64,000 nucleotides of DNA from Micromonospora ureilytica (lineage in GTDB: Bacteria > Actinomycetota > Actinomycetes > Mycobacteriales > Micromonosporaceae). The notes beneath the pieces were generated by a model, which saw only the letters and a program-made list of their open reading frames with translations, had not been told where the DNA came from and made no database searches. Made by a program: the position numbers and the translations under genes. The DNA is taken from NCBI RefSeq assembly GCF_015751765.1, contig NZ_JADOTX010000001.1, positions 1,302,001-1,366,000 on the forward strand, read 5' to 3'. Below, piece after piece: positions 1 to 64,000 of this stretch (its first letter is position 1; each line of letters starts with the position of its first letter).

Positions 1-846
1 ACCCGAATTGGTGTTGCTGTTGGGGTAGTAGACCTCGGTCATCCAGAGTTCCTTGCCCGCGCCCTTCTGCTTGAAGAGGGGGTAGGCGAAGTTCGAGTAC
101 GACGTGCCGTAGAGATGCGCACCGATGATGTCCACGTTGGCGAGCGCCGTGGAGTCGTTGAGGATCGGGTCCGACACGGACTTCACGTACTGGAAGGACT
201 CCGGCGCGATGACCCTGGTGCTGATCGAGCCGGCGTTCTCCCGCAGGAAGCGGAGCATCTCCGTGTTCGTCCACCATGTCCACTCCGCCGCGTAGTCCGG
301 CTCGTTCTGCACTGATATGGCGTGCAGGTTCACCCCGTTGTTGCGCATGTACGTGGTGAAGTCGTTCAGGTGTGTGGCATAGGCGCCGTACGAGCTGTAG
401 CGGAGCCGCTTCGCGTTGGTCTGGTTGCCGCGGGTGAAGGTCTCGATCATGCTGGCCGGCGGGTTCCACGGTGAGGCGAAGACGGTGACGCCGAGCGCGA
501 CCGCGCGTTGCGCCGTCGCCAGATCACGGCTCCAGTCGGCCTGGTTCTCGTTGACGGGGATTCTCAGCAGGGAGAACCCCAGTCGGCCCTCGCCGGTGCC
601 GAACGCCGTGTCCCGCTGGGCTGCTGTCAGGTCGCCGATCCAGGCCGCGTGGGCCATGGCGCCGAAGCCTCGGATCGTCTGCCGCGTCGCGGACGGGTCG
701 ATGCTCGCGGGTGCGGCAACGGCTTCGGTGGCCCCTACGACCGTCGCGACCGCTGCGACCGGTACGGCCCCCATCGTCGTCAGGATGGTTCGCCGGGTCA
801 GCCGTTTCCGTTCGCCGGTCACTGGCTCATTCTGATCGTGCGTCAT
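1..846 (-). CDS. GH30 glucuronoxylanase-like endoxylanase (3' end off window)
   Basis: This secreted glycoside hydrolase family 30 enzyme probably cuts glucuronoxylan. The first 282 residues are inside the window. The N-terminus has a twin-arginine-like signal (TRRTIL near residue 18) and a hydrophobic stretch to about residue 45, so Tat export is likely. The barrel shows the expected pair of glutamates: SVQNEP with E182 as acid/base and WMTE with E271 as nucleophile. The stretch HLYGTSYSNFAYPLFKQKG closely resembles bacterial XynC enzymes of subfamily 8. The ATG at 846 follows GGAGGACACGACA. A LacI-type operator lies about 130 bases upstream. The C-terminal beta-domain and any binding module are beyond the window edge. 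Confidence 0.88.
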   Translation of the reverse strand, partial: MTHDQNEPVTGERKRLTRRTILTTMGAVPVAAVATVVGATEAVAAPASIDPSATRQTIRGFGAMAHAAWIGDLTAAQRDTAFGTGEGRLGFSLLRIPVNENQADWSRDLATAQRAVALGVTVFASPWNPPASMIETFTRGNQTNAKRLRYSSYGAYATHLNDFTTYMRNNGVNLHAISVQNEPDYAAEWTWWTNTEMLRFLRENAGSISTRVIAPESFQYVKSVSDPILNDSTALANVDIIGAHLYGTSYSNFAYPLFKQKGAGKELWMTEVYYPNSNTNSG

Positions 847-976
847 TGTCGTGTCCTCCTGGGTGGTGGTGCGCGCCTTCGCGGTCCCGTTGGCCCGGTC
901 GACACCGGTCTGCTGCGCTTGTCACGGGGTTCACCGTGGTTCGACGACCACTCCGGCTCCGATTGATCGTCACAAC

Positions 977-990
977 TGTTAACGCTAACA
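977..990. promoter_or_regulatory. LacI-family operator upstream of GH30 gene
   Basis: TGTTAACGCTAACA is an almost perfect 14-base palindrome around a central CG, the usual shape of LacI-family operators in actinobacteria. It lies between the GH30 start (846) and the next gene. A very similar site is at 5005-5020 before the arabinofuranosidase gene, which suggests a shared regulator that is not next to either gene. Confidence 0.6.
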
Positions 991-1024
991 GAATTGTTAC
1001 GCGCCTGGCATCGACTGGCGTGGA

Positions 1025-1549
1025 TCACTGCTTGCGGCGCAGCTCGCGCAACACGCCGTGCCGGCGCACCGCCCACGTGAGGCGTCGGACGCGCGGGTGC
1101 CACACGAACAGCACCGCCGCCCGGCGGATCAGGCCGAGTCGGTTGTCGCTCATCTGGTTCTCGATCGCCTGCCAGATCAGCTCGCGTACCTTGGCGCTGG
1201 CCAGCACCGCCCGCACCTCACGCCGCACGGCAGGGTCCTCGGCCGCCGACGTGATGGCGGCAGCCTGACCCGGGCGGTCCGCGAGCGGCTCCACCGCCGC
1301 CGCGACGAGCGGTCTGCGTACCTCGTCCTGCTCCAACAGCAGCAACACCGCTTCCCGGATCTCGACCGTCTCCAGGGCGGACCGCAGCAGGCTCAGCAGG
1401 CTGCGCTCCACCTCATGGTCATGATCGGGGACGGACAGCGTCGCCAGCAGCCCCGCGATCTCCTCGAGATCGACGACGTGTCGCACCCCGGTACGGAACT
1501 CCGGCAGCTCCCACGCGACCTGCAGGGCCTTGACGAGATTGCGGTTCAT
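1025..1549 (-). CDS. hypothetical alpha-helical protein
   Basis: I do not recognise this 174-residue protein. It is rich in Leu, Arg, Glu and Ala and looks wholly helical, with short repeated helices such as VERSLLSLLRSALETVEIRE and a basic C-terminus (ELRRKQ). It has no signal peptide or clear membrane segment. I chose the ATG at 1549 (MNRNLVKAL); an in-frame GTG at 1612 would add 21 residues, but that extension looks non-coding and falls close to the terminator of the upstream operon. The gene is probably transcribed alone between the beta-helix gene and the GH30 gene, on the same strand. Confidence 0.6.
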   Translation of the reverse strand: MNRNLVKALQVAWELPEFRTGVRHVVDLEEIAGLLATLSVPDHDHEVERSLLSLLRSALETVEIREAVLLLLEQDEVRRPLVAAAVEPLADRPGQAAAITSAAEDPAVRREVRAVLASAKVRELIWQAIENQMSDNRLGLIRRAAVLFVWHPRVRRLTWAVRRHGVLRELRRKQ

Positions 1550-1627
1550 GGGCCATCCGCTACCCGCAAGCGCCAGCCGGTGAAACCCCGCGACCGCTCC
1601 GGGCGGCAGCACCAGCCACGATCCGGC

Positions 1628-1663
1628 GAGGAGCGGCCGCCCGGGTTCGGGCGGCCGCTCCTC
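1628..1663 (-). terminator. strong hairpin terminator
   Basis: A perfect 16-base stem with a 4-base loop (GGTT) begins 6 bases after the stop codon of the beta-helix gene. It has no obvious U-tract, as is usual in high-GC actinobacteria. It ends the arabinofuranosidase/beta-helix operon. Confidence 0.8.
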
Positions 1664-1669
1664 ATCGGG

Positions 1670-3328
1670 TCAACACCACGTCAGCGTCGAATTGATCCGC
1701 GTGACGTTGCTGATCGTGTTGTTCGCTCCACCGCAGGGGCTCTGGGTGATGTTGGTGCCGCTGACTGTCAGATTCTGGAACCGGATGCCGGAGGAGATCG
1801 GAAACTCGGTGCGCGCCGCGATCCGCACCTCACCACCGCCCGTCACCGTCCCGGACACCCCGGCGATGACGACGTTGTAGCAGTTCTCCACCAGGATCGC
1901 GTTGTTCCCCGTGTTCGAGATCGTCACCCGGTCGATGACCGCGCCGCCGGACTCGGACACGCAGAAGATCCCCCGGCCACCGCCGGACGCGAGCACGGTT
2001 CCGACCCGGATGTTTGTCGGGTACGAGTTGCCCACCCGGCCGTTGCGGTTGGCCATCCGGAACGCCGCGTACCCGGTGCCGGCCCCGGCGCCCTGCGCGT
2101 CGACAGTGCCGACCGTGGCGTTGATCGTGTCGTTGAGCAGCAGGCCGGAGTCCCGGGTGTTCCGCGCCGTGACAGTGCCGATCGTCAGACCGTCCACGCC
2201 GTACGTCTCCACCCCGTGCGTACCGGTCCCCGACACGTACACGTTGTCGATGCGGATGTTGCGTACCTTGACCGCTCGATCCCCGCCGTGGTTGTCGATG
2301 CGGACGCCCAGACCCGCGGAGAGCCGCATGTCGATCTGCCCGAGGGTCAGGTTGTTCACGTTGCGCATGAAGATCCCGTACAACGGTGAACCGGTCAGCG
2401 TGAGGTTCTGCACCTCGACGTCAGTGGTTCCCCGCGAGTACACCGGCGCCTGGTCGCCCGAGCCCGACCCGGTCACGTTGATCGTGCCGCACACGGCCAG
2501 GGTCGTGTACGACGGCAGCGACAACCGCGAGCCCGCGCTCATCGAGCCGGAGCCGCGAACCACCACCCGCTGCTTCGACGTCCGACCCACCGACAGCGAG
2601 TTGACCGCCGCCTGCATCGCCGACAACATGTCCGAACCCGAGTAGACAGTTGACGAGCCGTTGCGGGACGTCCAGGTGCTCCCGCTCAGTACGGCCTCGG
2701 CGTTGGTCGACCCGCTGCCACAGCCGGTGGCCGGTGGCGTGCTGCCACCGCCTACCGCGACCAGCTGCCACTGTTGGTTCGTTCCGTTGAGGTCGGCGTA
2801 CTGACTGATCCGGCCGCCGTCGACGGTGGACCGTTCCCAGACCTCGAGTGCCTTGGCGGAGTGGCGGTTGATCAGCCGGACATGGCCGCCGTCGGAGTCG
2901 AGGACCTGGAACTGCTGGTTGGTGCCGTTCTGATCGGCATACTGGCGGTACTCGGCGCCGTCGGCGGTGTTCCACTCCCAGAGGTCGACGACCTTGCCGC
3001 TGTGCCGGGCCTTGAGGCGGTAGTAGCCGCTTCCGGAGGCGACGAACTGGAACTGTTGCCACGCGCCGTCGTTACGGGACCACTGCTGGATCACGGCGCC
3101 GTCCGCCGTCGAGGTGTCCCGGACGTCGAGGACCTTGCCGCTGTTTCGGTTGACCAGGACGTAGTAGGCGTTGGTGTCGATGCTCGCCGCAGTTGCCGGC
3201 GGTGCGCCGACTAGCACGGCAGCGGCAGCGCCGACCAGTGTGGCGATCATGGCGAGCGTCAGGCCGGTACGCCGGCCGCGCCGGGCCGATCCGCCGTCGG
3301 ACGGTCTTCTCGTGCTGGTGAAGCGCAT
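1670..3328 (-). CDS. secreted ricin-type lectin plus right-handed beta-helix protein
   Basis: This 552-residue exported protein has a signal peptide ending near ATAAS (about residue 49). A ricin-type beta-trefoil module follows at about residues 50-190, with three repeats that each end in an NQQFQ/NQQWQ-like motif. The region from about 225 to 550 has short repeats typical of right-handed parallel beta-helix (PbH1) folds, for example VQNLTLTG and VRNIRIDNVYVSG. Such proteins are often polysaccharide lyases or hydrolases, but I see no residue set that fixes a family. It starts 8 bases after the stop of the GH43 gene, so the two form an operon and it probably acts on arabinan or pectic side chains. 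Confidence 0.75.
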   Translation of the reverse strand: MRFTSTRRPSDGGSARRGRRTGLTLAMIATLVGAAAAVLVGAPPATAASIDTNAYYVLVNRNSGKVLDVRDTSTADGAVIQQWSRNDGAWQQFQFVASGSGYYRLKARHSGKVVDLWEWNTADGAEYRQYADQNGTNQQFQVLDSDGGHVRLINRHSAKALEVWERSTVDGGRISQYADLNGTNQQWQLVAVGGGSTPPATGCGSGSTNAEAVLSGSTWTSRNGSSTVYSGSDMLSAMQAAVNSLSVGRTSKQRVVVRGSGSMSAGSRLSLPSYTTLAVCGTINVTGSGSGDQAPVYSRGTTDVEVQNLTLTGSPLYGIFMRNVNNLTLGQIDMRLSAGLGVRIDNHGGDRAVKVRNIRIDNVYVSGTGTHGVETYGVDGLTIGTVTARNTRDSGLLLNDTINATVGTVDAQGAGAGTGYAAFRMANRNGRVGNSYPTNIRVGTVLASGGGRGIFCVSESGGAVIDRVTISNTGNNAILVENCYNVVIAGVSGTVTGGGEVRIAARTEFPISSGIRFQNLTVSGTNITQSPCGGANNTISNVTRINSTLTWC

Positions 3329-3336
3329 CGCTCCTC

Positions 3337-4839
3337 CTACTCCAGATGGAAGGTGGCCGAGGCGCGGTCGGCGCTCGAACTGACCGCCTCGATGTAGAGC
3401 AGTCCGTCGCGGTGACGCACGTGTCGGCCCGGGAAGTTCTGCGACTCCAGGGAGATCCCGGCGCTGTCGGCGAGGCCAGCCTGACGACGGAAGCTCGCGT
3501 CGCCGCCGAACAGCGCCGAACCGTCGTTCTTCTCGACGTAGAGGGCGTAGCCACGGTGGCGCAGGTAGTACCCGGGGAAGTTTGTCGACTCCAGCGACAC
3601 CGATCCGCCGCCGGCGAGGCCGGTGACGATGCGGAACTGCGAGTCGGCCAGGTTTGTCACGTTCGGCTCGATCCGGGCCCGGTAGTCGTAGTGCCGGATG
3701 TAGCTGCTGGCCTGGTCATGGGACCGCAGCCGAACCGGCGTGGCCCCGTCGGGCACCGGGATGCCGAAGTTCGGGGTGCCGTCGGCGTTCCAGTACACCT
3801 TCTGCAGTCGGGTGCGTCGGTTCGGGTCGTTGAGCGGATCGCCGCTGATGTCGCGGTAGTTCCGGTCGTGGTAGACGAGGATGTCGCTCTGCCCGTCCTC
3901 GGAGACGGTGAACGAGTTGTGGCCGGGGCCGTACTGGCTGGTGGCCGCGTTGCTGGCGAACACCGGGCTGGGGCTCTTGCTCCACGAGGCGGCATCGAGC
4001 AGGTTCGCGGACGCCGAGGCGCTCAACATCCCGAGGCAGTAGTTGGCGTCCGTGGCGCTTGCCGAGTAGGTCAGGAAGATCCGACCGTTGCGTTGGATCA
4101 CCGCCGGCCCTTCGGCAACCCGGTAGCCGCGGGTCTCCCAGTCGTACGTCGGCACGACGAGCCGGGTCACCGTGCCCGTGATCTGCCACGGGTTGGCACC
4201 CATCCGGGCGAGGTAGACGTTGGAGTTGTTGGGCGTGCTCGGCTCCTGCTGCGCCCAGGTCAGGTAGCGGACCCCATTGGCGACGAAGGTCGAGGCGTCC
4301 AGGCTGAAGGTGTCCCAGGGTGTCGTGATCCGGCCGCGCTCGGTCCACGAACCGGTCAGCGGGTTGGCGTTGGCGTTCTCCAGCACGTACATCCGGATCC
4401 GCCACACGTCATCGGTCCGGCCCGCGGCGAAGTAGACGTACCACCTGTTGTTGATGAAATGGATCTCCGGCGCCCAGATGTGGGCGCCCATCTCTCCGCT
4501 GGTGTGGCGGCTCCAGATCGTCGTCTCCGTCGCCGTTGCCAACCCCTGCAGGGTGGTGGCCCGTCGCAGCACGATCCGGTCGTACTGCGGCACCGTCGCG
4601 GTCAGGTAGTAGTAGCCGTCGGTGTGCCGGAAGATGTGCGGGTCGGCCCGCTGGTTCACCAACGGGTTCGTGTAGTTGACGGCCGGCGCGGCGTGCGCCG
4701 GCCCGGCCACGGGCAGACCGGCCGACACGGCGAGCACGACCAACACCGCGGCCAGCACCGACCGCAGACGCCGAGGGCCACCGCGGCTGGCAGACCCTCG
4801 GCGGGTGATCGGATCGGTAGGAGCGAGTGTCAGCGGCAT
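3337..4839 (-). CDS. extracellular GH43 exo-alpha-L-arabinofuranosidase with CBM42
   Basis: This 500-residue secreted enzyme has an arginine-rich signal peptide cleaved near PAHAAP (about residue 51). The GH43 five-bladed propeller shows the base Asp in RADPHIF (D66), the pKa-modulating Asp in TFSLDAS and the acid Glu in VAEGPAV. The last 140 residues are an AbfB-type arabinose-binding CBM42 with repeated FPGYYLRHR and FPGRHVRHR motifs. The domain order matches Streptomyces exo-1,5-alpha-L-arabinofuranosidases of the Araf43A type. I chose the ATG at 4839 because GGAGGA sits 6 bases upstream and a signal peptide starts there. The operator at 5005-5020 probably controls it. Confidence 0.88.
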   Translation of the reverse strand: MPLTLAPTDPITRRGSASRGGPRRLRSVLAAVLVVLAVSAGLPVAGPAHAAPAVNYTNPLVNQRADPHIFRHTDGYYYLTATVPQYDRIVLRRATTLQGLATATETTIWSRHTSGEMGAHIWAPEIHFINNRWYVYFAAGRTDDVWRIRMYVLENANANPLTGSWTERGRITTPWDTFSLDASTFVANGVRYLTWAQQEPSTPNNSNVYLARMGANPWQITGTVTRLVVPTYDWETRGYRVAEGPAVIQRNGRIFLTYSASATDANYCLGMLSASASANLLDAASWSKSPSPVFASNAATSQYGPGHNSFTVSEDGQSDILVYHDRNYRDISGDPLNDPNRRTRLQKVYWNADGTPNFGIPVPDGATPVRLRSHDQASSYIRHYDYRARIEPNVTNLADSQFRIVTGLAGGGSVSLESTNFPGYYLRHRGYALYVEKNDGSALFGGDASFRRQAGLADSAGISLESQNFPGRHVRHRDGLLYIEAVSSSADRASATFHLE

Positions 4840-5004
4840 CTGTCCTCCGCGAGATTCGGAACGGCCATTGACCAGCACAGGGAACACCGCCGCGATGCCG
4901 TAGCCGATCCGGTCGACGCCACGCGGTGACGTCGGGCAGGACCGGGGGGAGACGCACGAGGGGCTGGGAATGTGACGGTGGCGTTTCATTCAGGTGGCGG
5001 ACTT

Positions 5005-5020
5005 ATGTTGGCGTTAACAT
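5005..5020. promoter_or_regulatory. LacI-family operator before GH43 operon
   Basis: ATGTTGGCGTTAACAT is a 16-base near-palindrome with a CG centre, closely related to the site at 977-990. It lies about 165 bases upstream of the GH43 start and 80 bases upstream of the divergent glutaredoxin-like gene, so it could affect both. Confidence 0.6.
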
Positions 5021-5099
5021 CGATACATGTCAAGGCGTGACACCCGCCCACCCGGTCGGAGCGGCGACCGTCGGCGTACCTGCGAGTAGTGTCCTCGGC

Positions 5100-5534
5100 G
5101 TGCTGCGACGGTGGATGCTGGCGATCCTGATGGTGACGTGCGGCGTGCTGGTGGCGGCGTCGCAACTGACCGCCGGCCTGCCCGTCGTCGGCGGCGTCGA
5201 GTTGTTGGTCTTCCTGGTGTTGGCCCTGCTGCTGTCGCCGTGGGCCTTTCCCCGCTCGGTGGGCGCCGCCGAGGCGCAGCGGGCCAGCGCGGTGGACGGC
5301 CGGCCGATCGTGTACTGGCGTCCCGGCTGCCGCTACTGCCTTCAGCTCCGGTTCTCCCTCGGCCGGCTCGCCCGACGCGCGCACTGGGTGGACATCTGGC
5401 GCGACCCGGCCGCTGCTGCCGCCGTCCGGGCGGTGGCCGGCGGCAACGAGACCGTTCCCACCGTCGTGCTCGGCGATCAGGCTGTCGTGAACCCCGACCG
5501 GTCCTGGGTCCGCGAGCAACTCCGCTCGTCCTGA
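5100..5534 (+). CDS. membrane-anchored glutaredoxin/mycoredoxin-like protein
   Basis: This 144-residue protein has two hydrophobic segments (about 6-27 and 28-48) followed by a thioredoxin-fold domain with the redox motif CRYC at residues 77-80 and the cis-proline motif TVPTVVLG near 117. It resembles actinobacterial mycoredoxins attached to a membrane anchor and probably reduces mixed disulphides on the cytoplasmic face. I chose the GTG at 5100 (LRRWMLAIL follows) because upstream residues look non-coding; the ribosome site is weak. It converges on the amidohydrolase gene with a gap of only 13 bases. Confidence 0.75.
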   Translation: MLRRWMLAILMVTCGVLVAASQLTAGLPVVGGVELLVFLVLALLLSPWAFPRSVGAAEAQRASAVDGRPIVYWRPGCRYCLQLRFSLGRLARRAHWVDIWRDPAAAAAVRAVAGGNETVPTVVLGDQAVVNPDRSWVREQLRSS

Positions 5535-5547
5535 CCCGGCGACACAC

Positions 5548-6741
5548 CTAGGTCACCAGGTCGCCGGCGCGATACACGGCGAGCGGGCGGCGCAGCGCCG
5601 TGATGTCGCTCGTCGGGTCGCCGTCCACGATCAGCAGGTCGGCCTCGAACCCGGGGCGCACGCGGCCCTTGCGTCGCCCCAGGCCACACACCTCGGCGCC
5701 GACCGAGGTGGCCGAGGCGAGGGCGGCGGTGGCGGGGATGCCGCAGGCCACGTACTCGACGAGCGTCTCAGGCAGGATCCCGTGCGGCTTCGCGGGGCCG
5801 AGGCCCGCGTCCGAACCGGCCACCAGGCGGACCCCGGCCCGCCGCAGGGTGGCGGCGCCGTCCCGCAGCGCGGCCTCACTGAGCCCGGCCCGCGCCGCCA
5901 TCTCCACCACCTCCGGTGGCGTGACCACTGCCGGGTCGGTGCCGAGCGTGGCGCAGACCGCCACCCCGGACGCGGCCAGGCGGTCCGCGAGCTCGCCCGG
6001 GACGCTTGCGCCGGCGGCTGTCACGCAGGTGCAGTGCTCGATGCCGTCCACACCGACGCGCAGCGCCTGCTCGACCGCGCTGAGCGCGTGCGCGTGCGCG
6101 GTCACCGGCAGACCCAGATCGTGAGCCTCGGTCAGGGCGGCGGTCAGCTCCTCGTCGGTGAACTGCGGCCTCGTGGTGTCGGTGCCGGGGGTGAACACCC
6201 CGCCGCTCGCCATGACCTTCACCAGATCGGCGCCGCCCGCCGCCCGCAGGCGTACGGCCTCGCGGACCCCGTCGATGCCGCTCGCCTCGCCCCCCAACGA
6301 CCAGCAGTGCCCGCCGACGCTGGTGAGCGGTGCACCCGCCCCCAGCACCGTTGGCAGGTCGCTGCGCACCTCTCGACCCCGCCACCGGAGCACCGCGCCG
6401 CGCCGGTCGCCCAGGTCCCGGACCGTCGTGACCCCGGCCGCCAGGTGCAGGCGCAGTGAAGCCTCGACGACCGCGTCGAGGTCCGACTCGGGACGCTCGG
6501 CGAGCCGGCCGAGCGCGTCGGGACCGGCGTCGGCGCACAGGTGCACGTGCGCGTCGATCAAGCCGGGCAGCAGAGTGCCGTTCGGCTCCTCGCGCACCAG
6601 CCAGCCCTCCGGCGCCTCGGCCCTACCCCGGTGCACGTCGACGATGCGTCCGTCGTCGAGCAGGACCAGCACCCCGCCGTCCACGAGCCGCTCGCCGTCG
6701 AACATCCGGGCCACCCGGACAGCATGCTTCGTCATCGTCAT
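5548..6741 (-). CDS. amidohydrolase family protein (imidazolonepropionase-like)
   Basis: This is a metal-dependent hydrolase of the amidohydrolase superfamily, 397 residues, cytoplasmic, substrate unknown. The metal site signature is complete: DAHVHL near residue 65, a lysine in ADLVKVMASGG that can bridge the metals, TAHAH, EHCT and GSDAG. It looks like the imidazolonepropionase/prolidase-type group that acts on cyclic amides, lactones or peptides. ATGACGATGACG gives two possible starts (6741 and 6735); GGGGTG just upstream fits the second slightly better. A 15-base palindrome at 6819-6833 is a possible operator. Confidence 0.8.
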   Translation of the reverse strand: MTMTKHAVRVARMFDGERLVDGGVLVLLDDGRIVDVHRGRAEAPEGWLVREEPNGTLLPGLIDAHVHLCADAGPDALGRLAERPESDLDAVVEASLRLHLAAGVTTVRDLGDRRGAVLRWRGREVRSDLPTVLGAGAPLTSVGGHCWSLGGEASGIDGVREAVRLRAAGGADLVKVMASGGVFTPGTDTTRPQFTDEELTAALTEAHDLGLPVTAHAHALSAVEQALRVGVDGIEHCTCVTAAGASVPGELADRLAASGVAVCATLGTDPAVVTPPEVVEMAARAGLSEAALRDGAATLRRAGVRLVAGSDAGLGPAKPHGILPETLVEYVACGIPATAALASATSVGAEVCGLGRRKGRVRPGFEADLLIVDGDPTSDITALRRPLAVYRAGDLVT

Positions 6742-7046
6742 CGTCACCCCAACCCGCCCCGCTCGGTCACCGTCGCCACCGCCGACGCGCCGCGACATCC
6801 TCGTCAGCTGGCGGCACCGGTCAGGACCTGACCATCGCACCGCCACTGGCGCACAGCCTCCCTCGCCGGAGCGAGATCTCTTCCCCCTGCCGGGTTAGCG
6901 GCCTGCCCGTGCGTCCCTGCGGGTTCGGGCGTCCGAAGGGCGAGTCGGGACATCACCCGCCGCGGTGGCGTTTTCGTCGACGTCTGCGGGGGATACCGAC
7001 GCCGCCCGAATGTCCGCGCTACTCGGCTGACGACAGGAGGACGGTC
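6742..7046. other. intergenic region without a gene
   Basis: This 305-base stretch separates two divergent genes. I see no open frame with coding character. The only clear structure is the palindrome at 6819-6833. Confidence 0.6.
6819..6833. promoter_or_regulatory. candidate operator, perfect 7-1-7 palindrome
   Basis: GGTCAGGACCTGACC reads the same on both strands around a central base. It lies 78-92 bases before the amidohydrolase start. The binding protein is unknown, and no regulator gene is adjacent. Confidence 0.35.
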
Positions 7047-7466
7047 ATGGCGTTGGCCAACCCGGCACCCGACTACTTCGAGCCCGAGGACGGCATGTTC
7101 CTCGCGACATTGCTGATCGTTCGCGATCTGGAGCGGTCCCGGGAGTACTACGAGCGGGTGTTCGGGGCGACCTGCGTCCACGAGAGCAGCCCGCTGATCA
7201 TGAGGTTCTTCAACAGCTACATCATCATCAACGTCGAGGGCGGCCCGACCGACGACAAGCCGACGGTGCAGGCCAAGGCGCCGGCCGACTCCAACACCCT
7301 CAGCTGCGCGATGAACGTGCGGGTCCGCGACATTCGGAAACTCTACGAGGAGTGGAAGTCCCGGGGCGCGGACTTCCTCACCGAGCCGAAGGACCACGGA
7401 ACGGAGATCCGCTGCTACCTGCGCGACCCGGACGGATACCTGGTCGAGATCGGACAGGGTCTCTGA
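7047..7466 (+). CDS. VOC family (glyoxalase/bleomycin-resistance) protein
   Basis: This 139-residue protein has the vicinal-oxygen-chelate fold: a first beta-alpha-beta unit (LATLLIVRDLERSREYYERVFG) and a second ending in CYLRDPDGYLVEIGQ, with a conserved Glu as likely metal ligand. These proteins are small metalloenzymes or drug-binding proteins; the substrate here is unknown. AGGAGG ends 6 bases before the ATG at 7047, so the start is secure. Confidence 0.8.
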   Translation: MALANPAPDYFEPEDGMFLATLLIVRDLERSREYYERVFGATCVHESSPLIMRFFNSYIIINVEGGPTDDKPTVQAKAPADSNTLSCAMNVRVRDIRKLYEEWKSRGADFLTEPKDHGTEIRCYLRDPDGYLVEIGQGL

Positions 7467-7509
7467 CGGTACGGCCGTGATGCCCGCCTTCCTGGCATGA
7501 TGCCGGGCC

Positions 7510-8394
7510 ATGGATTATCAGGGGAAGTTTGGTCGTGCCGCGCTCGGCTTGGGCATCCCGGACGACGAGATCAGCAGGTTCACCGAGCACCTGCGTCTGT
7601 CGATCCGGTTGAGCGGCGGTGCCGGCGGCGCTCCGGTCGGGCAGTTCGGTGGGTTGCCCCGACTGCCGGTGGGCACGGACTGGCCGACCGCCGAGGCCAG
7701 AGCGTTGCCGTTCATCTTCTCCGTCGACTGTGCGGCGCTGCCGCGAGTCGACGGCTTCGGCCTGCCGGCGGACGGCTCCCTACTCTTCTTCCTGAACCAC
7801 GAGGAGGACCATCTGGCCGCTGGCAACGGGGAACGCGGGTACGCCCGAGTCGTGTACGTACCGGCCGACGTCGATACCCAGGTGGCGGAGAAGCCCGCCA
7901 ATTCCGAGCACGTCGGCGAGCAGTACGACGTCTGCGCCACGCTCGGCGCGGGGCTGCCTCCGTGGATCGTGACAGACGACGACGAGGATGAGGACGAGGA
8001 CGACCTGTCGCCCTTCCAACAGCAGTTGGCCCGTGACCTGCAGCGTGACCTGCCGCATCTGGATGAGCTCTGCGCGCTGGCCTACGACCTCTGGCCGCCC
8101 GACGACGGGCTCGCCAGCGCCGATATCGGCGGGTATGCCGACGACGAGGTGATCAGGAGTATCGCGGAGCAGACCCTCGCCGGCCGCGAGAAGGCCGGCG
8201 AGATTGTCATCCCGGTGGCGCAGTGGTATTCCCAGCTGGAGCGGGAGCAGCACCGGCTCACGAGCGAGTGGGTGTCGCTCGCCCGTTTCTCCCTGACCGA
8301 CGAGTACTACTACGGCACTTTCGTGATCCGCCACGACGACCTGGCCGCCGGTCGGCTGGACACGGCGCTCTCGGTGACCGAGTTCAGTGAGTAG
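7510..8394 (+). CDS. DUF1963 (YwqG-like) protein
   Basis: This 294-residue cytoplasmic protein matches the YwqG/DUF1963 family: GGLPRLPVGTDWP near residue 45, then LPFIFSVDCAALP and DGSLLFFLNHE. The family is common in bacteria and its function is not known. An unusual acidic run (DDDEDEDEDD, about residues 156-165) sits between the two halves of the domain. It starts 43 bases after the VOC gene and may be co-transcribed with it. A hairpin at 8404-8423 follows. Confidence 0.72.
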   Translation: MDYQGKFGRAALGLGIPDDEISRFTEHLRLSIRLSGGAGGAPVGQFGGLPRLPVGTDWPTAEARALPFIFSVDCAALPRVDGFGLPADGSLLFFLNHEEDHLAAGNGERGYARVVYVPADVDTQVAEKPANSEHVGEQYDVCATLGAGLPPWIVTDDDEDEDEDDLSPFQQQLARDLQRDLPHLDELCALAYDLWPPDDGLASADIGGYADDEVIRSIAEQTLAGREKAGEIVIPVAQWYSQLEREQHRLTSEWVSLARFSLTDEYYYGTFVIRHDDLAAGRLDTALSVTEFSE

Positions 8395-8403
8395 AACACC
8401 GGC

Positions 8404-8423
8404 GGCAGCGCATCCGCGCTGCC
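8404..8423 (+). terminator. hairpin terminator
   Basis: GGCAGCGC and GCGCTGCC form an 8-base perfect stem around ATCC, starting 9 bases after the DUF1963 stop codon. Confidence 0.55.
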
Positions 8424-8505
8424 TGCGGTCGTCCGTCGATCAAGCGGCGGGATACCCTGACCTGCGGTGCCTCGAAACCGCGTGACCAGAGGAGTCGATG
8501 CTGAC

Positions 8506-9459
8506 ATGACGGCAGGGCGAGCGATGCCGACCCAGGACGACGTGCTCGGGTACTTCGACACGCTGTCGAACTGGGGGCGGTGGGGCGACGACGACGAACT
8601 CGGGACCCTGAACCACATCACCGACGACGTGCGACTGGCGGCAGCGCAGGCTGTGCGTCACGGCAGGAGCGTGTCCTGCGCCTGGGAGGTTGCCGCACCG
8701 GGAGACATGGAGCGGACGACGACGGCCTGCCCCTGCACCGCCGACATGCCGGGTGCCGAGAACATGCCGCCGGCCTTCCACGCCGACCGGCGCTGGGGCT
8801 TCTCGTCCGAGCGGCTCGGCATCTCGTACCACGGCAACACCATCACCCACCTCGACTCGCCGTGCCACATCTTCTGGGACGGCAAGATGTACAACGGGCG
8901 CTCCCACTCGTTGGTCGATCCCGCGACGGGCTCGGCGTGGGCGGCCGTAACGGCTGCCGCGAGCGGGATCGTCACGCGTGGTGTCCTGCTGGACGTTGCG
9001 GGGGCCCGCGAGGTGCCGTGGTTGGAGCCTGGCCAGGGTGTGGTCCCCGACGACCTCGAGGAGGCCGAGCGTCGCCAGGGTGTGCGGGTGCGACCCGGTG
9101 ACGCGGTACTCCTGCGGACCGGCTACGGCCGCTTCCGGCACGAGAACGGTGCGGCCAGCGGTTTCACGCAGGCCGGCTGGCACGCGTCCTGCCTGCCGTG
9201 GCTGCAGGAGCGGGGGGTGGCGCTGATCGGGGCCGACTCTCCCCAGGACGTTCAGCCGTCGGGGTACGACGACGTGTTGATGCCGGTGCACGCCGTGAGC
9301 CTCGTCGCGATGGGTCTGTGGATGCTCGACAACTGCGACCTGGAGGCGTGCGCCACGACGGCCACCGAGCTCGGCCAGTGGGACTTTCACCTGGCAGTAG
9401 CGCCGGTCCGCTTCGCCGGCACGTCCGGCAGCCCGGTCAACCCGATCGCCACTTTCTGA
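8506..9459 (+). CDS. cyclase family protein (kynurenine formamidase-like hydrolase)
   Basis: This 317-residue protein belongs to the cyclase/kynurenine-formamidase-like metal hydrolases. The defining metal-binding run is visible as YHGNTITHLDSPCHIF, matching the family pattern HxGTHxDxPxH with Asn for Gly. The region GADSPQDVQPSG and the C-terminal FRFAGTSGSPVNP-like end also fit. The enzyme is cytoplasmic and its substrate is unknown; relatives open cyclic or N-formyl amides and esters. Possible starts are ATG 8506 (used here) and ATG 8524, and an upstream GTG at 8467. Confidence 0.75.
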   Translation: MTAGRAMPTQDDVLGYFDTLSNWGRWGDDDELGTLNHITDDVRLAAAQAVRHGRSVSCAWEVAAPGDMERTTTACPCTADMPGAENMPPAFHADRRWGFSSERLGISYHGNTITHLDSPCHIFWDGKMYNGRSHSLVDPATGSAWAAVTAAASGIVTRGVLLDVAGAREVPWLEPGQGVVPDDLEEAERRQGVRVRPGDAVLLRTGYGRFRHENGAASGFTQAGWHASCLPWLQERGVALIGADSPQDVQPSGYDDVLMPVHAVSLVAMGLWMLDNCDLEACATTATELGQWDFHLAVAPVRFAGTSGSPVNPIATF

Positions 9460-9579
9460 CCGTCAGCCCTCCCGTCATGGTGCGGGCCGCGGTCCGACCC
9501 CGTTACGGCGTAGTCTCAACAGATCGAAACTCATAGATCATTGGCAGGACTCTCGGCCATGGTACTGAGGGGGCTACCA

Positions 9580-10935
9580 ATGACCGTGCCACGTCGGGGA
9601 CGCGTACCCGCCCGGGTTCGTCCGTTCCTCTCCGCCGCCGTGTCCGTCCTCGTCGTGGGGGTGCTCGCCGCCGCCGGTCCGGCCAACGCGACCGATCCGC
9701 CGCACCGGCTGGCCAACCCCTACGTCGGAGCCCAGGTCTACGTCAATCCCGAGTGGGTCGACCGTGCCGTCGTGGAGCCCGGTGGCGACGCGGTCGCCGG
9801 CGAGCCGACCGCGGTCTGGCTGGACCGGATCGCCAGGATCGAGGGAGCCGACGGGACGATGGGCCTGCGTGCGCACCTGGACGCAGCCGTGGAACAGCGC
9901 GCCGACCTCGTCCAGTTGACCCTGTACAACCTGCCGGCCCGCGACTGCGGCCGGCGGGCCCCGCAGGGTGAGCTGTCGATCGGGGACCTGGCCCGGTACC
10001 GGGCGGAGTTCATCGATCCTATTGTCGAGATCCTCGCTGCACCTCAGTACGCTGACCTGCGGATCGTCGCCTTCGTCGAGCCGAACTCGCTGCCCGACCT
10101 CGTCGTCAACACCGGCAACCGGTACGCGGCCACCCCGGCCTGTGACGAGGCGCTGGCGCGCGGCACCTATCAGCACGGGATCGGGTACGCCCTGGCCCGG
10201 CTCGGCGCCCTGTCCAACGTCTACTCGTACCTCGACATCAGTCACCACGCCGAAGTCGGCTGGCCGGAGGACTCCGGTCCGCTGACTGCGCTGCTGTCGC
10301 AGGCCGCGACCACCGCCGGTAGCACTGTGGCCGACGTCCATGGCTTCGTGGCCAACACCGCGAACTACTCGGTGCTGCACGAGGAGTACTTCCGCGTCGA
10401 CGATGTCATCAACGGCCAACCGGTGTACCAGTCGAAGTGGGTCGACTGGAACCCGTTCATCGACGAGGTGCCCTACGCGCGACACCTGCGAGGGCTGTTG
10501 ACGCAGGCGGGCTTCTCGCCGGACGCGGGTGTCGTCGTCGACACCTCGCGCAACGGCTGGGGTGGTCCGAACCGACCCGCCGGCCCGGCGTCCTCGGGCA
10601 ATCTGAACAGTTACGTCGACGGCAGCCGGATCGACAGGCGAGCAGCGATCGGGAACTGGTGCAACCAGAGGGGCGCGGGCCTCGGGCAGCGTCCAGTCGC
10701 CGAGCCGGAACTAGGCATCGATGCCTACGTCTGGGTCAAGCCGCCCGGCGAGTCCGATGGCACCAGTGGCAGCCCGAATGCCGGCCAGCCGTACGAGCCG
10801 ATGTGCGATCCGTACTACCTGCCGCCTCGCGGTTCCACGTACGACACCGGCGCGATGCCGGGTGCCCCGCCGCTGGGGGAGTGGTTCCCGGCGCACTTCC
10901 GTCAGTTGCTGGCCAACGCCTGGCCGCCCCTGTGA
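9580..10935 (+). CDS. secreted GH6 family protein (cellobiohydrolase-like)
   Basis: This 451-residue secreted protein has the GH6 landmarks in order: LYNLPARDCGRR (D122, the pKa-modulating Asp), FVEPNSLPDLVVN, YLDISHHAEVGW, GFVANTANYS, VVDTSRNGWGG and DAYVWVKPPGESDG. The signal peptide ends near GPANAT (about residue 43). It has no carbohydrate-binding module. Active relatives have Asp at the third position of EPDSL as proton donor, but this protein has Asn169 there and an Asp at 173. It may therefore be slow, altered or a binding protein. GAGGGGG lies about 6 bases before the ATG at 9580. Confidence 0.82.
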   Translation: MTVPRRGRVPARVRPFLSAAVSVLVVGVLAAAGPANATDPPHRLANPYVGAQVYVNPEWVDRAVVEPGGDAVAGEPTAVWLDRIARIEGADGTMGLRAHLDAAVEQRADLVQLTLYNLPARDCGRRAPQGELSIGDLARYRAEFIDPIVEILAAPQYADLRIVAFVEPNSLPDLVVNTGNRYAATPACDEALARGTYQHGIGYALARLGALSNVYSYLDISHHAEVGWPEDSGPLTALLSQAATTAGSTVADVHGFVANTANYSVLHEEYFRVDDVINGQPVYQSKWVDWNPFIDEVPYARHLRGLLTQAGFSPDAGVVVDTSRNGWGGPNRPAGPASSGNLNSYVDGSRIDRRAAIGNWCNQRGAGLGQRPVAEPELGIDAYVWVKPPGESDGTSGSPNAGQPYEPMCDPYYLPPRGSTYDTGAMPGAPPLGEWFPAHFRQLLANAWPPL

Positions 10936-10999
10936 CAGTGGTTCCACACCGACGCCGGCACGGCCCCGGCGAGCATGGCGACAAGTAACCTGCGGATTC

Positions 11000-11527
11000 T
11001 CATGGCTTCTCCAGTCTCCGAATGATGGTTGCGCGCCGGCGGTAGTCGGCGGCCACGGCTATGACGAGCGGGCCCCACGCGAGCATGGGGGCGTAGTAGC
11101 GGAACACCTCCCAACCGGGAGTCGGGTGCACCGGTTCGTCGTCGCCGATGCCTACCCATCCGCTCTGCACGAGGTGGAACCTGTGGTTCAGGAGGAAGTA
11201 GACACAGATGGCGACGAGCGACCAGCCGCCGATCAGCGCGACGCGCACGACCGGACGCGCCGGGATGGGACGGCCCCCGAGGCGGGGCACCCAGTGTGGA
11301 AGTCGTTGTCCCCACCGGTGCACCAGCCCGAGTGTCAACAGGGCCAGCGCCATCGACACGGCGGAGAGGAAGATCATGTACCAGCGCGTGGTGGTGTCGT
11401 CGGTGAACACCAACGACAGTCGCCACAGTGCGGACGGCAGGACGCAGAGCGGGACGGCGTAGGCGGCCCAGATCGCCCAGGGCGGCGGGGCGGTGGTCGA
11501 GACGCGGGTCGAGTCGGTGGGGCTCAT
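11000..11527 (-). CDS. small polytopic membrane protein, paralogue of upstream gene
   Basis: This 175-residue membrane protein has about four hydrophobic segments. Its middle (LGLVHRWGQRLPHWVPRLGG) matches LGLVQRWGQEFPLWVPGLRG in the upstream neighbour, so the two genes arose by duplication. The start at 11527 overlaps the upstream stop in an ATGA, which means translational coupling. The function is unknown. The arrangement of two related membrane proteins resembles actinobacterial integral membrane families of unknown role. Confidence 0.7.
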   Translation of the reverse strand: MSPTDSTRVSTTAPPPWAIWAAYAVPLCVLPSALWRLSLVFTDDTTTRWYMIFLSAVSMALALLTLGLVHRWGQRLPHWVPRLGGRPIPARPVVRVALIGGWSLVAICVYFLLNHRFHLVQSGWVGIGDDEPVHPTPGWEVFRYYAPMLAWGPLVIAVAADYRRRATIIRRLEKP

Positions 11528-12543
11528 GGACGCCCCGATCCTGCGAGGTCGGTCATCGAGGTGTCGGCCGAGGTGGCGAGGGCGTAGCCGGTGGTGGTGA
11601 CGGCCAACGACACTCCCCAACCGAGGAACACCAGCAGCGTCGCGGTGACGGCCCATCCGTCCCACACGTCGGACCAGCGCGTGTCACCCGCGAGCAGGTG
11701 GCCGACGAGCACCGCGACGCTCAGCACGCCGTAGGTGACAAGCGTCAGCGCCACCACGCCGGCTGGGATCACCGCCAGCCGCCTTGGCACCTGTCGACCG
11801 CGTAGACCCGGCACCCAGAGCGGAAACTCCTGCCCCCACCGCTGCACCAGCCCGAGAACGAGCAGGCCGGCGAGCGGCGGGACGAGCGTGATCGCCAACC
11901 CCGTCGCCGTGGAGAGGTTCTGCTCGATGTCGTTCAGTTCCCGCGCGGAGATGCCGACCGGAACGCCGAGCACCCACAGCCCATGGGGCACGGCCCAGCC
12001 GACCACGGGCAGCGTGACCGCGACGTACGCCCAGCGGCGCGTCCACCGCGGCACCGGCCGGTAGCCGACGGCGGCCGGTCCGCGCCGCGGGCCGGACGCG
12101 TTCGCGAGCCCGGCGAACAGGGCGCCACCGACCACCAACGCGAGCCGGGCTCCGAGGTCACGCCAGTCCGAGGGCCGTCCCGCCAACGCCGCCGGGACCT
12201 CGAAGACCAGGTGCAGCGGGAACGCGACCACCAGGAGCAGCGCGGCGGCGGCCCAGCTGCCGGCGGTCGCCCAGCGGCCGGGTAACCGGACCGTGCACAC
12301 GAGCACCACCACGAGGGCGACGCCGACCCCCACCGCTCCCCACCCCGACCAGAACGGCAACGCCACGACCTGGTCCGCGCCGCACCCGCCCGCCGGATCG
12401 ACCAGATCGGTGCGGTCGCAGGCGGTGTACCCCCACCGGCCGCCCGCGATCCAGTAGAGCCGCTGAGCCACCGCAGCGACGACGAACACGGCACACGCCA
12501 GCGCCCACGCTCTGGCGCGGGTCGGTACTTCAACGACATCCAT
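11524..12543 (-). CDS. polytopic membrane protein, first of a coupled pair
   Basis: This 339-residue protein has roughly eight hydrophobic helices and short loops, so it is an integral membrane protein of unknown function. The C-terminal half is homologous to the shorter downstream protein. A cysteine-containing extracytoplasmic loop (ACDRTDLVDPAGGCGADQ) between helices 1 and 2 could carry a disulphide. It starts at ATG 12543 and is divergent from the carboxypeptidase gene. Confidence 0.7.
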   Translation of the reverse strand: MDVVEVPTRARAWALACAVFVVAAVAQRLYWIAGGRWGYTACDRTDLVDPAGGCGADQVVALPFWSGWGAVGVGVALVVVLVCTVRLPGRWATAGSWAAAALLLVVAFPLHLVFEVPAALAGRPSDWRDLGARLALVVGGALFAGLANASGPRRGPAAVGYRPVPRWTRRWAYVAVTLPVVGWAVPHGLWVLGVPVGISARELNDIEQNLSTATGLAITLVPPLAGLLVLGLVQRWGQEFPLWVPGLRGRQVPRRLAVIPAGVVALTLVTYGVLSVAVLVGHLLAGDTRWSDVWDGWAVTATLLVFLGWGVSLAVTTTGYALATSADTSMTDLAGSGRP

Positions 12544-12575
12544 GGACCTACGATTGCCGGCTGCGGCTCAGCTCT

Positions 12576-12596
12576 CCTCCCCGACAGAAGGGGAGG
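12576..12596. other. hairpin in divergent promoter region
   Basis: CCTCCCC and GGGGAGG can pair around a 7-base loop, between the divergent starts at 12543 and 12740. It could be a 5' leader structure or an operator; nothing decides between these. Confidence 0.3.
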
Positions 12597-12739
12597 TGCT
12601 CCCTCTGCCGGGGGACCGGCGGCCCAGGGCTCAAGGAATGCTCAAATTCGATCGACGTGAAGCACTGAATCCGCGAACGCGCATACGCTCACCGGACCGG
12701 TCCGCCGGCAATCACCCGTCGTAGGCAGAAGGAGGGGGA

Positions 12740-15214
12740 ATGCGGCGATCACAACGGCGCATCGCGCTGCTCGCGCTGTCCACCCTGGTGGGCAGCATCC
12801 TCGTGACGACCGGCCCTGCGGGCGCGGATCCCACGGGGCCGCCAGCCGCCGCCAGCCAATCCCAGCCCGAGGATCGTGAGTCGGTACGCCTCGTACACCT
12901 CAGGCTGACCGGCGCCGACATGCTGGACCGGGTGGCCGCGGCCGGCTTCGACCTCGAACACGGCCTCCGGCGCGTGCCGAACGGCATCGAGGGCGAGGCG
13001 GTGGTGACCGCCGAGCAGGTCACCGAACTCAGGGCGATGGGCGTCGAGGTGCTCGACGACGACGCCGGCTTCGCCTGGAGCGACGAGGCCGACGGCGGCA
13101 TCGGCGCGGCCAGCGCGCGGGCGGCCCAGCCGGCGAACCACGAGGCGACGGTACGCGTCGTGCGCGCCGACTGGTTCACCACAAAGGGGCAGGGCTTCCT
13201 CTACGTCGAGGCGCGGACCACCGAGGGGCAGCAGGCGGACCCGATCGTCGGGATGCAGTTGGAGAACGACTCGGGCAGGGGCACGCCGTTCGGCTTCGCC
13301 CGGACGATGAGCCGGTTCGTCGACTCCGGGCAGTACATGTTCCACCGGAACCTGTTCAAGCTCGACGTACGCCCGAACAAGATCAGGCTGACGAGTTCCA
13401 CAGGTGGCGTCGCGACAGGTGTCGTCTCCAACTGGTTGGAGGACGCCCCGCCGCCGCTGACGGCGAACCCGTCCTACAAGTCGGACTTCGTGGACGGCTA
13501 CCGGCACCCGCAGCAGCTCTACAGCCGCGCCAAGGAGATCGCCCGCCAGTACCCGGACATCGCCGAGATCGTCTACCTGCCGAACCAGACGAACGGGTAC
13601 CAACGCAAGGCGCAGGCCCAGATCGGCGGCACGGGGCAGGCGGCGGTCGTCGTCACCTCGACGGCATGGGGTCACGAGGGCGGCAACGACATCACTGTGG
13701 ACTTTGTGGGCCGCACCGACCCGGACCTTCCGTTGGAGGTGGAGGTCAGTGGCAAGGCGGTCCGTGTCCTGCTCGGCACCGATGCCTCCGGCGCGCCGGC
13801 GAGTACGGCTGCCGAGGTGGCCGAGGCGTTGCGGACCCGCTCCGCGGGGCTCATCGAGAGGTCGCACCCGTACCGCACCAATGCGGGCACCGGGGTCGTC
13901 GCGCCGACGGCTGGGCCTGTCGCGCTGACCGACTTCCTCGACCAGAAGCGTGTCGGGGCGCCGGCGGGGGAGGTGCCGCGAGGCCCGGTGACGATCCCGG
14001 TCCTGCGGATCGGCAAGCACCGTGACGGGAAGAAACCCGGTGTCCTCATCCAGGCGCAGGACCACGCCCGGGAGTGGGTGCCGGCGACGACGAGTCTGGA
14101 GTCCGCCGAACGTCTGGTGCACAACTACCGGTCCGATCGGGAGACGAAGAAGATCGTCGAGAACACCGACGTCTTCTTCATCCTGTCGAACAATCCCGAC
14201 GGGGCGAACTACAGCTTCTACAACTTCGCCTCCCAGCGCCGGAACCTGACCAACCACTGCCCGGACGCGAACGCCGATCCGGGTCGACGCAACTCCTGGG
14301 GCGTGGACCTGAACCGGAACTACCGGGTCGGGTCGGGGCACGACGGCTACGCGGGAGCGTCGACCAGTTGCGTCAGCGACACCTACCAGGGGCCGGAGGA
14401 GCTGTCCGAGCCCGAGTCGAAGAACATCATCTGGCTGGTCGAGAAGTACAAGAACATCAAGTTCATGATGTCGGTGCACTCCAACGGTGGTCAGCTCTTC
14501 TGGCAGCCGGGCGCCTACATCGCGGACGGCCGGATCACCACGCCGCGTCCGCCGCTGGGTGACGAGGCGTTCTACTGGCAGTCCGCGGCCCGGATCCTGT
14601 CGCAGGTCAAGGCGCACCGGGAAACCGTCGTCACGCCGGAGAACGTCGGCGGCTCGTCCGACGTCCTCTACTCCTCGGCGGGCAACGTACGCGAGGACCT
14701 CTACCACACCTACGGGATCTACGCGTTCGGCTGGGAGGTCGGCGGCTCCGTCTACAACCCGGCCACTGGCGACTGGCAGGGCGGTTCGTTCCAGCCGGAG
14801 TGGGACGGAAACCCCGAGCTCGTCAGTGGTCACGCGGAGACGATGGAGTACGCCAACGGGATCATGGAGATGTTCCGGGTCGCGGCGGACTGGGGCAGGG
14901 ACAACAAGAACCCGACGTCCCAGTTGGTCCCCGGAGCGGGGCGCTACTCCGGGCCCGTCGACGTGCGCTTCGAGACCAGCGAGCCGGCGACCATCTACTA
15001 CACGACCGACGGTAGCCGGCCCACCCTCGAGTCGCCCCGCTACGCGGCGACCGAGTTCCGCGAGCCGGGGCAGGTGTTCCACGTGACCGAGACGACGACG
15101 TTCAACTGGTTCTCGGTCGACAGCGCCGGCAACATCGAGAAGAACTACGATCCGACGAAGAGCGACAGGCGCAACAACTACCGCAGCGCGACGATCAGGA
15201 TCGCCAAGAGGTAG
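12740..15214 (+). CDS. secreted M14 zinc carboxypeptidase with C-terminal chitobiase-like domain
   Basis: This 824-residue exported metallopeptidase removes C-terminal residues from proteins or peptides. The signal peptide ends near AGAD (about residue 30) and is followed by a long propeptide-like region. The M14 catalytic domain (about 245-680) shows the zinc ligands in DHAREW (H442, E445), DLNRNY, the third ligand in MSVHSN (H580) and the catalytic Glu in FGWEVGG (E666). Residues about 735-810 resemble the chitobiase C-terminal/FN3-like domain (ATIYYTTDGSRPT). A GGAGGGGG ribosome site precedes the ATG. A 13-base hairpin ends the gene. Confidence 0.88.
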   Translation: MRRSQRRIALLALSTLVGSILVTTGPAGADPTGPPAAASQSQPEDRESVRLVHLRLTGADMLDRVAAAGFDLEHGLRRVPNGIEGEAVVTAEQVTELRAMGVEVLDDDAGFAWSDEADGGIGAASARAAQPANHEATVRVVRADWFTTKGQGFLYVEARTTEGQQADPIVGMQLENDSGRGTPFGFARTMSRFVDSGQYMFHRNLFKLDVRPNKIRLTSSTGGVATGVVSNWLEDAPPPLTANPSYKSDFVDGYRHPQQLYSRAKEIARQYPDIAEIVYLPNQTNGYQRKAQAQIGGTGQAAVVVTSTAWGHEGGNDITVDFVGRTDPDLPLEVEVSGKAVRVLLGTDASGAPASTAAEVAEALRTRSAGLIERSHPYRTNAGTGVVAPTAGPVALTDFLDQKRVGAPAGEVPRGPVTIPVLRIGKHRDGKKPGVLIQAQDHAREWVPATTSLESAERLVHNYRSDRETKKIVENTDVFFILSNNPDGANYSFYNFASQRRNLTNHCPDANADPGRRNSWGVDLNRNYRVGSGHDGYAGASTSCVSDTYQGPEELSEPESKNIIWLVEKYKNIKFMMSVHSNGGQLFWQPGAYIADGRITTPRPPLGDEAFYWQSAARILSQVKAHRETVVTPENVGGSSDVLYSSAGNVREDLYHTYGIYAFGWEVGGSVYNPATGDWQGGSFQPEWDGNPELVSGHAETMEYANGIMEMFRVAADWGRDNKNPTSQLVPGAGRYSGPVDVRFETSEPATIYYTTDGSRPTLESPRYAATEFREPGQVFHVTETTTFNWFSVDSAGNIEKNYDPTKSDRRNNYRSATIRIAKR

Positions 15215-15224
15215 CGCCACAGTC

Positions 15225-15265
15225 GTTGCCCCGTCGGTGTGGACCACCCGCGCCGACGGGGCAAC
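15225..15265 (+). terminator. bidirectional hairpin terminator
   Basis: A perfect 13-base stem (GTTGCCCCGTCGG with its complement) flanks a 15-base loop between the convergent carboxypeptidase and cupin genes. Confidence 0.75.
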
Positions 15266-15289
15266 TTCTGCACGAACAGGTCGGGCCGG

Positions 15290-15757
15290 TCAGCCGCGTC
15301 GGCCAGCCCACAACGGGCTGTCAACGTAGTGGTTGTCATAGCGGTCCTGGGTCTCGCCGACTTCCTGCCAGGTGGCTTCGCCCTGGTGCACCTTGTCGAG
15401 CAGTCGGTAGTAGTCGAACCGGGGCTTGCCGGGGGTGATCACGACGAGGAAGTCGGCGTTCCGGCCGTCGGCGGGGGCGAAGGCGTGCGGGGTGTTCTCC
15501 GGGACGAAGACCACGTCTCCCTTGTGGAGGGTGTGCAGTTCGTCGCCGACGAGCATCTCGAGGGCGCCGTCGAGCACGAAGAACAGCTCACCGGAGTGGG
15601 TGTGCAGGTGTGGCGGCGCACCGTCGGTGCCGTGCTTGAGCAGGGTGCGGTTGCTGGTCAGGGCGCCGCCGGTGTGCTCGGGGTCGAGGAGCAGCGTGAT
15701 CACGCTGGCCGGGTCGCTGTCGAGAACCTCTGCCTGGGCTGCGCGTACCAAAGTCAT
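15290..15757 (-). CDS. cupin-domain protein
   Basis: This 155-residue protein is a single-domain cupin. The two metal motifs are clear: PPHLHTHSGELFFVLDG (His, His, Glu) and FVPENTPHAF (His). Such proteins are small dioxygenases, isomerases or binding proteins; the substrate is unknown. The ATG at 15757 follows AAGGAG. It is divergent from an Rrf2-type regulator, and the dyads between them suggest direct control by that regulator. Confidence 0.8.
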   Translation of the reverse strand: MTLVRAAQAEVLDSDPASVITLLLDPEHTGGALTSNRTLLKHGTDGAPPHLHTHSGELFFVLDGALEMLVGDELHTLHKGDVVFVPENTPHAFAPADGRNADFLVVITPGKPRFDYYRLLDKVHQGEATWQEVGETQDRYDNHYVDSPLWAGRRG

Positions 15758-15784
15758 TGTCGGCTCCTTGATCGTGCGTCGATA

Positions 15785-15863
15785 TCTAGACACTAGATGT
15801 CCAGGATCCGTCGGCGCTAGCGATCGTGTCCGATGTCCCAGATTCTGGACAGGTAGAGTCCAG
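15785..15863. promoter_or_regulatory. Rrf2 operator region with two dyads
   Basis: The 110-base divergent promoter holds two inverted repeats: TCTAG-N3-CTAGA at 15785-15797 and CTGGAC-N7-GTCCAG at 15845-15863. A further GTCCAG half-site lies at 15799-15804. The second dyad ends 4 bases before the regulator's start codon, which fits self-repression. Confidence 0.5.
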
Positions 15864-15867
15864 GACC

Positions 15868-16344
15868 ATGCGGATGAGCCAGGGCGTCGAATGGGCCCTC
15901 CACACGTGCCTCAACCTGAGCTGGCTGGATGCCCCGGTGCCGACCAGCACCCTCGCCGCGTTCTACGAGCTGCCGCCGGCGTACCTGAACAAGCAGCTCC
16001 AGACCCTGGTTCGGGCCGGAATCCTGACGTCGACCTCGGGGCCGCGCGGCGGCTTCCGACTGGCCCGGGCCCCGGCGGCGATCTCTCTCCTGGACATCGT
16101 GGCCGCGATCGAGGGCCCGGAGGAACTGTTCCAGTGCGACCAGATCCTCAGCAGGGGGCCGGGCGAGCACGCGGGCGTCGACTATCGACAGTCCTGCGCG
16201 TTCGCCCACGCCATGCGGGGCGCCGACCTGGCCTGGCGGCGGGAGCTGGCCGGCAAGACCGTCGCCGACGTCCGGGCCGACGTCGAGCGCGGTCACCCCG
16301 ATGCGCCAGCCAACACCCGGGCCAGGATCGTGGAACTGCGCTAA
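15868..16344 (+). CDS. Rrf2 family transcriptional regulator
   Basis: This 158-residue protein has the Rrf2 winged helix-turn-helix (VEWALHTCLNLSW, then LPPAYLNKQLQTLVRAGILTSTSGPRGGFRLAR). Rrf2 proteins sense iron-sulphur status, nitric oxide or cysteine, usually through three cysteines after the wing. Here only C90 and C110 lie in that region (with C14 in the first helix), so a normal three-Cys cluster site is not evident. The start at 15868 is chosen because the homology begins there. It probably controls the divergent cupin gene. Confidence 0.82.
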   Translation: MRMSQGVEWALHTCLNLSWLDAPVPTSTLAAFYELPPAYLNKQLQTLVRAGILTSTSGPRGGFRLARAPAAISLLDIVAAIEGPEELFQCDQILSRGPGEHAGVDYRQSCAFAHAMRGADLAWRRELAGKTVADVRADVERGHPDAPANTRARIVELR

Positions 16345-16361
16345 GGCGTGTTTCAGAAGGT

Positions 16362-17435
16362 TCAGCGACGGCTCGCTCGGCGGCCACGTTCCGGGATCGG
16401 CAGGGGCAGTGGTGGCGCCGTCGAGGCGCGGACGACGAGCTCGACCGGTTGGTCGGCCGCCGGTGGAAGCTCGACGCCCGGCTTCTCGATGACCTGTACC
16501 AGCAGCGCGAGGCCCTGCCGCGCGACCTCGTCGAACGGCTGCCGCACGGTGGTGAGCGGGGGAGTGACGTAGGCGGCGACCGGGATGTCGTCGAACCCGA
16601 CGACGCTGATGTCCTCGGGCACCCGGCGTCCGGCCTCGAGCTGCGCGCGGATGAGACCGATCGCCATGTCGTCGTTCGCGGCGAACACCGCGGTCACGGT
16701 GCCGTCGCCGGCCAGTTCCCGGCCCGCCGCGTAGCCGGACGCGGCCGACCAGTCGCCCTCGACGACCGGCGGCTCGTCCGCGCCGTGGGCTCGCAGCGCC
16801 TCGCGCCAGCCGGCGAGACGGTCCCGTGCCGAATACCACCGCTGCGGGCCGGCCAGGTGATGGACGGTCGCGTGCCCCAGCTCCAGCAGGTGCTCGGTCG
16901 CGGCCCGCGCGAGCCGGCCCGCGCCGACCCTGGCGGTCACCACCTGCGGCGCGGCGAAGGTGGGCGGCGCGCCGAGGACCAGGACCGGCACGTCGACGCT
17001 GATGAGGCCGACGCCCTCGTCGATCGGCTCGGAGATGACGACGGCGTCCACGCCCTGGTCCAGCAGCGACGCCAGGGCGCTCGCGATGCCGCCCGGGTCA
17101 CCCTCGATCGTGGTGGCCACCCGCAGCGTGTAGCCCACCTTTTGGACCGCCCGCTCGATGCCCATGAGCCACGACGCCGGCCCGTACAAGGCGCTGCCGA
17201 GCGTCACCACGCCGATCGACCGGGTCCGCCCGGAGGCCAGCGCCCGGGCCGCCTGGTTGCGCCGGTAGCCGAGCTCCGCGGCGGCGTCCAGGACCCGCCG
17301 GCGCACGTCGGCCGAGACATACGGCTCGTCGTTGAGGACCCTGGACACCGTCTTCTGGGAGACGCCGGCCAGCCGCGCGACGTCCACGCTGCGCGGCGTC
17401 GGAGGGCTTCCACCCGGCCTCGCCAGTCGCGTCAC
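16362..17435 (-). CDS. LacI family transcriptional regulator
   Basis: This repressor has the N-terminal LacI helix-turn-helix (VDVARLAGVSQKTVSRVLNDEP) with the hinge helix (NQAARALASGRT) and a periplasmic-binding-like sugar-sensing domain. I chose the GTG at 17435 because GGGAGG lies just before it, inside the slightly longer ATG frame (17447). It is divergent from the GH2-ricin gene and a perfect 8-base dyad lies in between, so it probably represses that gene. It could also be the protein that binds the CG-centred sites at 977 and 5005, but nothing shows that. Confidence 0.85.
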   Translation of the reverse strand: MTRLARPGGSPPTPRSVDVARLAGVSQKTVSRVLNDEPYVSADVRRRVLDAAAELGYRRNQAARALASGRTRSIGVVTLGSALYGPASWLMGIERAVQKVGYTLRVATTIEGDPGGIASALASLLDQGVDAVVISEPIDEGVGLISVDVPVLVLGAPPTFAAPQVVTARVGAGRLARAATEHLLELGHATVHHLAGPQRWYSARDRLAGWREALRAHGADEPPVVEGDWSAASGYAAGRELAGDGTVTAVFAANDDMAIGLIRAQLEAGRRVPEDISVVGFDDIPVAAYVTPPLTTVRQPFDEVARQGLALLVQVIEKPGVELPPAADQPVELVVRASTAPPLPLPIPERGRRASRR

Positions 17436-17466
17436 GGCACCTCCCATCGCCGGCCATAGTCTTGTA

Positions 17467-17494
17467 TGATTGCGCAGTCATGTCTACGCAATCA
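17467..17494. promoter_or_regulatory. candidate operator for the LacI regulator
   Basis: TGATTGCG, 12 spacer bases, then CGCAATCA form a perfect inverted repeat. It begins 32 bases upstream of the LacI gene's GTG. The arms are farther apart than in a normal LacI operator. Confidence 0.45.
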
Positions 17495-17825
17495 GGCACG
17501 CGCCATCAAGAGCCGTAACCCGCCCGTGACGCTGGTGAAGCACGTCCCTTAGCAGCACCCTAACTCCATTTTGGAACCGGACAAGTCAGGTCGGGCCGCC
17601 CGCCGACTTCACCGAGGACCACAGTGCTGTCCACGCCTTCAGCGTGTCACGCTGCCGGGCGCCGCGCGGAGGCGAATCGGTTCGCTACTCGATCGGTGCC
17701 GCGTCGGTGGGCCGGGGACACGAATGCCTGAGCGTGATTTCCTAGCACTCCGGAACTGTCGTACTCATCGGCGGCCACTCGAAGCCTGCGAGGCGTCCGG
17801 AGCAGGAAGTAACCGTCTCGAAACC

Positions 17826-17855
17826 TTGACTTCACGCTCGATACACCTATATATA
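17826..17855 (+). promoter_or_regulatory. AT-rich sigma-70-like promoter before GH2 gene
   Basis: TTGACT at 17826-17831 and TATATA inside an alternating AT tract at 17848-17855 give a 16-18 base spacer. The tract is striking in this high-GC sequence. The rest of the 17448-18001 gap shows no gene that I believe in. Confidence 0.45.
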
Positions 17856-18001
17856 CATATATCTATGTATTTGGGCCGCAGCCATCCTTCCCGGGTGGTC
17901 GGCGACGCCGGCACATTCGTCGAATCGATTCGAGTCTCGGCCTTGAGGCTGTGCCCTGAACCGGTGTTGCGGAGCTGGCGGACGAGTCACAGGAGGTAAC
18001 C

Positions 18002-20701
18002 GTGCATCGTACGAACGTCCGCTGGGGTGGCCGATTGTCGGCGTTGGCCAGAGGGCTGGCCGCGACCGTGGCGCTCGCCCTGCCCCTGACGCTGGGTGGC
18101 CTGACCCTGGCGCCCCCCGGGTCGGCCCTGGCCGCGACGCAGAGTGTCGCGGCCGCCGGACTTGACGGTGTGGCGGCCGGTAACGCCGCGATCACCTCGG
18201 TCGACCTGGCCGGGACGTGGAACTTCACGCCCGCGGGTCGGGCGGCGACCACGATCGCGGTACCTGGTGGCGGCTGGTACAAGCAGGGCTTCACCGACGT
18301 GAACGAGGCGGTGTACTCGCGCAGCATCACCGTGCCGGACTCGGGGCAGCCGCAGTCGACCTGGATCGAGTTCGGCGCCGTCAACCACCAGGCGACACTG
18401 TCGGTCGACGGCCGCGTGGTCGCCACCCAGACGACGGCGTTCACCCCGTCGAACTTCGACATCAGCGCGTACACGGCGCCCGGCACCACCCACACGATCA
18501 GCGTGAACGTGAAGGGCCGCGGCGCGTTGAAGGCATCCAACGGCCGGTACCTGGTGCCCGACGCCGCCACGTGGTCCGAGGCGATACCGCAGGGGATCTT
18601 CGGGTCAGCGTTCCTGCGGGTGTACCCGGCGGTGTACGTCAGCGACACATTCGTTCGTACGTCGGTGGCGAACAAGACAATGACCTACGACGTGACGGTG
18701 CGGAACACGTCGGGCAGTTCCCGGTCGGTGACGTTGACCGGGTCGCTGTCGTCGAACAACGGAACGGCTTTCAGCTACCCGGCACTGCCCAGCCGCACGG
18801 TCACCGTGGCGGCCCGCTCGACCGTGACCGTGACCGTCGGGCCGGTCGCGTGGAACCTCGACAGCACCTCGTACTGGTGGCCCAACGTGCCGTACCGGTC
18901 GGGGTACCGGGCGCAGCTGCACGGGCTGACGGTGCATGCCGTCACCGACGACGGCCGGACGAGCGACGCCGAGTACCGGTTCGGGTTCCGGGAGGCCACC
19001 CAGAACGGTGACTACTACTACCTCAACGGTGTGCGCGTGAACTTCCGCGGCGACAACCTCCAGGGTGCCGACTACGACCGGATCAACAACGGCGGCAAGG
19101 GCGACGCGTACCACACCCTGCCCGGCTTCCTGCCCCCGTCGTCCGGCAACGGCGGCTGGCCGCAGGCGGTGGACAACTACCAGCGGCTGAACTACAACGT
19201 GGTGCGCATCCACCAGGAGCCCGGCAGCCCGTACATGTTGGATGTCGCCGACGAGATGGGCCTGATGATCATCGACGAGGTCGCGATTCGCGGCTCCCAG
19301 TCCTCGCAGGAGTGGCAGAACTCCGTCGGGCGCGACAACATGATCAACCACGCCCGTGCGCTGGTCCTGCGCGACCGCAACCACCCCGCGATCATCCGCT
19401 GGAGTCAGAACAACGAGCCGAACCAGAGCGGCCAGGATTCCGAGCAGTTCGAGAAGGACCTGTACGCGGCGATGAACGGCGCCGACGGCACCCGGCCGAT
19501 CATTGTCGAGGTGGGCGTCGGCGGGAATGTCAGCCTGTATCCCGGGATGACGTACGCCAACTTCGCGGTGATCCCGCACTACGTCGACGGCTTCGGCAGG
19601 TACGGCGAGGGCCTGATCACCGTGAATGGGCGGCCCGACGGCGAGGGCGAGTACATCTGGCCGGCATGCAACAACAAGCAGGGCTTCGAGTGGTTCGCCA
19701 CGGCAACCCTGGCCAAGCGCGGCAAGGGCGCCACCGACCTGCGTCCGTACACGCTGCTGTCGGCCTGGGCCAGCGTCGTGCCCGGCGTGCGGAGCACCGA
19801 CTTCACCCCGGAGGAGGGTGGTCACCCCATCTACGGCGTCGACAACCTGCCCGACCCGTGGAGCAACCCGCAGATCCAGCGCGTGCAGGCGGCGTTCAAC
19901 CCGGTGGCCGCGGTCGACCTCCCGTACTGGTCCGCCTCCGGCAATTCGGACTCGAACGGCAGCTTCCCGCTGGCGCAGGCGGTACCCACCTACGCCCGCA
20001 ACGCCACGGTGACCCGCAACATCACCGTGTTCAACGACGACTTCACCAACACCTCGGTGAACTTCGCCTGGACCGCCCGGCTCGACAGCCCGACCGGCGC
20101 GGTCGTCGCGTCCGGCAGCAGCAACCTGACCATCCCACTCGGCTCACGGGTCACCCAACCGGTGTCCTTCACCGCCCCCGCCACCGGTAGCCGCGTGTAC
20201 CTGCAACTGTCGACCACGAAGTCCGGCAGCACCGTCTTCACCGACGCGGTCGAGTACCTCAACCTCGGCGGAAGTGGCGGAACCGGGCCCGCAGCAGGCA
20301 CCTACCGCATCGTCAACCGCAACAGCGGCAAGCCCCTCGCCATCGCCGGCAACTCCACCGCCGACGGGGCCAAGGCGGTCCAGCAGAGCGGCACCCCCAC
20401 CTGGACGATCAGCACCACCCAGGACGCCTACACCCTGCGCTACACCGCCTCCGGAAAGATGCTCGACGTCAACGCCGGCAGCACCACGACGGGCCTGCAA
20501 CTGCAGCAGTGGTCGGCCAATGGCGGCACCAACCAGATGTGGTACCTGCGGCCCACCGGTAACGGCTACTACACCATCGTCGCCCGCAGTAGCGGACTGG
20601 TAGCCGACGTCTCGGCCGCCTCGACCAGTGACGGGGCGCAGGTCGTGCAGTGGACCGCCAACGGCGGGACCAACCAGCAGTGGCAGTTCGTACCCGCCTG
20701 A
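18002..20701 (+). CDS. secreted GH2 glycoside hydrolase with ricin-type lectin domain
   Basis: This 899-residue exported enzyme has the GH2 order: signal peptide to about residue 43 (ALAATQ), jelly-roll sugar-binding domain, immunoglobulin-like domain, then a TIM barrel. The acid/base Glu is E472 in SQNNEPN; the nucleophile candidates are E548 or E550 in the GEGEYIWP segment. An extra beta-sandwich follows. The last 130 residues are a ricin-type trefoil with repeated QQWSANGGTNQMW and QWTANGGTNQQW motifs. It may act on beta-galactosides, mannosides or related side chains; the exact sugar cannot be read. The GTG start follows AGGAGGT. Confidence 0.85.
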   Translation: MHRTNVRWGGRLSALARGLAATVALALPLTLGGLTLAPPGSALAATQSVAAAGLDGVAAGNAAITSVDLAGTWNFTPAGRAATTIAVPGGGWYKQGFTDVNEAVYSRSITVPDSGQPQSTWIEFGAVNHQATLSVDGRVVATQTTAFTPSNFDISAYTAPGTTHTISVNVKGRGALKASNGRYLVPDAATWSEAIPQGIFGSAFLRVYPAVYVSDTFVRTSVANKTMTYDVTVRNTSGSSRSVTLTGSLSSNNGTAFSYPALPSRTVTVAARSTVTVTVGPVAWNLDSTSYWWPNVPYRSGYRAQLHGLTVHAVTDDGRTSDAEYRFGFREATQNGDYYYLNGVRVNFRGDNLQGADYDRINNGGKGDAYHTLPGFLPPSSGNGGWPQAVDNYQRLNYNVVRIHQEPGSPYMLDVADEMGLMIIDEVAIRGSQSSQEWQNSVGRDNMINHARALVLRDRNHPAIIRWSQNNEPNQSGQDSEQFEKDLYAAMNGADGTRPIIVEVGVGGNVSLYPGMTYANFAVIPHYVDGFGRYGEGLITVNGRPDGEGEYIWPACNNKQGFEWFATATLAKRGKGATDLRPYTLLSAWASVVPGVRSTDFTPEEGGHPIYGVDNLPDPWSNPQIQRVQAAFNPVAAVDLPYWSASGNSDSNGSFPLAQAVPTYARNATVTRNITVFNDDFTNTSVNFAWTARLDSPTGAVVASGSSNLTIPLGSRVTQPVSFTAPATGSRVYLQLSTTKSGSTVFTDAVEYLNLGGSGGTGPAAGTYRIVNRNSGKPLAIAGNSTADGAKAVQQSGTPTWTISTTQDAYTLRYTASGKMLDVNAGSTTTGLQLQQWSANGGTNQMWYLRPTGNGYYTIVARSSGLVADVSAASTSDGAQVVQWTANGGTNQQWQFVPA

Positions 20702-20759
20702 CCAGTAGTAGAGGTGAGCGTCAAGTCCGGCCGCCGGTAGCGGGCTGCCGATTGTCGCG

Positions 20760-20794
20760 CCGACTCGGGGGCACGGTTTGTGCCCCCGAGTCGG
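20760..20794 (+). terminator. strong hairpin terminator
   Basis: A perfect 15-base stem with loop GGTTT lies 59 bases after the GH2 stop, between convergent genes. It can serve both strands. Confidence 0.8.
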
Positions 20795-20885
20795 CCGCGA
20801 TCCATCAAGGTGGGACACGAGCTAACGATCCGAACAGACACGGGCCCGGTCCGCTCGCTACTTGTACGTGAGCCAGGGCTCGCGC

Positions 20886-23015
20886 TCAGCTGCCGTGCAC
20901 CTCCAGCTCCCACAGCGAGTAGCCGTACGCGGGCAGGGCCCGCTGGGTGCCCTGGACGCGCAGGTAGCGGCCGGTGGCCGAGATGGCGATGTCGTCCACG
21001 CCGCCGTCGCCAGTGGTCGTGGTGTGCACGGGCGACCAGGTGACGTTGTCCGGGGAGACCTGGATCTGGTACGAGCGCGCGTACGCCGCCTCCCAGGTCA
21101 GCCGTACCCGGTCGAGGGTGCGGGACGCCCCGAGGTCCACCGAGATCCACTGCGGGTCGGCGTACGCGCTGCCCCAGCGGGTGGTGGCGTTGCCGTCCAC
21201 GGCGTTGCCCGCCACGTGCGCGCTGCCCGGCTCCACGCTGGACGTGGTGACCGGCCGACCACGGGAGAGCAGGCTGCCGCCGGCGGCGGTGCCGTAGACG
21301 TTGAGGTCCCACAGCGAGTAACCCCACTGGGTGGCGCGTTGGGTGCCGTACACCCGCAGGTAGCGGCCGGTGCCGGTGACAGTGAGGTCGTCGACGCCGC
21401 CGTCACCGGCGGTCGTGCTGTGCAGCGGCGACCAGGTCACGTTGTCCGGCGACACCTGGACCTGGTACGCCCGCGCGTGCGCCGTCTCCCAGGCCAGCCG
21501 CACCCGGTTGATCGCGTACGAGGCCCCCAGGTCGACGGTGATCCACTGCGGGTCGGCGTACGCGCTGCCCCAGCGGGTGGTCGTGTTGCCGTCCACGGCG
21601 TTGGCCGCCGCGTGCGCGCTGCCCGGCTCGACGCTGGAGGCCGTGACCGGCCGGCCCTGGGCCAGGTCGGTGGCGGGCGGCTCGCTCGGACCGTCGGTCT
21701 TGATCCGCACGTTGCGGTAGTTGATGTCCATCCCGGCGCCGTCGTTCTGCAACCCGATGTAGCCGTTGGTGATGGACCGGCCGCTGACGTAATCGTTGAT
21801 CTTGACGCCGTTGAGCCAGATCTCGACCCGCTGGCCGTGCACCCCGATCTCGTAGGTGTTCCACGAGCCGGGCGCGTTGAGCGCCGCCGCGCGGGTGGCC
21901 TGGTTGGGTGCCTGGAAGCTGTAGACGCTGCCGGTGGTGCGTGTCGGGTCGCCGTCGGTGGCGTCGATCTGGATCTCGTGACCGGCGGCGACCGGGCCCC
22001 ACGGGTCGCCCTGCGGATCGGGGAACCCGATGAAGACCCCGCCGTTGTCGTCGCCCGGCATCATCCAGTCGACCTTCAATGAGTAGTTGGCGAAGGTGCG
22101 CACCGGGTACCAGAGCAACCCCATGCCACCGTTCGACGTGAGGGTGCCGTCGGCCACTGTGAAGCCGCCCGGACCCGCCTGCCGCCACTGCCCGAGGCTG
22201 GCCTGGCTGCCGTCGAACAGCGGGGTGTAGCCGGGCTCCGACCGGCAGTCGGCCGCCACCGCCCCGGCCGCCACCTGGATGCCGCCGAGCAGCATCCGGG
22301 TGAAGTTCGGGTCGGCGTAGCTCTGCTCGGTGTGGCCGAGGCCGGTGTACCAGGAGCGTCCGCCGCCGTAGCTGTGGCACCAGGTGATCGGGTGGTCACC
22401 ACCCATCGACCCACCGGTGTACGACGACTCGTCGAGGTTGGCCAGCACCTTCACCGCGGAGCGGGGGTTGGTCCGGTAGTTGTACCACTCGTCGGTGCGG
22501 GTCCAGGTCGACGGCAGGTGCGCGGTGGAGGCGTTGGAGCGGTCCTCGACGCGTACGGTCGCCTGCTGGGTGGCCGGGTGCGAGGCGAAGTACCCGCCGA
22601 CCAGCCCGCCGTACCACTGCCAGTCGTATTCGGTGTCGGCGGCGGCGTGCACTCCGACGAAGCCGCCACCTGCGGCCACGTACGCCTCGAACGCGCCCTG
22701 CTGGCCGGCGTCGAGCACGTCACCTGTGGTGCTGAGGAAGACCACCGCCTGGTACTGGGCGAGGTTGGCAGTGGTGAAGGTGGCCGCGTCCTCGGTGGCG
22801 GTGACGGTGAAGCCGTTCGCCGCGCCGAGTTGTTGGATGGCGGCGATGCCGTTCGGGATGGAGGAGTGCCGGAAGCCGGCGGTCTTGGAGAAGACCAGGA
22901 CCTTGCCCAGCGGTGCGGCCTCGGCCGGGGTCGAGGCCACCGTCACCGCCCCGGCGGCGAGGGTGAGTCCGGTGGCGACGGCGACGGCGAGCGTGCTGAT
23001 GGCGCGTCTGCGCAT
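20886..23015 (-). CDS. secreted ThuA plus DUF1080 plus two F5/8C domains
   Basis: This 709-residue exported protein joins three modules. After the signal peptide (to about residue 34, AEAAP) comes a ThuA-like glutamine-amidotransferase-fold domain (VLVFSKTAGFRH, then VGVHAAADTEYDW, GDHPITWCH). Next is a DUF1080/3-keto-disaccharide-hydrolase-like lectin-fold domain (about 245-430, GYTPLFDG, GGVFIGFP, GHEIQIDA). Two tandem F5/8 type C (CBM32-like) domains follow (about 440-570 and 578-709) and are nearly repeats of each other. It probably binds and modifies extracellular carbohydrate. The ATG at 23015 follows AAGGAG. Confidence 0.82.
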   Translation of the reverse strand: MRRRAISTLAVAVATGLTLAAGAVTVASTPAEAAPLGKVLVFSKTAGFRHSSIPNGIAAIQQLGAANGFTVTATEDAATFTTANLAQYQAVVFLSTTGDVLDAGQQGAFEAYVAAGGGFVGVHAAADTEYDWQWYGGLVGGYFASHPATQQATVRVEDRSNASTAHLPSTWTRTDEWYNYRTNPRSAVKVLANLDESSYTGGSMGGDHPITWCHSYGGGRSWYTGLGHTEQSYADPNFTRMLLGGIQVAAGAVAADCRSEPGYTPLFDGSQASLGQWRQAGPGGFTVADGTLTSNGGMGLLWYPVRTFANYSLKVDWMMPGDDNGGVFIGFPDPQGDPWGPVAAGHEIQIDATDGDPTRTTGSVYSFQAPNQATRAAALNAPGSWNTYEIGVHGQRVEIWLNGVKINDYVSGRSITNGYIGLQNDGAGMDINYRNVRIKTDGPSEPPATDLAQGRPVTASSVEPGSAHAAANAVDGNTTTRWGSAYADPQWITVDLGASYAINRVRLAWETAHARAYQVQVSPDNVTWSPLHSTTAGDGGVDDLTVTGTGRYLRVYGTQRATQWGYSLWDLNVYGTAAGGSLLSRGRPVTTSSVEPGSAHVAGNAVDGNATTRWGSAYADPQWISVDLGASRTLDRVRLTWEAAYARSYQIQVSPDNVTWSPVHTTTTGDGGVDDIAISATGRYLRVQGTQRALPAYGYSLWELEVHGS

Positions 23016-23204
23016 GCAGGGCTCCTTGTGAGGAAGTGCCCGGTGTGCCCACGTCCGCCGAAACGAGGGCGATGTCGAGACGACGCGGAGTGATGCCACC
23101 AGGCTGGCTTGACACCAACCGGATGAACATCGATCCACATCGTTGATATGCAGTTAACATCGGCCGTCGGTAAGGGTCAATCCCTCGGGATTGTCCGGAT
23201 CGCC

Positions 23205-23558
23205 TCAGGAGCGGTGCGCCGCCACGTTGATGACGTTGCCGTCCGGGTCGCGGACGAAGAACCGTCGCACGCCCCACGGCTCGGTGGTGAGCGGGTGCAC
23301 GATCTCGTAGCCGAGCCGCTGTGCCTCGGCATAGGCGGCGTCCACGTCGTCGACCTGCACGCTGATCACCGAGTCCTCGGGTGCGGTCGCGTCGCCGGAG
23401 ACGAGCTGCACTGCCACGTCGGGGTCGGACGAGGTGTAGCGGGCCACCCAGCCCAGGCTGAACGCCTCGGTGCTCAAACCGAGAAAGTCGGTGTAGAAGC
23501 CCTTCGCGGCGCTGACGTCAGCCACCGGAAGGTTGGGCAGAATGCGGATGACGCGCAT
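23205..23558 (-). CDS. VOC family protein
   Basis: This 117-residue glyoxalase-fold protein has RILPNLPVADVSAAKGFYTDFLGL at the N-terminus and RRFFVRDPDGNVINV at the C-terminus, the two halves of a VOC domain. The likely role is a small metalloenzyme or antibiotic-binding protein. GGAGGT lies 5 bases before the ATG at 23558, which fixes the start. It is divergent from the hypothetical gene at 23619. Confidence 0.8.
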   Translation of the reverse strand: MRVIRILPNLPVADVSAAKGFYTDFLGLSTEAFSLGWVARYTSSDPDVAVQLVSGDATAPEDSVISVQVDDVDAAYAEAQRLGYEIVHPLTTEPWGVRRFFVRDPDGNVINVAAHRS

Positions 23559-23618
23559 GCACACCTCCAACTCGGATGATCGGGACTCCGTGATTATCCG
23601 CCTGACACCGCAGTCGCC

Positions 23619-24194
23619 ATGGTGGATCGTCAAGGAGTGGCCGCCACCGATGACCTGAGAGATCCCGAGAACTGGACTGGCGGGTTCTACGAGCTGATCC
23701 TGATCCTCGGTGCAGCCGATGACGCCCGACTCGATCGGGCCGTGGCTTCCCTGTGGCGGGCCGCCGACGTCGACGAGTGCCGCGTCGGGGCTGACCTGGT
23801 CGAGGTGACCCCCGGCGCGGACGCGTTCGCAGTGGACGGGCACCTGCGCGGGACGCTCACTCTGCCGTCGGGTGGGCGGGTGGTGTGTGGCAGCTACACC
23901 ACCAGGTGCGAGGGCATCGACAGCCTGGAGCTGTACCTTCCGCTCGGTGCGCTCGCCCGGGCGGACGAGAGGACCGGCGGCTTCCCCTTCGATCACCGTA
24001 GCGGCGTCGAGTCGCTGACCTGGCGCGCCCCACTCGACAGGTGGCTGGCCGACATCGCCGTCACGGTGTACGTCGACGTGCCATTCACACGCGCCGTCAT
24101 CGGCTTCGAGGTCGACGAGGACGCCGACATGAGCTACCGCGCTGGCCTGTTTCCGGGCACCAACGGCATGGACTTCCGCCCGGCGACCGCCTGA
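23619..24194 (+). CDS. hypothetical protein
   Basis: I do not recognise this 191-residue protein. It is acidic, without signal peptide or membrane segment, and has a mixed alpha/beta look (NWTGGFYELILILG at the N-terminus, DIAVTVYVDVPFTRAVIGFEVD at the C-terminus). The repeated DxSLELYLPLGAL and GGFPFD patterns suggest a compact globular fold. The ATG at 23619 is used; an in-frame GTG at 23637 is possible. Its divergence from the VOC gene leaves a promoter region of 60 bases. Confidence 0.6.
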   Translation: MVDRQGVAATDDLRDPENWTGGFYELILILGAADDARLDRAVASLWRAADVDECRVGADLVEVTPGADAFAVDGHLRGTLTLPSGGRVVCGSYTTRCEGIDSLELYLPLGALARADERTGGFPFDHRSGVESLTWRAPLDRWLADIAVTVYVDVPFTRAVIGFEVDEDADMSYRAGLFPGTNGMDFRPATA

Positions 24195-24319
24195 GTCGGT
24201 GACGCGAGTGCGACTCGTTCTGTCGCCGCTCTGCTCTCTGCGCTGACTGTCACGGCCGTACGACTTCGGCCCGCCCGCCCGGAGGTTGCAAGCAGCCCTG
24301 GAAACATGTCCCTGCGCTG

Positions 24320-24388
24320 CGATCTTGCACTTGCTGTCCCGACGCAAGGGGCATCCAGCCTATGCCGAAAACTGGACGTGCAAGATCG
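24320..24388. repeat. palindromic intergenic repeat element
   Basis: CGATCTTGCAC at 24320-24330 pairs exactly with GTGCAAGATCG at 24378-24388, and the flanks CCCTGCG/CGCAGGGG extend the pairing imperfectly outward. It lies in the 450-base gap 24195-24644, where I see no gene. I recall similar GATCTTGCAC palindromes between genes in Micromonospora, so this may be a dispersed repeat. Confidence 0.5.
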
Positions 24389-24644
24389 ATGCCGCAGGGG
24401 AGTGTCGCCCGCGCTTGATTCAATAGGCATTCGTCAATAGATTGAGGGTGGGCGCCGCCGGGGTCCGGGGGACCGGGCCGTCGGCGACTGACAGGTCCAC
24501 CCCGAGCCGGGCATTTCGGTCGTACGCGCGACCGGTCGCTGTGGCGCACCGCCGCGCCGCATCCAGGGCACGTTGCCGCACCGCGTCCGTCCAGGACGCG
24601 CCGCCGCACCGCCTCCGCTCAGCTTGATGGCAGAAGGACCCTTC

Positions 24645-25874
24645 ATGACGATTTTCCGTGCCCGCCCCGCCGCGACCCTGCTGGTCGTCGCCGCGCTGGC
24701 CACCGCCGCGACCACCACCGGAGCGGCAGTGCTCACCGGCCCGGCCACAGCCGCCCAGGGTTGCCGGGTCGACTACACGCCGAACCAGTGGCCCGGCGGA
24801 TTCACCGCCACCGTCAAGGTCTCCCCGGGGGACACCGCCGTCTCCAGTTGGACCGTCACCTGGACGTACGCCGGGGACCAGCGTGTCACCAGCGGCTGGA
24901 ACGCCACGGTCAGCCAGTCCGGATCGACGGTGACCGCCCGCAACGCGTCGTACAACGGCAGTATCCCGGCCGGCGGCTCCACCGAGTTCGGGTTGCAGGG
25001 CACGTACGCCTCCAGTGCTGGCGCGCCGACCGGGTTCAGCCTGAACGGCGTCCCGTGCAACGGCGCCACCCCACCGCCGACGACCCCGCCGCCGACCGAC
25101 CCCCCGCCGACCGACCCCCCGCCGACCGACCCCCCGCCGACCGACCCGCCGCCGACCGACCCGCCGCCTACCACCGAGCCGCCGACCGGGTGCGCCGGCG
25201 CGGTGCTCTGCGACGGCTTCGAGAGCCAGAGCGGTTCGACGCCGTCCGGTGACTGGGCCGTGGTGAGCCCGGACTGTTCCGGCGCCGGTACCGCCACCAT
25301 CGACACGGCCACCACGCACAGCGGCAGCCGGTCGGTCCGGATCAACGGTGCCGCCGGGTACTGCAACCACGTCTTCATCAGGTCCACCAAGAACCTCAGC
25401 GGTGTGGGCAACGTCCGCTACGGCCGGATCTGGGTCCGGCACACCACCGCCCAGCCCACCGAACACACCACGATGATGGCGATGGCCGACGCCGCCGACA
25501 GCAACAAGGACCTGCGGTTGGGTGGCCAGAACGGCGCGTTGCAGTGGAACCGCGCCTCCGACGACGCGACCCTGCCCGAGCAGAGCCCGGCCGGGGTGGC
25601 GCAGAGCCTGCCGCTACCCACCAACCGGTGGACCTGCGTCGAGTTCATGGTGGACGGTGCCGCCGGTCAGCTGCGTACCTGGGTGGACGGCGCCGCCATT
25701 GCCGGGCTGACCGCTGACGGCTCGCCGACGCACGACATCGACGGCCAGTGGTACAACCGCACCTGGCGGCCGCAGCTCACCGACCTGAAGCTGGGCTGGG
25801 AGAGCTACGGCGGCGGAGCCGACACCCTCTGGTACGACGACGTCGCCGTGGGGTCCAGCCGGGTCGGCTGCTGA
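24645..25874 (+). CDS. secreted CBM2 plus Cip1-like protein
   Basis: This 409-residue exported protein has a signal peptide (to about residue 37), a family 2 cellulose-binding module (about 38-140: CRVDYTPNQWPGGFTATVKV, GWNATVSQSG, FSLNGVPC), a Pro/Thr/Asp linker of repeated PPPTDP units (about 143-178), and a C-terminal lectin-fold domain (DGFESQSG, YCNHVFIRS, WTCVEFMVDG, LWYDDVAVG). The last domain resembles fungal Cip1 and glucuronan-lyase-type folds known to be secreted with cellulases. The enzyme activity, if any, is not fixed. AGAAGGA precedes the ATG at 24645. Confidence 0.78.
   Translation: MTIFRARPAATLLVVAALATAATTTGAAVLTGPATAAQGCRVDYTPNQWPGGFTATVKVSPGDTAVSSWTVTWTYAGDQRVTSGWNATVSQSGSTVTARNASYNGSIPAGGSTEFGLQGTYASSAGAPTGFSLNGVPCNGATPPPTTPPPTDPPPTDPPPTDPPPTDPPPTDPPPTTEPPTGCAGAVLCDGFESQSGSTPSGDWAVVSPDCSGAGTATIDTATTHSGSRSVRINGAAGYCNHVFIRSTKNLSGVGNVRYGRIWVRHTTAQPTEHTTMMAMADAADSNKDLRLGGQNGALQWNRASDDATLPEQSPAGVAQSLPLPTNRWTCVEFMVDGAAGQLRTWVDGAAIAGLTADGSPTHDIDGQWYNRTWRPQLTDLKLGWESYGGGADTLWYDDVAVGSSRVGC
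25085..25170 (+). repeat. tandem 15-base repeats coding PPPTDP linker
   Basis: Five consecutive near-identical 15-base units encode the linker between the CBM2 and Cip1-like domains. Such a tract can change length by slippage. Confidence 0.75.
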
Positions 25875-25927
25875 CCCTAGGTCGGGGGCGGCGACCGTCA
25901 GCGGTGCGCCGTCCGGCCGGTGGGTGC

Positions 25928-25966
25928 GTCAAGGGTGTGACCCGGAAGCTGGGTCACACCCTTGAC
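25928..25966 (+). terminator. strong hairpin terminator
   Basis: A perfect 16-base stem (GTCAAGGGTGTGACCC and its complement) with a 7-base loop lies 54 bases after the CBM2 gene and separates it from the transport cassette. Confidence 0.8.
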
Positions 25967-26083
25967 TGCGTCGGCGTCGACCTGGCCGGGCTGTGGCCGG
26001 AACGCCCGGCGGAGTCCGCGCAGGTTGGCGCACCGCACCCCCGCCTGCCAGGCCGCCGAGGCGCTGTTGATATGTTCCCGCTT

Positions 26084-27088
26084 ATGAAAACCGTTTCCGT
26101 TAAGGTTGGCCTGTGTCTGGTGCTGGCCGCCGCCGGGTGCTCCGACGGTGGAGCCGCCACACCGGCCGCGCAGGGCCACCTGGCCGCCCCGGTCCACCTG
26201 ACCAACTGCGGACTGTCCGTCGGCATCACCGCGCCACCCCAGCGGGCGATCGCGCTGGAACAGAACGCCACCGAGATCATGCTCAGCCTCGGTCTCGCCG
26301 ACCGGATGGTCGGCACCAGCTACCAGACCGACCCGGTGCTGCCCGAGCTGCGCCCGGCGTACGAGAAGGTGCCGGTGCTGGCCAAGCTCTACCCGTCGCG
26401 GGAGGCGGTCCGGGCCGCGAACCCGGACTTCGTCTACTCGACCTACACCTCCGCGTACGCTCCGGACGCCGCAGGCCCGCGCGCTGACCTGGCCACGCTC
26501 GGCGTACCGGCGTACCTGTCCGAGTTCGCCTGCGAGAAGCCGGCGGACACCACCCAGACGGTCACCTTCGACGGGATCTTCGATGAGATCCGCGACATCG
26601 CCGGTGTCTTCGGCGTCCCGGAGCGGGCCGACAAGCTGATCCACGACCAGCAGGGTCGGTTGGACGCCGCGCGGGGTTCGGTACCGACGGCCACGCCGAG
26701 CGCCGGCCCGTCACTCCTCTGGTACTACTCGGGAACGCACACCCCATACGTGGCCGGGCACGGTGGGGTTCCGGACGCGATCAGCTCGCTGCTGGGCGTC
26801 CGCAACGCGTTCACCGACGCCAGCCAGAAGTGGCCCGCCGGCAACTGGGAGGAGATCGCCAAGCGCAACCCGGACGTCATCGTGTTGGCCGATCTGACCA
26901 GGGGCGGCGACGGCGACAGCGCCCAGTCGAAGATCGACTTCCTGCGTCGCAACCCGGTGACGTCGAAGCTGGACGCGGTGGTCGCCGGACGGTTCGTCAC
27001 CGTCCCCGGCTCGTCGATGGATCCGTCGATCCGCAGCGTCCAGGCGGCGGAACTGGTCGGCGCCAACCTGCACGGGACCGCACGATGA
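26084..27088 (+). CDS. FecB/BtuF-type substrate-binding lipoprotein
   Basis: This 334-residue protein is the binding component of a metal-chelate or cofactor ABC importer. The N-terminus (MKTVSVKVGL...LAAAGC) ends in a lipobox, so it is a lipoprotein on the outer face of the membrane. The mature part has the two-lobed fold of cluster A-II binding proteins (RAIALEQNATEIMLSLGLADRMVG, then NPDFVYSTYTSAY). It reminds me of binding proteins proposed to import F420-0, which occur with the same permease and ATPase types; a siderophore or corrinoid is also possible. An ATG at 26072 is an alternative start; neither has a clear ribosome site. Confidence 0.8.
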   Translation: MKTVSVKVGLCLVLAAAGCSDGGAATPAAQGHLAAPVHLTNCGLSVGITAPPQRAIALEQNATEIMLSLGLADRMVGTSYQTDPVLPELRPAYEKVPVLAKLYPSREAVRAANPDFVYSTYTSAYAPDAAGPRADLATLGVPAYLSEFACEKPADTTQTVTFDGIFDEIRDIAGVFGVPERADKLIHDQQGRLDAARGSVPTATPSAGPSLLWYYSGTHTPYVAGHGGVPDAISSLLGVRNAFTDASQKWPAGNWEEIAKRNPDVIVLADLTRGGDGDSAQSKIDFLRRNPVTSKLDAVVAGRFVTVPGSSMDPSIRSVQAAELVGANLHGTAR

Positions 27089-27873
27089 CCCCGCCGGCCG
27101 GCACCTCGGTCGCGGCACTGGATCAGTCGGCCGCCCGGCGCCTGCTCGAACTGTGGAACGACCAGCAGTCCGCGTACGTGGCCCACCGCGACCTGCGGTT
27201 CGACGCGATGGCCGACGTGCTGCGGCTGCACTGTCCGGACGACCCGACCATCCTGGATCTGGCCTGCGGTCCCGGCGCGATCAGCGACCGGATGCTTGCC
27301 GAGTTCCCACGTGCCACCGCCATCGCGGTCGACTACGACCCGATCCTGTTACAGGTAGCGCGGCGTGCCCTGGACCGGTACACCGCACGGGTCGAGGTGC
27401 ACGACGTCGACCTGGTGGCCGACGGTTGGGAGGACGCGCTGGCCGGACGGCGAGTCGACGCCGTGCTCACCTCGACGGCACTGCACTGGCTCGCGCCGGA
27501 GCAACTGCTGCGGGTCTACACCACCGCGGCGCGGCTGCTGCCCGCCGGTGGTGTGCTGCTCAACGCCGACCACCTCCGCTACGACGAGTCGGCGCCCGCC
27601 CTGCGCGACATCGCCGGTCGGCACGACGCGCAGGTGCAGCAGGAGACATTCGCCGCCGGAGCGCTCACCTATTCCGCCTGGTACGCCGAGGCGGCCCGAC
27701 ACCCGGAGCTGGCCGGGCTGGCCGCCCAGCGGGAACAGCGGTTCGCCGACCGACCGCCGCAGGCCCCGGCCTCACTGGAATTCCACCTGGCGGCCCTTCG
27801 CACGGCCGGCTTCGCCGAGGTCGGCACGGTCTGGCAGTACCTCGACGACTACGTGGTGTTCGCCCGCCGATGA
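27085..27873 (+). CDS. class I SAM-dependent methyltransferase inside the ABC cassette
   Basis: This 262-residue cytoplasmic methyltransferase has motif I as LDLACGPGA (residues 57-65), an acidic motif II (AIAVDYD) and a post-motif LTSTALHWLAPEQL. The fold is the usual Rossmann-like class I type, with a variable C-terminal half that should hold the acceptor. It overlaps both neighbours by ATGA, so it is translated with the transporter. It may methylate the imported molecule, but the acceptor cannot be read from the sequence. Confidence 0.85.
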   Translation: MTPPAGTSVAALDQSAARRLLELWNDQQSAYVAHRDLRFDAMADVLRLHCPDDPTILDLACGPGAISDRMLAEFPRATAIAVDYDPILLQVARRALDRYTARVEVHDVDLVADGWEDALAGRRVDAVLTSTALHWLAPEQLLRVYTTAARLLPAGGVLLNADHLRYDESAPALRDIAGRHDAQVQQETFAAGALTYSAWYAEAARHPELAGLAAQREQRFADRPPQAPASLEFHLAALRTAGFAEVGTVWQYLDDYVVFARR

Positions 27874-28973
27874 ACCTGCGAGCCGCACGATCCCTCGCCT
27901 CGGCGGGCGGTCCGCCCGCGCCGACGGGACGGGAGTCACCACCCGCTACCGGCATTCCGAGAACCGGTCGGTACCTCCTGCCGTTGACCCTGCTCCTGCT
28001 GCTGGTCACCATCGCGGCGGCGGTCAGCGTGGGTTCGGCCGATCTGCCGATCGACAGCGTCCTGCGCGCGGTGGCCAGCCACGTGGGCCTGCCGGTCCAC
28101 CCGCTACCGGCCCTGCCGGACAGCATCGTGTGGGATCTCCGGCTGCCCCGGGTGCTGTTGGCCGGGTTGGTCGGCGCCGGTCTGGCGGTGTGCGGAGCGG
28201 TGCTCCAGGCGCTCACGCGTAACCCGCTGGCCGACCCGTTCCTGCTCGGTGTCTCGTCCGGCGCCTCGACCGGCGCGGTGGCGGTGCTGGTACTCGGAGT
28301 CCAGATCGGCGCCGGCCCGGTCGACCTGACCACCGGCGCGTTCGTCGGCAGCATGGCCGCGTTCGGCGCAGTGCTGCTGCTGGCCGGCCGGCGGGCCGGC
28401 GAGCCGACCCGGATCGTTCTCGCCGGGGTGGCCGTCTCGCAGCTCTTCAGCGCGGTGACCAGCCTGATCGTGATCTCCGACGCCCACACCCAGGACACCC
28501 GCAGCGTGACGTTCTGGCTGCTCGGCTCGCTGACGGCGGCCTCCTGGCCGTCGGTGGCGCTCAGCGCCGTGGTTGTCGGCGTCGGCCTGCTGGTCTGCTG
28601 GGCCAGTGCGACGGCGCTTGACGCGTTCGCGTTCGGCACCGATACGGCTCGCTCGCTCGGCTTCTCTCCCGGGCGTACCCGGCTGCTGCTGTTCAGCGTC
28701 ACCGCCCTGGTGGCGGCTGCGCTGGTCGCGGCGAGCGGCGCCATCGGTTTCGTCGGGTTGACCGTGCCGCACGCCGTACGGTTCCTGTTCGGCTCCCGGC
28801 ATCGGACGTTGCTGCCCACCTGCGCGGTGATCGGGGCGATCTTCCTGATCTGGGCGGACACCGTGGCGAGGACCGTCTTCGCGCCACAGGAACTGCCGGT
28901 GGGTGTGCTCACCGCGTTGCTCGGGGTGCCGGTGTTCGCGCTGGTCATGCGACGCCGGACCGGTACGCCATGA
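27870..28973 (+). CDS. FecCD-type ABC transporter permease
   Basis: This 367-residue membrane protein is the permease of a FecCD/BtuC-type importer, with a basic 35-residue lead followed by about ten helices. The family landmarks include LRLPRVLLAGLVGAGLAVCGAVLQ, RNPLADPFLLGVSSGAS and the coupling region SGAIGFVGLTVPHAVR. Two copies would form the pore. It overlaps the methyltransferase and the ATPase genes by 4 bases each. Confidence 0.88.
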   Translation: MNLRAARSLASAGGPPAPTGRESPPATGIPRTGRYLLPLTLLLLLVTIAAAVSVGSADLPIDSVLRAVASHVGLPVHPLPALPDSIVWDLRLPRVLLAGLVGAGLAVCGAVLQALTRNPLADPFLLGVSSGASTGAVAVLVLGVQIGAGPVDLTTGAFVGSMAAFGAVLLLAGRRAGEPTRIVLAGVAVSQLFSAVTSLIVISDAHTQDTRSVTFWLLGSLTAASWPSVALSAVVVGVGLLVCWASATALDAFAFGTDTARSLGFSPGRTRLLLFSVTALVAAALVAASGAIGFVGLTVPHAVRFLFGSRHRTLLPTCAVIGAIFLIWADTVARTVFAPQELPVGVLTALLGVPVFALVMRRRTGTP

Positions 28974-29821
28974 TCGGGCCGGACACCGCCGGCCGGCGCG
29001 GGGGAGGCAGCGGTCGGGCGACAGGCGATCCGGACCCGGCGCGGCTGCACGCGGACGGGGTCGGGTGGGGCGTGGCAGGCGTACGGATCCTGGCCGGGGT
29101 GGCGCTCACCGCCGAACCGGGCGCCACGGTTGGGCTGCTCGGGCCGAACGGCTCCGGCAAGTCGAGCCTGCTGCGGCTGCTGTCCGGGCTGGCCCGTCCC
29201 GATTCCGGGCGGGTGCTGCTCGACGACGTCGCGTTGGGCGCGATACCCCGGCGGGCGCTGGCTCGGCGGATCGCGGTGGTCACCCAACAGGTGGCCACCG
29301 ATGTGGAGATGTCCGCACTGGAGGTGGTTCTGCTGGGCCGGACCCCGTACCGGCCACGCCTCGCCGGGGTCGGCGCCGCCGATCTGGACCTGGCGCGGCG
29401 CGCGCTCGCAGAGGCCGGCCTGGCCGGCTTCGAGCAGCGGCGCTGGTCCAGCCTCTCCGGCGGTGAGCGGCAGCGGGTGGACCTGGCTCGCGCTCTGGTG
29501 CAGGAACCGGACCTGCTGCTGCTCGACGAGCCGACCAACCATCTGGACATCCGGCATCAACTGGAGTTGCTGCGGTTTCTCGCCGAGTCGGCCAGCACGG
29601 TCGTGGTGACCCTGCACGACCTCAATCTGGCCGCCCAGTACTGCGACCGTCTGGTGCTTCTGTACGGCGGCCGGGTGGTCGCGGCGGGCACGCCCGTCGA
29701 GGTTCTCACCACGAGCCGGATCGAGCAGGTCTACCAGGTGCGTACGGACGTCGACATCGCCGCCGACGGCCGACCCCGGATCTGGTACCGCAGCCACGCG
29801 ATTCAGGCGCCGACGGGCTGA
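28970..29821 (+). CDS. ABC transporter ATP-binding protein (FepC-like)
   Basis: This 283-residue ATPase drives the FecCD-type importer. It has Walker A GPNGSGKSS (residues 58-66), the signature LSGGERQR, Walker B LLLLDEPTNHLD and the switch His in TLHDLN. A Q-loop VTQQVATD is present. The first 30 residues are unusual for the family and may be a linker, since the domain proper begins at GVGWGVAGVRILA. It is the last gene of the four-gene cassette. Confidence 0.88.
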   Translation: MIGPDTAGRRGGGSGRATGDPDPARLHADGVGWGVAGVRILAGVALTAEPGATVGLLGPNGSGKSSLLRLLSGLARPDSGRVLLDDVALGAIPRRALARRIAVVTQQVATDVEMSALEVVLLGRTPYRPRLAGVGAADLDLARRALAEAGLAGFEQRRWSSLSGGERQRVDLARALVQEPDLLLLDEPTNHLDIRHQLELLRFLAESASTVVVTLHDLNLAAQYCDRLVLLYGGRVVAAGTPVEVLTTSRIEQVYQVRTDVDIAADGRPRIWYRSHAIQAPTG

Positions 29822-29961
29822 CGAAGCGCGGGCTGGGACACCGCGGCGCCCAGCGCCGTACCCCACGCGGGAGGATGTCCGAACACTGTTTGGTCCGCGC
29901 GGGTGGCAAGGGGGCGTCCCCCTCGGCAGCCGTGCGGTCGGGGACCGAGGAGAGGGCGACA

Positions 29962-30603
29962 ATGGACCACACGTTGGCCGACATCCTGGACGCGGCGGCG
30001 CACGGGCACTTCCCGCCGCCGGACGGCGGGACCACAGTGGTTCCGCAGCCCAGCCGCCGTGACGCCGGGGTCATCGCCTTCACCGGGCACTCGGTGGTGT
30101 TCACCGACGAGGACCCCCAGTGGGTACGTCGCACGCTGGCGACTGTCGACTGCGACCCTCTGGCGGCCACGATGAATCCGCGTTTCCTGGGCGCGCTGCT
30201 CGACCGCACCCGGCGCTCCATGGACACGATCGACCTGCTGACCGTGGCGAGCAGCCTTGCCGGGCCTCCGCCAGTGCAACTGGGTGAGCTGGCCGACGCC
30301 GATCATCCCCGCGAGGTCAGGGCACGTCGACGCCGTGACGACGTCCGCGTCTGGGCCGCCGAGGGCGGGGTGGTCGTTCTCGGGCGAGGGGTGGCCGGCC
30401 GTTGGGAGGCGGCGATCGAGGTCGACGACGAGCGTCGTCACCGGGGCCTGGGGCGGGCGCTGGCGACGGCCGCCCGACATCTGGTGCCCGACGGGCAGCC
30501 GGTCTGGTCCCAGCAGGCCGCCGGCAACGCGCGCAGCGTGCGCGCTTTCCAGGCGGCGGGCTTTCGACCGGTGGGCGCGGAAGCGGTTCTCCTTCAGACC
30601 TAG
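29962..30603 (+). CDS. GNAT-family-like N-acetyltransferase
   Basis: This 213-residue protein carries the acetyl-CoA binding pattern of GNAT proteins near its C-terminus: EVDDERRHRGLGRALATAARHLV, then NARSVRAFQAAGFRPVGAEAVL. The N-terminal half is less typical and may recognise the acceptor. The substrate is unknown. The ATG at 29962 is preferred because GAGGAGAGGG stands just before it and the 29 residues upstream look non-coding. Confidence 0.75.
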   Translation: MDHTLADILDAAAHGHFPPPDGGTTVVPQPSRRDAGVIAFTGHSVVFTDEDPQWVRRTLATVDCDPLAATMNPRFLGALLDRTRRSMDTIDLLTVASSLAGPPPVQLGELADADHPREVRARRRRDDVRVWAAEGGVVVLGRGVAGRWEAAIEVDDERRHRGLGRALATAARHLVPDGQPVWSQQAAGNARSVRAFQAAGFRPVGAEAVLLQT

Positions 30604-30733
30604 GAACCGCGCTGCGAGCCGCACGTACCACTGTGGGCCAAACCGTGATCAGCAGGAGGTTTCCGAGATCACGCCCGGGGGCATCTCGGCGGATGAAGGC
30701 AGCCGCCCTCTACCCCTGATCGAGGAGAGCACC

Positions 30734-30880
30734 ATGTCGGTCCAGGCATTTCTCTACGTTGTCGCCGTCATCCTGATCGTGCTCGCTGCCCTGCCGCTGC
30801 CCACGAGGGGTGTCTCGCTCGCGCTTCTGGGTGCCGCCTGCGCCCTGCTCGCCTACGCCTGGCCGGTGATCACCGACTGA
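30734..30880 (+). CDS. small membrane protein of 48 residues
   Basis: This short frame encodes a protein with two hydrophobic stretches (AFLYVVAVILIVLAALPL and VSLALLGAACALLAYAWPVI) joined by a short basic/proline turn. A good ribosome site (GAGGAGAG) lies 6 bases before the ATG. Its function is unknown. It is followed by a long terminator hairpin, which supports it as a real transcribed gene. Confidence 0.6.
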   Translation: MSVQAFLYVVAVILIVLAALPLPTRGVSLALLGAACALLAYAWPVITD

Positions 30881-30905
30881 CGTCTCCGTAAGTCGTCGTT
30901 GGTCC

Positions 30906-30953
30906 GGCCGCTGGCCGGCAGCCTGAGCACGCCCGGGCTGCCGGCCAGCGGCC
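30906..30953. terminator. long bidirectional hairpin terminator
   Basis: An 18-base perfect stem with a 12-base loop lies between the convergent small membrane gene and the TetR gene. Confidence 0.85.
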
Positions 30954-30965
30954 GTGAGGGCGGAT

Positions 30966-31547
30966 CTAGGGCCGTGGCGTCATCCCCGCGAGCAGAGCCA
31001 CGAGTACGCGCTCGACGTACTCGTGGGTCAGTGGCTCCTGCGTGATGAGGAACTGGAAGTAGAGCGGGCCGGACAGGATCGCCATGGCCACGTCCAGGTC
31101 GAAGTCGGGTGAGAGCTGCCCCTGCTGCTGGGCGCTGCGCAGCCGGGCGACGGTCCGGTCCGCCTGGGGGCGGATGAAGCGTTCGTTGAGCGCGGCGGCG
31201 ACCATCGGATCGTGCTGGGCCTCGCCCACCAGGGCCCGGTAGAGAGGGCCCAGTGGCGGCTGGCCCAGGAGGTCGACGGCCGCGTGGATCTGTTGGCGCA
31301 GGTCAGCCACGATGTCGCCGGTGTCGGGGTAGTCGAGTGCGGGTTCGCCGGAGGTGAGCACCGCGTCGAGGAACAGGGCGCCCTTGGAGGGCCAGCGACG
31401 GTAGATCGTGTGCTTGCCGACGCCCGAGCGGGCCGCGACACCCTCGATGCTGAGTTTGGCGTAGCCGACCTCCTGCGCCAGCTCCAGCGTCGTACGCATG
31501 ATCGCTTGGGTCCGGTCGGCGGCCCTGGTGCGGCGGTCGTCGCTCAT
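30966..31547 (-). CDS. TetR family regulator of divergent serine hydrolase
   Basis: This 193-residue protein has the TetR N-terminal helix-turn-helix (ELAQEVGYAKLSIEGVAARSGVGKHTIYRRWPSK, about residues 23-56) and a helical ligand domain of the TetR_C_16-like kind (PLGPLYRALVGEAQHDPMVA). I chose the ATG at 31547, since the homology begins just after. It is divergent from the serine hydrolase gene, and two identical palindromes in the 146-base gap are almost certainly its operators. Confidence 0.85.
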   Translation of the reverse strand: MSDDRRTRAADRTQAIMRTTLELAQEVGYAKLSIEGVAARSGVGKHTIYRRWPSKGALFLDAVLTSGEPALDYPDTGDIVADLRQQIHAAVDLLGQPPLGPLYRALVGEAQHDPMVAAALNERFIRPQADRTVARLRSAQQQGQLSPDFDLDVAMAILSGPLYFQFLITQEPLTHEYVERVLVALLAGMTPRP

Positions 31548-31564
31548 GCCGCCACTGTAGCGGC

Positions 31565-31642
31565 ACGGCACGTGCCGTTGACAATCCCCCGCGTGCGTGA
31601 CCAGACTGAGCGCACTCAGGGAACGACACGGCACGTGCCGTG
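31565..31642. promoter_or_regulatory. two identical palindromic TetR operators
   Basis: ACGGCACGTGCCGT occurs at 31565-31578 and again at 31628-31641, the second extended by one more pair. The centres are 63 bases apart, about six helical turns. A TTGACA -35-like box (31578-31583) follows the first copy in the hydrolase direction, so binding would block both promoters. Confidence 0.75.
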
Positions 31643-31693
31643 CCGCTCCGCTGTTCTCTGACGCCGACGCCACCGCCCACGAAGGGAAGCACC

Positions 31694-33142
31694 ATGACCG
31701 AGACACTGAGCTGGAACGCCGACAGCGACCTGCACCCCCCGCTCGCACGGAGGTCGCCTGACCGACGGTTCGACGTCGACCGCTGGCAGCGGCGGCTCGA
31801 CGAGCTGTGCCACCACCACCACGTCCCCGGCGCGAGCCTGGCCGTGCTGCTCGACGGGCAGGTCCACGAGCTGGCCAGCGGGGTGTTGCACCGCGGCACC
31901 GGCGTGGCGGTCACGCCGGACTCGGTGTTCCTGTCCGGCTCGATCGCCAAGGTCTACACCGCGACACTCATCATGCGGCTCGCCGACGAGGGAAAGCTGG
32001 ACCTGAACGCGCCGGTCGTGGACGTGCTGCCGGAGTTCGCCACCCCCGACGCCGAGGCGACCAGGACGATCACCATCCGGCAGTTGCTGTCCCACACCGG
32101 CGGCGTGACAAACGACTTCAACTTCGACGGCGGCCGGGGTGACGACTGCCTCGCCAGGTACGTCAGCGCCGCCCGACGGGTGGCGCTGGACTGCCCGCCC
32201 GGCACGGCCATCTCGTACGGCGGGCTCGGCTACATCGTCCTGGGCCGGGTCATCGAAAAGCTCACCGGCCTCACCTGGGACCAGGCCCTCAAGAGCCTCC
32301 TGTTCGAGCCGCTCGGCCTGGAACGCTCGATGACGCTGCCGGAGGAGGCCCTGCGCTTCCCCGTCGCCATGAGCCACCTCGGCGAATCCGGCGACTATCC
32401 CGACCCGGCCCCGTCCTGGGACCTGATGCCCCGCTCCATGGGTCCGGCGGGACGGGTCATCGTCTCCGCCGGCGACATGGCCCGCTTCGCCCGGATGCAT
32501 CTCGACGGCGGCCTCGCGCCCGACGGCACCCGGGTGCTGTCCACCGATGCGGTCGCCGCCATGCGACACCGCGCGGTCGACGTGCCCGACAAGTGGACGG
32601 TGAGCGCCGACGGGTGGGGTCTGGGTTGGACGCTCTACGACTGGGACGGCATCTCCGGCTACGGTCACGACGGTGCGGCCATCGGCCAGTACGCGTACCT
32701 GCGTGTCGTTCCGCACGCGAACCTCGCCCTGGCCCTGATGACCAACGGCGGCGCCGCCCGGCTGCTCTACGCCGACCTGTTCCGCGACCTGCTCACCGAA
32801 CTCGCCGACGTGACAATGCCCGCGCCGTTCGCCCCGGCCCCGGTGCCACCCCCGATCGACCTCGAACCGTTGCTCGGCACGTACCGGCGCGAGGGTGTCG
32901 TCCTCACCGTCTCCCGCACGGACGACGGCTCGCCGCATCTGCGCTACGAGTTTGTCGACGACATGGTGGACATGTCCCCGCCTCTGGAGATGGACCTGGA
33001 ACCGGTCACCGCAACGGTCTTCGCCGCCTCCGGCGCGGGGCCGTCGTTCAGCGAGGACTACATGCCTGTGGTCTTTTCCACCCTCACCAACGGCACGCAG
33101 GTCTGTTACGTGGGTATGCGCGCCACTCCCAAGGTCGCCTGA
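31694..33142 (+). CDS. serine hydrolase of the beta-lactamase/penicillin-binding class C type
   Basis: This 482-residue protein has a class C serine-hydrolase domain: SIAK at residues 83-86 gives the nucleophile S83 and base K86, and GHDG in the third position is the usual HxG. The second motif, normally YxN, is YGG here (in AISYGGLGY), so the Asn is lost. No signal peptide is visible, so it may act in the cytoplasm as an esterase or peptidase rather than as a beta-lactamase. The last 100 residues form a separate beta-rich domain. GAAGGGAAG precedes the ATG. Confidence 0.8.
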   Translation: MTETLSWNADSDLHPPLARRSPDRRFDVDRWQRRLDELCHHHHVPGASLAVLLDGQVHELASGVLHRGTGVAVTPDSVFLSGSIAKVYTATLIMRLADEGKLDLNAPVVDVLPEFATPDAEATRTITIRQLLSHTGGVTNDFNFDGGRGDDCLARYVSAARRVALDCPPGTAISYGGLGYIVLGRVIEKLTGLTWDQALKSLLFEPLGLERSMTLPEEALRFPVAMSHLGESGDYPDPAPSWDLMPRSMGPAGRVIVSAGDMARFARMHLDGGLAPDGTRVLSTDAVAAMRHRAVDVPDKWTVSADGWGLGWTLYDWDGISGYGHDGAAIGQYAYLRVVPHANLALALMTNGGAARLLYADLFRDLLTELADVTMPAPFAPAPVPPPIDLEPLLGTYRREGVVLTVSRTDDGSPHLRYEFVDDMVDMSPPLEMDLEPVTATVFAASGAGPSFSEDYMPVVFSTLTNGTQVCYVGMRATPKVA

Positions 33143-33279
33143 GAGCGGAGCGTCGGGGCGCTGGCACAGCCACCGTCAGCCCCGGTGTCGCCGATGCACC
33201 ACATTGATGACGGCCGTGCCCGTTCGGTACCCTCTGACACGCTCTGACAACGCCTGACGACGTCGTCTGACATGGGGGA

Positions 33280-34305
33280 GTGATGAAGGACCAGCGTGCT
33301 GCCGCCCAGTCGACTCAGGACCGACAGGCCGCCGAGAGGTTCGCCGAACAGCTACGGACCCTGCGGACCGCCGCGGGCGACCCGTCGTTCCGGAAGATGG
33401 CCGGGCGGTCGGGCCGGATCTCGCACACCACGCTGCACGAGGCCGCCGCCGGGACCAGGTTTCCCTCCTGGGAGACGGTCCGGGAGTTCGTCCGAGCATG
33501 CGAGGCGGACGAGGTGCAATGGCGGCGTCGCTGGGAGGAAGCACACCGCCCCGGGACGCTCCACGGCATTGGGAACGACGATGCCGCACCGGTCAGCACC
33601 GATGCCCCGACCGGCGCCGAAACCTCGACCACCACGGCGGAGAGCAAGCCCGACACCGGGACCGACGCCCCGCAGGCCCACGGGTCCGGCGTGCCCGCGA
33701 CGTCACCCGGCGAGCCGGGCGCGCTGCGGGCCACCGTGTACCCGCCGACCGACGAGGAGGCGGGTGCACGGCGGCACCGGCTGCCGTGGCTCGCCGCCGC
33801 CGCGGTGGTCCTTGTGGTGGCGATGGTCGCCGTCCTGGGCGTCATCGTCCGCGAGCGGTCGTCCCGGGACAACTCCGGCGCGGCGGCGGCGTCGTCCGCA
33901 CCGTCGGCGTCGGCCTCGCCGTCAGCGTCAGCGTTCTCGGACGCGTTGATCGCTGGCGACTCGAGCAAGTTCATCTCCGACGTCACCATCCCCGACGGCA
34001 CGCGGGTGCGGGTGAACTCCCAGTTCGTCAAGGTGTGGGCCCTCAAGAACGTGGGCAAGGTCGCCTGGCACAACCGTTTCCTCGCGCGGACCAACCCAAC
34101 CGCCGACGCCGACGGTTGCCAGGTGCCGGAGCGGGTGGCGATCGGTGACACACCGCCCGACGAGCAGGTCATGATCAGTGTTGAGGTCACCGCGCCGAGC
34201 CGCCCCGGAAAGTGCTGGGTCAGCTGGAAGATGGTCGACGAGAACGGGCAGGAGTACTTTCCCACCCGCCGGCCGGTGTACTTCATGGTCACCGTCACCG
34301 CCTGA
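33280..34305 (+). CDS. HTH, membrane segment and NBR1-Ig-like extracellular domain
   Basis: This 341-residue protein combines a cytoplasmic XRE-like helix-turn-helix (about 17-90: FAEQLRTLRTAAGDPSFRKMAGRSG, SHTTLHEAAAGTRFPSWETVREFV) with a disordered linker, one membrane helix (about 170-189) and an outer beta-sandwich (about 225-341) with the NBR1/FW-type motif WALKNVGKVAW. Such fusions are found in actinobacteria and their role is not established. The gene begins at GTG 33280 or ATG 33283, with GGGGGAG immediately upstream. Its position before three wall-enzyme genes suggests a sensor or scaffold for the cell envelope. Confidence 0.72.
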   Translation: MMKDQRAAAQSTQDRQAAERFAEQLRTLRTAAGDPSFRKMAGRSGRISHTTLHEAAAGTRFPSWETVREFVRACEADEVQWRRRWEEAHRPGTLHGIGNDDAAPVSTDAPTGAETSTTTAESKPDTGTDAPQAHGSGVPATSPGEPGALRATVYPPTDEEAGARRHRLPWLAAAAVVLVVAMVAVLGVIVRERSSRDNSGAAAASSAPSASASPSASAFSDALIAGDSSKFISDVTIPDGTRVRVNSQFVKVWALKNVGKVAWHNRFLARTNPTADADGCQVPERVAIGDTPPDEQVMISVEVTAPSRPGKCWVSWKMVDENGQEYFPTRRPVYFMVTVTA

Positions 34306-34511
34306 GTGCGCTCCCCGGTCGCCCCGACCGGTGTCAGAGCGCGAACCGTCGATGTCAGTCCCGGGTGCCACCAAAGCTGACAACACCACATTCATCGAGG
34401 TCGGTGACGGCCTGACGGATCTGACAGGACGGCAGGGGTACCGAACAGCAGGCCGGTTCTCGCAAGGTGATGTCCGTTCGAACGACTCACCAACTGCGAG
34501 GAGGATCGGCA

Positions 34512-35375
34512 GTGCGCCGTACCTGGTTATCCGTCGGGCTCGCCGCGCTCTGCGTGACCGTCGGCGTCCCGGCCCAGGCGTGGGCCGCGACATCCGGCGC
34601 CACAGCGCAGCGAACCGTCACCACGGCGGCGCGGCCCGTCGTGGACATGGAGGCCACCGTCCTGGCCGCCCAGATCGACCCCCGCCGCGCCGACAACACA
34701 CTGACCCCGGGCGCGAAGAACTCCGTGCTCGCCGTCGAACAGGCGCTCCAGGCGCAGAAGCTGCTGAACGCGCAGTGGGTCGACGGCTACTTCGGCACCC
34801 AGACCGTCTCGGCGTACGCGGCGTACCAACGCTCACTCGGCTACACGGGGCTGGCCGCGAACGGGCTGCCCGGCACCACGTCGCTGACGAAGCTCGGGCA
34901 GAACCGCTACACCGTCGCCAAGACGATCGGTCCGGGCGCGAAGGTCCCGCGTGACGGGTACGTCGTCAACGCCCGTACGCAGGCCATGTTGGCGGCGGCC
35001 CAGCGTCTGCTCGGCTACACCCTGGTGCTCGACCAGGGCTCGTACAACCCCGGGGGCGATCCCACCTCGGCCGGTACGCACGACGGCGGGGGTGTGGTGG
35101 ACATCGCGGTCACCGGCATGACCGCGGCCACGCGCACCGCCGTCGCCCGGGCCCTGCGCCAGGTCGGCTTCGCCGCCTGGGTCCGCAACCCGAATCAGGG
35201 CGACTGGCCGTGGCACATCCACGCCACGGCGATCAACGACACCGACCTGTCCAACCAGGCACAGCACCAGGTCGGCGACTACTACCTCGGCATGAACGGC
35301 CTGGCCAACCAGGGGCCGGACGACGGCCCCCAGGTCCCGATCAAGACCTGGGAGCAGTACCAGCGCGGGCAGTGA
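34512..35375 (+). CDS. secreted peptidoglycan-binding protein with M15-like peptidase fold
   Basis: This 287-residue exported protein has a signal peptide (to about residue 26, AWAATS), a peptidoglycan-binding-1-like repeat region (VEQALQAQKLLNAQWVDGYFGTQTVSAYAAYQ) and a C-terminal domain with zinc-site-like motifs HDGGGVVDIAV and WPWHIHA. The pattern HxxGxxxD with WHIH is that of M15/VanY-like peptidases, which cut cell-wall peptides. The GTG at 34512 is used because GAGGAGG stands 7 bases before it. It starts a three-gene set with the M23 and SpoIID proteins. Confidence 0.72.
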   Translation: MRRTWLSVGLAALCVTVGVPAQAWAATSGATAQRTVTTAARPVVDMEATVLAAQIDPRRADNTLTPGAKNSVLAVEQALQAQKLLNAQWVDGYFGTQTVSAYAAYQRSLGYTGLAANGLPGTTSLTKLGQNRYTVAKTIGPGAKVPRDGYVVNARTQAMLAAAQRLLGYTLVLDQGSYNPGGDPTSAGTHDGGGVVDIAVTGMTAATRTAVARALRQVGFAAWVRNPNQGDWPWHIHATAINDTDLSNQAQHQVGDYYLGMNGLANQGPDDGPQVPIKTWEQYQRGQ

Positions 35376-35407
35376 CCCGCACCCCTCACCGTTTCCGAAA
35401 GGACACC

Positions 35408-36292
35408 ATGAACATCCGTAAGAGCCTTGCCGCCGCCGGCATCGCGCTGGCCGCGACGACCTCGATCCTCAGTGTCGGATCGCCCGCGTCGGCGGCGGCC
35501 CGTGACGGGGTCTGCGACAGCGGCGAGTTCTGCTACTACTACAACAGCGACAACGCGGGATCGATCTCGGACTTCACCGGTTCGCTCGACGACTACGGCA
35601 CCGAGCAGCCCTCGTGCTACGACTTCAAGGGCACTGGCGCTGGCAAGGGCCTGTGCATCAAGAACGAGGCCGCCTCGGTCTGGAACCGCAGCACCAAGAC
35701 CGTACGCGTCTACTTCAACAGCGGCTACGCCGGTTCTTACCAGGACTTCGCGGCCGGTGCGAAGGCAAACCTCAACGCCACGCTGAAGAACAACAACGCC
35801 TCGCACCAGTTCTCGCCGTCGACGCGCACGAACCTGTCGTACGCCCTTTACCAGGCCAGCGGCGGCACTGTCACGTGCGGCTTCGACGGTTACACCACCA
35901 CGCCCGGCCGGCACGAGGGCATCGACATCGCCCGCAGCGTCGGCTCGGACGTGCGCGCCCTGGTCTCCGGAACTGTCATCTACGTCGCGCGGGGCAATAC
36001 CGGCAGCGGCGGCCTGTCCACGATCTCGGTCTACAACTCCTCGCTCAACAAGTCGGTGATCTACCTGCACACCGCGCCGAAGTCCGCGGTGAGCGTGGGC
36101 GACGCCATCAGCAAGGGCGAGATCATCGCCGATGAGTCGTGGCACGGAGTGTCCTCCAGCTCGGGAGCGCACACCCACGTCGAGGTCCGGGCCGGCCGGC
36201 AGACCCATGCGGCCGTCAGCGTCGGCGACTCCACCCTGGACAACGCCGACCCGACCGCGTTCTGGAACTCCCAGGGCTACAACGAGAAGTAG
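35408..36292 (+). CDS. I36-type beta-gamma-crystallin-like domain plus M23 peptidase
   Basis: This 294-residue exported protein has a signal peptide (to about residue 31), a peptidase-inhibitor I36-type domain (about 34-135, Cys-containing, CDSGEFCYYYNS) and an M23 LytM-like domain with zinc motifs RHEGIDIA and HTHVEV. M23 enzymes cut peptide bridges in peptidoglycan. The I36 fold here may bind wall or regulate the enzyme. The first domain is nearly repeated in the next gene. The gene lies 32 bases after the M15-like gene. Confidence 0.85.
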   Translation: MNIRKSLAAAGIALAATTSILSVGSPASAAARDGVCDSGEFCYYYNSDNAGSISDFTGSLDDYGTEQPSCYDFKGTGAGKGLCIKNEAASVWNRSTKTVRVYFNSGYAGSYQDFAAGAKANLNATLKNNNASHQFSPSTRTNLSYALYQASGGTVTCGFDGYTTTPGRHEGIDIARSVGSDVRALVSGTVIYVARGNTGSGGLSTISVYNSSLNKSVIYLHTAPKSAVSVGDAISKGEIIADESWHGVSSSSGAHTHVEVRAGRQTHAAVSVGDSTLDNADPTAFWNSQGYNEK

Positions 36293-36298
36293 GACGCC

Positions 36299-37222
36299 AT
36301 GAATATCCGCAAGGGCCTCGCCGTCGTCGGCGCCGTCCTCGCCATGTCCACCTCCATCCTCACTGTTTCGTCGCCGGCAGCGGCGGCCGAACGGGACGGA
36401 ACCTGCGACAGCGGCGAGTTCTGCTACTACTACAACAGCAATCAGGCGGGCTCGGTCTCCGACTTCACCGACTCACTGGACGACTACGGTACGACCCAGC
36501 CGACCTGCTACGACTTCAAGGGCGCGGGCAGCGGCAAGGGCCTGTGCGTGAAGAACAACGCCGCGTCGGTCTGGAACCGCACCAGCAAGAGCGTGCGGGT
36601 CTGGTTCAACAGCAACTTCGCCGGTGCGAGCCAGGTCTTCGCGGCCGGGGCGATGGCAAACCTCAACGCCACGCTGAAGAACAACAACGCCTCGCACGAG
36701 TTGGTGAGCGGGCCGACGGGTTGTACCACCGACGGCACCAACAGCAAGCTGCCGAGCACCATCCTCGTCTACCGGGTCAGTCTCGGGCGTGTCGACCGGG
36801 TCGATTTCAAGACGTACGTCAAGAACGTCCTCCCGAACGAGTGGGTGACGAGCTGGCCGGCCGCCTCGCTGGATGCCGGTGCGATGGCCGTCAAGAGTTA
36901 CGGCTGGTACTGGGCGTTGCACTCGACCCGGAAGACGTCCGGCGGACAGTGCTACGACGTCCGGGACGACACCGGCGACCAGGTCTACCGGCCATCGTCG
37001 GCAGTCTCGTCCACGTCCGCCGCGGTGGACCGGACGTGGTCGGCCCGGATGACCCGCAGCGGCAACATCCTGCGAGCGCACTACTGCGCGACGACGACCG
37101 CGTGCGGTGGTTGGGTGGACGGGGACTGGCTGTCGCAGTACGGCTCGCGTGATCTCGCGAACGAGGGCAAGAACTACCAGGCGATCCTGCGCTACTACTA
37201 CGGCGACATCGCGCTCTCCTGA
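36299..37222 (+). CDS. I36-type domain plus SpoIID-like domain
   Basis: This 307-residue exported protein starts with a signal peptide and the same I36-type domain as the previous gene (long blocks of identical DNA), followed by a SpoIID/LytB-like domain (about 155-305: VDFKTYVKNVLPNEW, AGAMAVKSYGWYWAL). SpoIID proteins are lytic transglycosylases acting on denuded glycan. The catalytic Glu may be E181 of PNEW, but this is uncertain. It starts 6 bases after the M23 gene's stop and is clearly co-transcribed. Confidence 0.8.
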   Translation: MNIRKGLAVVGAVLAMSTSILTVSSPAAAAERDGTCDSGEFCYYYNSNQAGSVSDFTDSLDDYGTTQPTCYDFKGAGSGKGLCVKNNAASVWNRTSKSVRVWFNSNFAGASQVFAAGAMANLNATLKNNNASHELVSGPTGCTTDGTNSKLPSTILVYRVSLGRVDRVDFKTYVKNVLPNEWVTSWPAASLDAGAMAVKSYGWYWALHSTRKTSGGQCYDVRDDTGDQVYRPSSAVSSTSAAVDRTWSARMTRSGNILRAHYCATTTACGGWVDGDWLSQYGSRDLANEGKNYQAILRYYYGDIALS

Positions 37223-37246
37223 GGTCGATCACCAAACCGCACCAAC

Positions 37247-37282
37247 CGCGCCGCCAGCCGCAGATCCGCGGCGGGCGGCGCG
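37247..37282. terminator. hairpin between convergent genes
   Basis: CGCGCCGCC at 37247-37255 pairs with GGCGGCGCG at 37274-37282 around an 18-base loop, between the SpoIID and dehydrogenase stop codons. Confidence 0.55.
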
Positions 37283-37301
37283 CTCGTGACTACGGCACCG
37301 G

Positions 37302-40169
37302 CTACGCGGGCGGCTCGATCGCCTCGACGAGCACCTCGAGTACATGCCGGTATGGCTGGCCGGTGGCCCGGCTCATGCCCATCTCGCAGGTGCGGTTGCA
37401 GGAGGCGTACGCGTCGTGGTCACGCTGATTGATCTCAGCGGCCTGCGCCGCGGTGGCGCCGGCGGTGACCTCGGGATGCAGCAGCCCCCGGTCACCGGCG
37501 AAGGCGCAGCACCCCCAGCTGTCCGGCACGGTGACCGTGTCGGCGACCGCCTGGGCCACCGTGCGCAGGTCGTCGATGCCGCCCAGGTGCACTGTGGAGC
37601 AGGTCGGGTGCAGGGCCAGCGAGCCCAGTCGCTGGGGCTGCGGCAGCGCCGGCAGGAGGTGTTCGGCGGTGAAGGTCACGCTGTCGACGAAGCGCAACGC
37701 GGCGTACCGTGCCCGGTCCTCCTCGGCCAGCGCGGCGGTGAGCTGCGTCAGCCCGTGCGTGCACGATGACGCGTCGCACACGACGGGCAGGCGACCCTCG
37801 TCGCTGGCCGCCCAAAGCACGGCAAGGGTCCGCTCGGCCATCTCGCGGTGGCCGGCGGGGTAGCCCTTGGACTGCCACGGCGTTCCGCAGCACAGCCCGG
37901 CCGTGCCGGTCGGTACGACGAGCGGCACCCCCGCCAGTTCGCAGAGACGCAGGAACGCCGCCGCCGAACCGCCGGACGAGCCGTCCTCCGGTGCGAAGAG
38001 GCTGCCGACGCAGGCCGCGAAGAACACCGCCTGGGCGTCCGGCGTGTTGCGGGGTGCGGGGCGGGGCGCGCCGGCGCGCGGCATGTCGTCGCTCCACGCC
38101 GGCACGAGTTCGGTGGCGCCGAGCCCACGGATCATCCCGGTGGCGGCGCGGGTCACCGGCGTCGGTACGGCGTGCGCGGCGGTCAGTCCCATCCGGACGC
38201 CCGTCACGGCGGCCTGCCAGTGGCGCGCGGCGGTGCGGGCGGTGCGCTGGGCGCGAGGGGGGTGCCGCTCGGCGCGTAGCCGCTTCATCGCCGCTCCGGT
38301 GTCGATGCCGACCGGGCAGGCGGTGACGCAGAGGCTGTCCGCGGCGCAGCTGTCCACCGCGGCGTACTCGTAGTCGGCGGTCAGCTCCCGGCGGCGCTCC
38401 TCGTCGCCGGCGGCGGTGGCGAGGGCGATCTGCCGTTGCAGGACGATGCGCTGGCGGGGGGTGGTGGTGACGTCGGCGGTGGGGCAGACCGGCTCGCAGT
38501 AGCCACACTCGACGCAGGCGTCCAACTCGGGGTCGACAGTCGGGACGGCCTTGAGCTGCCGCAGGTGCACTGTCGGGTCGTCGTTGAGCAGCACACCGGG
38601 GTTGAGCAGGCCGCTCGGGTCGCACAACCGCTTGAGTTCGCGCATCACGTCGTACAACTCGTCGCCGTACTGTCGGCGGACGAAGGGCGCCATGGCCCGG
38701 CCGGTGCCGTGCTCCGCCTTGAGTGTTCCCCCTTCCGCCAGCACCAGGTCGACCATGTCGTCGGTGAATCGGGCGTAGCGGTCGATCTCGGCCGGGGTGT
38801 CGAAGGACTGGGTCAGCATGAAGTGCAGGTTGCCGTCCCGGGCGTGGCCGAAGATCACCGCGTCCGGGTAGCCGTGTCTGTCGAACAGGCGGATCAGCCC
38901 GTCGCAGGTGCCGGTCAGGCGTGGCATCGGCACCGCGACGTCCTCCAGCAGGGCCGTGGTGCCGGGCGGGCGGGCCCCGGCGACGGCGGTGTAGAGGCCC
39001 TTGCGCAGGTGCCAGAGGTTGGCCCGTTCGCGCGGGTCGCGGGTCAGCTCGGTGCCGGCGACGGCCGGCAGCCGATCGAGCACGGGCCGGGCGTCGGCAA
39101 GCGTCGCGGCCAGCCGCTCCGCGCTGTCCTCGGCGAACTCCACAAGCAGCGCGGCGTGGCCGGTGACCGTCAAACCGCGCAGGGCCGGGCTCGCACCCGG
39201 GTCACGCTGGCTGACCCGCAGCGCGGCCGCGTCGAGCAGTTCGGCGGTACGGGCGCCGACGGCGAGCAGGGCCGGCAGCGCGTCGGTGGCGTCGGTGAGA
39301 CCGGGCAGGATCAGCAGGCCGGTGGCGGCGTGGTCGTGGATCTCGACGGTACGGAAGACGGCCTCGGCCACGAAGCCGAGCGTGCCCTCGCTGCCGATCA
39401 TCAGGTGGGCGAGCATCTCGACCGGGGTGCTGTGGTCGAGCAGCGAGTTCAGCCCGTACCCCATGGTGTTCTTCATCGCGAACAGTCGCTCGATGGTGGC
39501 GCGTGACCCCGGCGCCGAGCGCACCCGGTCGCGCAGCCGCAGCAGCCCGGCGTGCAGCTCGGGCTCGTCGGCCCGCAGCCGGGCGTCGGCGTCGCGGGCG
39601 CCGGAGTCGACGACGGTGCCGGACGGCAGCACGAAGCGCAGCGACTCCATGGTGCGGTACGCGTTGTCGGTGGTGCCGCAGGTCATCCCGCTGGAGTTGT
39701 TGGCCACCATGCCACCGACCGTGCAGGCGGCCTCGCTGGCCGGATCCGGGCCGAGCCGGCGTCGGTAGCGGGCCAGCCGAGCGTTGGCCTGCCGGATCGT
39801 CAGGCCCGGCTGGAGCCGGATGCGGCGGCCATCGTCGAGGACCTCGGCGTGCCGCCAGTCGGTGCGGACGTCGACAAGCACTCCCGCGCCGCCGGCCTGC
39901 CCGGCGAGGCTGGTGCCGCCGCCGCGCAGGGTCAGCGGCACGCCGGCCTCCCGGGCGCCCGCCATCAACGCCCCCACCTCGGCCGCCGAGGCGGCGCGAA
40001 CCACTGCCTGCGGCTCGAACAGGTACGGCGAGGCGTCGTGCGCCGCCGCCAGCCTCCGGGGCAGCTCGGCGCTGGCCCGGCTCGGATCATCGAGGCGCGA
40101 GCGCAGCAGCTCGGCGACCTCGCGGGCGCGAGCGCCGGCCGCGGTCGGTGTGGGTACGACTGTACTCAT
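37302..40169 (-). CDS. FAD/Fe-S D-lactate dehydrogenase-type oxidoreductase
   Basis: This 955-residue cytoplasmic or membrane-associated protein has an FAD_binding_4 domain (about 50-260; RGGGTSLAGQAGGAGV), a GlcD/lactate-type oxidase C-domain (about 280-550; GHARDGNLHFMLTQ), two 4Fe-4S motifs (CVECGYCEPVCP and CAADSLCVTACPVG) and CCG-type cysteine repeats (GLCCGTPW, WGCCAFAGDRG). It resembles iron-sulphur D-lactate/D-2-hydroxyacid dehydrogenases. It follows anmK by 26 bases. MurQ yields D-lactate, so this enzyme could pass that to pyruvate; the substrate is inferred from position. The ATG at 40169 follows AGGAGG. Confidence 0.83.
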   Translation of the reverse strand: MSTVVPTPTAAGARAREVAELLRSRLDDPSRASAELPRRLAAAHDASPYLFEPQAVVRAASAAEVGALMAGAREAGVPLTLRGGGTSLAGQAGGAGVLVDVRTDWRHAEVLDDGRRIRLQPGLTIRQANARLARYRRRLGPDPASEAACTVGGMVANNSSGMTCGTTDNAYRTMESLRFVLPSGTVVDSGARDADARLRADEPELHAGLLRLRDRVRSAPGSRATIERLFAMKNTMGYGLNSLLDHSTPVEMLAHLMIGSEGTLGFVAEAVFRTVEIHDHAATGLLILPGLTDATDALPALLAVGARTAELLDAAALRVSQRDPGASPALRGLTVTGHAALLVEFAEDSAERLAATLADARPVLDRLPAVAGTELTRDPRERANLWHLRKGLYTAVAGARPPGTTALLEDVAVPMPRLTGTCDGLIRLFDRHGYPDAVIFGHARDGNLHFMLTQSFDTPAEIDRYARFTDDMVDLVLAEGGTLKAEHGTGRAMAPFVRRQYGDELYDVMRELKRLCDPSGLLNPGVLLNDDPTVHLRQLKAVPTVDPELDACVECGYCEPVCPTADVTTTPRQRIVLQRQIALATAAGDEERRRELTADYEYAAVDSCAADSLCVTACPVGIDTGAAMKRLRAERHPPRAQRTARTAARHWQAAVTGVRMGLTAAHAVPTPVTRAATGMIRGLGATELVPAWSDDMPRAGAPRPAPRNTPDAQAVFFAACVGSLFAPEDGSSGGSAAAFLRLCELAGVPLVVPTGTAGLCCGTPWQSKGYPAGHREMAERTLAVLWAASDEGRLPVVCDASSCTHGLTQLTAALAEEDRARYAALRFVDSVTFTAEHLLPALPQPQRLGSLALHPTCSTVHLGGIDDLRTVAQAVADTVTVPDSWGCCAFAGDRGLLHPEVTAGATAAQAAEINQRDHDAYASCNRTCEMGMSRATGQPYRHVLEVLVEAIEPPA

Positions 40170-40195
40170 TGGGCGGATCCTCCTGGGAGGGGTGA

Positions 40196-41380
40196 TCAGT
40201 CGGCCACCGGGGACGCGACGACCAGCAACCGGGCAGGAGCGGTGCTGACCGGGGCGGGCAGCCGCAGCGGCTGCCGACCGGGGGTGATGCTGCCGAGCAC
40301 GGAGGCGTGCCGCGCGCCGGTGCCCGACGGCAGCGCGCCGGGCAGTCCGTGCACGGTCAGGTAACCCAGCAGCGCGAAGGCCAGCGCCTCCTTGGCGTCC
40401 GACGCGATGCCCAGGTCGTCGCTGGACGACAGGTGGACGCCGGGCAGCTCGTCGGCGATCATGCGCATCAGCGTCGGGTTGCGCGCCCCGCCGCCGGAGA
40501 CGACGAGCCGGGTGACGCCGTGGTTGCGGCAGGCCCCGGCCACCGTGACCGCCGTCAGCCGGGTGAGCGTGGCCAACACGTCCTGCGGGTCCGGCGTGGG
40601 CGCGTCGGCGAGAGCGGCGAGCAGGTAGGGAAGATGGAACAGCTCCTTCCCGGTGCTCTTCGGGCCGGGCAGCCGGTAGTACGGCTCGTCGAGCAGCCGC
40701 CGCAGCAGGTCGGGGTTCACCTGCCCGGCGGCCGCCCCGCGCCCGTCCCGGTCGTACTCCTCGGTGCCTCCGCTGAAGTGGCGCGCGGCGGCGTCGAGGA
40801 GCGCGTTGGCCGGGCCGGTGTCGAACGCGAGCGGGTCCGCGTCCGGCGCGACGACTGTGATGTTGGCGATGCCACCCAGGTTCAGGGCGGCCGGGACGCC
40901 GGGCAGGCCACCCAGCAGCAGTGCGTCGAAGAGGGCGACCAGGGGAGCGCCCTGACCGCCGGCGGCGACGTCGCGGCTGCGCAGGTCGGACACGACCGGA
41001 AGGCCGGTGGCCTCCGCGATCCAGGCGGGCTGGCCCAGCTGGAGAGTGCCCCGAACCGTGCCAGCCTCGACCCAGTGGTGCATGGTCTGCCCGTGCGAGA
41101 CGACCAGGTCGGCGTTGCCGTCGCACAGCTCAGCGAGGGCCCGCACGCCGGCCTCGGCGAAGGCCTGGCCGATGCCGGTGTCCAGCACGCAGATCGCCTC
41201 GGTGGTGGTCGGCGCGGGCGGCAGGGCGGCGGCGATCTGCGTGCGCAGCTCGTCGGAGTACGGGTGGCTGAGCCGCCCCAGCGGTCGCAGCCGCACTGTG
41301 TCGCCGCTCAGGTCGAGCTCGGCGGCGGCGGCTTCGATGCCGTCGTAGGAGGTTCCGGACATCAGGCCGATCACGCGCAT
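40196..41380 (-). CDS. anmK: anhydro-N-acetylmuramic acid kinase
   Basis: AnmK phosphorylates 1,6-anhydro-MurNAc and opens the anhydro ring, giving MurNAc-6-phosphate in peptidoglycan recycling. The 394-residue protein has the family signature GLMSGTSYDGIE at residues 5-16 (E. coli has GTSLDG), NLGGIANIT and FDTGPANALLDA, the ASKHA-type nucleotide and sugar contacts. AAGGAGG lies 5 bases before the ATG at 41380. It sits between the symporter (11 bases upstream) and the FAD/Fe-S dehydrogenase in one operon, with murQ divergent. Confidence 0.92.
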   Translation of the reverse strand: MRVIGLMSGTSYDGIEAAAAELDLSGDTVRLRPLGRLSHPYSDELRTQIAAALPPAPTTTEAICVLDTGIGQAFAEAGVRALAELCDGNADLVVSHGQTMHHWVEAGTVRGTLQLGQPAWIAEATGLPVVSDLRSRDVAAGGQGAPLVALFDALLLGGLPGVPAALNLGGIANITVVAPDADPLAFDTGPANALLDAAARHFSGGTEEYDRDGRGAAAGQVNPDLLRRLLDEPYYRLPGPKSTGKELFHLPYLLAALADAPTPDPQDVLATLTRLTAVTVAGACRNHGVTRLVVSGGGARNPTLMRMIADELPGVHLSSSDDLGIASDAKEALAFALLGYLTVHGLPGALPSGTGARHASVLGSITPGRQPLRLPAPVSTAPARLLVVASPVAD

Positions 41381-41391
41381 CAGGTCCTCCT

Positions 41392-42951
41392 TCAGGCCCG
41401 GCCGGCGGGCGCCGCCGCGTCGTCGACCTCGTCGGTGCGTCCATGGTCGTACGGCGTCTCCGGGGCCGGGTGGAACCGGCTGGACACCGCGCCGACGACC
41501 AGGGTGATCAGGACGCCGATCGGGACCAGCCACTGCGCGGCGATGGCGGTGGCGGTGGTGGTCCCGGCCGTCGTCACGTCGATCTTGACGTACCGGACGA
41601 TGTAGGTCATCACCGCCACGGTGACGAGGAAGGCGATCACCGCGTCGACCTGGTTGGCCCGCTTGACGAGACGGCCGAGCAGGAAGGCCCCGAGCAGCGC
41701 CCCGTAGGTGTAGCCGGCAATGGTCAAACCGGTCAGGTAGACGTTTCCGGTGCTGGAGCTGAACGCGCAGGCGAAGACCGCCATCAGCACCGCCCAGACC
41801 AGGGTCATCACCCGGGCGAGCCGGAGCATCGCGTCGTCGGACGGGACCTTGCGGAAGAAGCTGTGGATGAAGTCGGCGACCGTGGAGTTCGACATCGAGT
41901 TCAGCGCCGAGGACAGCGAACCCATCGCGGCGCCGAGGATGCCGGCCACGAGCAGACCCGAGATGCCCACCGGCAGGGCGTGCAGGATGAAGCTCGGGTA
42001 GAGGTTGTCGCTACTGGCCAGGCCGAGTTCCTTGAAGGTCTGACCCTTGTTGTACGACCACAGCAGCGCGCCGACCAGGGAGAACGCCGCGAACTGGATC
42101 ACCACGAAGATGCCCGAGGAGATCATCGCCTTCTGCCCCTCGCGCAGCGTGCGGGTGGACAGGATGCGCTGGACGATCAGCTGGTCCGACCCGTGGCTGG
42201 CCATCGCGAAGATCGCGCCACCGATGATCGCGGTCGGCAGGGCGAACGGGCTGGTGAGCACGTGCGCGAGCGCGAAGTTGGTGTCGAAGAGCTGGAACTT
42301 GCCGGCGTCGAGCGCCTGCGAGTAGCCGTCGAAGCCGACGGCGTGGCTGAGCACCGCGATGGCCAGGATCGCCCCGCCCAGGTACAGCCCCATCTGGATG
42401 GCGTCGGTCCAGATGACCGCCTTGATGCCACCGAGGTAGGTGTAGACCACAGTGATGAGCGTCAGAACGATGATGATCGCCTGGTAGCCGACCTGAAGCC
42501 CGAACTCGTCGAGGAGAAGCTTGATGGGGATGGCCGAGGCGAACAGCCGTACGCCCTCGGCGAGTAGGCGGGTGAAGACGAACGTCACCGACGCCAGACC
42601 CTGCAGTTTCAGGCCAAACCGCTCACCGAGGTACTGGTAGGCGCTGACGAACCCGCCCCGCTTGTAGAGCGGGATGAGCACCGCGGCCACGACGACCCGA
42701 CCGATGACGTAGCCCAGGGCCAGCTCGACGTTGCCGAAGCCCTGGCCGCTGTAGGCGCCGCCGGGCACGCTGATCACGGTCAGGACGCTGGTTTCGGTGG
42801 CGACCACCGAGAACGAGACGGTCCACCAGGGCAGTCGCCCCTCGCCCACGAAGTAGTCCTTGGCGGACTTCTGTTTGCCGGACAGGCGTAGTCCGACGAA
42901 GGCGATCACCACGAGGTACAGCACGATCACGACGAGGTCGAGTTGACGCAC
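41392..42951 (-). CDS. SSS family sodium/solute symporter
   Basis: This 519-residue protein has about 13 membrane helices and the sodium:solute symporter signature (GGIKAVIWTDAIQ; GILGAAMGSLSSALNSMSNSTVADF). It imports a solute with sodium; its place between murQ and anmK suggests MurNAc, anhydro-MurNAc or a muropeptide sugar. The GTG at 42951 is preferred because AGGGAGCG lies 3 bases before it; an in-frame TTG at 42978 gives a 9-residue longer form. Confidence 0.88.
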   Translation of the reverse strand: MRQLDLVVIVLYLVVIAFVGLRLSGKQKSAKDYFVGEGRLPWWTVSFSVVATETSVLTVISVPGGAYSGQGFGNVELALGYVIGRVVVAAVLIPLYKRGGFVSAYQYLGERFGLKLQGLASVTFVFTRLLAEGVRLFASAIPIKLLLDEFGLQVGYQAIIIVLTLITVVYTYLGGIKAVIWTDAIQMGLYLGGAILAIAVLSHAVGFDGYSQALDAGKFQLFDTNFALAHVLTSPFALPTAIIGGAIFAMASHGSDQLIVQRILSTRTLREGQKAMISSGIFVVIQFAAFSLVGALLWSYNKGQTFKELGLASSDNLYPSFILHALPVGISGLLVAGILGAAMGSLSSALNSMSNSTVADFIHSFFRKVPSDDAMLRLARVMTLVWAVLMAVFACAFSSSTGNVYLTGLTIAGYTYGALLGAFLLGRLVKRANQVDAVIAFLVTVAVMTYIVRYVKIDVTTAGTTTATAIAAQWLVPIGVLITLVVGAVSSRFHPAPETPYDHGRTDEVDDAAAPAGRA

Positions 42952-43002
42952 GGCTCGCTCCCTACCAGGGGTTGTCAATAAGTGACGTTAGCCGAGAGTA
43001 AC

Positions 43003-43016
43003 GCGAAACTTTTTGC
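43003..43016. promoter_or_regulatory. weak dyad in murQ/symporter promoter region
   Basis: GCGAAACTTTTTGC has imperfect dyad symmetry (GC-AAA/TTT-GC) and sits in the 254-base gap 42952-43205. RpiR-type regulators of amino sugar genes bind similar GAAA/TTTC sites, but no such regulator is in the window. Confidence 0.25.
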
Positions 43017-43205
43017 CACCGCCCCTCCGGGCTGGTTACGCTGTGGTTTCAGCCTGCTGATACGGGGACTGTTCGCAGCTGCGCCTCGGCCTGGCTGCGG
43101 CTGCGGGCCGCGAGGACGCGCTCGACGGCGAGCCGCCGCCGGGCGACCGGAGCATCTCTCCCCGTTGGCCGGCGACTGCACACCAGCGAGAGGAACGAGC
43201 ACCCC

Positions 43206-44099
43206 GTGGACCTCAGCACCCTCGGCACCGAGACCCGCAACGACAAGACCAGCGACCTCGACCGGATGTCTCCCACCGAGTTGCTTCTCGCGATGAACGA
43301 CGAGGACCAGACAGTCGCCGCCGCCGTCCGCCGGGCCGTGCCGGACATCGCCGCCGCCGTCGACGTCATCGTGGCGTCGCTCCGCCAGGGCGGACGGCTG
43401 ATCTACCTGGGCGCCGGCACCAGCGGACGGATCGGCATGCTCGACGCCGTCGAGATCCCACCCACCTTCGGTACGACGCCCGACCGGGTCGTCGGTCTGC
43501 TCGCCGGCGGGGCACGAGCCTTCGGCGTCGCCGTCGAGGGCGCGGAGGACGACCCGACCCGCGCCGTCGCCGACCTCGACGAGGTCGGCCTGACCGCCCG
43601 CGACACGGTGGTCGGGCTCGCTGCCAGCGGCCGTACCCCGTACGTGGTCGGTGGGTTGGATCACGCCCGCGCGCGCGGCGCGGCGACCGTCTCCGTGGCC
43701 TGCAACACCAACGCGGTGACCAGTCGCCACGCCGACGTCGCCATCGAGGTGCCCACCGGCCCCGAGGTGCTCACCGGCTCCACCCGGCTCAAGGCCGGCA
43801 CCGCCGAGAAGCTGGTCTGCAACATGCTCTCCACCGCAGCGATGGCCCGGCTCGGCAAGGTCTACGGCAACCTGATGGTGGACATGAACGCCACAAACGA
43901 GAAGCTCGTCGACCGGGCGCGTCGGATCGTCGCCGAGGCCGCCGACACCGACCTCGACACGGCCGCGCGGGCTCTCGCGGCGGCCCACGGGCACGCCAAG
44001 ACGGCCATCGTGCTGCTCCTGGCGAACTGCACCGCCGAGGAGGCCGCGGCCCGGCTGCGCGCCGCCGCCGACGACGTCCGGGCGGCCGTCGCGGCCTGA
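43206..44099 (+). CDS. murQ: N-acetylmuramic acid 6-phosphate etherase
   Basis: MurQ splits MurNAc-6-phosphate into GlcNAc-6-phosphate and D-lactate in the cytoplasm. The 297-residue protein has the SIS-fold site GAGTSGRIGMLDAVEIPPTFG (with the catalytic Glu in AVEIPP), VEGAEDD, ASGRTPYV and GPEVLTGSTRLKAGTAEKL, all close to the well-studied E. coli enzyme. It starts with GTG at 43206 after AGAGGAA. It is divergent from the symporter-anmK-dehydrogenase operon and ends at a strong hairpin. Confidence 0.93.
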   Translation: MDLSTLGTETRNDKTSDLDRMSPTELLLAMNDEDQTVAAAVRRAVPDIAAAVDVIVASLRQGGRLIYLGAGTSGRIGMLDAVEIPPTFGTTPDRVVGLLAGGARAFGVAVEGAEDDPTRAVADLDEVGLTARDTVVGLAASGRTPYVVGGLDHARARGAATVSVACNTNAVTSRHADVAIEVPTGPEVLTGSTRLKAGTAEKLVCNMLSTAAMARLGKVYGNLMVDMNATNEKLVDRARRIVAEAADTDLDTAARALAAAHGHAKTAIVLLLANCTAEEAAARLRAAADDVRAAVAA

Positions 44100-44159
44100 C
44101 CCACCATGGCAGGCCTCGGCCGGGTGATCTTCCGCCTGGCGACGGTGCGACCAGATTGA

Positions 44160-44194
44160 CGAAGCGCCCCCTCCGTTGCGGACGGGGCGCTTCG
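44160..44194. terminator. strong hairpin terminator
   Basis: CGAAGCGCCCC pairs with GGGGCGCTTCG, and an inner TCCG/CGGA stem closes the loop, between murQ and the convergent small gene. Confidence 0.8.
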
Positions 44195-44199
44195 TGGTG

Positions 44200-44484
44200 T
44201 CAGTCGAGCTGTGTGTCCGGAACCGTTCGGTCCTCGTCCGCGTCGCCGTCGGGGGAGCTGGCCAGCTCGATCCGGGGGGACCGATCCGGCGGGAGGTGTG
44301 CGAAGTCGGCGATGACGACGACATCCACCTCTCCGTCGATCATCGTCTGCTCGACGGTCTCCCACGGTGCCCGCATGATTCCGGAGAATCGGTAGGAGTG
44401 TTCGCGAAGGTGGCTGAGGCACCTCGCGACGGCGGGCTCCGACGGCTCGATGTGGGCGGGAATCCAGATAACGGCGATTTCCAT
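44200..44484 (-). CDS. small hypothetical protein
   Basis: This 94-residue protein has an N-terminal alpha/beta region with two hydrophobic strands (MEIAVIWIP and EVDVVVIADFAHLPP) and an acidic tail. The pattern is faintly like the N-terminus of serine recombinases (a strand ending in ADxxxL), but it has no catalytic Ser motif, so I treat it as unknown. A good AGGAGAGG site stands before the ATG at 44484. Confidence 0.55.
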   Translation of the reverse strand: MEIAVIWIPAHIEPSEPAVARCLSHLREHSYRFSGIMRAPWETVEQTMIDGEVDVVVIADFAHLPPDRSPRIELASSPDGDADEDRTVPDTQLD

Positions 44485-44497
44485 GAACCTCTCCTGA

Positions 44498-45304
44498 TCA
44501 ACGTCGTGGACGCGAGTGGGTGATCAGGAGTTGTCGGGGCGGGGGAGGACCCCGCTCGACGGGACGGCTGGTCGCGCGCATGTCGACGGCGGTGACGGTG
44601 AGCCCTGGCCGCAGCAACGTGGTGGGCGGCGAAACTTCGGCTGTTGACGTCTGTGGATCAGCTCCGCCGGCGTTGGTTCCCACGGGTGCCGACGCGAGTG
44701 CCAGCACGAACGCTGGTGGCCCCGGCGCGGGACGGGCGGGCGGGTTGGGCCGCTGTCCGGTGACGGCGGTCATTGTCGCCCGCGCCTGCTCCGACGCCCG
44801 GCTGCCGGACGTGCCGTGGGCGCCGCTCCGGGACACCGTCGCCGACACGGGCGTCGACGGTGCCAGCGATGGCCGCGAGGTGAGCCGCACGTCCGGGGAT
44901 GCCGAGGCGGATGGTGCCGGTGTGGCCTGCGGCGACGACGACGGGGTACCGGCCGGCCGACTTGTCCGGGCGGTGGTGGGCTCGGCCGACGGCGTCGGCA
45001 GCGGGACTGCCGACGGCAGGGGGTCCGTCGACGGTAGGGGCAGCGGGTCCGCCGACGGCAGTGGCACGGGCAGGGAGACGACCGAGGTCGGCAGGGGCAG
45101 GGGGACGCTCAGCTGCACCTCGACCACGTCGGCCACCGACACCTTGATGCCCTCCGGCGAGGTGGCGACCTCCACCAGCGGGAGACGCGACGGCGACGGG
45201 GTGTCGGCGTGGGCGGGGTTGGCGCCCAGAGCCGCGCCGAGGGCCACCGCGCCGAGGGCCACCGCGCCGAGCGCCACCGGGGGGAGGCTGTGCCTCAGCC
45301 GCAT
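44498..45304 (-). CDS. secreted Pro/Ser/Thr-rich low-complexity protein
   Basis: This 268-residue protein has a signal peptide with a repeated VALGA unit, cleaved near AHADT (about residue 34), then a Pro/Ser/Thr-rich region with repeats such as LPLPSTDPLPSAVPLPTPS. It has no recognisable fold and no ribosome site that I can see. It lies 13 bases upstream of the 94-residue gene on the same strand. The gene could be a wall-associated spacer protein or partly non-coding. Confidence 0.5.
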   Translation of the reverse strand: MRLRHSLPPVALGAVALGAVALGAALGANPAHADTPSPSRLPLVEVATSPEGIKVSVADVVEVQLSVPLPLPTSVVSLPVPLPSADPLPLPSTDPLPSAVPLPTPSAEPTTARTSRPAGTPSSSPQATPAPSASASPDVRLTSRPSLAPSTPVSATVSRSGAHGTSGSRASEQARATMTAVTGQRPNPPARPAPGPPAFVLALASAPVGTNAGGADPQTSTAEVSPPTTLLRPGLTVTAVDMRATSRPVERGPPPPRQLLITHSRPRR

Positions 45305-45504
45305 CAGACGGAGGCCGCCGACAGCGCGGACGCCAGGCCTGCCCGGTCCGGCTCACCAGTACGGTGCCGCCGGCCGAGCTGTTGCCCCTCGCACCCTGCC
45401 GTTCCCTCCATGTGCGACTTCTTGCCCCGCGAAACCGCGGGCTACACCTTCTGTCGATGTCTCGGTTGAGCGATGTGGACCGACCAAAAGCGCGACTGGC
45501 CGGT

Positions 45505-45690
45505 CTACACCCGCGCGACGGCGGGTGTCAGCGGGGCGTCGAGCGGCAGGTCACGCATCCGGCGGATCGGCGTCGACAGGTAGATGATCGGGGACAGCAC
45601 GGTGAGCGCCCCGAAGATCAGCAGGGTGGTGCGGGCACCGAGCGGCCCGGCCAGGATCCCGGCAAGCAGGCCGCCGGCGTCGACCCGCCG
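45505..45690 (-). pseudogene. C-terminal remnant of an MFS transporter
   Basis: The reading frame here gives about 60 residues ending in ARTTLLIFGALTVLSP, IRRMRDLP, which is the usual end of a major-facilitator drug exporter (last membrane helix followed by a basic tail). No upstream membrane domain exists: the frame runs into the end of the AlkD-like gene. It looks like the leftover of a deletion. Confidence 0.6.
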
Positions 45691-45716
45691 AACGGGATGG
45701 ACCGAGAGCCCGCTGC

Positions 45717-46382
45717 CTATCCCGCTCGGCGCACCATTTCGCTGATCCAGGTGGGCGCGAACGGAGACGTGCAGCCGGGGGAGGTGGGGTAGTCCTTGAG
45801 CACCTCGAGGCGTTCGCCGATGTCGATCGCCCGTTCGCGGTGCTCGGCGTGCTCGATGCCGATCTGCGCCAGGCAGTGGTTCATCGCCCACTGCAGGCGA
45901 TCCGGCGCGTCCTTCATCTCGGCCTCGATCACCTCAAGCAGCCCCGGGAGGTCAAGACCCTCGGGCTTCTTCGTCACGCGTTCGGTGGTCAGCGCCCAGC
46001 CGGCACTCGCGACCACGGGATCCGGGTCGGCGAACCAGGCCAGCCGTAACTCTTCGGAGTGCGGGCTCTTCTTCACCACGTAGTTCACGAGCCAGTCGTG
46101 CACCTTCGGGGTGCGCGCCTCGCGCACCATGACGTCCAACTCGTCCCGCTCGAACGCCCTGGGACGGCAGATCAGGACTGCCAGCAGCCGCGCCGAGGCA
46201 TCGCCCGTCGACCAGAGCTGGCGCGCGAGGTCCTGCTGCGTCTTGAGCCGCTTGGCGAGCGCCCGAAGCGCACCGAGGTGCACACCATGATCGTCACCGT
46301 GTCGGGCGTTCACCTCCCGTGCCTTCGGGTCCTCCAGCGCGGCCAGTTCGGCCGTCACCTCGGCCAGCGTCGTCGTAGCCAT
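45717..46382 (-). CDS. AlkD-like DNA alkylation repair protein
   Basis: This 221-residue all-helical protein matches the AlkD/AlkC HEAT-like repeat family that removes positively charged alkyl bases from DNA. The pattern LARQLWSTGDASARLLAVLIC, followed by VHDWLVNYVVKKS, fits the family. I cannot confirm the catalytic Asp/Trp positions. The ATG at 46382 follows AGGAGGTTGCG. Confidence 0.75.
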   Translation of the reverse strand: MATTTLAEVTAELAALEDPKAREVNARHGDDHGVHLGALRALAKRLKTQQDLARQLWSTGDASARLLAVLICRPRAFERDELDVMVREARTPKVHDWLVNYVVKKSPHSEELRLAWFADPDPVVASAGWALTTERVTKKPEGLDLPGLLEVIEAEMKDAPDRLQWAMNHCLAQIGIEHAEHRERAIDIGERLEVLKDYPTSPGCTSPFAPTWISEMVRRAG

Positions 46383-46491
46383 CGCAACCTCCTGCTCATC
46401 GGGTCGGACGTTTCACACTCGCGTAACGGGTATCCAGGCGTACCAGTGCGACCGGCGGTGAACAGCTTCACGGAGTGAGGGGGCACCTGTC

Positions 46492-47205
46492 ATGCCTGAT
46501 CCACAGCCCACCATCGTGCTCGTGCACGGCGCGTTCGCCGAGTCGGCGAGCTGGAACGGTGTGCTTGAGCGGCTGGGCGCCGCGTACGACTCGGTGGCCG
46601 TCGCGAACCCGCTGCGGAGCCTCGCCGGCGACGCCGCGTACGTGCAGGACGTCGTCCGTGGGATCGGCGGTCCGGTCGTTCTCGTCGGCCACTCCTACGG
46701 CGGCATGGTGATCACGCAGGCCGCAGCCGGCGACACCTCGGTGCGGGCCCTCGTGTACGTGAACGCCTTCGCCCCGGACACGGGCGAGTCGGCGATGACG
46801 CTGTCCGCGAAGTTCCCCGGCAGCACCCTCGCCGACACGCTTGTGCAGTACCCGGTGTCGACCGGTGGGAACGAGGTGGCGATCGGCCAGAACCAGTACC
46901 ACGCGCAGTTCTGCGCGGACGTGTCTGGAAACCTGGCCGCGCTGATGGCCCGGACCCAGCGGCCGATCACCGAACAGGGTCTGGCGGACAAGCTCACCGG
47001 CGACCCCGCCTGGCGATCGCTGGCCAGTTGGTTCGTGTTCGGGGACGCTGACAAGAACATCCCTCCCGACGCGCACCGCTTCATGGCCGAGCGGGCCAAC
47101 CCCCGGGGGCAGCGCGAGCTCGTCGGCGGCTCGCACGCGATGGTGGTGGCCCGGCCGGGCGAGGTCGCCGAGACGATCATCGAGGCGGTCCGGGGCGTGA
47201 GCTGA
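46492..47205 (+). CDS. alpha/beta hydrolase
   Basis: This 237-residue cytoplasmic alpha/beta-hydrolase has the oxyanion HGAFAESASW, the nucleophile motif GHSYGG (Ser near 64), a likely acid Asp in FVFGDADKNI and a catalytic His in GGSHAMVVARP. These motifs resemble plant salicylate-esterase-like (MES/AbHYD) enzymes found in soil bacteria. The substrate is unknown. GAGGGGG lies about 8 bases before the ATG. Confidence 0.82.
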   Translation: MPDPQPTIVLVHGAFAESASWNGVLERLGAAYDSVAVANPLRSLAGDAAYVQDVVRGIGGPVVLVGHSYGGMVITQAAAGDTSVRALVYVNAFAPDTGESAMTLSAKFPGSTLADTLVQYPVSTGGNEVAIGQNQYHAQFCADVSGNLAALMARTQRPITEQGLADKLTGDPAWRSLASWFVFGDADKNIPPDAHRFMAERANPRGQRELVGGSHAMVVARPGEVAETIIEAVRGVS

Positions 47206-47226
47206 CGGTCCGGACGGACAGCTGGC

Positions 47227-47259
47227 GGTGGGCCGACGACGAGAGGTCGCCGGCCCACC
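47227..47259. terminator. hairpin terminator between convergent genes
   Basis: GGTGGGCCG at 47227-47235 pairs with CGGCCCACC at 47251-47259, with an inner GAC/GTC pairing, between the hydrolase and esterase genes. Confidence 0.65.
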
Positions 47260-47272
47260 CCTTGCCTGTTGC

Positions 47273-49153
47273 CTACCGAACCCGTAGCTGCTGGTGGACC
47301 GCTGCGGTGGGGGCGTGGACCCTGTCACCCGAGTAGGCGACGTGCACCGGGTACACCCCTGCGGACAGCCCGTTGGTCGGCAGCTTGACGACGGCAGCGC
47401 CACCACGGAGCGCAACCACCTGGGTGGCGCCCCCGAAGGTGACGGCGACCTCGCCGGCCACCTTCGGAGCCTTGCGGTGCGGAGATTGCGCCCGCACGTC
47501 GACGGTCAGCGTGAACGTGCCACCGCGGACGACCGAGGCGGGCGCGGCCTTCGCCTTCACCGCGACTCGTGCCGGGCCCGGAGGCGTCACTGTGACCTGA
47601 GCCGAGCGTGACCTGGTCGGATCGACCACCGACGCCGCCACGACGGTGAGCGACGACGCGGTCTCCGCGGCGGCGACCGAGAGCAGGCCGTCGGCGGAGA
47701 TGGTGGTCCCCGAAGAGGTCGCGCCCTGGACCGACCACGTCACCGCCGGGCTCACACCCTCGTTGGTCGTCACCTGAGCGCGGAACTGCCTGGTCCAGTT
47801 CCAGCCCTTCGTCAGGTTCACCGTCGCGGGCGTCACCGACACGGAGTCGACCCCCGACCACAGGTGGTCCCGGGCGAAGATCGTGAACAGCTGACCCGCC
47901 GTCATCCCGTCGTGCGCGCCGGGGACCTGGGTCGTCGCGGCCGCGTACCCCCGGGCCCGGAAGTTGTCAGCGATGGCGTTCTGGGCGTTGAGGTTGCCCT
48001 CGAAGACGCCATTGCCGAGGAAAACGGAGAGGTCGTCGTCCCCGACAGCGTTCGCGATGGTGTCGTAGTCCTGGGTGGTCAGGGACGGGTTGCCGGAGAA
48101 GTGCCCGTAGAACGCGAACGTGGTCGGGTAGTTCTTGATGACGACGCCGCCCGTCATGCCGCCGTACGAGAAGCCGGCGTAAGCGCGGCCCGCGCGCTCG
48201 GTCGAGACGTTGTAGCTGCGCTCGATGAGAGGAAGGATCGTCTGGACCAGGTTGTTGGCCGCGTTGGTCTGGTTGTAGGAGGCGAAGCCGAGGCTGGTGC
48301 CCGTGAAGTGGTTGCCCATGGTGACGACCACCGTGGGCTCGATCTCGCCCCTGGCCGTCATGTTGTCCAGGATGTTCGGGACGTTCGCGGGGATCATGAA
48401 GTCGGTCTCGTCGCCGAAGATGCCGTGGGCCAGATAGGCGACCTTGTACGGCTCCGCGCGGTTGGCGTCGTAGTTGGCCGGCAGGTAGACGCCGAGGTAG
48501 TGGCCGCTGTCGCCCAGGATCGTGGTGTACGGGACGTACCTGACGGTTCCCCGCTTCGCGCGGTCGGCCATCGGCAACTCGTAGTCCGCACGCGCCTTCA
48601 GCACCGGGTCGTTCTGCTTCTTGGCGTACGGCACGTGCACGGCATCGAGAACGTCGTTGTTCCTGACCCGGAACGAGGACTCGCCCGGGGGTCGAGGTTT
48701 CGTCGAGGCGGGATCCCAGATGCGCTTGTTCTCCCAGCCCTGGGTCGGGTCCCAGACTCTGTACCAGTAGCTGAGACCTCCGGCGTGCAGCGGGAGTGAG
48801 ACCGACCAGTTTCCCTTCGGGTCCCTGGTCATGTCCCGGAGGAACTCGGTGCCTCCGGCGTGGTAGCGCCCCGGCTGCCACTCTTCCGGCTGATAGCGCG
48901 TGGTGCCGGTGTCGACGTCGAGCAGGGTCAGGTCCCCGGCCAGGCGGACCTGGGTGGCGTGCGGATTGCGGTAGGTGAACGTGACTGTGTACCCGGTCGG
49001 TGAGTGGCGGTCCGCCTTGACGGTCGCGCCCTGCACGATCGGGGGCCTGCCGGCGGCGGCAGCCGGCGCGGGGACGACCCCCGCACCGAGCGCTGTGAAC
49101 GCGAGAATCGAGATCGCAAGCCGGAGCCTGCGTCTTCCGGTCGTTTCCCTCAT
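47273..49153 (-). CDS. secreted CE1-like esterase with CBM48-like and Ig-like domains
   Basis: This 626-residue exported protein has a signal peptide (to about residue 34), an N-terminal CBM48/early-set-like domain (about 50-160; VRLAGDLTL, SYWYRVWDP) and an alpha/beta-hydrolase domain of the feruloyl/acetyl-xylan esterase D-like type (about 190-430). The nucleophile is in AGFSYGGMTGG and the His in PGAHDGMT. Two beta-sandwich domains (Big2-like, then an Ig-like with GVYPVHVAYSGD) end the protein. AAGGAG stands before the ATG at 49153. It probably deacylates plant polysaccharide, which suits the hemicellulase genes in the window. Confidence 0.8.
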   Translation of the reverse strand: MRETTGRRRLRLAISILAFTALGAGVVPAPAAAAGRPPIVQGATVKADRHSPTGYTVTFTYRNPHATQVRLAGDLTLLDVDTGTTRYQPEEWQPGRYHAGGTEFLRDMTRDPKGNWSVSLPLHAGGLSYWYRVWDPTQGWENKRIWDPASTKPRPPGESSFRVRNNDVLDAVHVPYAKKQNDPVLKARADYELPMADRAKRGTVRYVPYTTILGDSGHYLGVYLPANYDANRAEPYKVAYLAHGIFGDETDFMIPANVPNILDNMTARGEIEPTVVVTMGNHFTGTSLGFASYNQTNAANNLVQTILPLIERSYNVSTERAGRAYAGFSYGGMTGGVVIKNYPTTFAFYGHFSGNPSLTTQDYDTIANAVGDDDLSVFLGNGVFEGNLNAQNAIADNFRARGYAAATTQVPGAHDGMTAGQLFTIFARDHLWSGVDSVSVTPATVNLTKGWNWTRQFRAQVTTNEGVSPAVTWSVQGATSSGTTISADGLLSVAAAETASSLTVVAASVVDPTRSRSAQVTVTPPGPARVAVKAKAAPASVVRGGTFTLTVDVRAQSPHRKAPKVAGEVAVTFGGATQVVALRGGAAVVKLPTNGLSAGVYPVHVAYSGDRVHAPTAAVHQQLRVR

Positions 49154-49227
49154 GCGCGAAGACTCCTTAGTGGTGGTAGCTCGTCGCGGGTCTGGTTCGG
49201 TGCGGGGAGGTGAGGGCTTCGATGGCG

Positions 49228-49243
49228 GCTAAATCGAATTAGC
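49228..49243. promoter_or_regulatory. candidate operator before esterase gene
   Basis: GCTAAATCGAATTAGC has perfect 5-base arms and a TCGA core, a shape seen in LacI-type operators. It lies 75 bases upstream of the esterase start. Confidence 0.45.
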
Positions 49244-49380
49244 ATCGGGAGTGTGGCTGGCCACAGGTTTCGATGTCAAGGGTGTCCGGAGCCGAGGCCG
49301 GCAAACGCCGCGCTGGGTGTGCCACCCGCGGCCTGCGGGTTTTCCCAGCTGGCCGCCGCTCGGATGGCAAGGTGAGGGCC

Positions 49381-49773
49381 ATGGACAGGAAGCACGTCGA
49401 GGAGTGGCTCGCCACCTACGAGCGGCTCTGGCGGACCCCGGGCACTGACGCGCTGGTCACGCTCTTCACCGAGGACGCGAGCTACCAGCAGGGGCCGTAC
49501 TGGACGCCTGTCGTCGGCCTGCCGGCCATCGCCCGGATGTGGGAGAAGCAGCGCAAGGGTCCGGACGAGGTGTTCCAGCTGACCACGGAGATCGTCGCGG
49601 TCGAGGGCGACACCGCAGTGTCGCGCCAGGAGGTCCGCTACGGCGACCCGGTCGACCAGGAGTACCGCGACCTGTGGGTCATGCGCTTCGCCGACGACGG
49701 ACGGTGCCGGTCATTCGAGGAGTGGCCGTTCTGGCCGGGACAGCAGCCGGCCGATTCGCCCGACGGATCGTGA
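49381..49773 (+). CDS. SnoaL-like nuclear transport factor 2-fold protein
   Basis: This 130-residue protein has the cone-shaped NTF2/SnoaL fold pattern: an N-terminal helix (VEEWLATYERLWRTPGTDALVTLFTEDASYQQGPY) followed by beta-strands (TAVSRQEVRYGDP, YRDLWVMRFADDGRCRSFEEW). It could be an enzyme or a binding protein of unknown substrate. The ATG at 49381 follows AAGGTGAGGG. Confidence 0.7.
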   Translation: MDRKHVEEWLATYERLWRTPGTDALVTLFTEDASYQQGPYWTPVVGLPAIARMWEKQRKGPDEVFQLTTEIVAVEGDTAVSRQEVRYGDPVDQEYRDLWVMRFADDGRCRSFEEWPFWPGQQPADSPDGS

Positions 49774-49830
49774 CCCGAGGAACCCGCCGACGACCCCGCA
49801 TCGCTCCGGATGACCCACCAAGGAGAACCC

Positions 49831-50163
49831 ATGGCCGAGAAGAAGGAACCATCCAACGCGCAGAAGATGTTCGGCGACTTCGCGCCCACTCTCGTCGACT
49901 ACACCGACAACGTGTTGTTCGGGCAGATCTGGGAGCGCGCCGAGCTGGCGAAGCGGGACCGAAGCCTGGTCACCGTCGCCGCCCTGGTGAGCAGCGGCAA
50001 CACCGAACAGCTCGCCTTCCACCTCGCCTTCGCCAAGCGCAACGGCCTCACCGAGGCGGAGCTGATCGAGGTGATCACCCACCTGGCCTTCTACAGCGGC
50101 TGGCCCAGGGCGGTGTCCGCGATGACTGTGGCCAAGCAGGTCTTCGCCAACCAGGAGGACTGA
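49831..50163 (+). CDS. carboxymuconolactone decarboxylase family protein
   Basis: This 110-residue protein is a gamma-carboxymuconolactone-decarboxylase/AhpD-like family member: RDRSLVTVAALVSSGNTEQLAFHLAFAKRNGLTEAELIEVITHLAFYSGWPRA. It has no cysteine at all, so it cannot be an AhpD-type disulphide peroxidase and is more like the CMD branch. The AAGGAGAACCC site precedes the ATG. It is probably co-transcribed with the SnoaL-like gene. Confidence 0.8.
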   Translation: MAEKKEPSNAQKMFGDFAPTLVDYTDNVLFGQIWERAELAKRDRSLVTVAALVSSGNTEQLAFHLAFAKRNGLTEAELIEVITHLAFYSGWPRAVSAMTVAKQVFANQED

Positions 50164-50172
50164 CCCACCGGT

Positions 50173-50277
50173 GCACTGCCGAGCGAGCGGCGACGCCCCA
50201 GCCACCGGGGTAGGAGACCTGACCGACCGCCGTCGGACCTGTCGCTCTACCTACCGTCAGCTGGGGCGTCACAGTGC
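50173..50277. repeat. 105-base imperfect palindrome between convergent genes
   Basis: GCACTG/CAGTGC form the outer ends, GACGCCCCAGC (50192-50202) and GCTGGGGCGTC (50260-50270) a perfect 11-base inner stem, and CCGAC/GTCGG a further centre. It could fold into a large cruciform or act as a terminator for both genes. Confidence 0.5.
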
Positions 50278-50290
50278 CGACGTCGCCCCG

Positions 50291-51859
50291 TCAGACCGGC
50301 GCGGCAGGGCAGCTCGCGCCGATCGGCGGTGTGGTTCTGGTGATGAGGTACCGCTCCACCTGACGACGGGTGCACTCGGTCCGTGGGTAGCTGGCGTGAC
50401 CCGACCCCTCGTAGGTGACGAGGTGGCCCCGACTGCCGAGCTGGCGCACCACCCGCTGGGCCCCGTCGTACGGGGTGGCCGGGTCGTACCGCCCGTTGAG
50501 CACCAGCAGCGGCGCGCTCGTCCGGACCCGCAGCTGATGTTGTGGGTTGGTCGCCGTCCAGCCCAGGCAGATCGCGCCGAAGCGGACGGCCAACGGGGAG
50601 GCCCGCAGGTGCGGTGCCACGGCGCGGGACAGGTCGAGATACCGGTTCCAGTCGGCGAACCCGTCGACCGGCAGTGACCAGTCCTGACAGAACGCCGGTA
50701 GCGCGTACTCGGTCAGGTCCTCGTCGGTGTCGACCGGCACCCTCAGCGACGCGAGCGGCGCGGCTTCGCCCCGCTCCAGCGCGAGAAGCATGGTCGCGAG
50801 GTCGGCCCAGGTCGCGTCGAAAAAGTTGATCACTGTCGCGAACCCAAGGTCGAACCAGGTCAGCTTCGCGCCGGTCGCCGGGTCGACAAGCGTGCCTGCG
50901 TCGGCACGGCGCATCAGTCGGTCGAACAGTGCCGGCACGTCGCGGCCGTGCAGTGCGCAGCCAGGGGTCCGCTCGCACCAGGCCACGAACTCGTGGAACA
51001 GTGCCTCGTTACTGGCCGCCCCGCTGCGGAAGTACTCCCTGACCCCCTGGCTGTGGTCCATCACGCTGTCCATGACCAGTGCGCGGACACGGTCGGGGAA
51101 CAGCTCGGCGTAGGCCTGCCCGATCAGTGTGCCGTAGGACCACTGGTAGAAGCTCAGCTGTCGCTCACCGAGTGCGGCCCGGATGGCGTCCGTGTCACGC
51201 GCGACGCTCACGCTGTCGAGGTGGTCGAACAGGGGGCCACTCTGAGCGCGGCAGTCGTCGCGCAGCTGGCGGTTGTAGGTACGGAGTCGCTCGAACTCCG
51301 CCGCGTTGCCGGGCGTCAGGGAAGGCTGCTGGGCCAGCAGCGCCGAGGAGCAGCGCACCGGTGCGCTACGGACCGTGCCGCGGGGATCGAAGCCGATGAC
51401 GTCGAAGCGGCGCAGCACGTCCGGCCCGAGCTGGCTGTCGGCAGTCAGCGCCACGTCCACCCCGGACAGGCCGGGACCGCCGGGGTTGAAGACCAGGACA
51501 CCGATGCGGGCGGCCGGGTCGGTGGCGGTACGCCGGGCCAGGGCCAGTGGGAAGGTTTCCCCGCCCGGACGGGCCCAGTCGACAGGCAGGCGCAGGGTGC
51601 CGCACCGGGTGCCGGGATCGTCGGGGCGTTCCGGGCACGCCCGCCAGTCGATCCGACCGCTCCAACCGCCAGCGGTGAGTACGGTGACCGGCCCGGTGCC
51701 GCCGGCTTCGGCTGGCGTGGTGCCCGCGAGCGACGGTGGGGCGTTGAGCGACAGGGCGACGAGGACCGCGACGGCGGCCGAGAGGCTGCCGAGGAGCCGC
51801 CGTCGTCGACGGTCAGGCCCGCGGGAATGCCGGAAGGTGGGTCTCTTCGTGGTCAACAT
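50291..51859 (-). CDS. secreted S33-type tripeptidyl aminopeptidase-like hydrolase
   Basis: This 522-residue exported alpha/beta-hydrolase matches the Streptomyces tripeptidyl-aminopeptidase/SlpD-like family (peptidase S33). The N-terminus is basic followed by a hydrophobic signal segment (LGSLSAAVAVLVALSL). Landmarks are FNPGGPGLSGVD (oxyanion), YQWSYGTLIG (nucleophile Ser), LLVLNGRYDPATP (Asp) and GSGHASYPRTECTRR (His). It likely removes peptides from protein N-termini outside the cell. I chose the ATG at 51859; an in-frame GTG at 51898 is possible. Confidence 0.83.
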   Translation of the reverse strand: MLTTKRPTFRHSRGPDRRRRRLLGSLSAAVAVLVALSLNAPPSLAGTTPAEAGGTGPVTVLTAGGWSGRIDWRACPERPDDPGTRCGTLRLPVDWARPGGETFPLALARRTATDPAARIGVLVFNPGGPGLSGVDVALTADSQLGPDVLRRFDVIGFDPRGTVRSAPVRCSSALLAQQPSLTPGNAAEFERLRTYNRQLRDDCRAQSGPLFDHLDSVSVARDTDAIRAALGERQLSFYQWSYGTLIGQAYAELFPDRVRALVMDSVMDHSQGVREYFRSGAASNEALFHEFVAWCERTPGCALHGRDVPALFDRLMRRADAGTLVDPATGAKLTWFDLGFATVINFFDATWADLATMLLALERGEAAPLASLRVPVDTDEDLTEYALPAFCQDWSLPVDGFADWNRYLDLSRAVAPHLRASPLAVRFGAICLGWTATNPQHQLRVRTSAPLLVLNGRYDPATPYDGAQRVVRQLGSRGHLVTYEGSGHASYPRTECTRRQVERYLITRTTPPIGASCPAAPV

Positions 51860-51922
51860 TCGTCCAGCCTGCCGACGCCCGGTCCACGTCGGATCCACGC
51901 CGGAACGGTGGGCACGGGGATT

Positions 51923-54787
51923 TCATCGGCACGCCGCCAGCCGCTCGGACAGCACCGCGGCCTGTGGATGACCGACCCGGTCGAGGATGGTCAGCGCCTG
52001 CCGCCACAGGTCGACCGAGATGTCGTGGTCGCCCACCGCCTGATGGGTGTCGCCGAGGCGGACGAGTGTGTCCGCCTTCCCGCACGGGTCCTGGACGTCC
52101 GAGTAGAGCGCCAGGGCGCGCCGGTAGCAGTCGGCCGCGGTCGGGTGTTTCCCGAGGCCGTGGTAGGCGAATCCGAGACTGTCCCAGGTGTGGGCCGCGC
52201 CGAGCCGGTCCTCGGCCTCCTCGTAGAGCGCGAGCGCCCGCTCGCAGTAGGTGATGGCGCGGGCGTGCTCGTCCAGCTGCGCGTGGCTCCAGCCGAGCGC
52301 GTTGAGCGCGGCCGCCTCGCCGAGCCGGTCGTCGGTGCTGCTGGCCAGCGCCAGCGCGTCCCTGGCGTGCCGCAGTGCCGCGCCGGCGTCGCCCTCGATG
52401 TCGGACAGCCAGGCGAGGTGCAGATGGACGCTGGCCTGCCCCGGGCGGTCCCCGGCCTGGTCGTACCGCGCCATCGCCCGCCGAAGGTGATGGTGAGCCG
52501 CACCGAACCGGCGGTGCTGGATGTGGGCCAGCGCGAGGTCCCGGTGGGCCAGCGCCTCGGCCCGTGGGTCACCGTGGCGGTGCGCGACCGTGACCGCGAT
52601 GGCCTGTACGGCGGCCAGGTCGTGCCACTGCGAGAGCCGGCCGAGCAGGGGAGTGAGGGCCTGGGCGAGCTGCCCGGCGTGGGCGTCGAAGCGGTGCGTG
52701 ACCGCGTCGTCGACGGCGGCCAGCAGCACAGGCTGTTCGATGGTGAACCAGGCCAGCGCGGCCCGGTGGTCGGCGAACGCCGGCGGCGACGCGTCGGCGT
52801 GCAGGGGCGTCGGATCGAGCGGCTGCCAACCGGTGTCGACAAGCCTGGCCGCGGCGCGAGCGATACACAGGTAGTGGTCGAGTACGCGCCCCCGGACGGC
52901 TCGACGGTCGGCCGGACGGTCGAGCGCGTGCGTCAGCTCCTCGCCGTAGGCGCGGAGCAGATCGTGACAGCGGAAGCGGTTGGGGGACTCCTCGGCCAGC
53001 AGGTTCGCGCGGGTCAACTCGTCGAGCGCCGGCCGGATCAGGTGCGGCGGCGCCCCGGCGAGGCTGGCCGCCGCCGCCGCGCTGACGTCCGCGGCGGGGT
53101 GCAGGCTGATCTGCCGGAACAGCCGGGCCGCGTCCGCGCCGAGCAGTCGGTACGACCAGGAGAGCACGGTCCGCACGTCGGTGGCGGCGTCGTCGGTGGC
53201 CAGGGCGGCGAGCCCGCCCCGACTCGCCGCCAGGTCGTCGGCGATGGCCTGGAGCGGAAACGTGGGTCTGGCGGCGGCCCGCGCGGCCACGATGGACAGG
53301 GCCAGAGGCAATCGCGCGGTACGTCTGATCAGTTCGTCGACCGCTGCCGGCTGGGCGGCGGCCCGCTGCGCACCCAGCCGGCGTACGAGCAGCTGGCGCG
53401 CTTCGTCGTCGCTGGGCAGGTCCAGCGCGAGGGGCTGGGCGCCATCGGCGGCGACCAGGCCGGGCAGGGTGTGGCGACTCGTCACGAGCACACCGCAGCC
53501 TGTCGACCCCGGAAGCAGCGGCCGTACCTGTTCCGCGTCGCGGGCGTTGTCGAGCAGCACGAGCAGCCGACGATCCGCGGTCAGGCTGCGGTACAGGGCG
53601 AACTGGGCCGCCGGCTCGGCGGGGATCTCGAGGGTCTTCACACCCAGGGCGGGCAGGAGCGAGCGTACGACGACTGCCGACGGTGACGCCTCCTGCGTCG
53701 CGGTGCCGAATCCACCCAGGTCGACGTGGAGCTGTCCGTCCGGAAAGTGGCGCAGGTTGTCGTGCGCCCAGCGCAACGCCAGCCAACTCTTTCCGACGCC
53801 GCCGGTGCCGGTGATGACGACGGTGTCGGCCGAGCCGGGGTCACCGAGCAGCAGCGTGGTGAGCCGGGCCAGCTCCCCGGCCCGGCCGGTGAACAACGCC
53901 GGTGCGGCCGGCAGCTGCCGGGGGATGACCCGCGGCGGGCATCTTTCCGGTGGCCGCGGATCGGATGTGAACACCTCCCGATCCGCGCGCAGGATGCGGG
54001 TGTGCAGGTGTTGGAGATCGGGGCCGGGCTCGACTCCCAGCTCCTCGGCGAGGAGCTGGCGGAGCTGCCGGTACGTCGCCAGCGCGTCGGCGCGTCGGCC
54101 CGCCCGCGCCAGGGCCACCATCAGTTGCCCCCATGGGCGCTCGCGCAGCGGATCGGCGTCGACCTGGCTCCGCAGCGGTTCGATCAGCTCGTGATGCCGT
54201 CCGGCGCGCAGCTGGAGGTCTGCTACCTCCTCCACCAGGCTTGAGCGCTGCTCCTGGAGCCGCGTTCGGACGGAGAGCAACACCCCCCAGCCGGGGAGGC
54301 CCGCGAACGGCTCCCCACGCCAGAGCGCCAACGCCGCCTCGAACGACTCCTGGGCGGCTGCCAAGTGACCCTGCCGCAGCGCGGAATACCCGCGCTGGGC
54401 CAGGTCGTCGAAGGCCACGCTGTCCACCGTCTGCCCGTCGAGGGCGAGGTGGTAGCCGGTGGGCCCGGCGAGGATGGCGGGGTCGGGGAGGCCCGGGGAG
54501 CGCAGCGCCCGGCGCAACGCCCAGACGTAGGTCTTCACGTTGCCGGCTGCCGTCTTCGGTGGGCGCCCCTGCCACAGCTCGTCGACGAGTTGGTCGATGG
54601 ACCACCCGGTGCCGGGCTGCGACATCAGGACTGCCAGGAGGCGCACCTGCATCGGCGTGCCGAGAGCCAGCCGTTCGCCGCAGGCCGACCGTACCTCGAC
54701 CGGTCCGAGCAGGTGGTACCGCGTCGCCGGCGGCGGCCCAGCGGGGTCCATCGCCTCATCGTAGGGGCCCACGCCATCCCGGCTCAT
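51923..54787 (-). CDS. SARP/BTAD-NB-ARC-TPR transcriptional regulator (AfsR-like)
   Basis: This 954-residue protein has the AfsR-type order: OmpR-like winged helix (about 22-110: RYHLLGPVEVRSACGERLALGTPMQVRLLAVLM, WQGRPPKTAAGNVKTYVWALRRAL), bacterial transcriptional activation domain (about 115-265), NB-ARC ATPase with Walker A TGTGGVGKSW near residue 330 and Walker B RRLLVLLDNARD, then TPR repeats (about 690-930). Such regulators control secondary metabolism and differentiation genes. The start could be ATG 54787 or 54751. It is divergent from wrbA. Confidence 0.85.
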   Translation of the reverse strand: MSRDGVGPYDEAMDPAGPPPATRYHLLGPVEVRSACGERLALGTPMQVRLLAVLMSQPGTGWSIDQLVDELWQGRPPKTAAGNVKTYVWALRRALRSPGLPDPAILAGPTGYHLALDGQTVDSVAFDDLAQRGYSALRQGHLAAAQESFEAALALWRGEPFAGLPGWGVLLSVRTRLQEQRSSLVEEVADLQLRAGRHHELIEPLRSQVDADPLRERPWGQLMVALARAGRRADALATYRQLRQLLAEELGVEPGPDLQHLHTRILRADREVFTSDPRPPERCPPRVIPRQLPAAPALFTGRAGELARLTTLLLGDPGSADTVVITGTGGVGKSWLALRWAHDNLRHFPDGQLHVDLGGFGTATQEASPSAVVVRSLLPALGVKTLEIPAEPAAQFALYRSLTADRRLLVLLDNARDAEQVRPLLPGSTGCGVLVTSRHTLPGLVAADGAQPLALDLPSDDEARQLLVRRLGAQRAAAQPAAVDELIRRTARLPLALSIVAARAAARPTFPLQAIADDLAASRGGLAALATDDAATDVRTVLSWSYRLLGADAARLFRQISLHPAADVSAAAAASLAGAPPHLIRPALDELTRANLLAEESPNRFRCHDLLRAYGEELTHALDRPADRRAVRGRVLDHYLCIARAAARLVDTGWQPLDPTPLHADASPPAFADHRAALAWFTIEQPVLLAAVDDAVTHRFDAHAGQLAQALTPLLGRLSQWHDLAAVQAIAVTVAHRHGDPRAEALAHRDLALAHIQHRRFGAAHHHLRRAMARYDQAGDRPGQASVHLHLAWLSDIEGDAGAALRHARDALALASSTDDRLGEAAALNALGWSHAQLDEHARAITYCERALALYEEAEDRLGAAHTWDSLGFAYHGLGKHPTAADCYRRALALYSDVQDPCGKADTLVRLGDTHQAVGDHDISVDLWRQALTILDRVGHPQAAVLSERLAACR

Positions 54788-54895
54788 CGGCTGGACGGCC
54801 GCAGCCGCGCGCCCGTCTCCTGGTGTGCGCCGTCACGCGGGTGGGCATGGTCAGGATGTTGGGGTGCCGCGAGGTGGCTGCTACTGTCGAGATTG

Positions 54896-54907
54896 TTGCG
54901 GCCGCAA
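54896..54907. promoter_or_regulatory. palindrome in wrbA promoter
   Basis: TTGCGGCCGCAA is a perfect 12-base palindrome 37 bases before the wrbA start, and GCGGCAAC follows after 8 bases as a further partial half-site. Confidence 0.4.
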
Positions 54908-54944
54908 ATTTATCAGCGGCAACTACTTTGGGAAGGACCCTCCG

Positions 54945-55544
54945 ATGACCAAGCTCTCCGTCATCTACTACTCGTCCACCGGAACCCTCCACGCCATGGC
55001 CAAGCGCCTCGCCGAGGCTGGCGAGAAGGCCGGCGCCGAGGTGCGGCTGCGTCAGGTTCCGGAGCTCGCCCCGGCGGAGGCCATCGCCTCCAACGCCGCC
55101 TGGAGTCAGCACTTCGACGCCACGAAGAACGAGCCGAAGGCGACCGCCGACGACGTCGTCTGGGCGGACGCTGTGCTGTTCGGCACGCCCACCCGGTACG
55201 GCAACGTCGCCAGCCAGCTCAAGCAGTTCATCGACACGCTCGGCCCGCAGTGGGCGCAGGGGCTGCTCGCCGACAAGGTGTACGCCGGCTTCACCGCATC
55301 CATGACCGCGCACGGCGGCCAGGAGTCGACTCTTCTGGCGCTCTACAACACCGTCCACCACTTCGGCGGTCTGGTCGTCGCCCCGGGCTACACCGACCCG
55401 CTGAAGTTCGCCGACGGCAACCCGTACGGCGTCTCGCACGTGACCGGCGGAGGCAACGACGCCCCGCTGGGTGACGCCCAGTTCGCCGCCCTCGACCACA
55501 TGGCCGAGCGGGTCGTCAAGATCGCCGGCAAGCTCAGCGCCTGA
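54945..55544 (+). CDS. wrbA: NAD(P)H:quinone oxidoreductase (flavodoxin-like, WrbA type)
   Basis: This 199-residue protein is a WrbA-like flavoprotein that reduces quinones by two electrons with NAD(P)H. Signs are the FMN-phosphate loop YYSSTGTLHAMA at the N-terminus, the characteristic insertion DAVLFGTPTRYGNVASQLKQFID, the FTASMTAHGGQES loop and the tail VTGGGNDAPLGDAQFAALDHMAERVVKI. It is cytoplasmic and protects against redox-cycling compounds. GGAAGGACCC precedes the ATG; a hairpin follows at 55597. Confidence 0.88.
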   Translation: MTKLSVIYYSSTGTLHAMAKRLAEAGEKAGAEVRLRQVPELAPAEAIASNAAWSQHFDATKNEPKATADDVVWADAVLFGTPTRYGNVASQLKQFIDTLGPQWAQGLLADKVYAGFTASMTAHGGQESTLLALYNTVHHFGGLVVAPGYTDPLKFADGNPYGVSHVTGGGNDAPLGDAQFAALDHMAERVVKIAGKLSA

Positions 55545-55596
55545 GCGCGCTGCCGCCGTAGCGGACGCCCGCGTCGACGCGGGCGTTCAGGTGGGC

Positions 55597-55631
55597 GAGG
55601 GCCGGCCTCCCGTCGTGGGAGGCCGGCCCTC
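55597..55631. terminator. bidirectional hairpin terminator
   Basis: GAGGGCCGGCCTCCC pairs perfectly with GGGAGGCCGGCCCTC around loop GTCGT, between convergent wrbA and the methyltransferase. Confidence 0.85.
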
Positions 55632-55638
55632 GGCGTCC

Positions 55639-56241
55639 TCACACCGCGATCGCCGCGATGGCGGCAAGCAGCCGATGCTCGTCGGTGCCGGGCCGCCGCA
55701 GGCGTTCGACCTCCCGGAAGCCGGCGCGGCCGAGCCGTTCGGAGATCTCGTCGGGCGGCCAGCGGTAGGCGGTCAGGACCTTGTGGTCGAAGGCGCCGAC
55801 CTCCTCGGCGTCGAAGACGCCCAGGACCAGCCGCCCGGCTGGGACCAGCACTCGCCGGAACTCCTTGAGCATGCCGTCGAGCTCCGGCGGCGGAAGATGG
55901 ATCAACGAGTACCAGGCCAGGATGCCGTCGATGGAGTCCTCGGCGACGTCGAGGTGTTCCATCGAACCGAGGTGGAACTCGACGCCCGGGTGGGACGCCC
56001 GCGCGTGCGCGATGAACTCGGGGACCAGGTCGATCCCCACGGCGTCGACACCCAGCTCACGAAGGTAGCCGGTGAGGTGGCCGGGCCCGCACCCCAGATC
56101 GAGCACCCGGCCGGGCCGGCTGCCCAGGTGTCGTCTGATGAGGGCGAGGTCGTCGGGGTCCACCTGCTGGCTGGTGCCGAACAGCTCGATGTAGAGCTCC
56201 GCGACGGAAGTGTAAGCCTGTCGCACCCTGTCCGTTTCCAT
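55639..56241 (-). CDS. class I SAM-dependent methyltransferase
   Basis: This 200-residue methyltransferase has motif I VLDLGCGPGHLTGYL (near residue 46), motif II VGIDLVPEFI, and post-motifs GSMEHL and SLIHLPPPEL. The acceptor is unknown. The homology starts near the first Met, so the ATG at 56241 is used. It is convergent with wrbA and divergent from the hydrolase/TetR operon. Confidence 0.85.
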   Translation of the reverse strand: METDRVRQAYTSVAELYIELFGTSQQVDPDDLALIRRHLGSRPGRVLDLGCGPGHLTGYLRELGVDAVGIDLVPEFIAHARASHPGVEFHLGSMEHLDVAEDSIDGILAWYSLIHLPPPELDGMLKEFRRVLVPAGRLVLGVFDAEEVGAFDHKVLTAYRWPPDEISERLGRAGFREVERLRRPGTDEHRLLAAIAAIAV

Positions 56242-56297
56242 CGCGGCACTATACGGCCGTCAGGCCATGCCGAGGCGACAGCCGCTTGCCCTCCACG

Positions 56298-56332
56298 GCT
56301 AATGCCGTTAGCCTTTAGCTAATCACGTTAGC
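56298..56332. promoter_or_regulatory. twin tandem operators, likely for the TetR regulator
   Basis: GCTAATGCCGTTAGC (56298-56312) and GCTAATCACGTTAGC (56318-56332) are two near-identical palindromes with arms GCTAA and TTAGC, 20 bases from centre to centre. They lie just before the hydrolase start at 56349, so binding should shut off the operon that encodes the TetR protein itself. Confidence 0.75.
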
Positions 56333-56348
56333 TTCAGTGGAGGACGTC

Positions 56349-57185
56349 ATGACCGAACACCTGCGCATTGCCGGCAACACCATCGCCTACGAGGTCACCG
56401 GGCAGGGCCCGCTGGTCGTCCTGGCGCACGGCATGGGCGACAGCCGGCACTCCTACCGGTTCGTCGCTCCGGCCCTGGTAGCTGCCGGATACCGGGTCGC
56501 CAACGTCGACATCCGCGGCTGCGGCGACTCCAGCCTCGGCTGGGACGGCTACAGCCGCACCGACATCGCGGGCGACCTCGTCGCCGTCGTGCGCCACCTC
56601 GGCGGCCCGGCCGTGATCATCGGCCAGTCGATCAGCGGCGGTGCCGCGACCGTCGCGGCGGCCACCGCACCCGAGCTGATCGCCGGCGTCATCGAGCTGG
56701 CGCCGTTCACCCGAGTACAGTCCTTCGACCTGGGTGGGCTGGTGCGGGTGAAGCGCTTCCGGGCCGGCTATCTCCAACTGGCCCAGGTGCTCATGCGGGG
56801 CAGCCTGGCGAACTGGCGCAAGTACCTCGACGTGGCGATCCCCACCAAGCCCGCCGACTGGGACAGCGAGCTGGCCCGCATCGAGGCCAAGATGAGTGAG
56901 CCCGGCCGAATGAAGGTTCTCCAGGCCATGGCCAAGACCAGCCCGGCCGACGCCGGTCGGCAACTGCCCAACGTCACCCGCCCGGTCCTGGTGATCCAGG
57001 GCAGCGCCGACCCCGACTGGGCCGACCCGCGGGCCGAGGGCGAACGCGTCATCGCCGACCTGCCGCGAGGGCTCGGCGAGCTGGCTGTCATCGAGGGCGC
57101 GGGCCACTACCCGCACGTCCAGACGCCCGACGAGGTCGTCGCCCTGGCCCTGCCGTTCCTCGCCCGGACGCTGACCAGTGCCTAA
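56349..57185 (+). CDS. alpha/beta hydrolase
   Basis: This 278-residue alpha/beta-hydrolase has VVLAHGMGDSRHSYRFVAPAL (oxyanion), the nucleophile motif IIGQSISGGAAT (GQSISG, Ser near 91), an acid Asp in QGSADPDW and a His in GAGHYPHVQTPDE. The usual GxSxG motif is present. The start at ATG 56349 follows GGAGG with 5-base spacing. It overlaps the TetR gene by 8 bases and shares the twin operators, so the two form a self-controlled operon. Confidence 0.82.
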   Translation: MTEHLRIAGNTIAYEVTGQGPLVVLAHGMGDSRHSYRFVAPALVAAGYRVANVDIRGCGDSSLGWDGYSRTDIAGDLVAVVRHLGGPAVIIGQSISGGAATVAAATAPELIAGVIELAPFTRVQSFDLGGLVRVKRFRAGYLQLAQVLMRGSLANWRKYLDVAIPTKPADWDSELARIEAKMSEPGRMKVLQAMAKTSPADAGRQLPNVTRPVLVIQGSADPDWADPRAEGERVIADLPRGLGELAVIEGAGHYPHVQTPDEVVALALPFLARTLTSA

Positions 57186-57768
57186 GGCCCGGCTCACCCC
57201 GGCATCGGTCACCGAAGCCGCAGCCGCGCTCGTCGACGAGGTCGGCTTCGACAACCTCAGCATGGGCCTGCTCGCCGAACGGCTCGGGATCAAGACCCCC
57301 TCGCTCTACAAGCACGTCACCAGCCAGGCCGACCTGGCGCACCGGATCGCCATACAGGGCATGACCGAGGCCGGCGATGCCATCCGCGACGCCATCCAGG
57401 GCCGGTCCGGCAGCGATGCCCTCGCCGCCGGCGCCCAGGCGATGCGGACCTACGTGCGGGAACACCCCGGCCGGTACGCCGCAGCCAACACCGCCCGTCC
57501 GACCGGCCCCGACGACCCGTTCATCCCGGCCAGCGAGCGAGTGCTCGCCTCCTGGGCGGCCATGCTGCGCGGATACGGGCTGGAACCCGACCAGGAGATC
57601 CACGCCATGCGAACGCTGCGCAGCGTTCTGCACGGGTTCGCGACCCTGGAGGCGGCCGGCGGGTTCCAGATCGACGCGTCCGTCGACGAGAGCTTCACCT
57701 GGCTGATCAACTTCGTCGACCATGGCCTTCGCGCCGGCGCCATCACGGGCAGCGCCGCCGCCCTCTGA
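57178..57768 (+). CDS. TetR family regulator
   Basis: This 196-residue repressor has the TetR HTH (AAAALVDEVGFDNLSMGLLAERLGIKTPSLYKHVTSQ, about residues 13-48) and a TetR_C_33/WHG-like ligand domain (HPGRYAAANTARP, FATLEAAGGF). The GTG at 57178 lies inside the end of the hydrolase gene. It likely binds the tandem palindromes before the hydrolase. Confidence 0.85.
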   Translation: MPKARLTPASVTEAAAALVDEVGFDNLSMGLLAERLGIKTPSLYKHVTSQADLAHRIAIQGMTEAGDAIRDAIQGRSGSDALAAGAQAMRTYVREHPGRYAAANTARPTGPDDPFIPASERVLASWAAMLRGYGLEPDQEIHAMRTLRSVLHGFATLEAAGGFQIDASVDESFTWLINFVDHGLRAGAITGSAAAL

Positions 57769-57812
57769 CGCCGGGTCGCCTCGCGTACGGGCTGCCTCGG
57801 CATGCGGTGCCT

Positions 57813-57828
57813 ACTCCTGGCAGGGAGT
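57813..57828. promoter_or_regulatory. candidate operator before XRE gene
   Basis: ACTCC-N6-GGAGT is a short dyad 35-51 bases before the XRE start. It could be the regulator's own site. Confidence 0.3.
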
Positions 57829-57863
57829 GGTTGGGGCGGGCCGGGCTCGCAATACTTCGAGTC

Positions 57864-58751
57864 ATGAACGCGAGAGGACAGCTCGGCGATTTCCTCCAGG
57901 CCCGGCGCTCCCAGCTGCGGCCGGAGGACACCGGCGTGGCGACATACGGTGAGCGGCGCCGGGTTCGAGGGCTGCGCCGGGAGGAGTTGGCCCTGCTGGC
58001 CGGGGTGAGCGTGTCGTACTACTCGCGGCTGGAGCAGGGGCAGGCCGTGAACGCCTCACCCGAGGTGCTCGACGCGCTTGCCCGAGCGCTGCGGCTCGAC
58101 GACGCGGAGCGCCGCCATCTGGGCGAGCTGGCGGCCGGGACCCGCCGTCGGCCCGCCGTACGTCGCCCTTCCCCGGAGCGGGTGAGCCCGGCGGTACGCC
58201 AGCTCGTCGCGACGCTTGGTGACGTACCCGTGGTGGTGCTCGGTCGCCGCGCCGACGTGCTGGCCTGGAACACCGCCGGTCATGCCCTGTTCGCCGGCCA
58301 CCTGACTCCGGAGATCCCGGAGCGGCCGAACCAGCAGCCGAACATGGCACGGCTGGTGTTTCTGGACACACACACCCGCGACCTGTACGCGGACTGGCCC
58401 ACAAAGGCCCGCGCGGTGGTGGCGACACTGCGGATGGCTTCCGGGCAGCACCCGGACGATCCGCTGATGGCCGCGCTGGTTGGTGAGCTGACGGTGCGGA
58501 GTCCGGAGTTCGCCGCCATGTGGGCCGACCACCGGGTGAAGGCCGGCGGCGACACGGTCTACCAGATGCGTCATCCGCTGGTCGGCGCGATGGACGTGAC
58601 ACAGCAGACCCTGCGTACCGAGGACGGCCAGACCGTCGTGGTCGCCACCACCGAACCCGGCTCGGCATCTCACGCCGCGATGACGTTGCTCGTGCACGGC
58701 GCGGTCACCACCCGTGCCGGCGCTCCGCAGCCCCTCGTCAGGCGCGAGTAG
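57864..58751 (+). CDS. XRE-family regulator with MmyB-like ligand domain
   Basis: This 295-residue regulator has an N-terminal helix-turn-helix (GERRRVRGLRREELALLAGVSVSYYSRLEQGQ, about residues 29-60) followed by a MmyB/PAS-like ligand-binding domain (VVVLGRRADVLAWNTAGHALFAGH; PNMARLVFLDTHTRDLYADW). Proteins like this usually control a neighbouring oxidoreductase or secreted protein gene. The ATG at 57864 has no clear ribosome site and could be leaderless. The beta-propeller gene follows 99 bases downstream. Confidence 0.85.
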   Translation: MNARGQLGDFLQARRSQLRPEDTGVATYGERRRVRGLRREELALLAGVSVSYYSRLEQGQAVNASPEVLDALARALRLDDAERRHLGELAAGTRRRPAVRRPSPERVSPAVRQLVATLGDVPVVVLGRRADVLAWNTAGHALFAGHLTPEIPERPNQQPNMARLVFLDTHTRDLYADWPTKARAVVATLRMASGQHPDDPLMAALVGELTVRSPEFAAMWADHRVKAGGDTVYQMRHPLVGAMDVTQQTLRTEDGQTVVVATTEPGSASHAAMTLLVHGAVTTRAGAPQPLVRRE

Positions 58752-58850
58752 CAACCTTCCCATCGGCTCGACACGAGGTGCTCCGCGAGGAGCGCCGGAC
58801 CCGTCGCGCCCTTTTCAAGCCCATCGACAACACCGTGAGTAGGGACAGAA

Positions 58851-59855
58851 ATGCGTAAGAGAACGATGACCCTCGCAGTCGCTGTCGCAGCAGCGGGAAT
58901 CGGCGTCGTGACGGTCGTACCGTCGAGCGCCGCACCTGCCGCGACCGCAGCGGCCCGCACCGTCGAGCAACCCTGGGCGTCGGCCGCGCCGGTGTCGTCG
59001 CGGATCGCTGTCCACTTCGACCTGACGAAGGGGCAGATGCCGGAGAACGTCGCGGTCGGCCCGGACGGCACCGCCTACGTCACCTTCGCGGCCGCCCGAC
59101 AGGTCGCCGCGGTCACCCCGTCCGGCGGGACGCGGATCCTGGCGACCCTGCCGGCCCCCGCCGATGGCGGCGTCAACACGCCGGTGCTCGCGTTCGCGCT
59201 GACCACGGGCATCGTCCGCATGAGTGACGGCACCCTCTACTTCCTCTACGCGAGCGGCGATGCCACCAGCACGGGTCTGTACCGGCTGCGCCCCGGCCGG
59301 GCGCCGCACCGCATCGCGGCTCTGCCAGCCGATGGGCTCCCCAATGGCCTGGCCTTCGACGCCGAGGCGAAGAGGTTCTTCCTCACGGACTCCGTGCTCG
59401 GCACGATCTCGACAGTTCCGCTGGAAGGCGGCCGTGCCGAGGTCTGGTCCTCGGCACCCGAGCTCGCCGCGGCCGGCTTCCTGGGCGCCAACGGCATCAA
59501 GGTACGCGCCGATGCGGTCTGGGCGACCAACCTCGACCACGGCACGCTGCTGCGCATTCCGCTGCGGCACGGCCGACCCGGGCCGGTCCGGGTGGCGGCG
59601 ACCGGCCTGGTCGGCATCGACGACTTCGCGTTCGTCGGTGCCGGTGACCGACAGGTCATCGCCACACTGAACGGACCGAACACTGTGGTGAGCATCGACG
59701 CGGCCGGCCGTTCCCGAACGCTGATGACGGCCGCCGACGGGTTGCAGAACCCGACAGCGGTGGCCGTGCGCGGCCGTACCGTCTACGTGCTCAGTGCCGC
59801 GTACACCACCGGCGTCGACCCCAACCTGGCGCTGGCCACCCTGCCGCTCGGCTGA
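58851..59855 (+). CDS. secreted SMP-30-like beta-propeller protein
   Basis: This 334-residue exported protein has a signal peptide (to about residue 28, SSAAPA) and a six-bladed beta-propeller of the SMP-30/gluconolactonase type (PENVAVGPDGTAYVTF; DGLPNGLAFDAEAKRFFLTD; ADAVWATNLDHGTLLRIPL). The ring often binds Ca2+ and hydrolyses lactones, but the metal ligands are not certain here. AGGGACAGAA stands before the ATG. Confidence 0.75.
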   Translation: MRKRTMTLAVAVAAAGIGVVTVVPSSAAPAATAAARTVEQPWASAAPVSSRIAVHFDLTKGQMPENVAVGPDGTAYVTFAAARQVAAVTPSGGTRILATLPAPADGGVNTPVLAFALTTGIVRMSDGTLYFLYASGDATSTGLYRLRPGRAPHRIAALPADGLPNGLAFDAEAKRFFLTDSVLGTISTVPLEGGRAEVWSSAPELAAAGFLGANGIKVRADAVWATNLDHGTLLRIPLRHGRPGPVRVAATGLVGIDDFAFVGAGDRQVIATLNGPNTVVSIDAAGRSRTLMTAADGLQNPTAVAVRGRTVYVLSAAYTTGVDPNLALATLPLG

Positions 59856-59917
59856 CCCGTCGTCCTCCAGGAGGTCTGCCCGCAAGCAGTGGGGCCCGTT
59901 CCCTCGATAGTGAACGC

Positions 59918-59961
59918 TCGGATCGCCCGCCACCGTCGGATGACGGCGACGGGCGATCCGA
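59918..59961. terminator. hairpin terminator
   Basis: TCGGATCGCCCG pairs with CGGGCGATCCGA, and an inner CCGTC/GACGG stem closes the loop, between the convergent propeller and small membrane gene. Confidence 0.75.
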
Positions 59962-59994
59962 CGCGCCTGCCCGCGCGGGGGAGCAGCGGCTCGG

Positions 59995-60420
59995 TCACGG
60001 CGCGGCCGGGAAGTCCGACCGCTCGCTCGACGACCCGCCGGTCGTGCTCGGGCGTCGGCGGCCGAGGTGGAAGGCCGTGGCCGCGGCCAGCGCGGCGACG
60101 ACGATCAGTGCGGCGAAGGCCGGGTGCATGTCCTTGGACAGGCTCGGGGCGCGTTCGGGCCCAATGGCCCAGAGGATCAGCGGTGTGGCGTAGGCGGCGG
60201 CGAGAGCGACAGTCCAGCGGCGTAGTCCGCGGAGGTGGGCGTGCCGCAGGCTGACGATCAGCGCGAGGGTGACCGGGACGATGGCCAGCATGGCGAGCTG
60301 GCCGATGACCAGGACCGGGACCGACCAGATCGAGATGATGGTGGTCCGGTCCGCGCGCCGGGTGGCGCGGTCCTCCTGGGTGCGGGGATGCGAGGTTGAG
60401 GGCATTGTCGTCTCCGTCAT
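59995..60420 (-). CDS. small polytopic membrane protein
   Basis: This 141-residue protein has about four membrane helices (IISIWSVPVLVIGQLAMLAI; VPVTLALIVSL; WTVALAAAYATPLILWAI; HPAFAALIVVAALAAATAFHL) and no recognised domain. Its ATG (60420) overlaps the upstream gene's stop in ATGA, so the two are coupled. It is likely under the TetR regulator at 60927. Confidence 0.7.
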   Translation of the reverse strand: MTETTMPSTSHPRTQEDRATRRADRTTIISIWSVPVLVIGQLAMLAIVPVTLALIVSLRHAHLRGLRRWTVALAAAYATPLILWAIGPERAPSLSKDMHPAFAALIVVAALAAATAFHLGRRRPSTTGGSSSERSDFPAAP

Positions 60421-60845
60421 CGGGTCGGGTTGGTGGTCGCGGGACGCCAGGCCAACCAGCCGCGGCACAGCACGTAGGCCGCCGCGACGACGGCGACGAG
60501 TCCGAAGTCGATGATGGCCGACAGGCGTGCCTCCGGGACGTCTCCGATCAGCGCGCCGAACACCACGAGAGCGGCCTTGCCGGCGAGCACGATCTCCCAG
60601 ACGCCGGCCGCTTGACGCGGCCTGACCGCGAGCAGGGCGAAGAGAGCGGCGAAGATGCCGAAGCTGGAAACTCGCCAGCCTTCGATGAACAGGCGGTCGT
60701 CGCTGGCGTTGACGGTCAGCAGCACGCCGTTGACGAATGCGACGCCGGTGGCGAGGGCGGCGAGGGCCGCCAGTCCACGGCCGACGAGGTCGGCGCGATT
60801 GGTGGGGGCGGCGATGTCGATTCGGGTAGCGGTCGCGGCGGTCAT
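60417..60845 (-). CDS. small polytopic membrane protein
   Basis: This 142-residue protein has about four helices (LAALAALATGVAFVNGVLL, GIFAALFALLAV, EIVLAGKAALVVFGALI, IIDFGLVAVVAAAYVL) and no known domain. I chose the ATG at 60845 because GGAG lies 6 bases upstream; an ATG at 60857 is the alternative. It begins the operon divergent from the TetR gene. Confidence 0.7.
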   Translation of the reverse strand: MTAATATRIDIAAPTNRADLVGRGLAALAALATGVAFVNGVLLTVNASDDRLFIEGWRVSSFGIFAALFALLAVRPRQAAGVWEIVLAGKAALVVFGALIGDVPEARLSAIIDFGLVAVVAAAYVLCRGWLAWRPATTNPTR

Positions 60846-60878
60846 GGGGGTCTCCATCTCTAGGAAACGGATGTGAAC

Positions 60879-60917
60879 TTACAGCCGTTAACTTACGCGC
60901 TGACCTAACGTCTGTAA
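60879..60917. promoter_or_regulatory. TetR operator dyad
   Basis: TTACAGCCGTTA (60879-60890) and TAACGTCTGTAA (60906-60917) are inverted copies with one mismatch, spaced 15 bases apart, in the gap between the small membrane proteins and the TetR gene. Confidence 0.65.
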
Positions 60918-60926
60918 AGTCAAGGG

Positions 60927-61544
60927 GTGACCACACCGAGAACGAGGGCCCGCAACAAGCGCGGCGAGGGCGCCCAACTGCGCGACGAGATCGTCGACGC
61001 CGCGATGACGCTCCTGGAGGACGGCACGCCACAGAACGTGACCCTGCGGGGGGTCGCCCGCCAGGCCGGCATCTCCGCGCCGTCGATCTATCCGCACTTT
61101 CCGGACCTGGACTCGATCCTCCTGGCGGTCGCGCAACGCGCGTTCGGCATCCTGGAGCAGGAACTGGGCGCACCGGATGACGCGGATCCGGTCGAGCGGC
61201 TGCGCGCGATCTGCGCGGCCTACCTGACCTTCGCCGAACGCCGTCCGCATCAGTACCGGGTGATGTTCGGCGCTGTCTGGGATGCCGGACAGGCCCTTGA
61301 GCGGGCGCCGGCCATGGCGGACGAACTCGCCGTGCTCGGCATGGGAGCCTTCGAGATCTTCCGGCGTACGCTCGCCGACTGCGTCGCGGCGGGACGATCG
61401 GCCAGCGCGGACCCCTTCGGCGACGCGACGGCGCTCTGGGTCGGGCTGCACGGGTTCGCCGAGCTCCAGGTGGCCACGCCGTTGTTCCCGTGGCCACCGG
61501 GGCTGCGCGAGTCCATCATCGACCGGATGGCGCTGCTGCGCTGA
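60927..61544 (+). CDS. TetR family regulator
   Basis: This 205-residue repressor has the TetR HTH (DAAMTLLEDGTPQNVTLRGVARQAGISAPSIYPHFPDLDSIL) and a WHG-type (TetR_C_13-like) ligand domain (FAERRPHQYRVMFGAVW, GLHGFAELQ). The start is a GTG at 60927. A dyad lies just before it, which suggests it represses itself and the divergent pair of membrane proteins. Confidence 0.85.
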   Translation: MTTPRTRARNKRGEGAQLRDEIVDAAMTLLEDGTPQNVTLRGVARQAGISAPSIYPHFPDLDSILLAVAQRAFGILEQELGAPDDADPVERLRAICAAYLTFAERRPHQYRVMFGAVWDAGQALERAPAMADELAVLGMGAFEIFRRTLADCVAAGRSASADPFGDATALWVGLHGFAELQVATPLFPWPPGLRESIIDRMALLR

Positions 61545-61596
61545 GCGTGCGTGGATGTTCGCCCGATCAGGTCGCCACCGTGCGACGATTTCCGGC

Positions 61597-61911
61597 GTGG
61601 AAGAGACTGCGGCGACGTTGGCCGAGATCCGCTCTCGGATCGACGAACTGGACCGTGAACTGGTCGGGCTGCTCGCCCGGCGGGAGGCGCTGGTCCGGCA
61701 GGCGGCCCCGCTCAAGAGTGACGCCCAGGCGGTCCGTGCGCCGGACCGGGTGGCGCAGGTGGTGGCCCGGGTCCGCAGCTTGGCCAGCGAGGCCGGCGCC
61801 GACCCGGATCTGGTCGAGCGGATCTACCGGGGCATGATCGAGGCATTCATCGGCATGGAGACCGACGAGCACCACCGCGTCACCGGCGGGTCGGCGCCGA
61901 GAACGCGGTGA
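61597..61911 (+). CDS. chorismate mutase (AroQ type)
   Basis: This 104-residue protein is a helical AroQ-class chorismate mutase, which turns chorismate into prephenate on the way to Phe and Tyr. The helix EIRSRIDELDRELVGLLARREALVRQAAPLK holds the conserved Arg, Asp and Lys, and the C-terminal helix DPDLVERIYRGMIEAFIGMET fits. The start is taken as GTG 61597, where the homology begins; the upstream ribosome site is weak. It is small enough to be a free-standing cytoplasmic form. Confidence 0.8.
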   Translation: MEETAATLAEIRSRIDELDRELVGLLARREALVRQAAPLKSDAQAVRAPDRVAQVVARVRSLASEAGADPDLVERIYRGMIEAFIGMETDEHHRVTGGSAPRTR

Positions 61912-61930
61912 TCGCCCGGGACGTGCGCGG

Positions 61931-62722
61931 TCAGGTCGTGGAGCGGCTCTCACCGTCCGGGCTCGCCAGGGCGGGCGACGCGTAGCCGAGCTCGTACGAG
62001 ATCTTGTTGGCGGTGTCCAGGAGCAGCGGAAGGTTGCTCTTCAGCTGGTCGAGGTTGGCGATGACCTCGATTGCCGTTATCGAGACTGCGGCGATGACCT
62101 GTCCTCGGGAATCCCTGATCGGCGCGGCCACGCACATCACGTAGGCGTCGTGCTCGCCGTTGTCCATGGCCCAGCCGCAGTCGTGGATGCGGGCGAGTTC
62201 GGCTTCCAGGACGTCGTGGTCGGTGAAGGTGGTGTCGGTGAATTTCTCGAAGACGACGTGGGAGAGCAGGCGGTCGCGTTCCTGGCGGGGAAGGTAGGCC
62301 AGGATCGTCTTGCCCACGGCGCTCGCGTAGATGGACACCGCGCGTCCCACCCGGGACGGCAGCTTGACGGCGTCGAAGGCCGGACTGTCCACCTTGTCGA
62401 TATAGATGATCTCGTCGCCGGTCAGTTGCGCCAGGTGTACGGTGTGGCCGGTCTCGCGTTGCAGCGCACGCAGGTGGGCGGCGGCGGGCTGGCGGAGGTC
62501 CATCGAGCCGAGCGCGAGCTCGGACAACTCGATCAGGCCGCTGCCGAGCACGTAGGTGCCCGCGCCGGTCCGGCGGACGAAGCGCGCGGACTCCAGTGTC
62601 TGCAGGATGCGCAGGGCTGTGGACTTGTGGACGCCGAGCACGTCCGCAGCCTCCGTAAGGGACAGCGGGTGCTCCGCGGATCGACGGATGAGGTCGATCG
62701 CGCGGCGAATCGATTGCGCCAA
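61931..62722 (-). CDS. IclR family transcriptional regulator
   Basis: This 263-residue regulator has the IclR winged HTH (LSLTEAADVLGVHKSTALRILQTLESARFVRR) and the C-terminal effector domain (YIDKVDSPAFDAVKLPSRVGRAVSIYASAVGKTILAYLP, PIRDSRGQVIAAVSITA). I chose the TTG at 62722 because GGGGAG precedes it by 8 bases, and the longer ATG start at 62773 lies inside an operator-like palindrome. It is divergent from a sugar-binding protein gene, which it likely controls. Confidence 0.82.
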   Translation of the reverse strand: MAQSIRRAIDLIRRSAEHPLSLTEAADVLGVHKSTALRILQTLESARFVRRTGAGTYVLGSGLIELSELALGSMDLRQPAAAHLRALQRETGHTVHLAQLTGDEIIYIDKVDSPAFDAVKLPSRVGRAVSIYASAVGKTILAYLPRQERDRLLSHVVFEKFTDTTFTDHDVLEAELARIHDCGWAMDNGEHDAYVMCVAAPIRDSRGQVIAAVSITAIEVIANLDQLKSNLPLLLDTANKISYELGYASPALASPDGESRSTT

Positions 62723-62765
62723 GGCTGTTTCTCCCCTCGCGCGACGGGCAGCGCCGTCGCTGTCA

Positions 62766-62844
62766 TTGCACATTATGCAATATAGATGACGCGATACGCA
62801 ATCGCCACTTGACACCGTTGCACATGGCGCTACGATCGTTGCAA
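62766..62844. promoter_or_regulatory. IclR operator and promoter for the sugar-binding gene
   Basis: TTGCACATTATGCAA (62766-62780) is a palindrome with arms TTGCA/TGCAA. TTGACA at 62809-62814 and TACGAT at 62831-62836 form a 16-base-spaced promoter. The same TTGCA half-site recurs at 62818-62822 and as TTGCAA at 62839-62844, flanking the -10 region, where a bound IclR protein would block transcription. Confidence 0.6.
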
Positions 62845-62884
62845 TTTCATCCGCTCGACGCCAACTTGTAACAGTGGAGTAACG

Positions 62885-64000
62885 ATGGGTAATCAGCGCG
62901 CTCGTTTCGGCATCGCCAGGGCGACATGTGCCCTCGGCCTGGTCGCCACTCTCTTGACCGGTTGCGGTTCCGACGGCGACTCCGGCGACGGCGTCACCAA
63001 ACTGACCTTCGCCGCCTCGACCTTCGGCGACCCGGGCCGCGGGCCCCTGTTGACGAAGTGGCTCGACGAGTTCAATCAGAGCCAGACCAAGGTCCAGGTG
63101 TCCGCCGCCGCGGTGCCGTACCCGACCTTCGGCCAGACCGTGCTCACCCAGATGGGCAGCGGCAAGGGCCCCGACCTCGTCCGGTTCGACATGCCCGAGT
63201 TCGAGGCGGCCTCGGACGCCGGCCTCGTCGCGCCGCTGGACAAGGTGATCGACGCCGGCAAGTACGACCTGCTCAAGCAGCCGGACCAGTTCATGGTCCA
63301 CGACGGTGTCCGGCACGGCGTCATCTTCGAGGCGTCGAACTACGCGATGTTCTACAACGCCGACCTGATCCCGACGCCGCCGACCACCTACGAGCAGTTC
63401 ACCTCCACGGCGAAGTCGCTGACCAAGGGTGACGTCTTCGGCCTGGCGTTCCGCCAGACGGAGGCCGAGGAGGCCGGCGTCTGGCAGGACATCTTCAACT
63501 ACGTCTACGGCTTCGGCGGCGCGTGGTCCGACGGTAAGAACCTGACGATCAACTCGCCCGAGAACCTCAAGGGCCTGCAGGCGTTCAAGGACCTGTACGA
63601 CGCGAACGTGATCCCGCGCGGCGCCGACGCGGCGACGTTCCGGCGGATGTTCGCCGAGGGCAAGGTCGGGATGGAACTCAACAACGGCGGCTACGTGACC
63701 GCCACGCGCGGCCAGAACGCGAAGCTCAACTTCACCGTCGCGCCCATCCCGTTCCCGGTCCGCAAGCAGGGCGCGATCCTCGCACCGATCGTGATCAACG
63801 AGGCGAGCGAGGGCAAGGACGAGGCCGGCACCTTCATCAAGTGGGCGCTGGAGCCGCAGAACCAGGTCAAGCTGCAGGAGATCCTCGGCGCGAGCAGCGT
63901 CGCCACCACCACGCAGCGCAGCGCGGAGTCCCTCAAGGCGACCCCGTTCCTCCCCGTCTTCGACGGACTCACCGAGACCAGCCTGCCGCAGATCGTGCTG
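62885..64000 (+). CDS. extracellular sugar-binding lipoprotein (3' end off window)
   Basis: This is the solute-binding part of an ABC sugar importer (bacterial extracellular solute-binding family 1), 372 residues to the window edge. The N-terminus (VATLLTGCGSD) has a lipobox with the lipidated Cys at 27. The mature protein has the two-lobe pattern of maltose-type binding proteins (VPYPTFGQTVLTQMGSGKGPDLVRFDMPEFEAASDAGLVAPLD; FEASNYAMFYNADLI). Permease genes should follow beyond the window. GGAG precedes the ATG at 62885; the divergent IclR regulator likely controls it. Confidence 0.88.
   Translation, partial: MGNQRARFGIARATCALGLVATLLTGCGSDGDSGDGVTKLTFAASTFGDPGRGPLLTKWLDEFNQSQTKVQVSAAAVPYPTFGQTVLTQMGSGKGPDLVRFDMPEFEAASDAGLVAPLDKVIDAGKYDLLKQPDQFMVHDGVRHGVIFEASNYAMFYNADLIPTPPTTYEQFTSTAKSLTKGDVFGLAFRQTEAEEAGVWQDIFNYVYGFGGAWSDGKNLTINSPENLKGLQAFKDLYDANVIPRGADAATFRRMFAEGKVGMELNNGGYVTATRGQNAKLNFTVAPIPFPVRKQGAILAPIVINEASEGKDEAGTFIKWALEPQNQVKLQEILGASSVATTTQRSAESLKATPFLPVFDGLTETSLPQIVL

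Follow-up and report, generated by a model that had tools for sequence, protein, structure and literature searches.

How muramic sugars are taken up in actinobacteria in which no MurP-type importer is described is the question addressed here, as far as the available portions of the literature frame it. MurNAc recycling has been shown in Streptomyces coelicolor, according to the excerpt available (PMC5061867), and a 2026 preprint, in its accessible part, treats the MurNAc transporter of mycobacteria as unknown and lists AnmK, MurK and MurQ in M. smegmatis (PMC13041923). The question is raised by a locus within a 64,000-nucleotide stretch of Micromonospora ureilytica DNA, referred to here as the window. 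Its sugar half (window 37302-44099) comprises, on the minus strand, a symporter gene of the SSS family (41392..42951), anmK for an anhydro-MurNAc kinase (40196..41380) and a gene for an FAD/Fe-S dehydrogenase (37302..40169), with murQ, encoding the MurNAc-6-P etherase, divergent on the plus strand (43206..44099). The starts of the symporter (42951) and dehydrogenase (40169) genes are choices of the gene caller. The intergenic gaps, 11 bp between symporter and anmK and 26 bp between anmK and dehydrogenase, are consistent with a symporter-anmK-dehydrogenase operon. An earlier note on this DNA had described these genes and four neighbouring wall genes; re-calling confirmed its gene order, strands and coordinates, and Pfam or NCBIfam upheld seven of its eight gene labels.

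In the proposed pathway, the operon and the divergent murQ would together salvage free muramic sugars. Anhydro-MurNAc, and possibly MurNAc too, would enter through the sodium symporter, AnmK would convert anhydro-MurNAc to MurNAc-6-P, MurQ would convert the latter to GlcNAc-6-P and D-lactate, and the FAD/Fe-S enzyme would turn D-lactate into pyruvate. A MurR-type repressor would probably act at an inverted repeat between symporter and murQ, and the four wall genes would form a cluster of their own, encoding enzymes that are for the most part secreted. AnmK scores 623 bits against its NCBIfam model (cut-off 440) and, by hand count on the alignment, conserves the residues matching D182 and E326 of 3qbw, which we take to be the catalytic Asp and Glu of AnmK. 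MurQ reaches 370.8 bits against TIGR00274 (cut-off 302), and two Glu residues, presumably of the active site, are conserved in its alignment to 4s12 and 4lzj. The dehydrogenase joins FAD_binding_4, FAD-oxidase_C, 4Fe-4S and CCG domains in one chain (Pfam), and the C-terminal part of its FAD half matches the D-lactate dehydrogenase 8jdc in the PDB. By its FAD_binding_4, FAD-oxidase_C and Fe-S domains it resembles the Shewanella Dld-II type D-lactate dehydrogenase, as the available text describes it (PMC4481167), and it is predicted to be a D-2-hydroxyacid dehydrogenase of this D-lactate kind, clearing the by-product.

The symporter matches PF00474 (SSF) at 113 bits and TIGR00813 at 186 bits (cut-off 184), and among PDB chains it comes closest in sequence to SiaT (5nv9), a symporter of sialic acid. 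Residues were compared by hand count on a phmmer alignment, following the available description of SiaT (PMC5931594). Besides the family, the two share the Na3 residues D182, S345 and S346 and, at the Na2 site, S343, whereas S342 is Gly in the window symporter. Two of the five SiaT substrate residues are kept (S60, T63). The other three, T58, Q82 and R135, the last of which binds the carboxylate in SiaT, are changed, so that a carboxylate site, should there be one, differs; with three of five substrate residues altered, SiaT-like sialic acid import was set aside as the leading view. The gene neighbourhood instead suggests the substrate, and the symporter is predicted to be a sodium-coupled importer of (anhydro-)MurNAc. 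Among genomes of the class, where the subfamily was defined by E values up to 1e-100, it occurs in 11 of 276; AnmK is present in all 11, and in 10 the two genes are co-oriented, in either order, with a gap below 200 bp. At the level of the order, 84 genomes outside Micromonospora carry the subfamily, and 40 loci were picked from them to spread over genera. AnmK lies less than 300 bp from the symporter in 35 of these loci and about 1.2-2.3 kb away in three, and was not found in the stretch around the symporter in the other two. By record names, the subfamily extends over Streptomyces, Kitasatospora, Microbispora, Nocardia, Mycolicibacterium smegmatis (with a protein 79% identical to the symporter) and Micromonospora together with a family of the same order. 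The symporter is tied in this way to AnmK or MurQ in the sampled actinobacteria, and the view, already taken in the earlier note, that symporter, AnmK, MurQ and dehydrogenase form a single catabolic unit is supported.

Between symporter and murQ, at 42973..43018, lies a conserved two-arm inverted repeat, TGTCAATAAGTGAC ... GAAACTTTTTGCCA, which recurs in intergenic stretches at murR in loci from Streptomycetaceae and Microbispora and is predicted to be a MurR-type operator. Its first arm, TGTCAATAAGTGAC, has its sole exact site in the whole genome here; a genome scan added nine sites with two mismatches, and a total of 10, against eight for the reversed control, gives no sign of a wider regulon. 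No murR was found among the called genes of the window operon, and a 51% homologue of Streptomyces MurR adjoins the genome's second murQ. The shared operator was sought in that native murR-murQ promoter, where matches were weak (2-3 mismatches) and fewer than chance for that stretch, so that control in trans by this MurR remains a guess. For the missing MurNAc kinase, a BadF-type kinase encoded at another genomic site was considered, a role left unproven by the one clear match, which shares just 33% identity, over part of the sequence, with its Streptomyces counterpart.

The wall cluster consists of four plus-strand genes. The first (33280..34305) encodes an HTH_31 domain (32.7 bits), a hydrophobic stretch judged to be membrane-spanning by eye only, and an NBR1-type Ig domain (N_BRCA1_IG, 62.7 bits; Pfam); it accompanies the next three in the unlinked relatives L112-L119. 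The second (34512..35375) encodes a probably secreted protein with a weak peptidoglycan-binding domain (PG_binding_1, 20.1 bits, below the cut-off of 23) and an H-x6-D...HIH motif. This motif, H190-x6-D197...WPWHIH, is invariant in 40 aligned sequences (the query and 39 of 120 homologues listed) and, in our judgement, resembles M15 zinc ligands; the former label "M15-like" describes the motif only, since the protein gave no match to the M15 models of Pfam or NCBIfam, nor to any PDB chain in a profile search. The third (35408..36292) and fourth (36299..37222) encode probably secreted proteins in which an Inhibitor_I36 domain is combined with, respectively, a Peptidase_M23 endopeptidase, alignable with LytM and lysostaphin, and a SpoIID domain (PF08486, 43.7 bits against a cut-off of 23), whose protein has the spore cortex-lytic enzyme 9h68 as its best PDB match and which, by family, is presumably a lytic transglycosylase. 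A serine hydrolase at 31694-33142 was not retained as a cluster member; it appeared beside the wall genes only as a fragment, in one (L038) of the seven linked named loci among the best 80 of 176 relatives.

Both halves had been proposed to form one locus, in which muropeptides released by secreted wall enzymes supply the salvage operon. SpoIID-type enzymes generate anhydro ends, the substrate of AnmK, and the halves are adjacent in six of the nine Micromonospora genomes that have both, co-occurring in nine genomes against about two expected (Fisher p = 3.5e-6), an excess behind which shared ancestry may lie. The gene order in relatives nevertheless contradicts this reading, which is rejected on that ground as quite improbable. 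The expected adjacency holds for those six genomes, but in the other three the halves lie far apart; five of the 14 Micromonospora genomes with wall genes lack this AnmK, and six others, each a draft assembly, carry the operon but no wall gene, in counts that exclude partial matches (SpoIID fragments in G196 and G145, I36-only matches). No wall gene lies near any of 56 other actinobacterial named loci with room, among the best 80 of 176 relatives. The halves are, moreover, convergent, with a hairpin of self-complementary matches (37247..37282) at the boundary between wall genes and dehydrogenase, and the operator upstream of the sugar operon was not found in the wall half. In the relative G144 (locus L114), a 6.9-kb block, 37289..44157, is absent between the SpoIID gene and the gene at 44200, a rearrangement whose direction we infer: by blastn, positions 1-245 of L114 11400-12015 correspond to window 37034-37288, and positions 293-616 to window 44158-44484. 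The small gene g35 (44200..44484, minus strand) stands near the wall cluster in L112 and L114, where the block is absent, and the hairpin is also kept in relatives, after SpoIID where the block is absent. Two separate units that merely touch, the sugar half being a muramic-sugar salvage unit, are on the whole the probable explanation.

Within the sugar half, the 1,6-anhydro sugar on which kinase and symporter act might be a different one, for instance levoglucosan, at any rate in loci lacking MurQ. PF03702 also takes in levoglucosan kinases, one of which is the top PDB match of AnmK (216 bits, against 208 for AnmK), and most order-level loci pair AnmK and symporter without MurQ nearby (it lies within 8 kb in 4 of 40). 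This is nonetheless highly improbable, as the NCBIfam AnmK score is far over its cut-off; among 101 Micromonospora genomes, 15 have the window-type AnmK, 60 an AnmK about 60% identical, and none both; and MurQ, MurR, a BadF-type kinase, NamZ or GH3 adjoins the symporter subfamily in several genomes, L164 having a cluster of GH3, NamZ, symporter, SIS protein, NagA-like amidohydrolase, AnmK and a kinase-MurQ fusion. That the symporter carries MurNAc (or GlcNAc) rather than anhydro-MurNAc, with AnmK serving internal recycling only, is somewhat unlikely: AnmK is its commonest neighbour (38/40 order loci), and a gene for a MurNAc kinase is lacking from the window operon, the genome's clear BadF-type kinase being the partial match described above. 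It would suit L163 (kinase-symporter-murR-murQ), one of the two order loci without AnmK, and L207, in both of which the symporter accompanies MurQ and a BadF-type kinase with no adjacent AnmK, and SSS-type import of MurNAc is already known from Tannerella MurT, a member of the sodium symporter superfamily in the available account (PMC5790795). The dehydrogenase might be a D-2-hydroxyglutarate or glycolate dehydrogenase present by chance, given that its top NCBIfam score is YdiJ at 160 bits (cut-off 1350) and that in the class it is widespread and usually lies away from AnmK (the two are no more than 10 kb apart in 3 of 62 genomes, a count that may miss linked paralogues because few candidates per genome were scored). 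This reading is unlikely, however, since murQ clusters with four distinct gene arrangements contain the gene, which bears out its earlier assignment to the sugar unit, and since 27 of 51 genomes have it together with AnmK (p = 8e-8, a statistic that ignores kinship). L203 has the order GH3-AnmK-symporter-MurQ-kinase-dehydrogenase, L211 likewise has the dehydrogenase, and in Plantibacter it clusters with nagB. It lies beside AnmK in 14 of 14 Micromonospora and 24 of 59 other actinobacterial named loci with room (two as fragments), among the best 80 of 176 relatives, a set picked by closeness to the window AnmK and biased to its type; L107-L110 stand outside these neighbour counts.

In a gene tree of 54 sequences, from which 19 rows missed by the motif filter were left out, the window AnmK is nested among Streptomycetaceae. 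Given this nesting, a single Micromonospora clade probably acquired the operon and its AnmK from bacteria resembling Streptomycetaceae; a second anmK is absent from the genomes that carry the operon. The sugar half is a unit that Streptomyces also has, and the Micromonospora operon lacks murR and kinase genes, which are retained in many of the Streptomyces counterparts.

The salvage unit can be compared with described systems, one of them from Tannerella, a member of the Bacteroidota. In the available descriptions, Tannerella forsythia murTKQ likewise places a muramic-sugar importer of the sodium symporter superfamily beside a kinase and MurQ, with no PTS (PMC5790795, PMC7670621). It differs, by that description, in importing MurNAc, in a MurK inactive on anhydro-MurNAc and in having no predicted AnmK, and the excerpts name no dehydrogenase (PMC5790795, PMC7670621); a Tannerella transporter for anhydro-MurNAc, a sugar that reportedly does not support growth of E. 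coli, is merely suggested there (PMC7670621). The E. coli murQP-murR divergon shares MurQ, the divergent layout and MurR control, whereas its importer is the PTS protein MurP, and the available text names neither an SSS symporter nor a dehydrogenase (PMC5061867). In Micromonospora, unlike in that divergon, murR and the operon are far apart. E. coli, included as a control, also has AnmK, whose gene lies outside the divergon. The S. coelicolor murR-murQ pair (SCO4308-SCO4307) resembles the second murQ copy of the window genome, but in the part of the report available no MurP orthologue was found and no symporter is mentioned (PMC5061867).

That the SSS subfamily linked to AnmK serves across actinobacteria as a dedicated, sodium-coupled importer of free anhydro-MurNAc, with a built-in D-lactate dehydrogenase in its fullest versions, is a proposal for and against which we see the chances as evenly balanced. 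Lying close to AnmK in 10 of the 11 class genomes and in those 38 of 40 order loci, the subfamily offers a single gene to delete or express. The operon suggests how a muramic-sugar pathway travels between genera, replacing the native kinase, and, if the proposal is true, the symporter subfamily would be the missing muramic-sugar importer of these actinobacteria.

Gene calling on the window, whose source genome is complete at 7.10 Mb, recovered all eight genes described in the earlier note, in the order and on the strands given there. Identities of at least 90% between its genes and those of named Micromonospora place the genome in that genus. Family searches upheld seven of the eight gene labels but not 'M15-like' for 34512-35375 (+), a gene that shows a histidine/aspartate motif and a match to a peptidoglycan-binding domain below threshold, and nothing more. 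Homologues of this protein are common across Micromonosporaceae and also occur outside it, numbering 1819 at E up to 1e-3; no catalytic family is assigned among those listed. Within the sugar half (37302-44099), symporter, anmK and dehydrogenase follow one another on the minus strand, 11 and 26 bp apart, and murQ diverges from them across 254 bp. This is a genuine salvage operon whose parts fit a single pathway. In excerpts of PMC5061867 and PMC3022706, D-lactate is released by MurQ, and AnmK leads to the MurQ substrate.

Strong neighbourhood evidence predicts that the symporter is a muramic-sugar importer. A class scan of 276 genomes per query, with cut-offs of E up to 1e-50 for AnmK, 1e-100 for the symporter and 1e-90 for the dehydrogenase, matched AnmK in 51 genomes, the symporter subfamily in 11 and the dehydrogenase in 62. 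AnmK was present in all 11 symporter genomes and adjacent to the symporter in 10, both gene orders occurring; the exception, G462, carries kinase-MurQ-symporter (L207). In an order scan of 397 genomes, 96 carried the symporter subfamily, including 12 Micromonospora; 40 of the other 84 were examined, a non-random choice made to cover many genera, with G429 also in the class set. AnmK lay within 300 bp of the symporter and co-oriented at 35 of these 40 loci, lay 1.2-2.2 kb away at three, and was absent from the stretch at two. One of the two, L163 from a family-f2 genome, reads MFS-kinase-symporter-murR-murQ, and at the other, L194, the query set used recognised no symporter neighbour. Locus L164 assembles GH3, a beta-lactamase-family protein, NamZ, the symporter, a SIS protein, an amidohydrolase, AnmK and a kinase-MurQ fusion. 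This fusion (L164 13489-15318, 610 aa) joins a BadF-type kinase domain to a MurQ-type etherase, and similar genes of about 600 aa occur in L166 and L167.

Seven GH3 matches occur in the window genome, and three of them bear a signature that we take to mark NagZ-like proteins; these GH3 enzymes could free the sugar. Compared with SiaT, the window symporter (41392-42951) retains the Na3 residues but has Gly in place of the Na2 serine S342. In 89 motif-filtered proteins, 'ATETS' stands where SiaT has its TM1 substrate stretch, the filter itself having demanded ATE[TS]S.

The dehydrogenase is common and usually unlinked, lying within 10 kb of AnmK in at least 3 of its 62 class genomes (G000, the window genome, G428 and G468), a lower bound, with few candidates scored per genome. 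Among the named loci (80 kept of 176 relatives, found by closeness to the window AnmK and biased to that type), it stands beside AnmK in 14/14 Micromonospora loci with room and in 24/59 others with room, two as fragments (L060, L075). It also follows anmK-murQ-nagB in Plantibacter and GH3-AnmK-symporter-MurQ-kinase in L203, and lies near AnmK-MurQ-ABC and murR in L211. Because four layouts with different transporters hold the same enzyme, its predicted oxidation of D-lactate is supported. The Dld-II type, as described in part of PMC4481167, has the same domain set.

The sequence ATGTCAATAAGTAAC ... TTTTTGAC is common to 35 intergenic stretches running from murR to kinase or symporter, the arm 8-mers occurring in 30 and 33 of them. 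The inverted repeat between symporter and murQ (42973-43018) has TGTCAATAAGTGAC as its first arm, the sole exact site in the genome, and its second arm follows 18 bp further on; the first arm is exact in 13 of 15 Micromonospora stretches, window counted. The wall half holds no such site, even allowing 3 mismatches. MurR may bind this putative operator. The window genome has a second murR-murQ pair (G000 C1:6846-6848 kb, L111), whose MurR shares 51% identity with one from Streptomyces. The near-palindrome TGAAAGTAAGTTTCA immediately precedes this murR.

Across 101 Micromonospora genomes, 15 have the window type of AnmK (90-100% identity; 94 and 85% for the split copy of G150), 60 another type, 26 neither and none both. 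In a midpoint-rooted AnmK tree (54 rows kept, 19 missed by the motif filter, two long branches flagged, both outside the Micromonospora clade), the window-type copies group in a single clade (100/100). This clade is nested among Streptomycetaceae, joining Actinacidiphila rubida and an unplaced MAG at 98/91 and a wider grouping at 95/98 (11 such rows in all), apart from other Micromonosporaceae AnmK. Three other-type loci were examined: L124 and L125 have no murQ, symporter or dehydrogenase beside anmK, and L126 has murQ adjoining. The named loci include murR in 40/80 and a BadF-type kinase gene in 25/80; the Micromonospora operons have neither. In Micromonospora lupini (L097 10001-11163; L120, G150), the anmK gene is broken into two reading frames that overlap, of 278 and 123 aa, and the surrounding genes look intact. 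The draft of Micromonospora arida (L034 2856-5296) lacks the symporter gene: no more than a few hundred bases separate murQ from anmK.

The earlier note had joined the operon to four convergent wall genes (33280-37222, +) as one locus, but this union was not supported. The I36-SpoIID gene (at least 80% identity) occurs in 14/101 Micromonospora genomes and accompanies window-type AnmK in nine, above chance at p = 3.5e-6, a value overstated because the genomes are related. The two lie about 3 kb apart in six of the nine, and three keep the halves apart: megabases on a single contig in G150 and G152, on different contigs in the draft G144. Five genomes pair the I36-SpoIID gene with the other AnmK type alone; six carry the operon but not that gene, all many-contig drafts in which some absences may be gaps. 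In G144 (L114), the wall genes lead directly to the small gene found beyond murQ in the window (44200-44484, -); by BLAST, the block it lacks there spans window 37289-44157 and lies between two hairpins, and 47 unaligned bases stand in its place. The small gene is close to the wall genes in G150 too, with three other genes between, and the operon has other neighbours in G150, G152, G161 and G144 (L041, by coordinates). Most simply, a separate block would have come to adjoin the wall cluster within a single subclade, and the wall genes are neighbours only; part of the murQ-side flank recurs at a second site (L043, L033), so the exact path of the rearrangement is ambiguous. At the wall-cluster place of its relatives, M. 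inaquosa LB39 has an IS605 OrfB/Cas12f-like transposon protein gene (L031 7634-8839); a 34512-type gene is present in some M. inaquosa strain (protein record P0102, so named).

Searches of open-licence literature turned up neither the AnmK-symporter pairing nor the dehydrogenase in a muramic-sugar operon, an absence that is weak evidence. Tannerella has a MurNAc importer of the sodium-symporter superfamily with a kinase and MurQ (PMC5790795, in excerpt), so the importer idea is not new in kind. Mycolicibacterium smegmatis encodes a symporter 79% identical to that of the window; excerpts credit M. smegmatis with an apparently complete classical recovery system (PMC6572805, whose supplement may already tabulate part of the present content), and a passage of a preprint calls the mycobacterial MurNAc transporter unknown (PMC13041923). 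The most valuable new result is a testable family of candidate importers.
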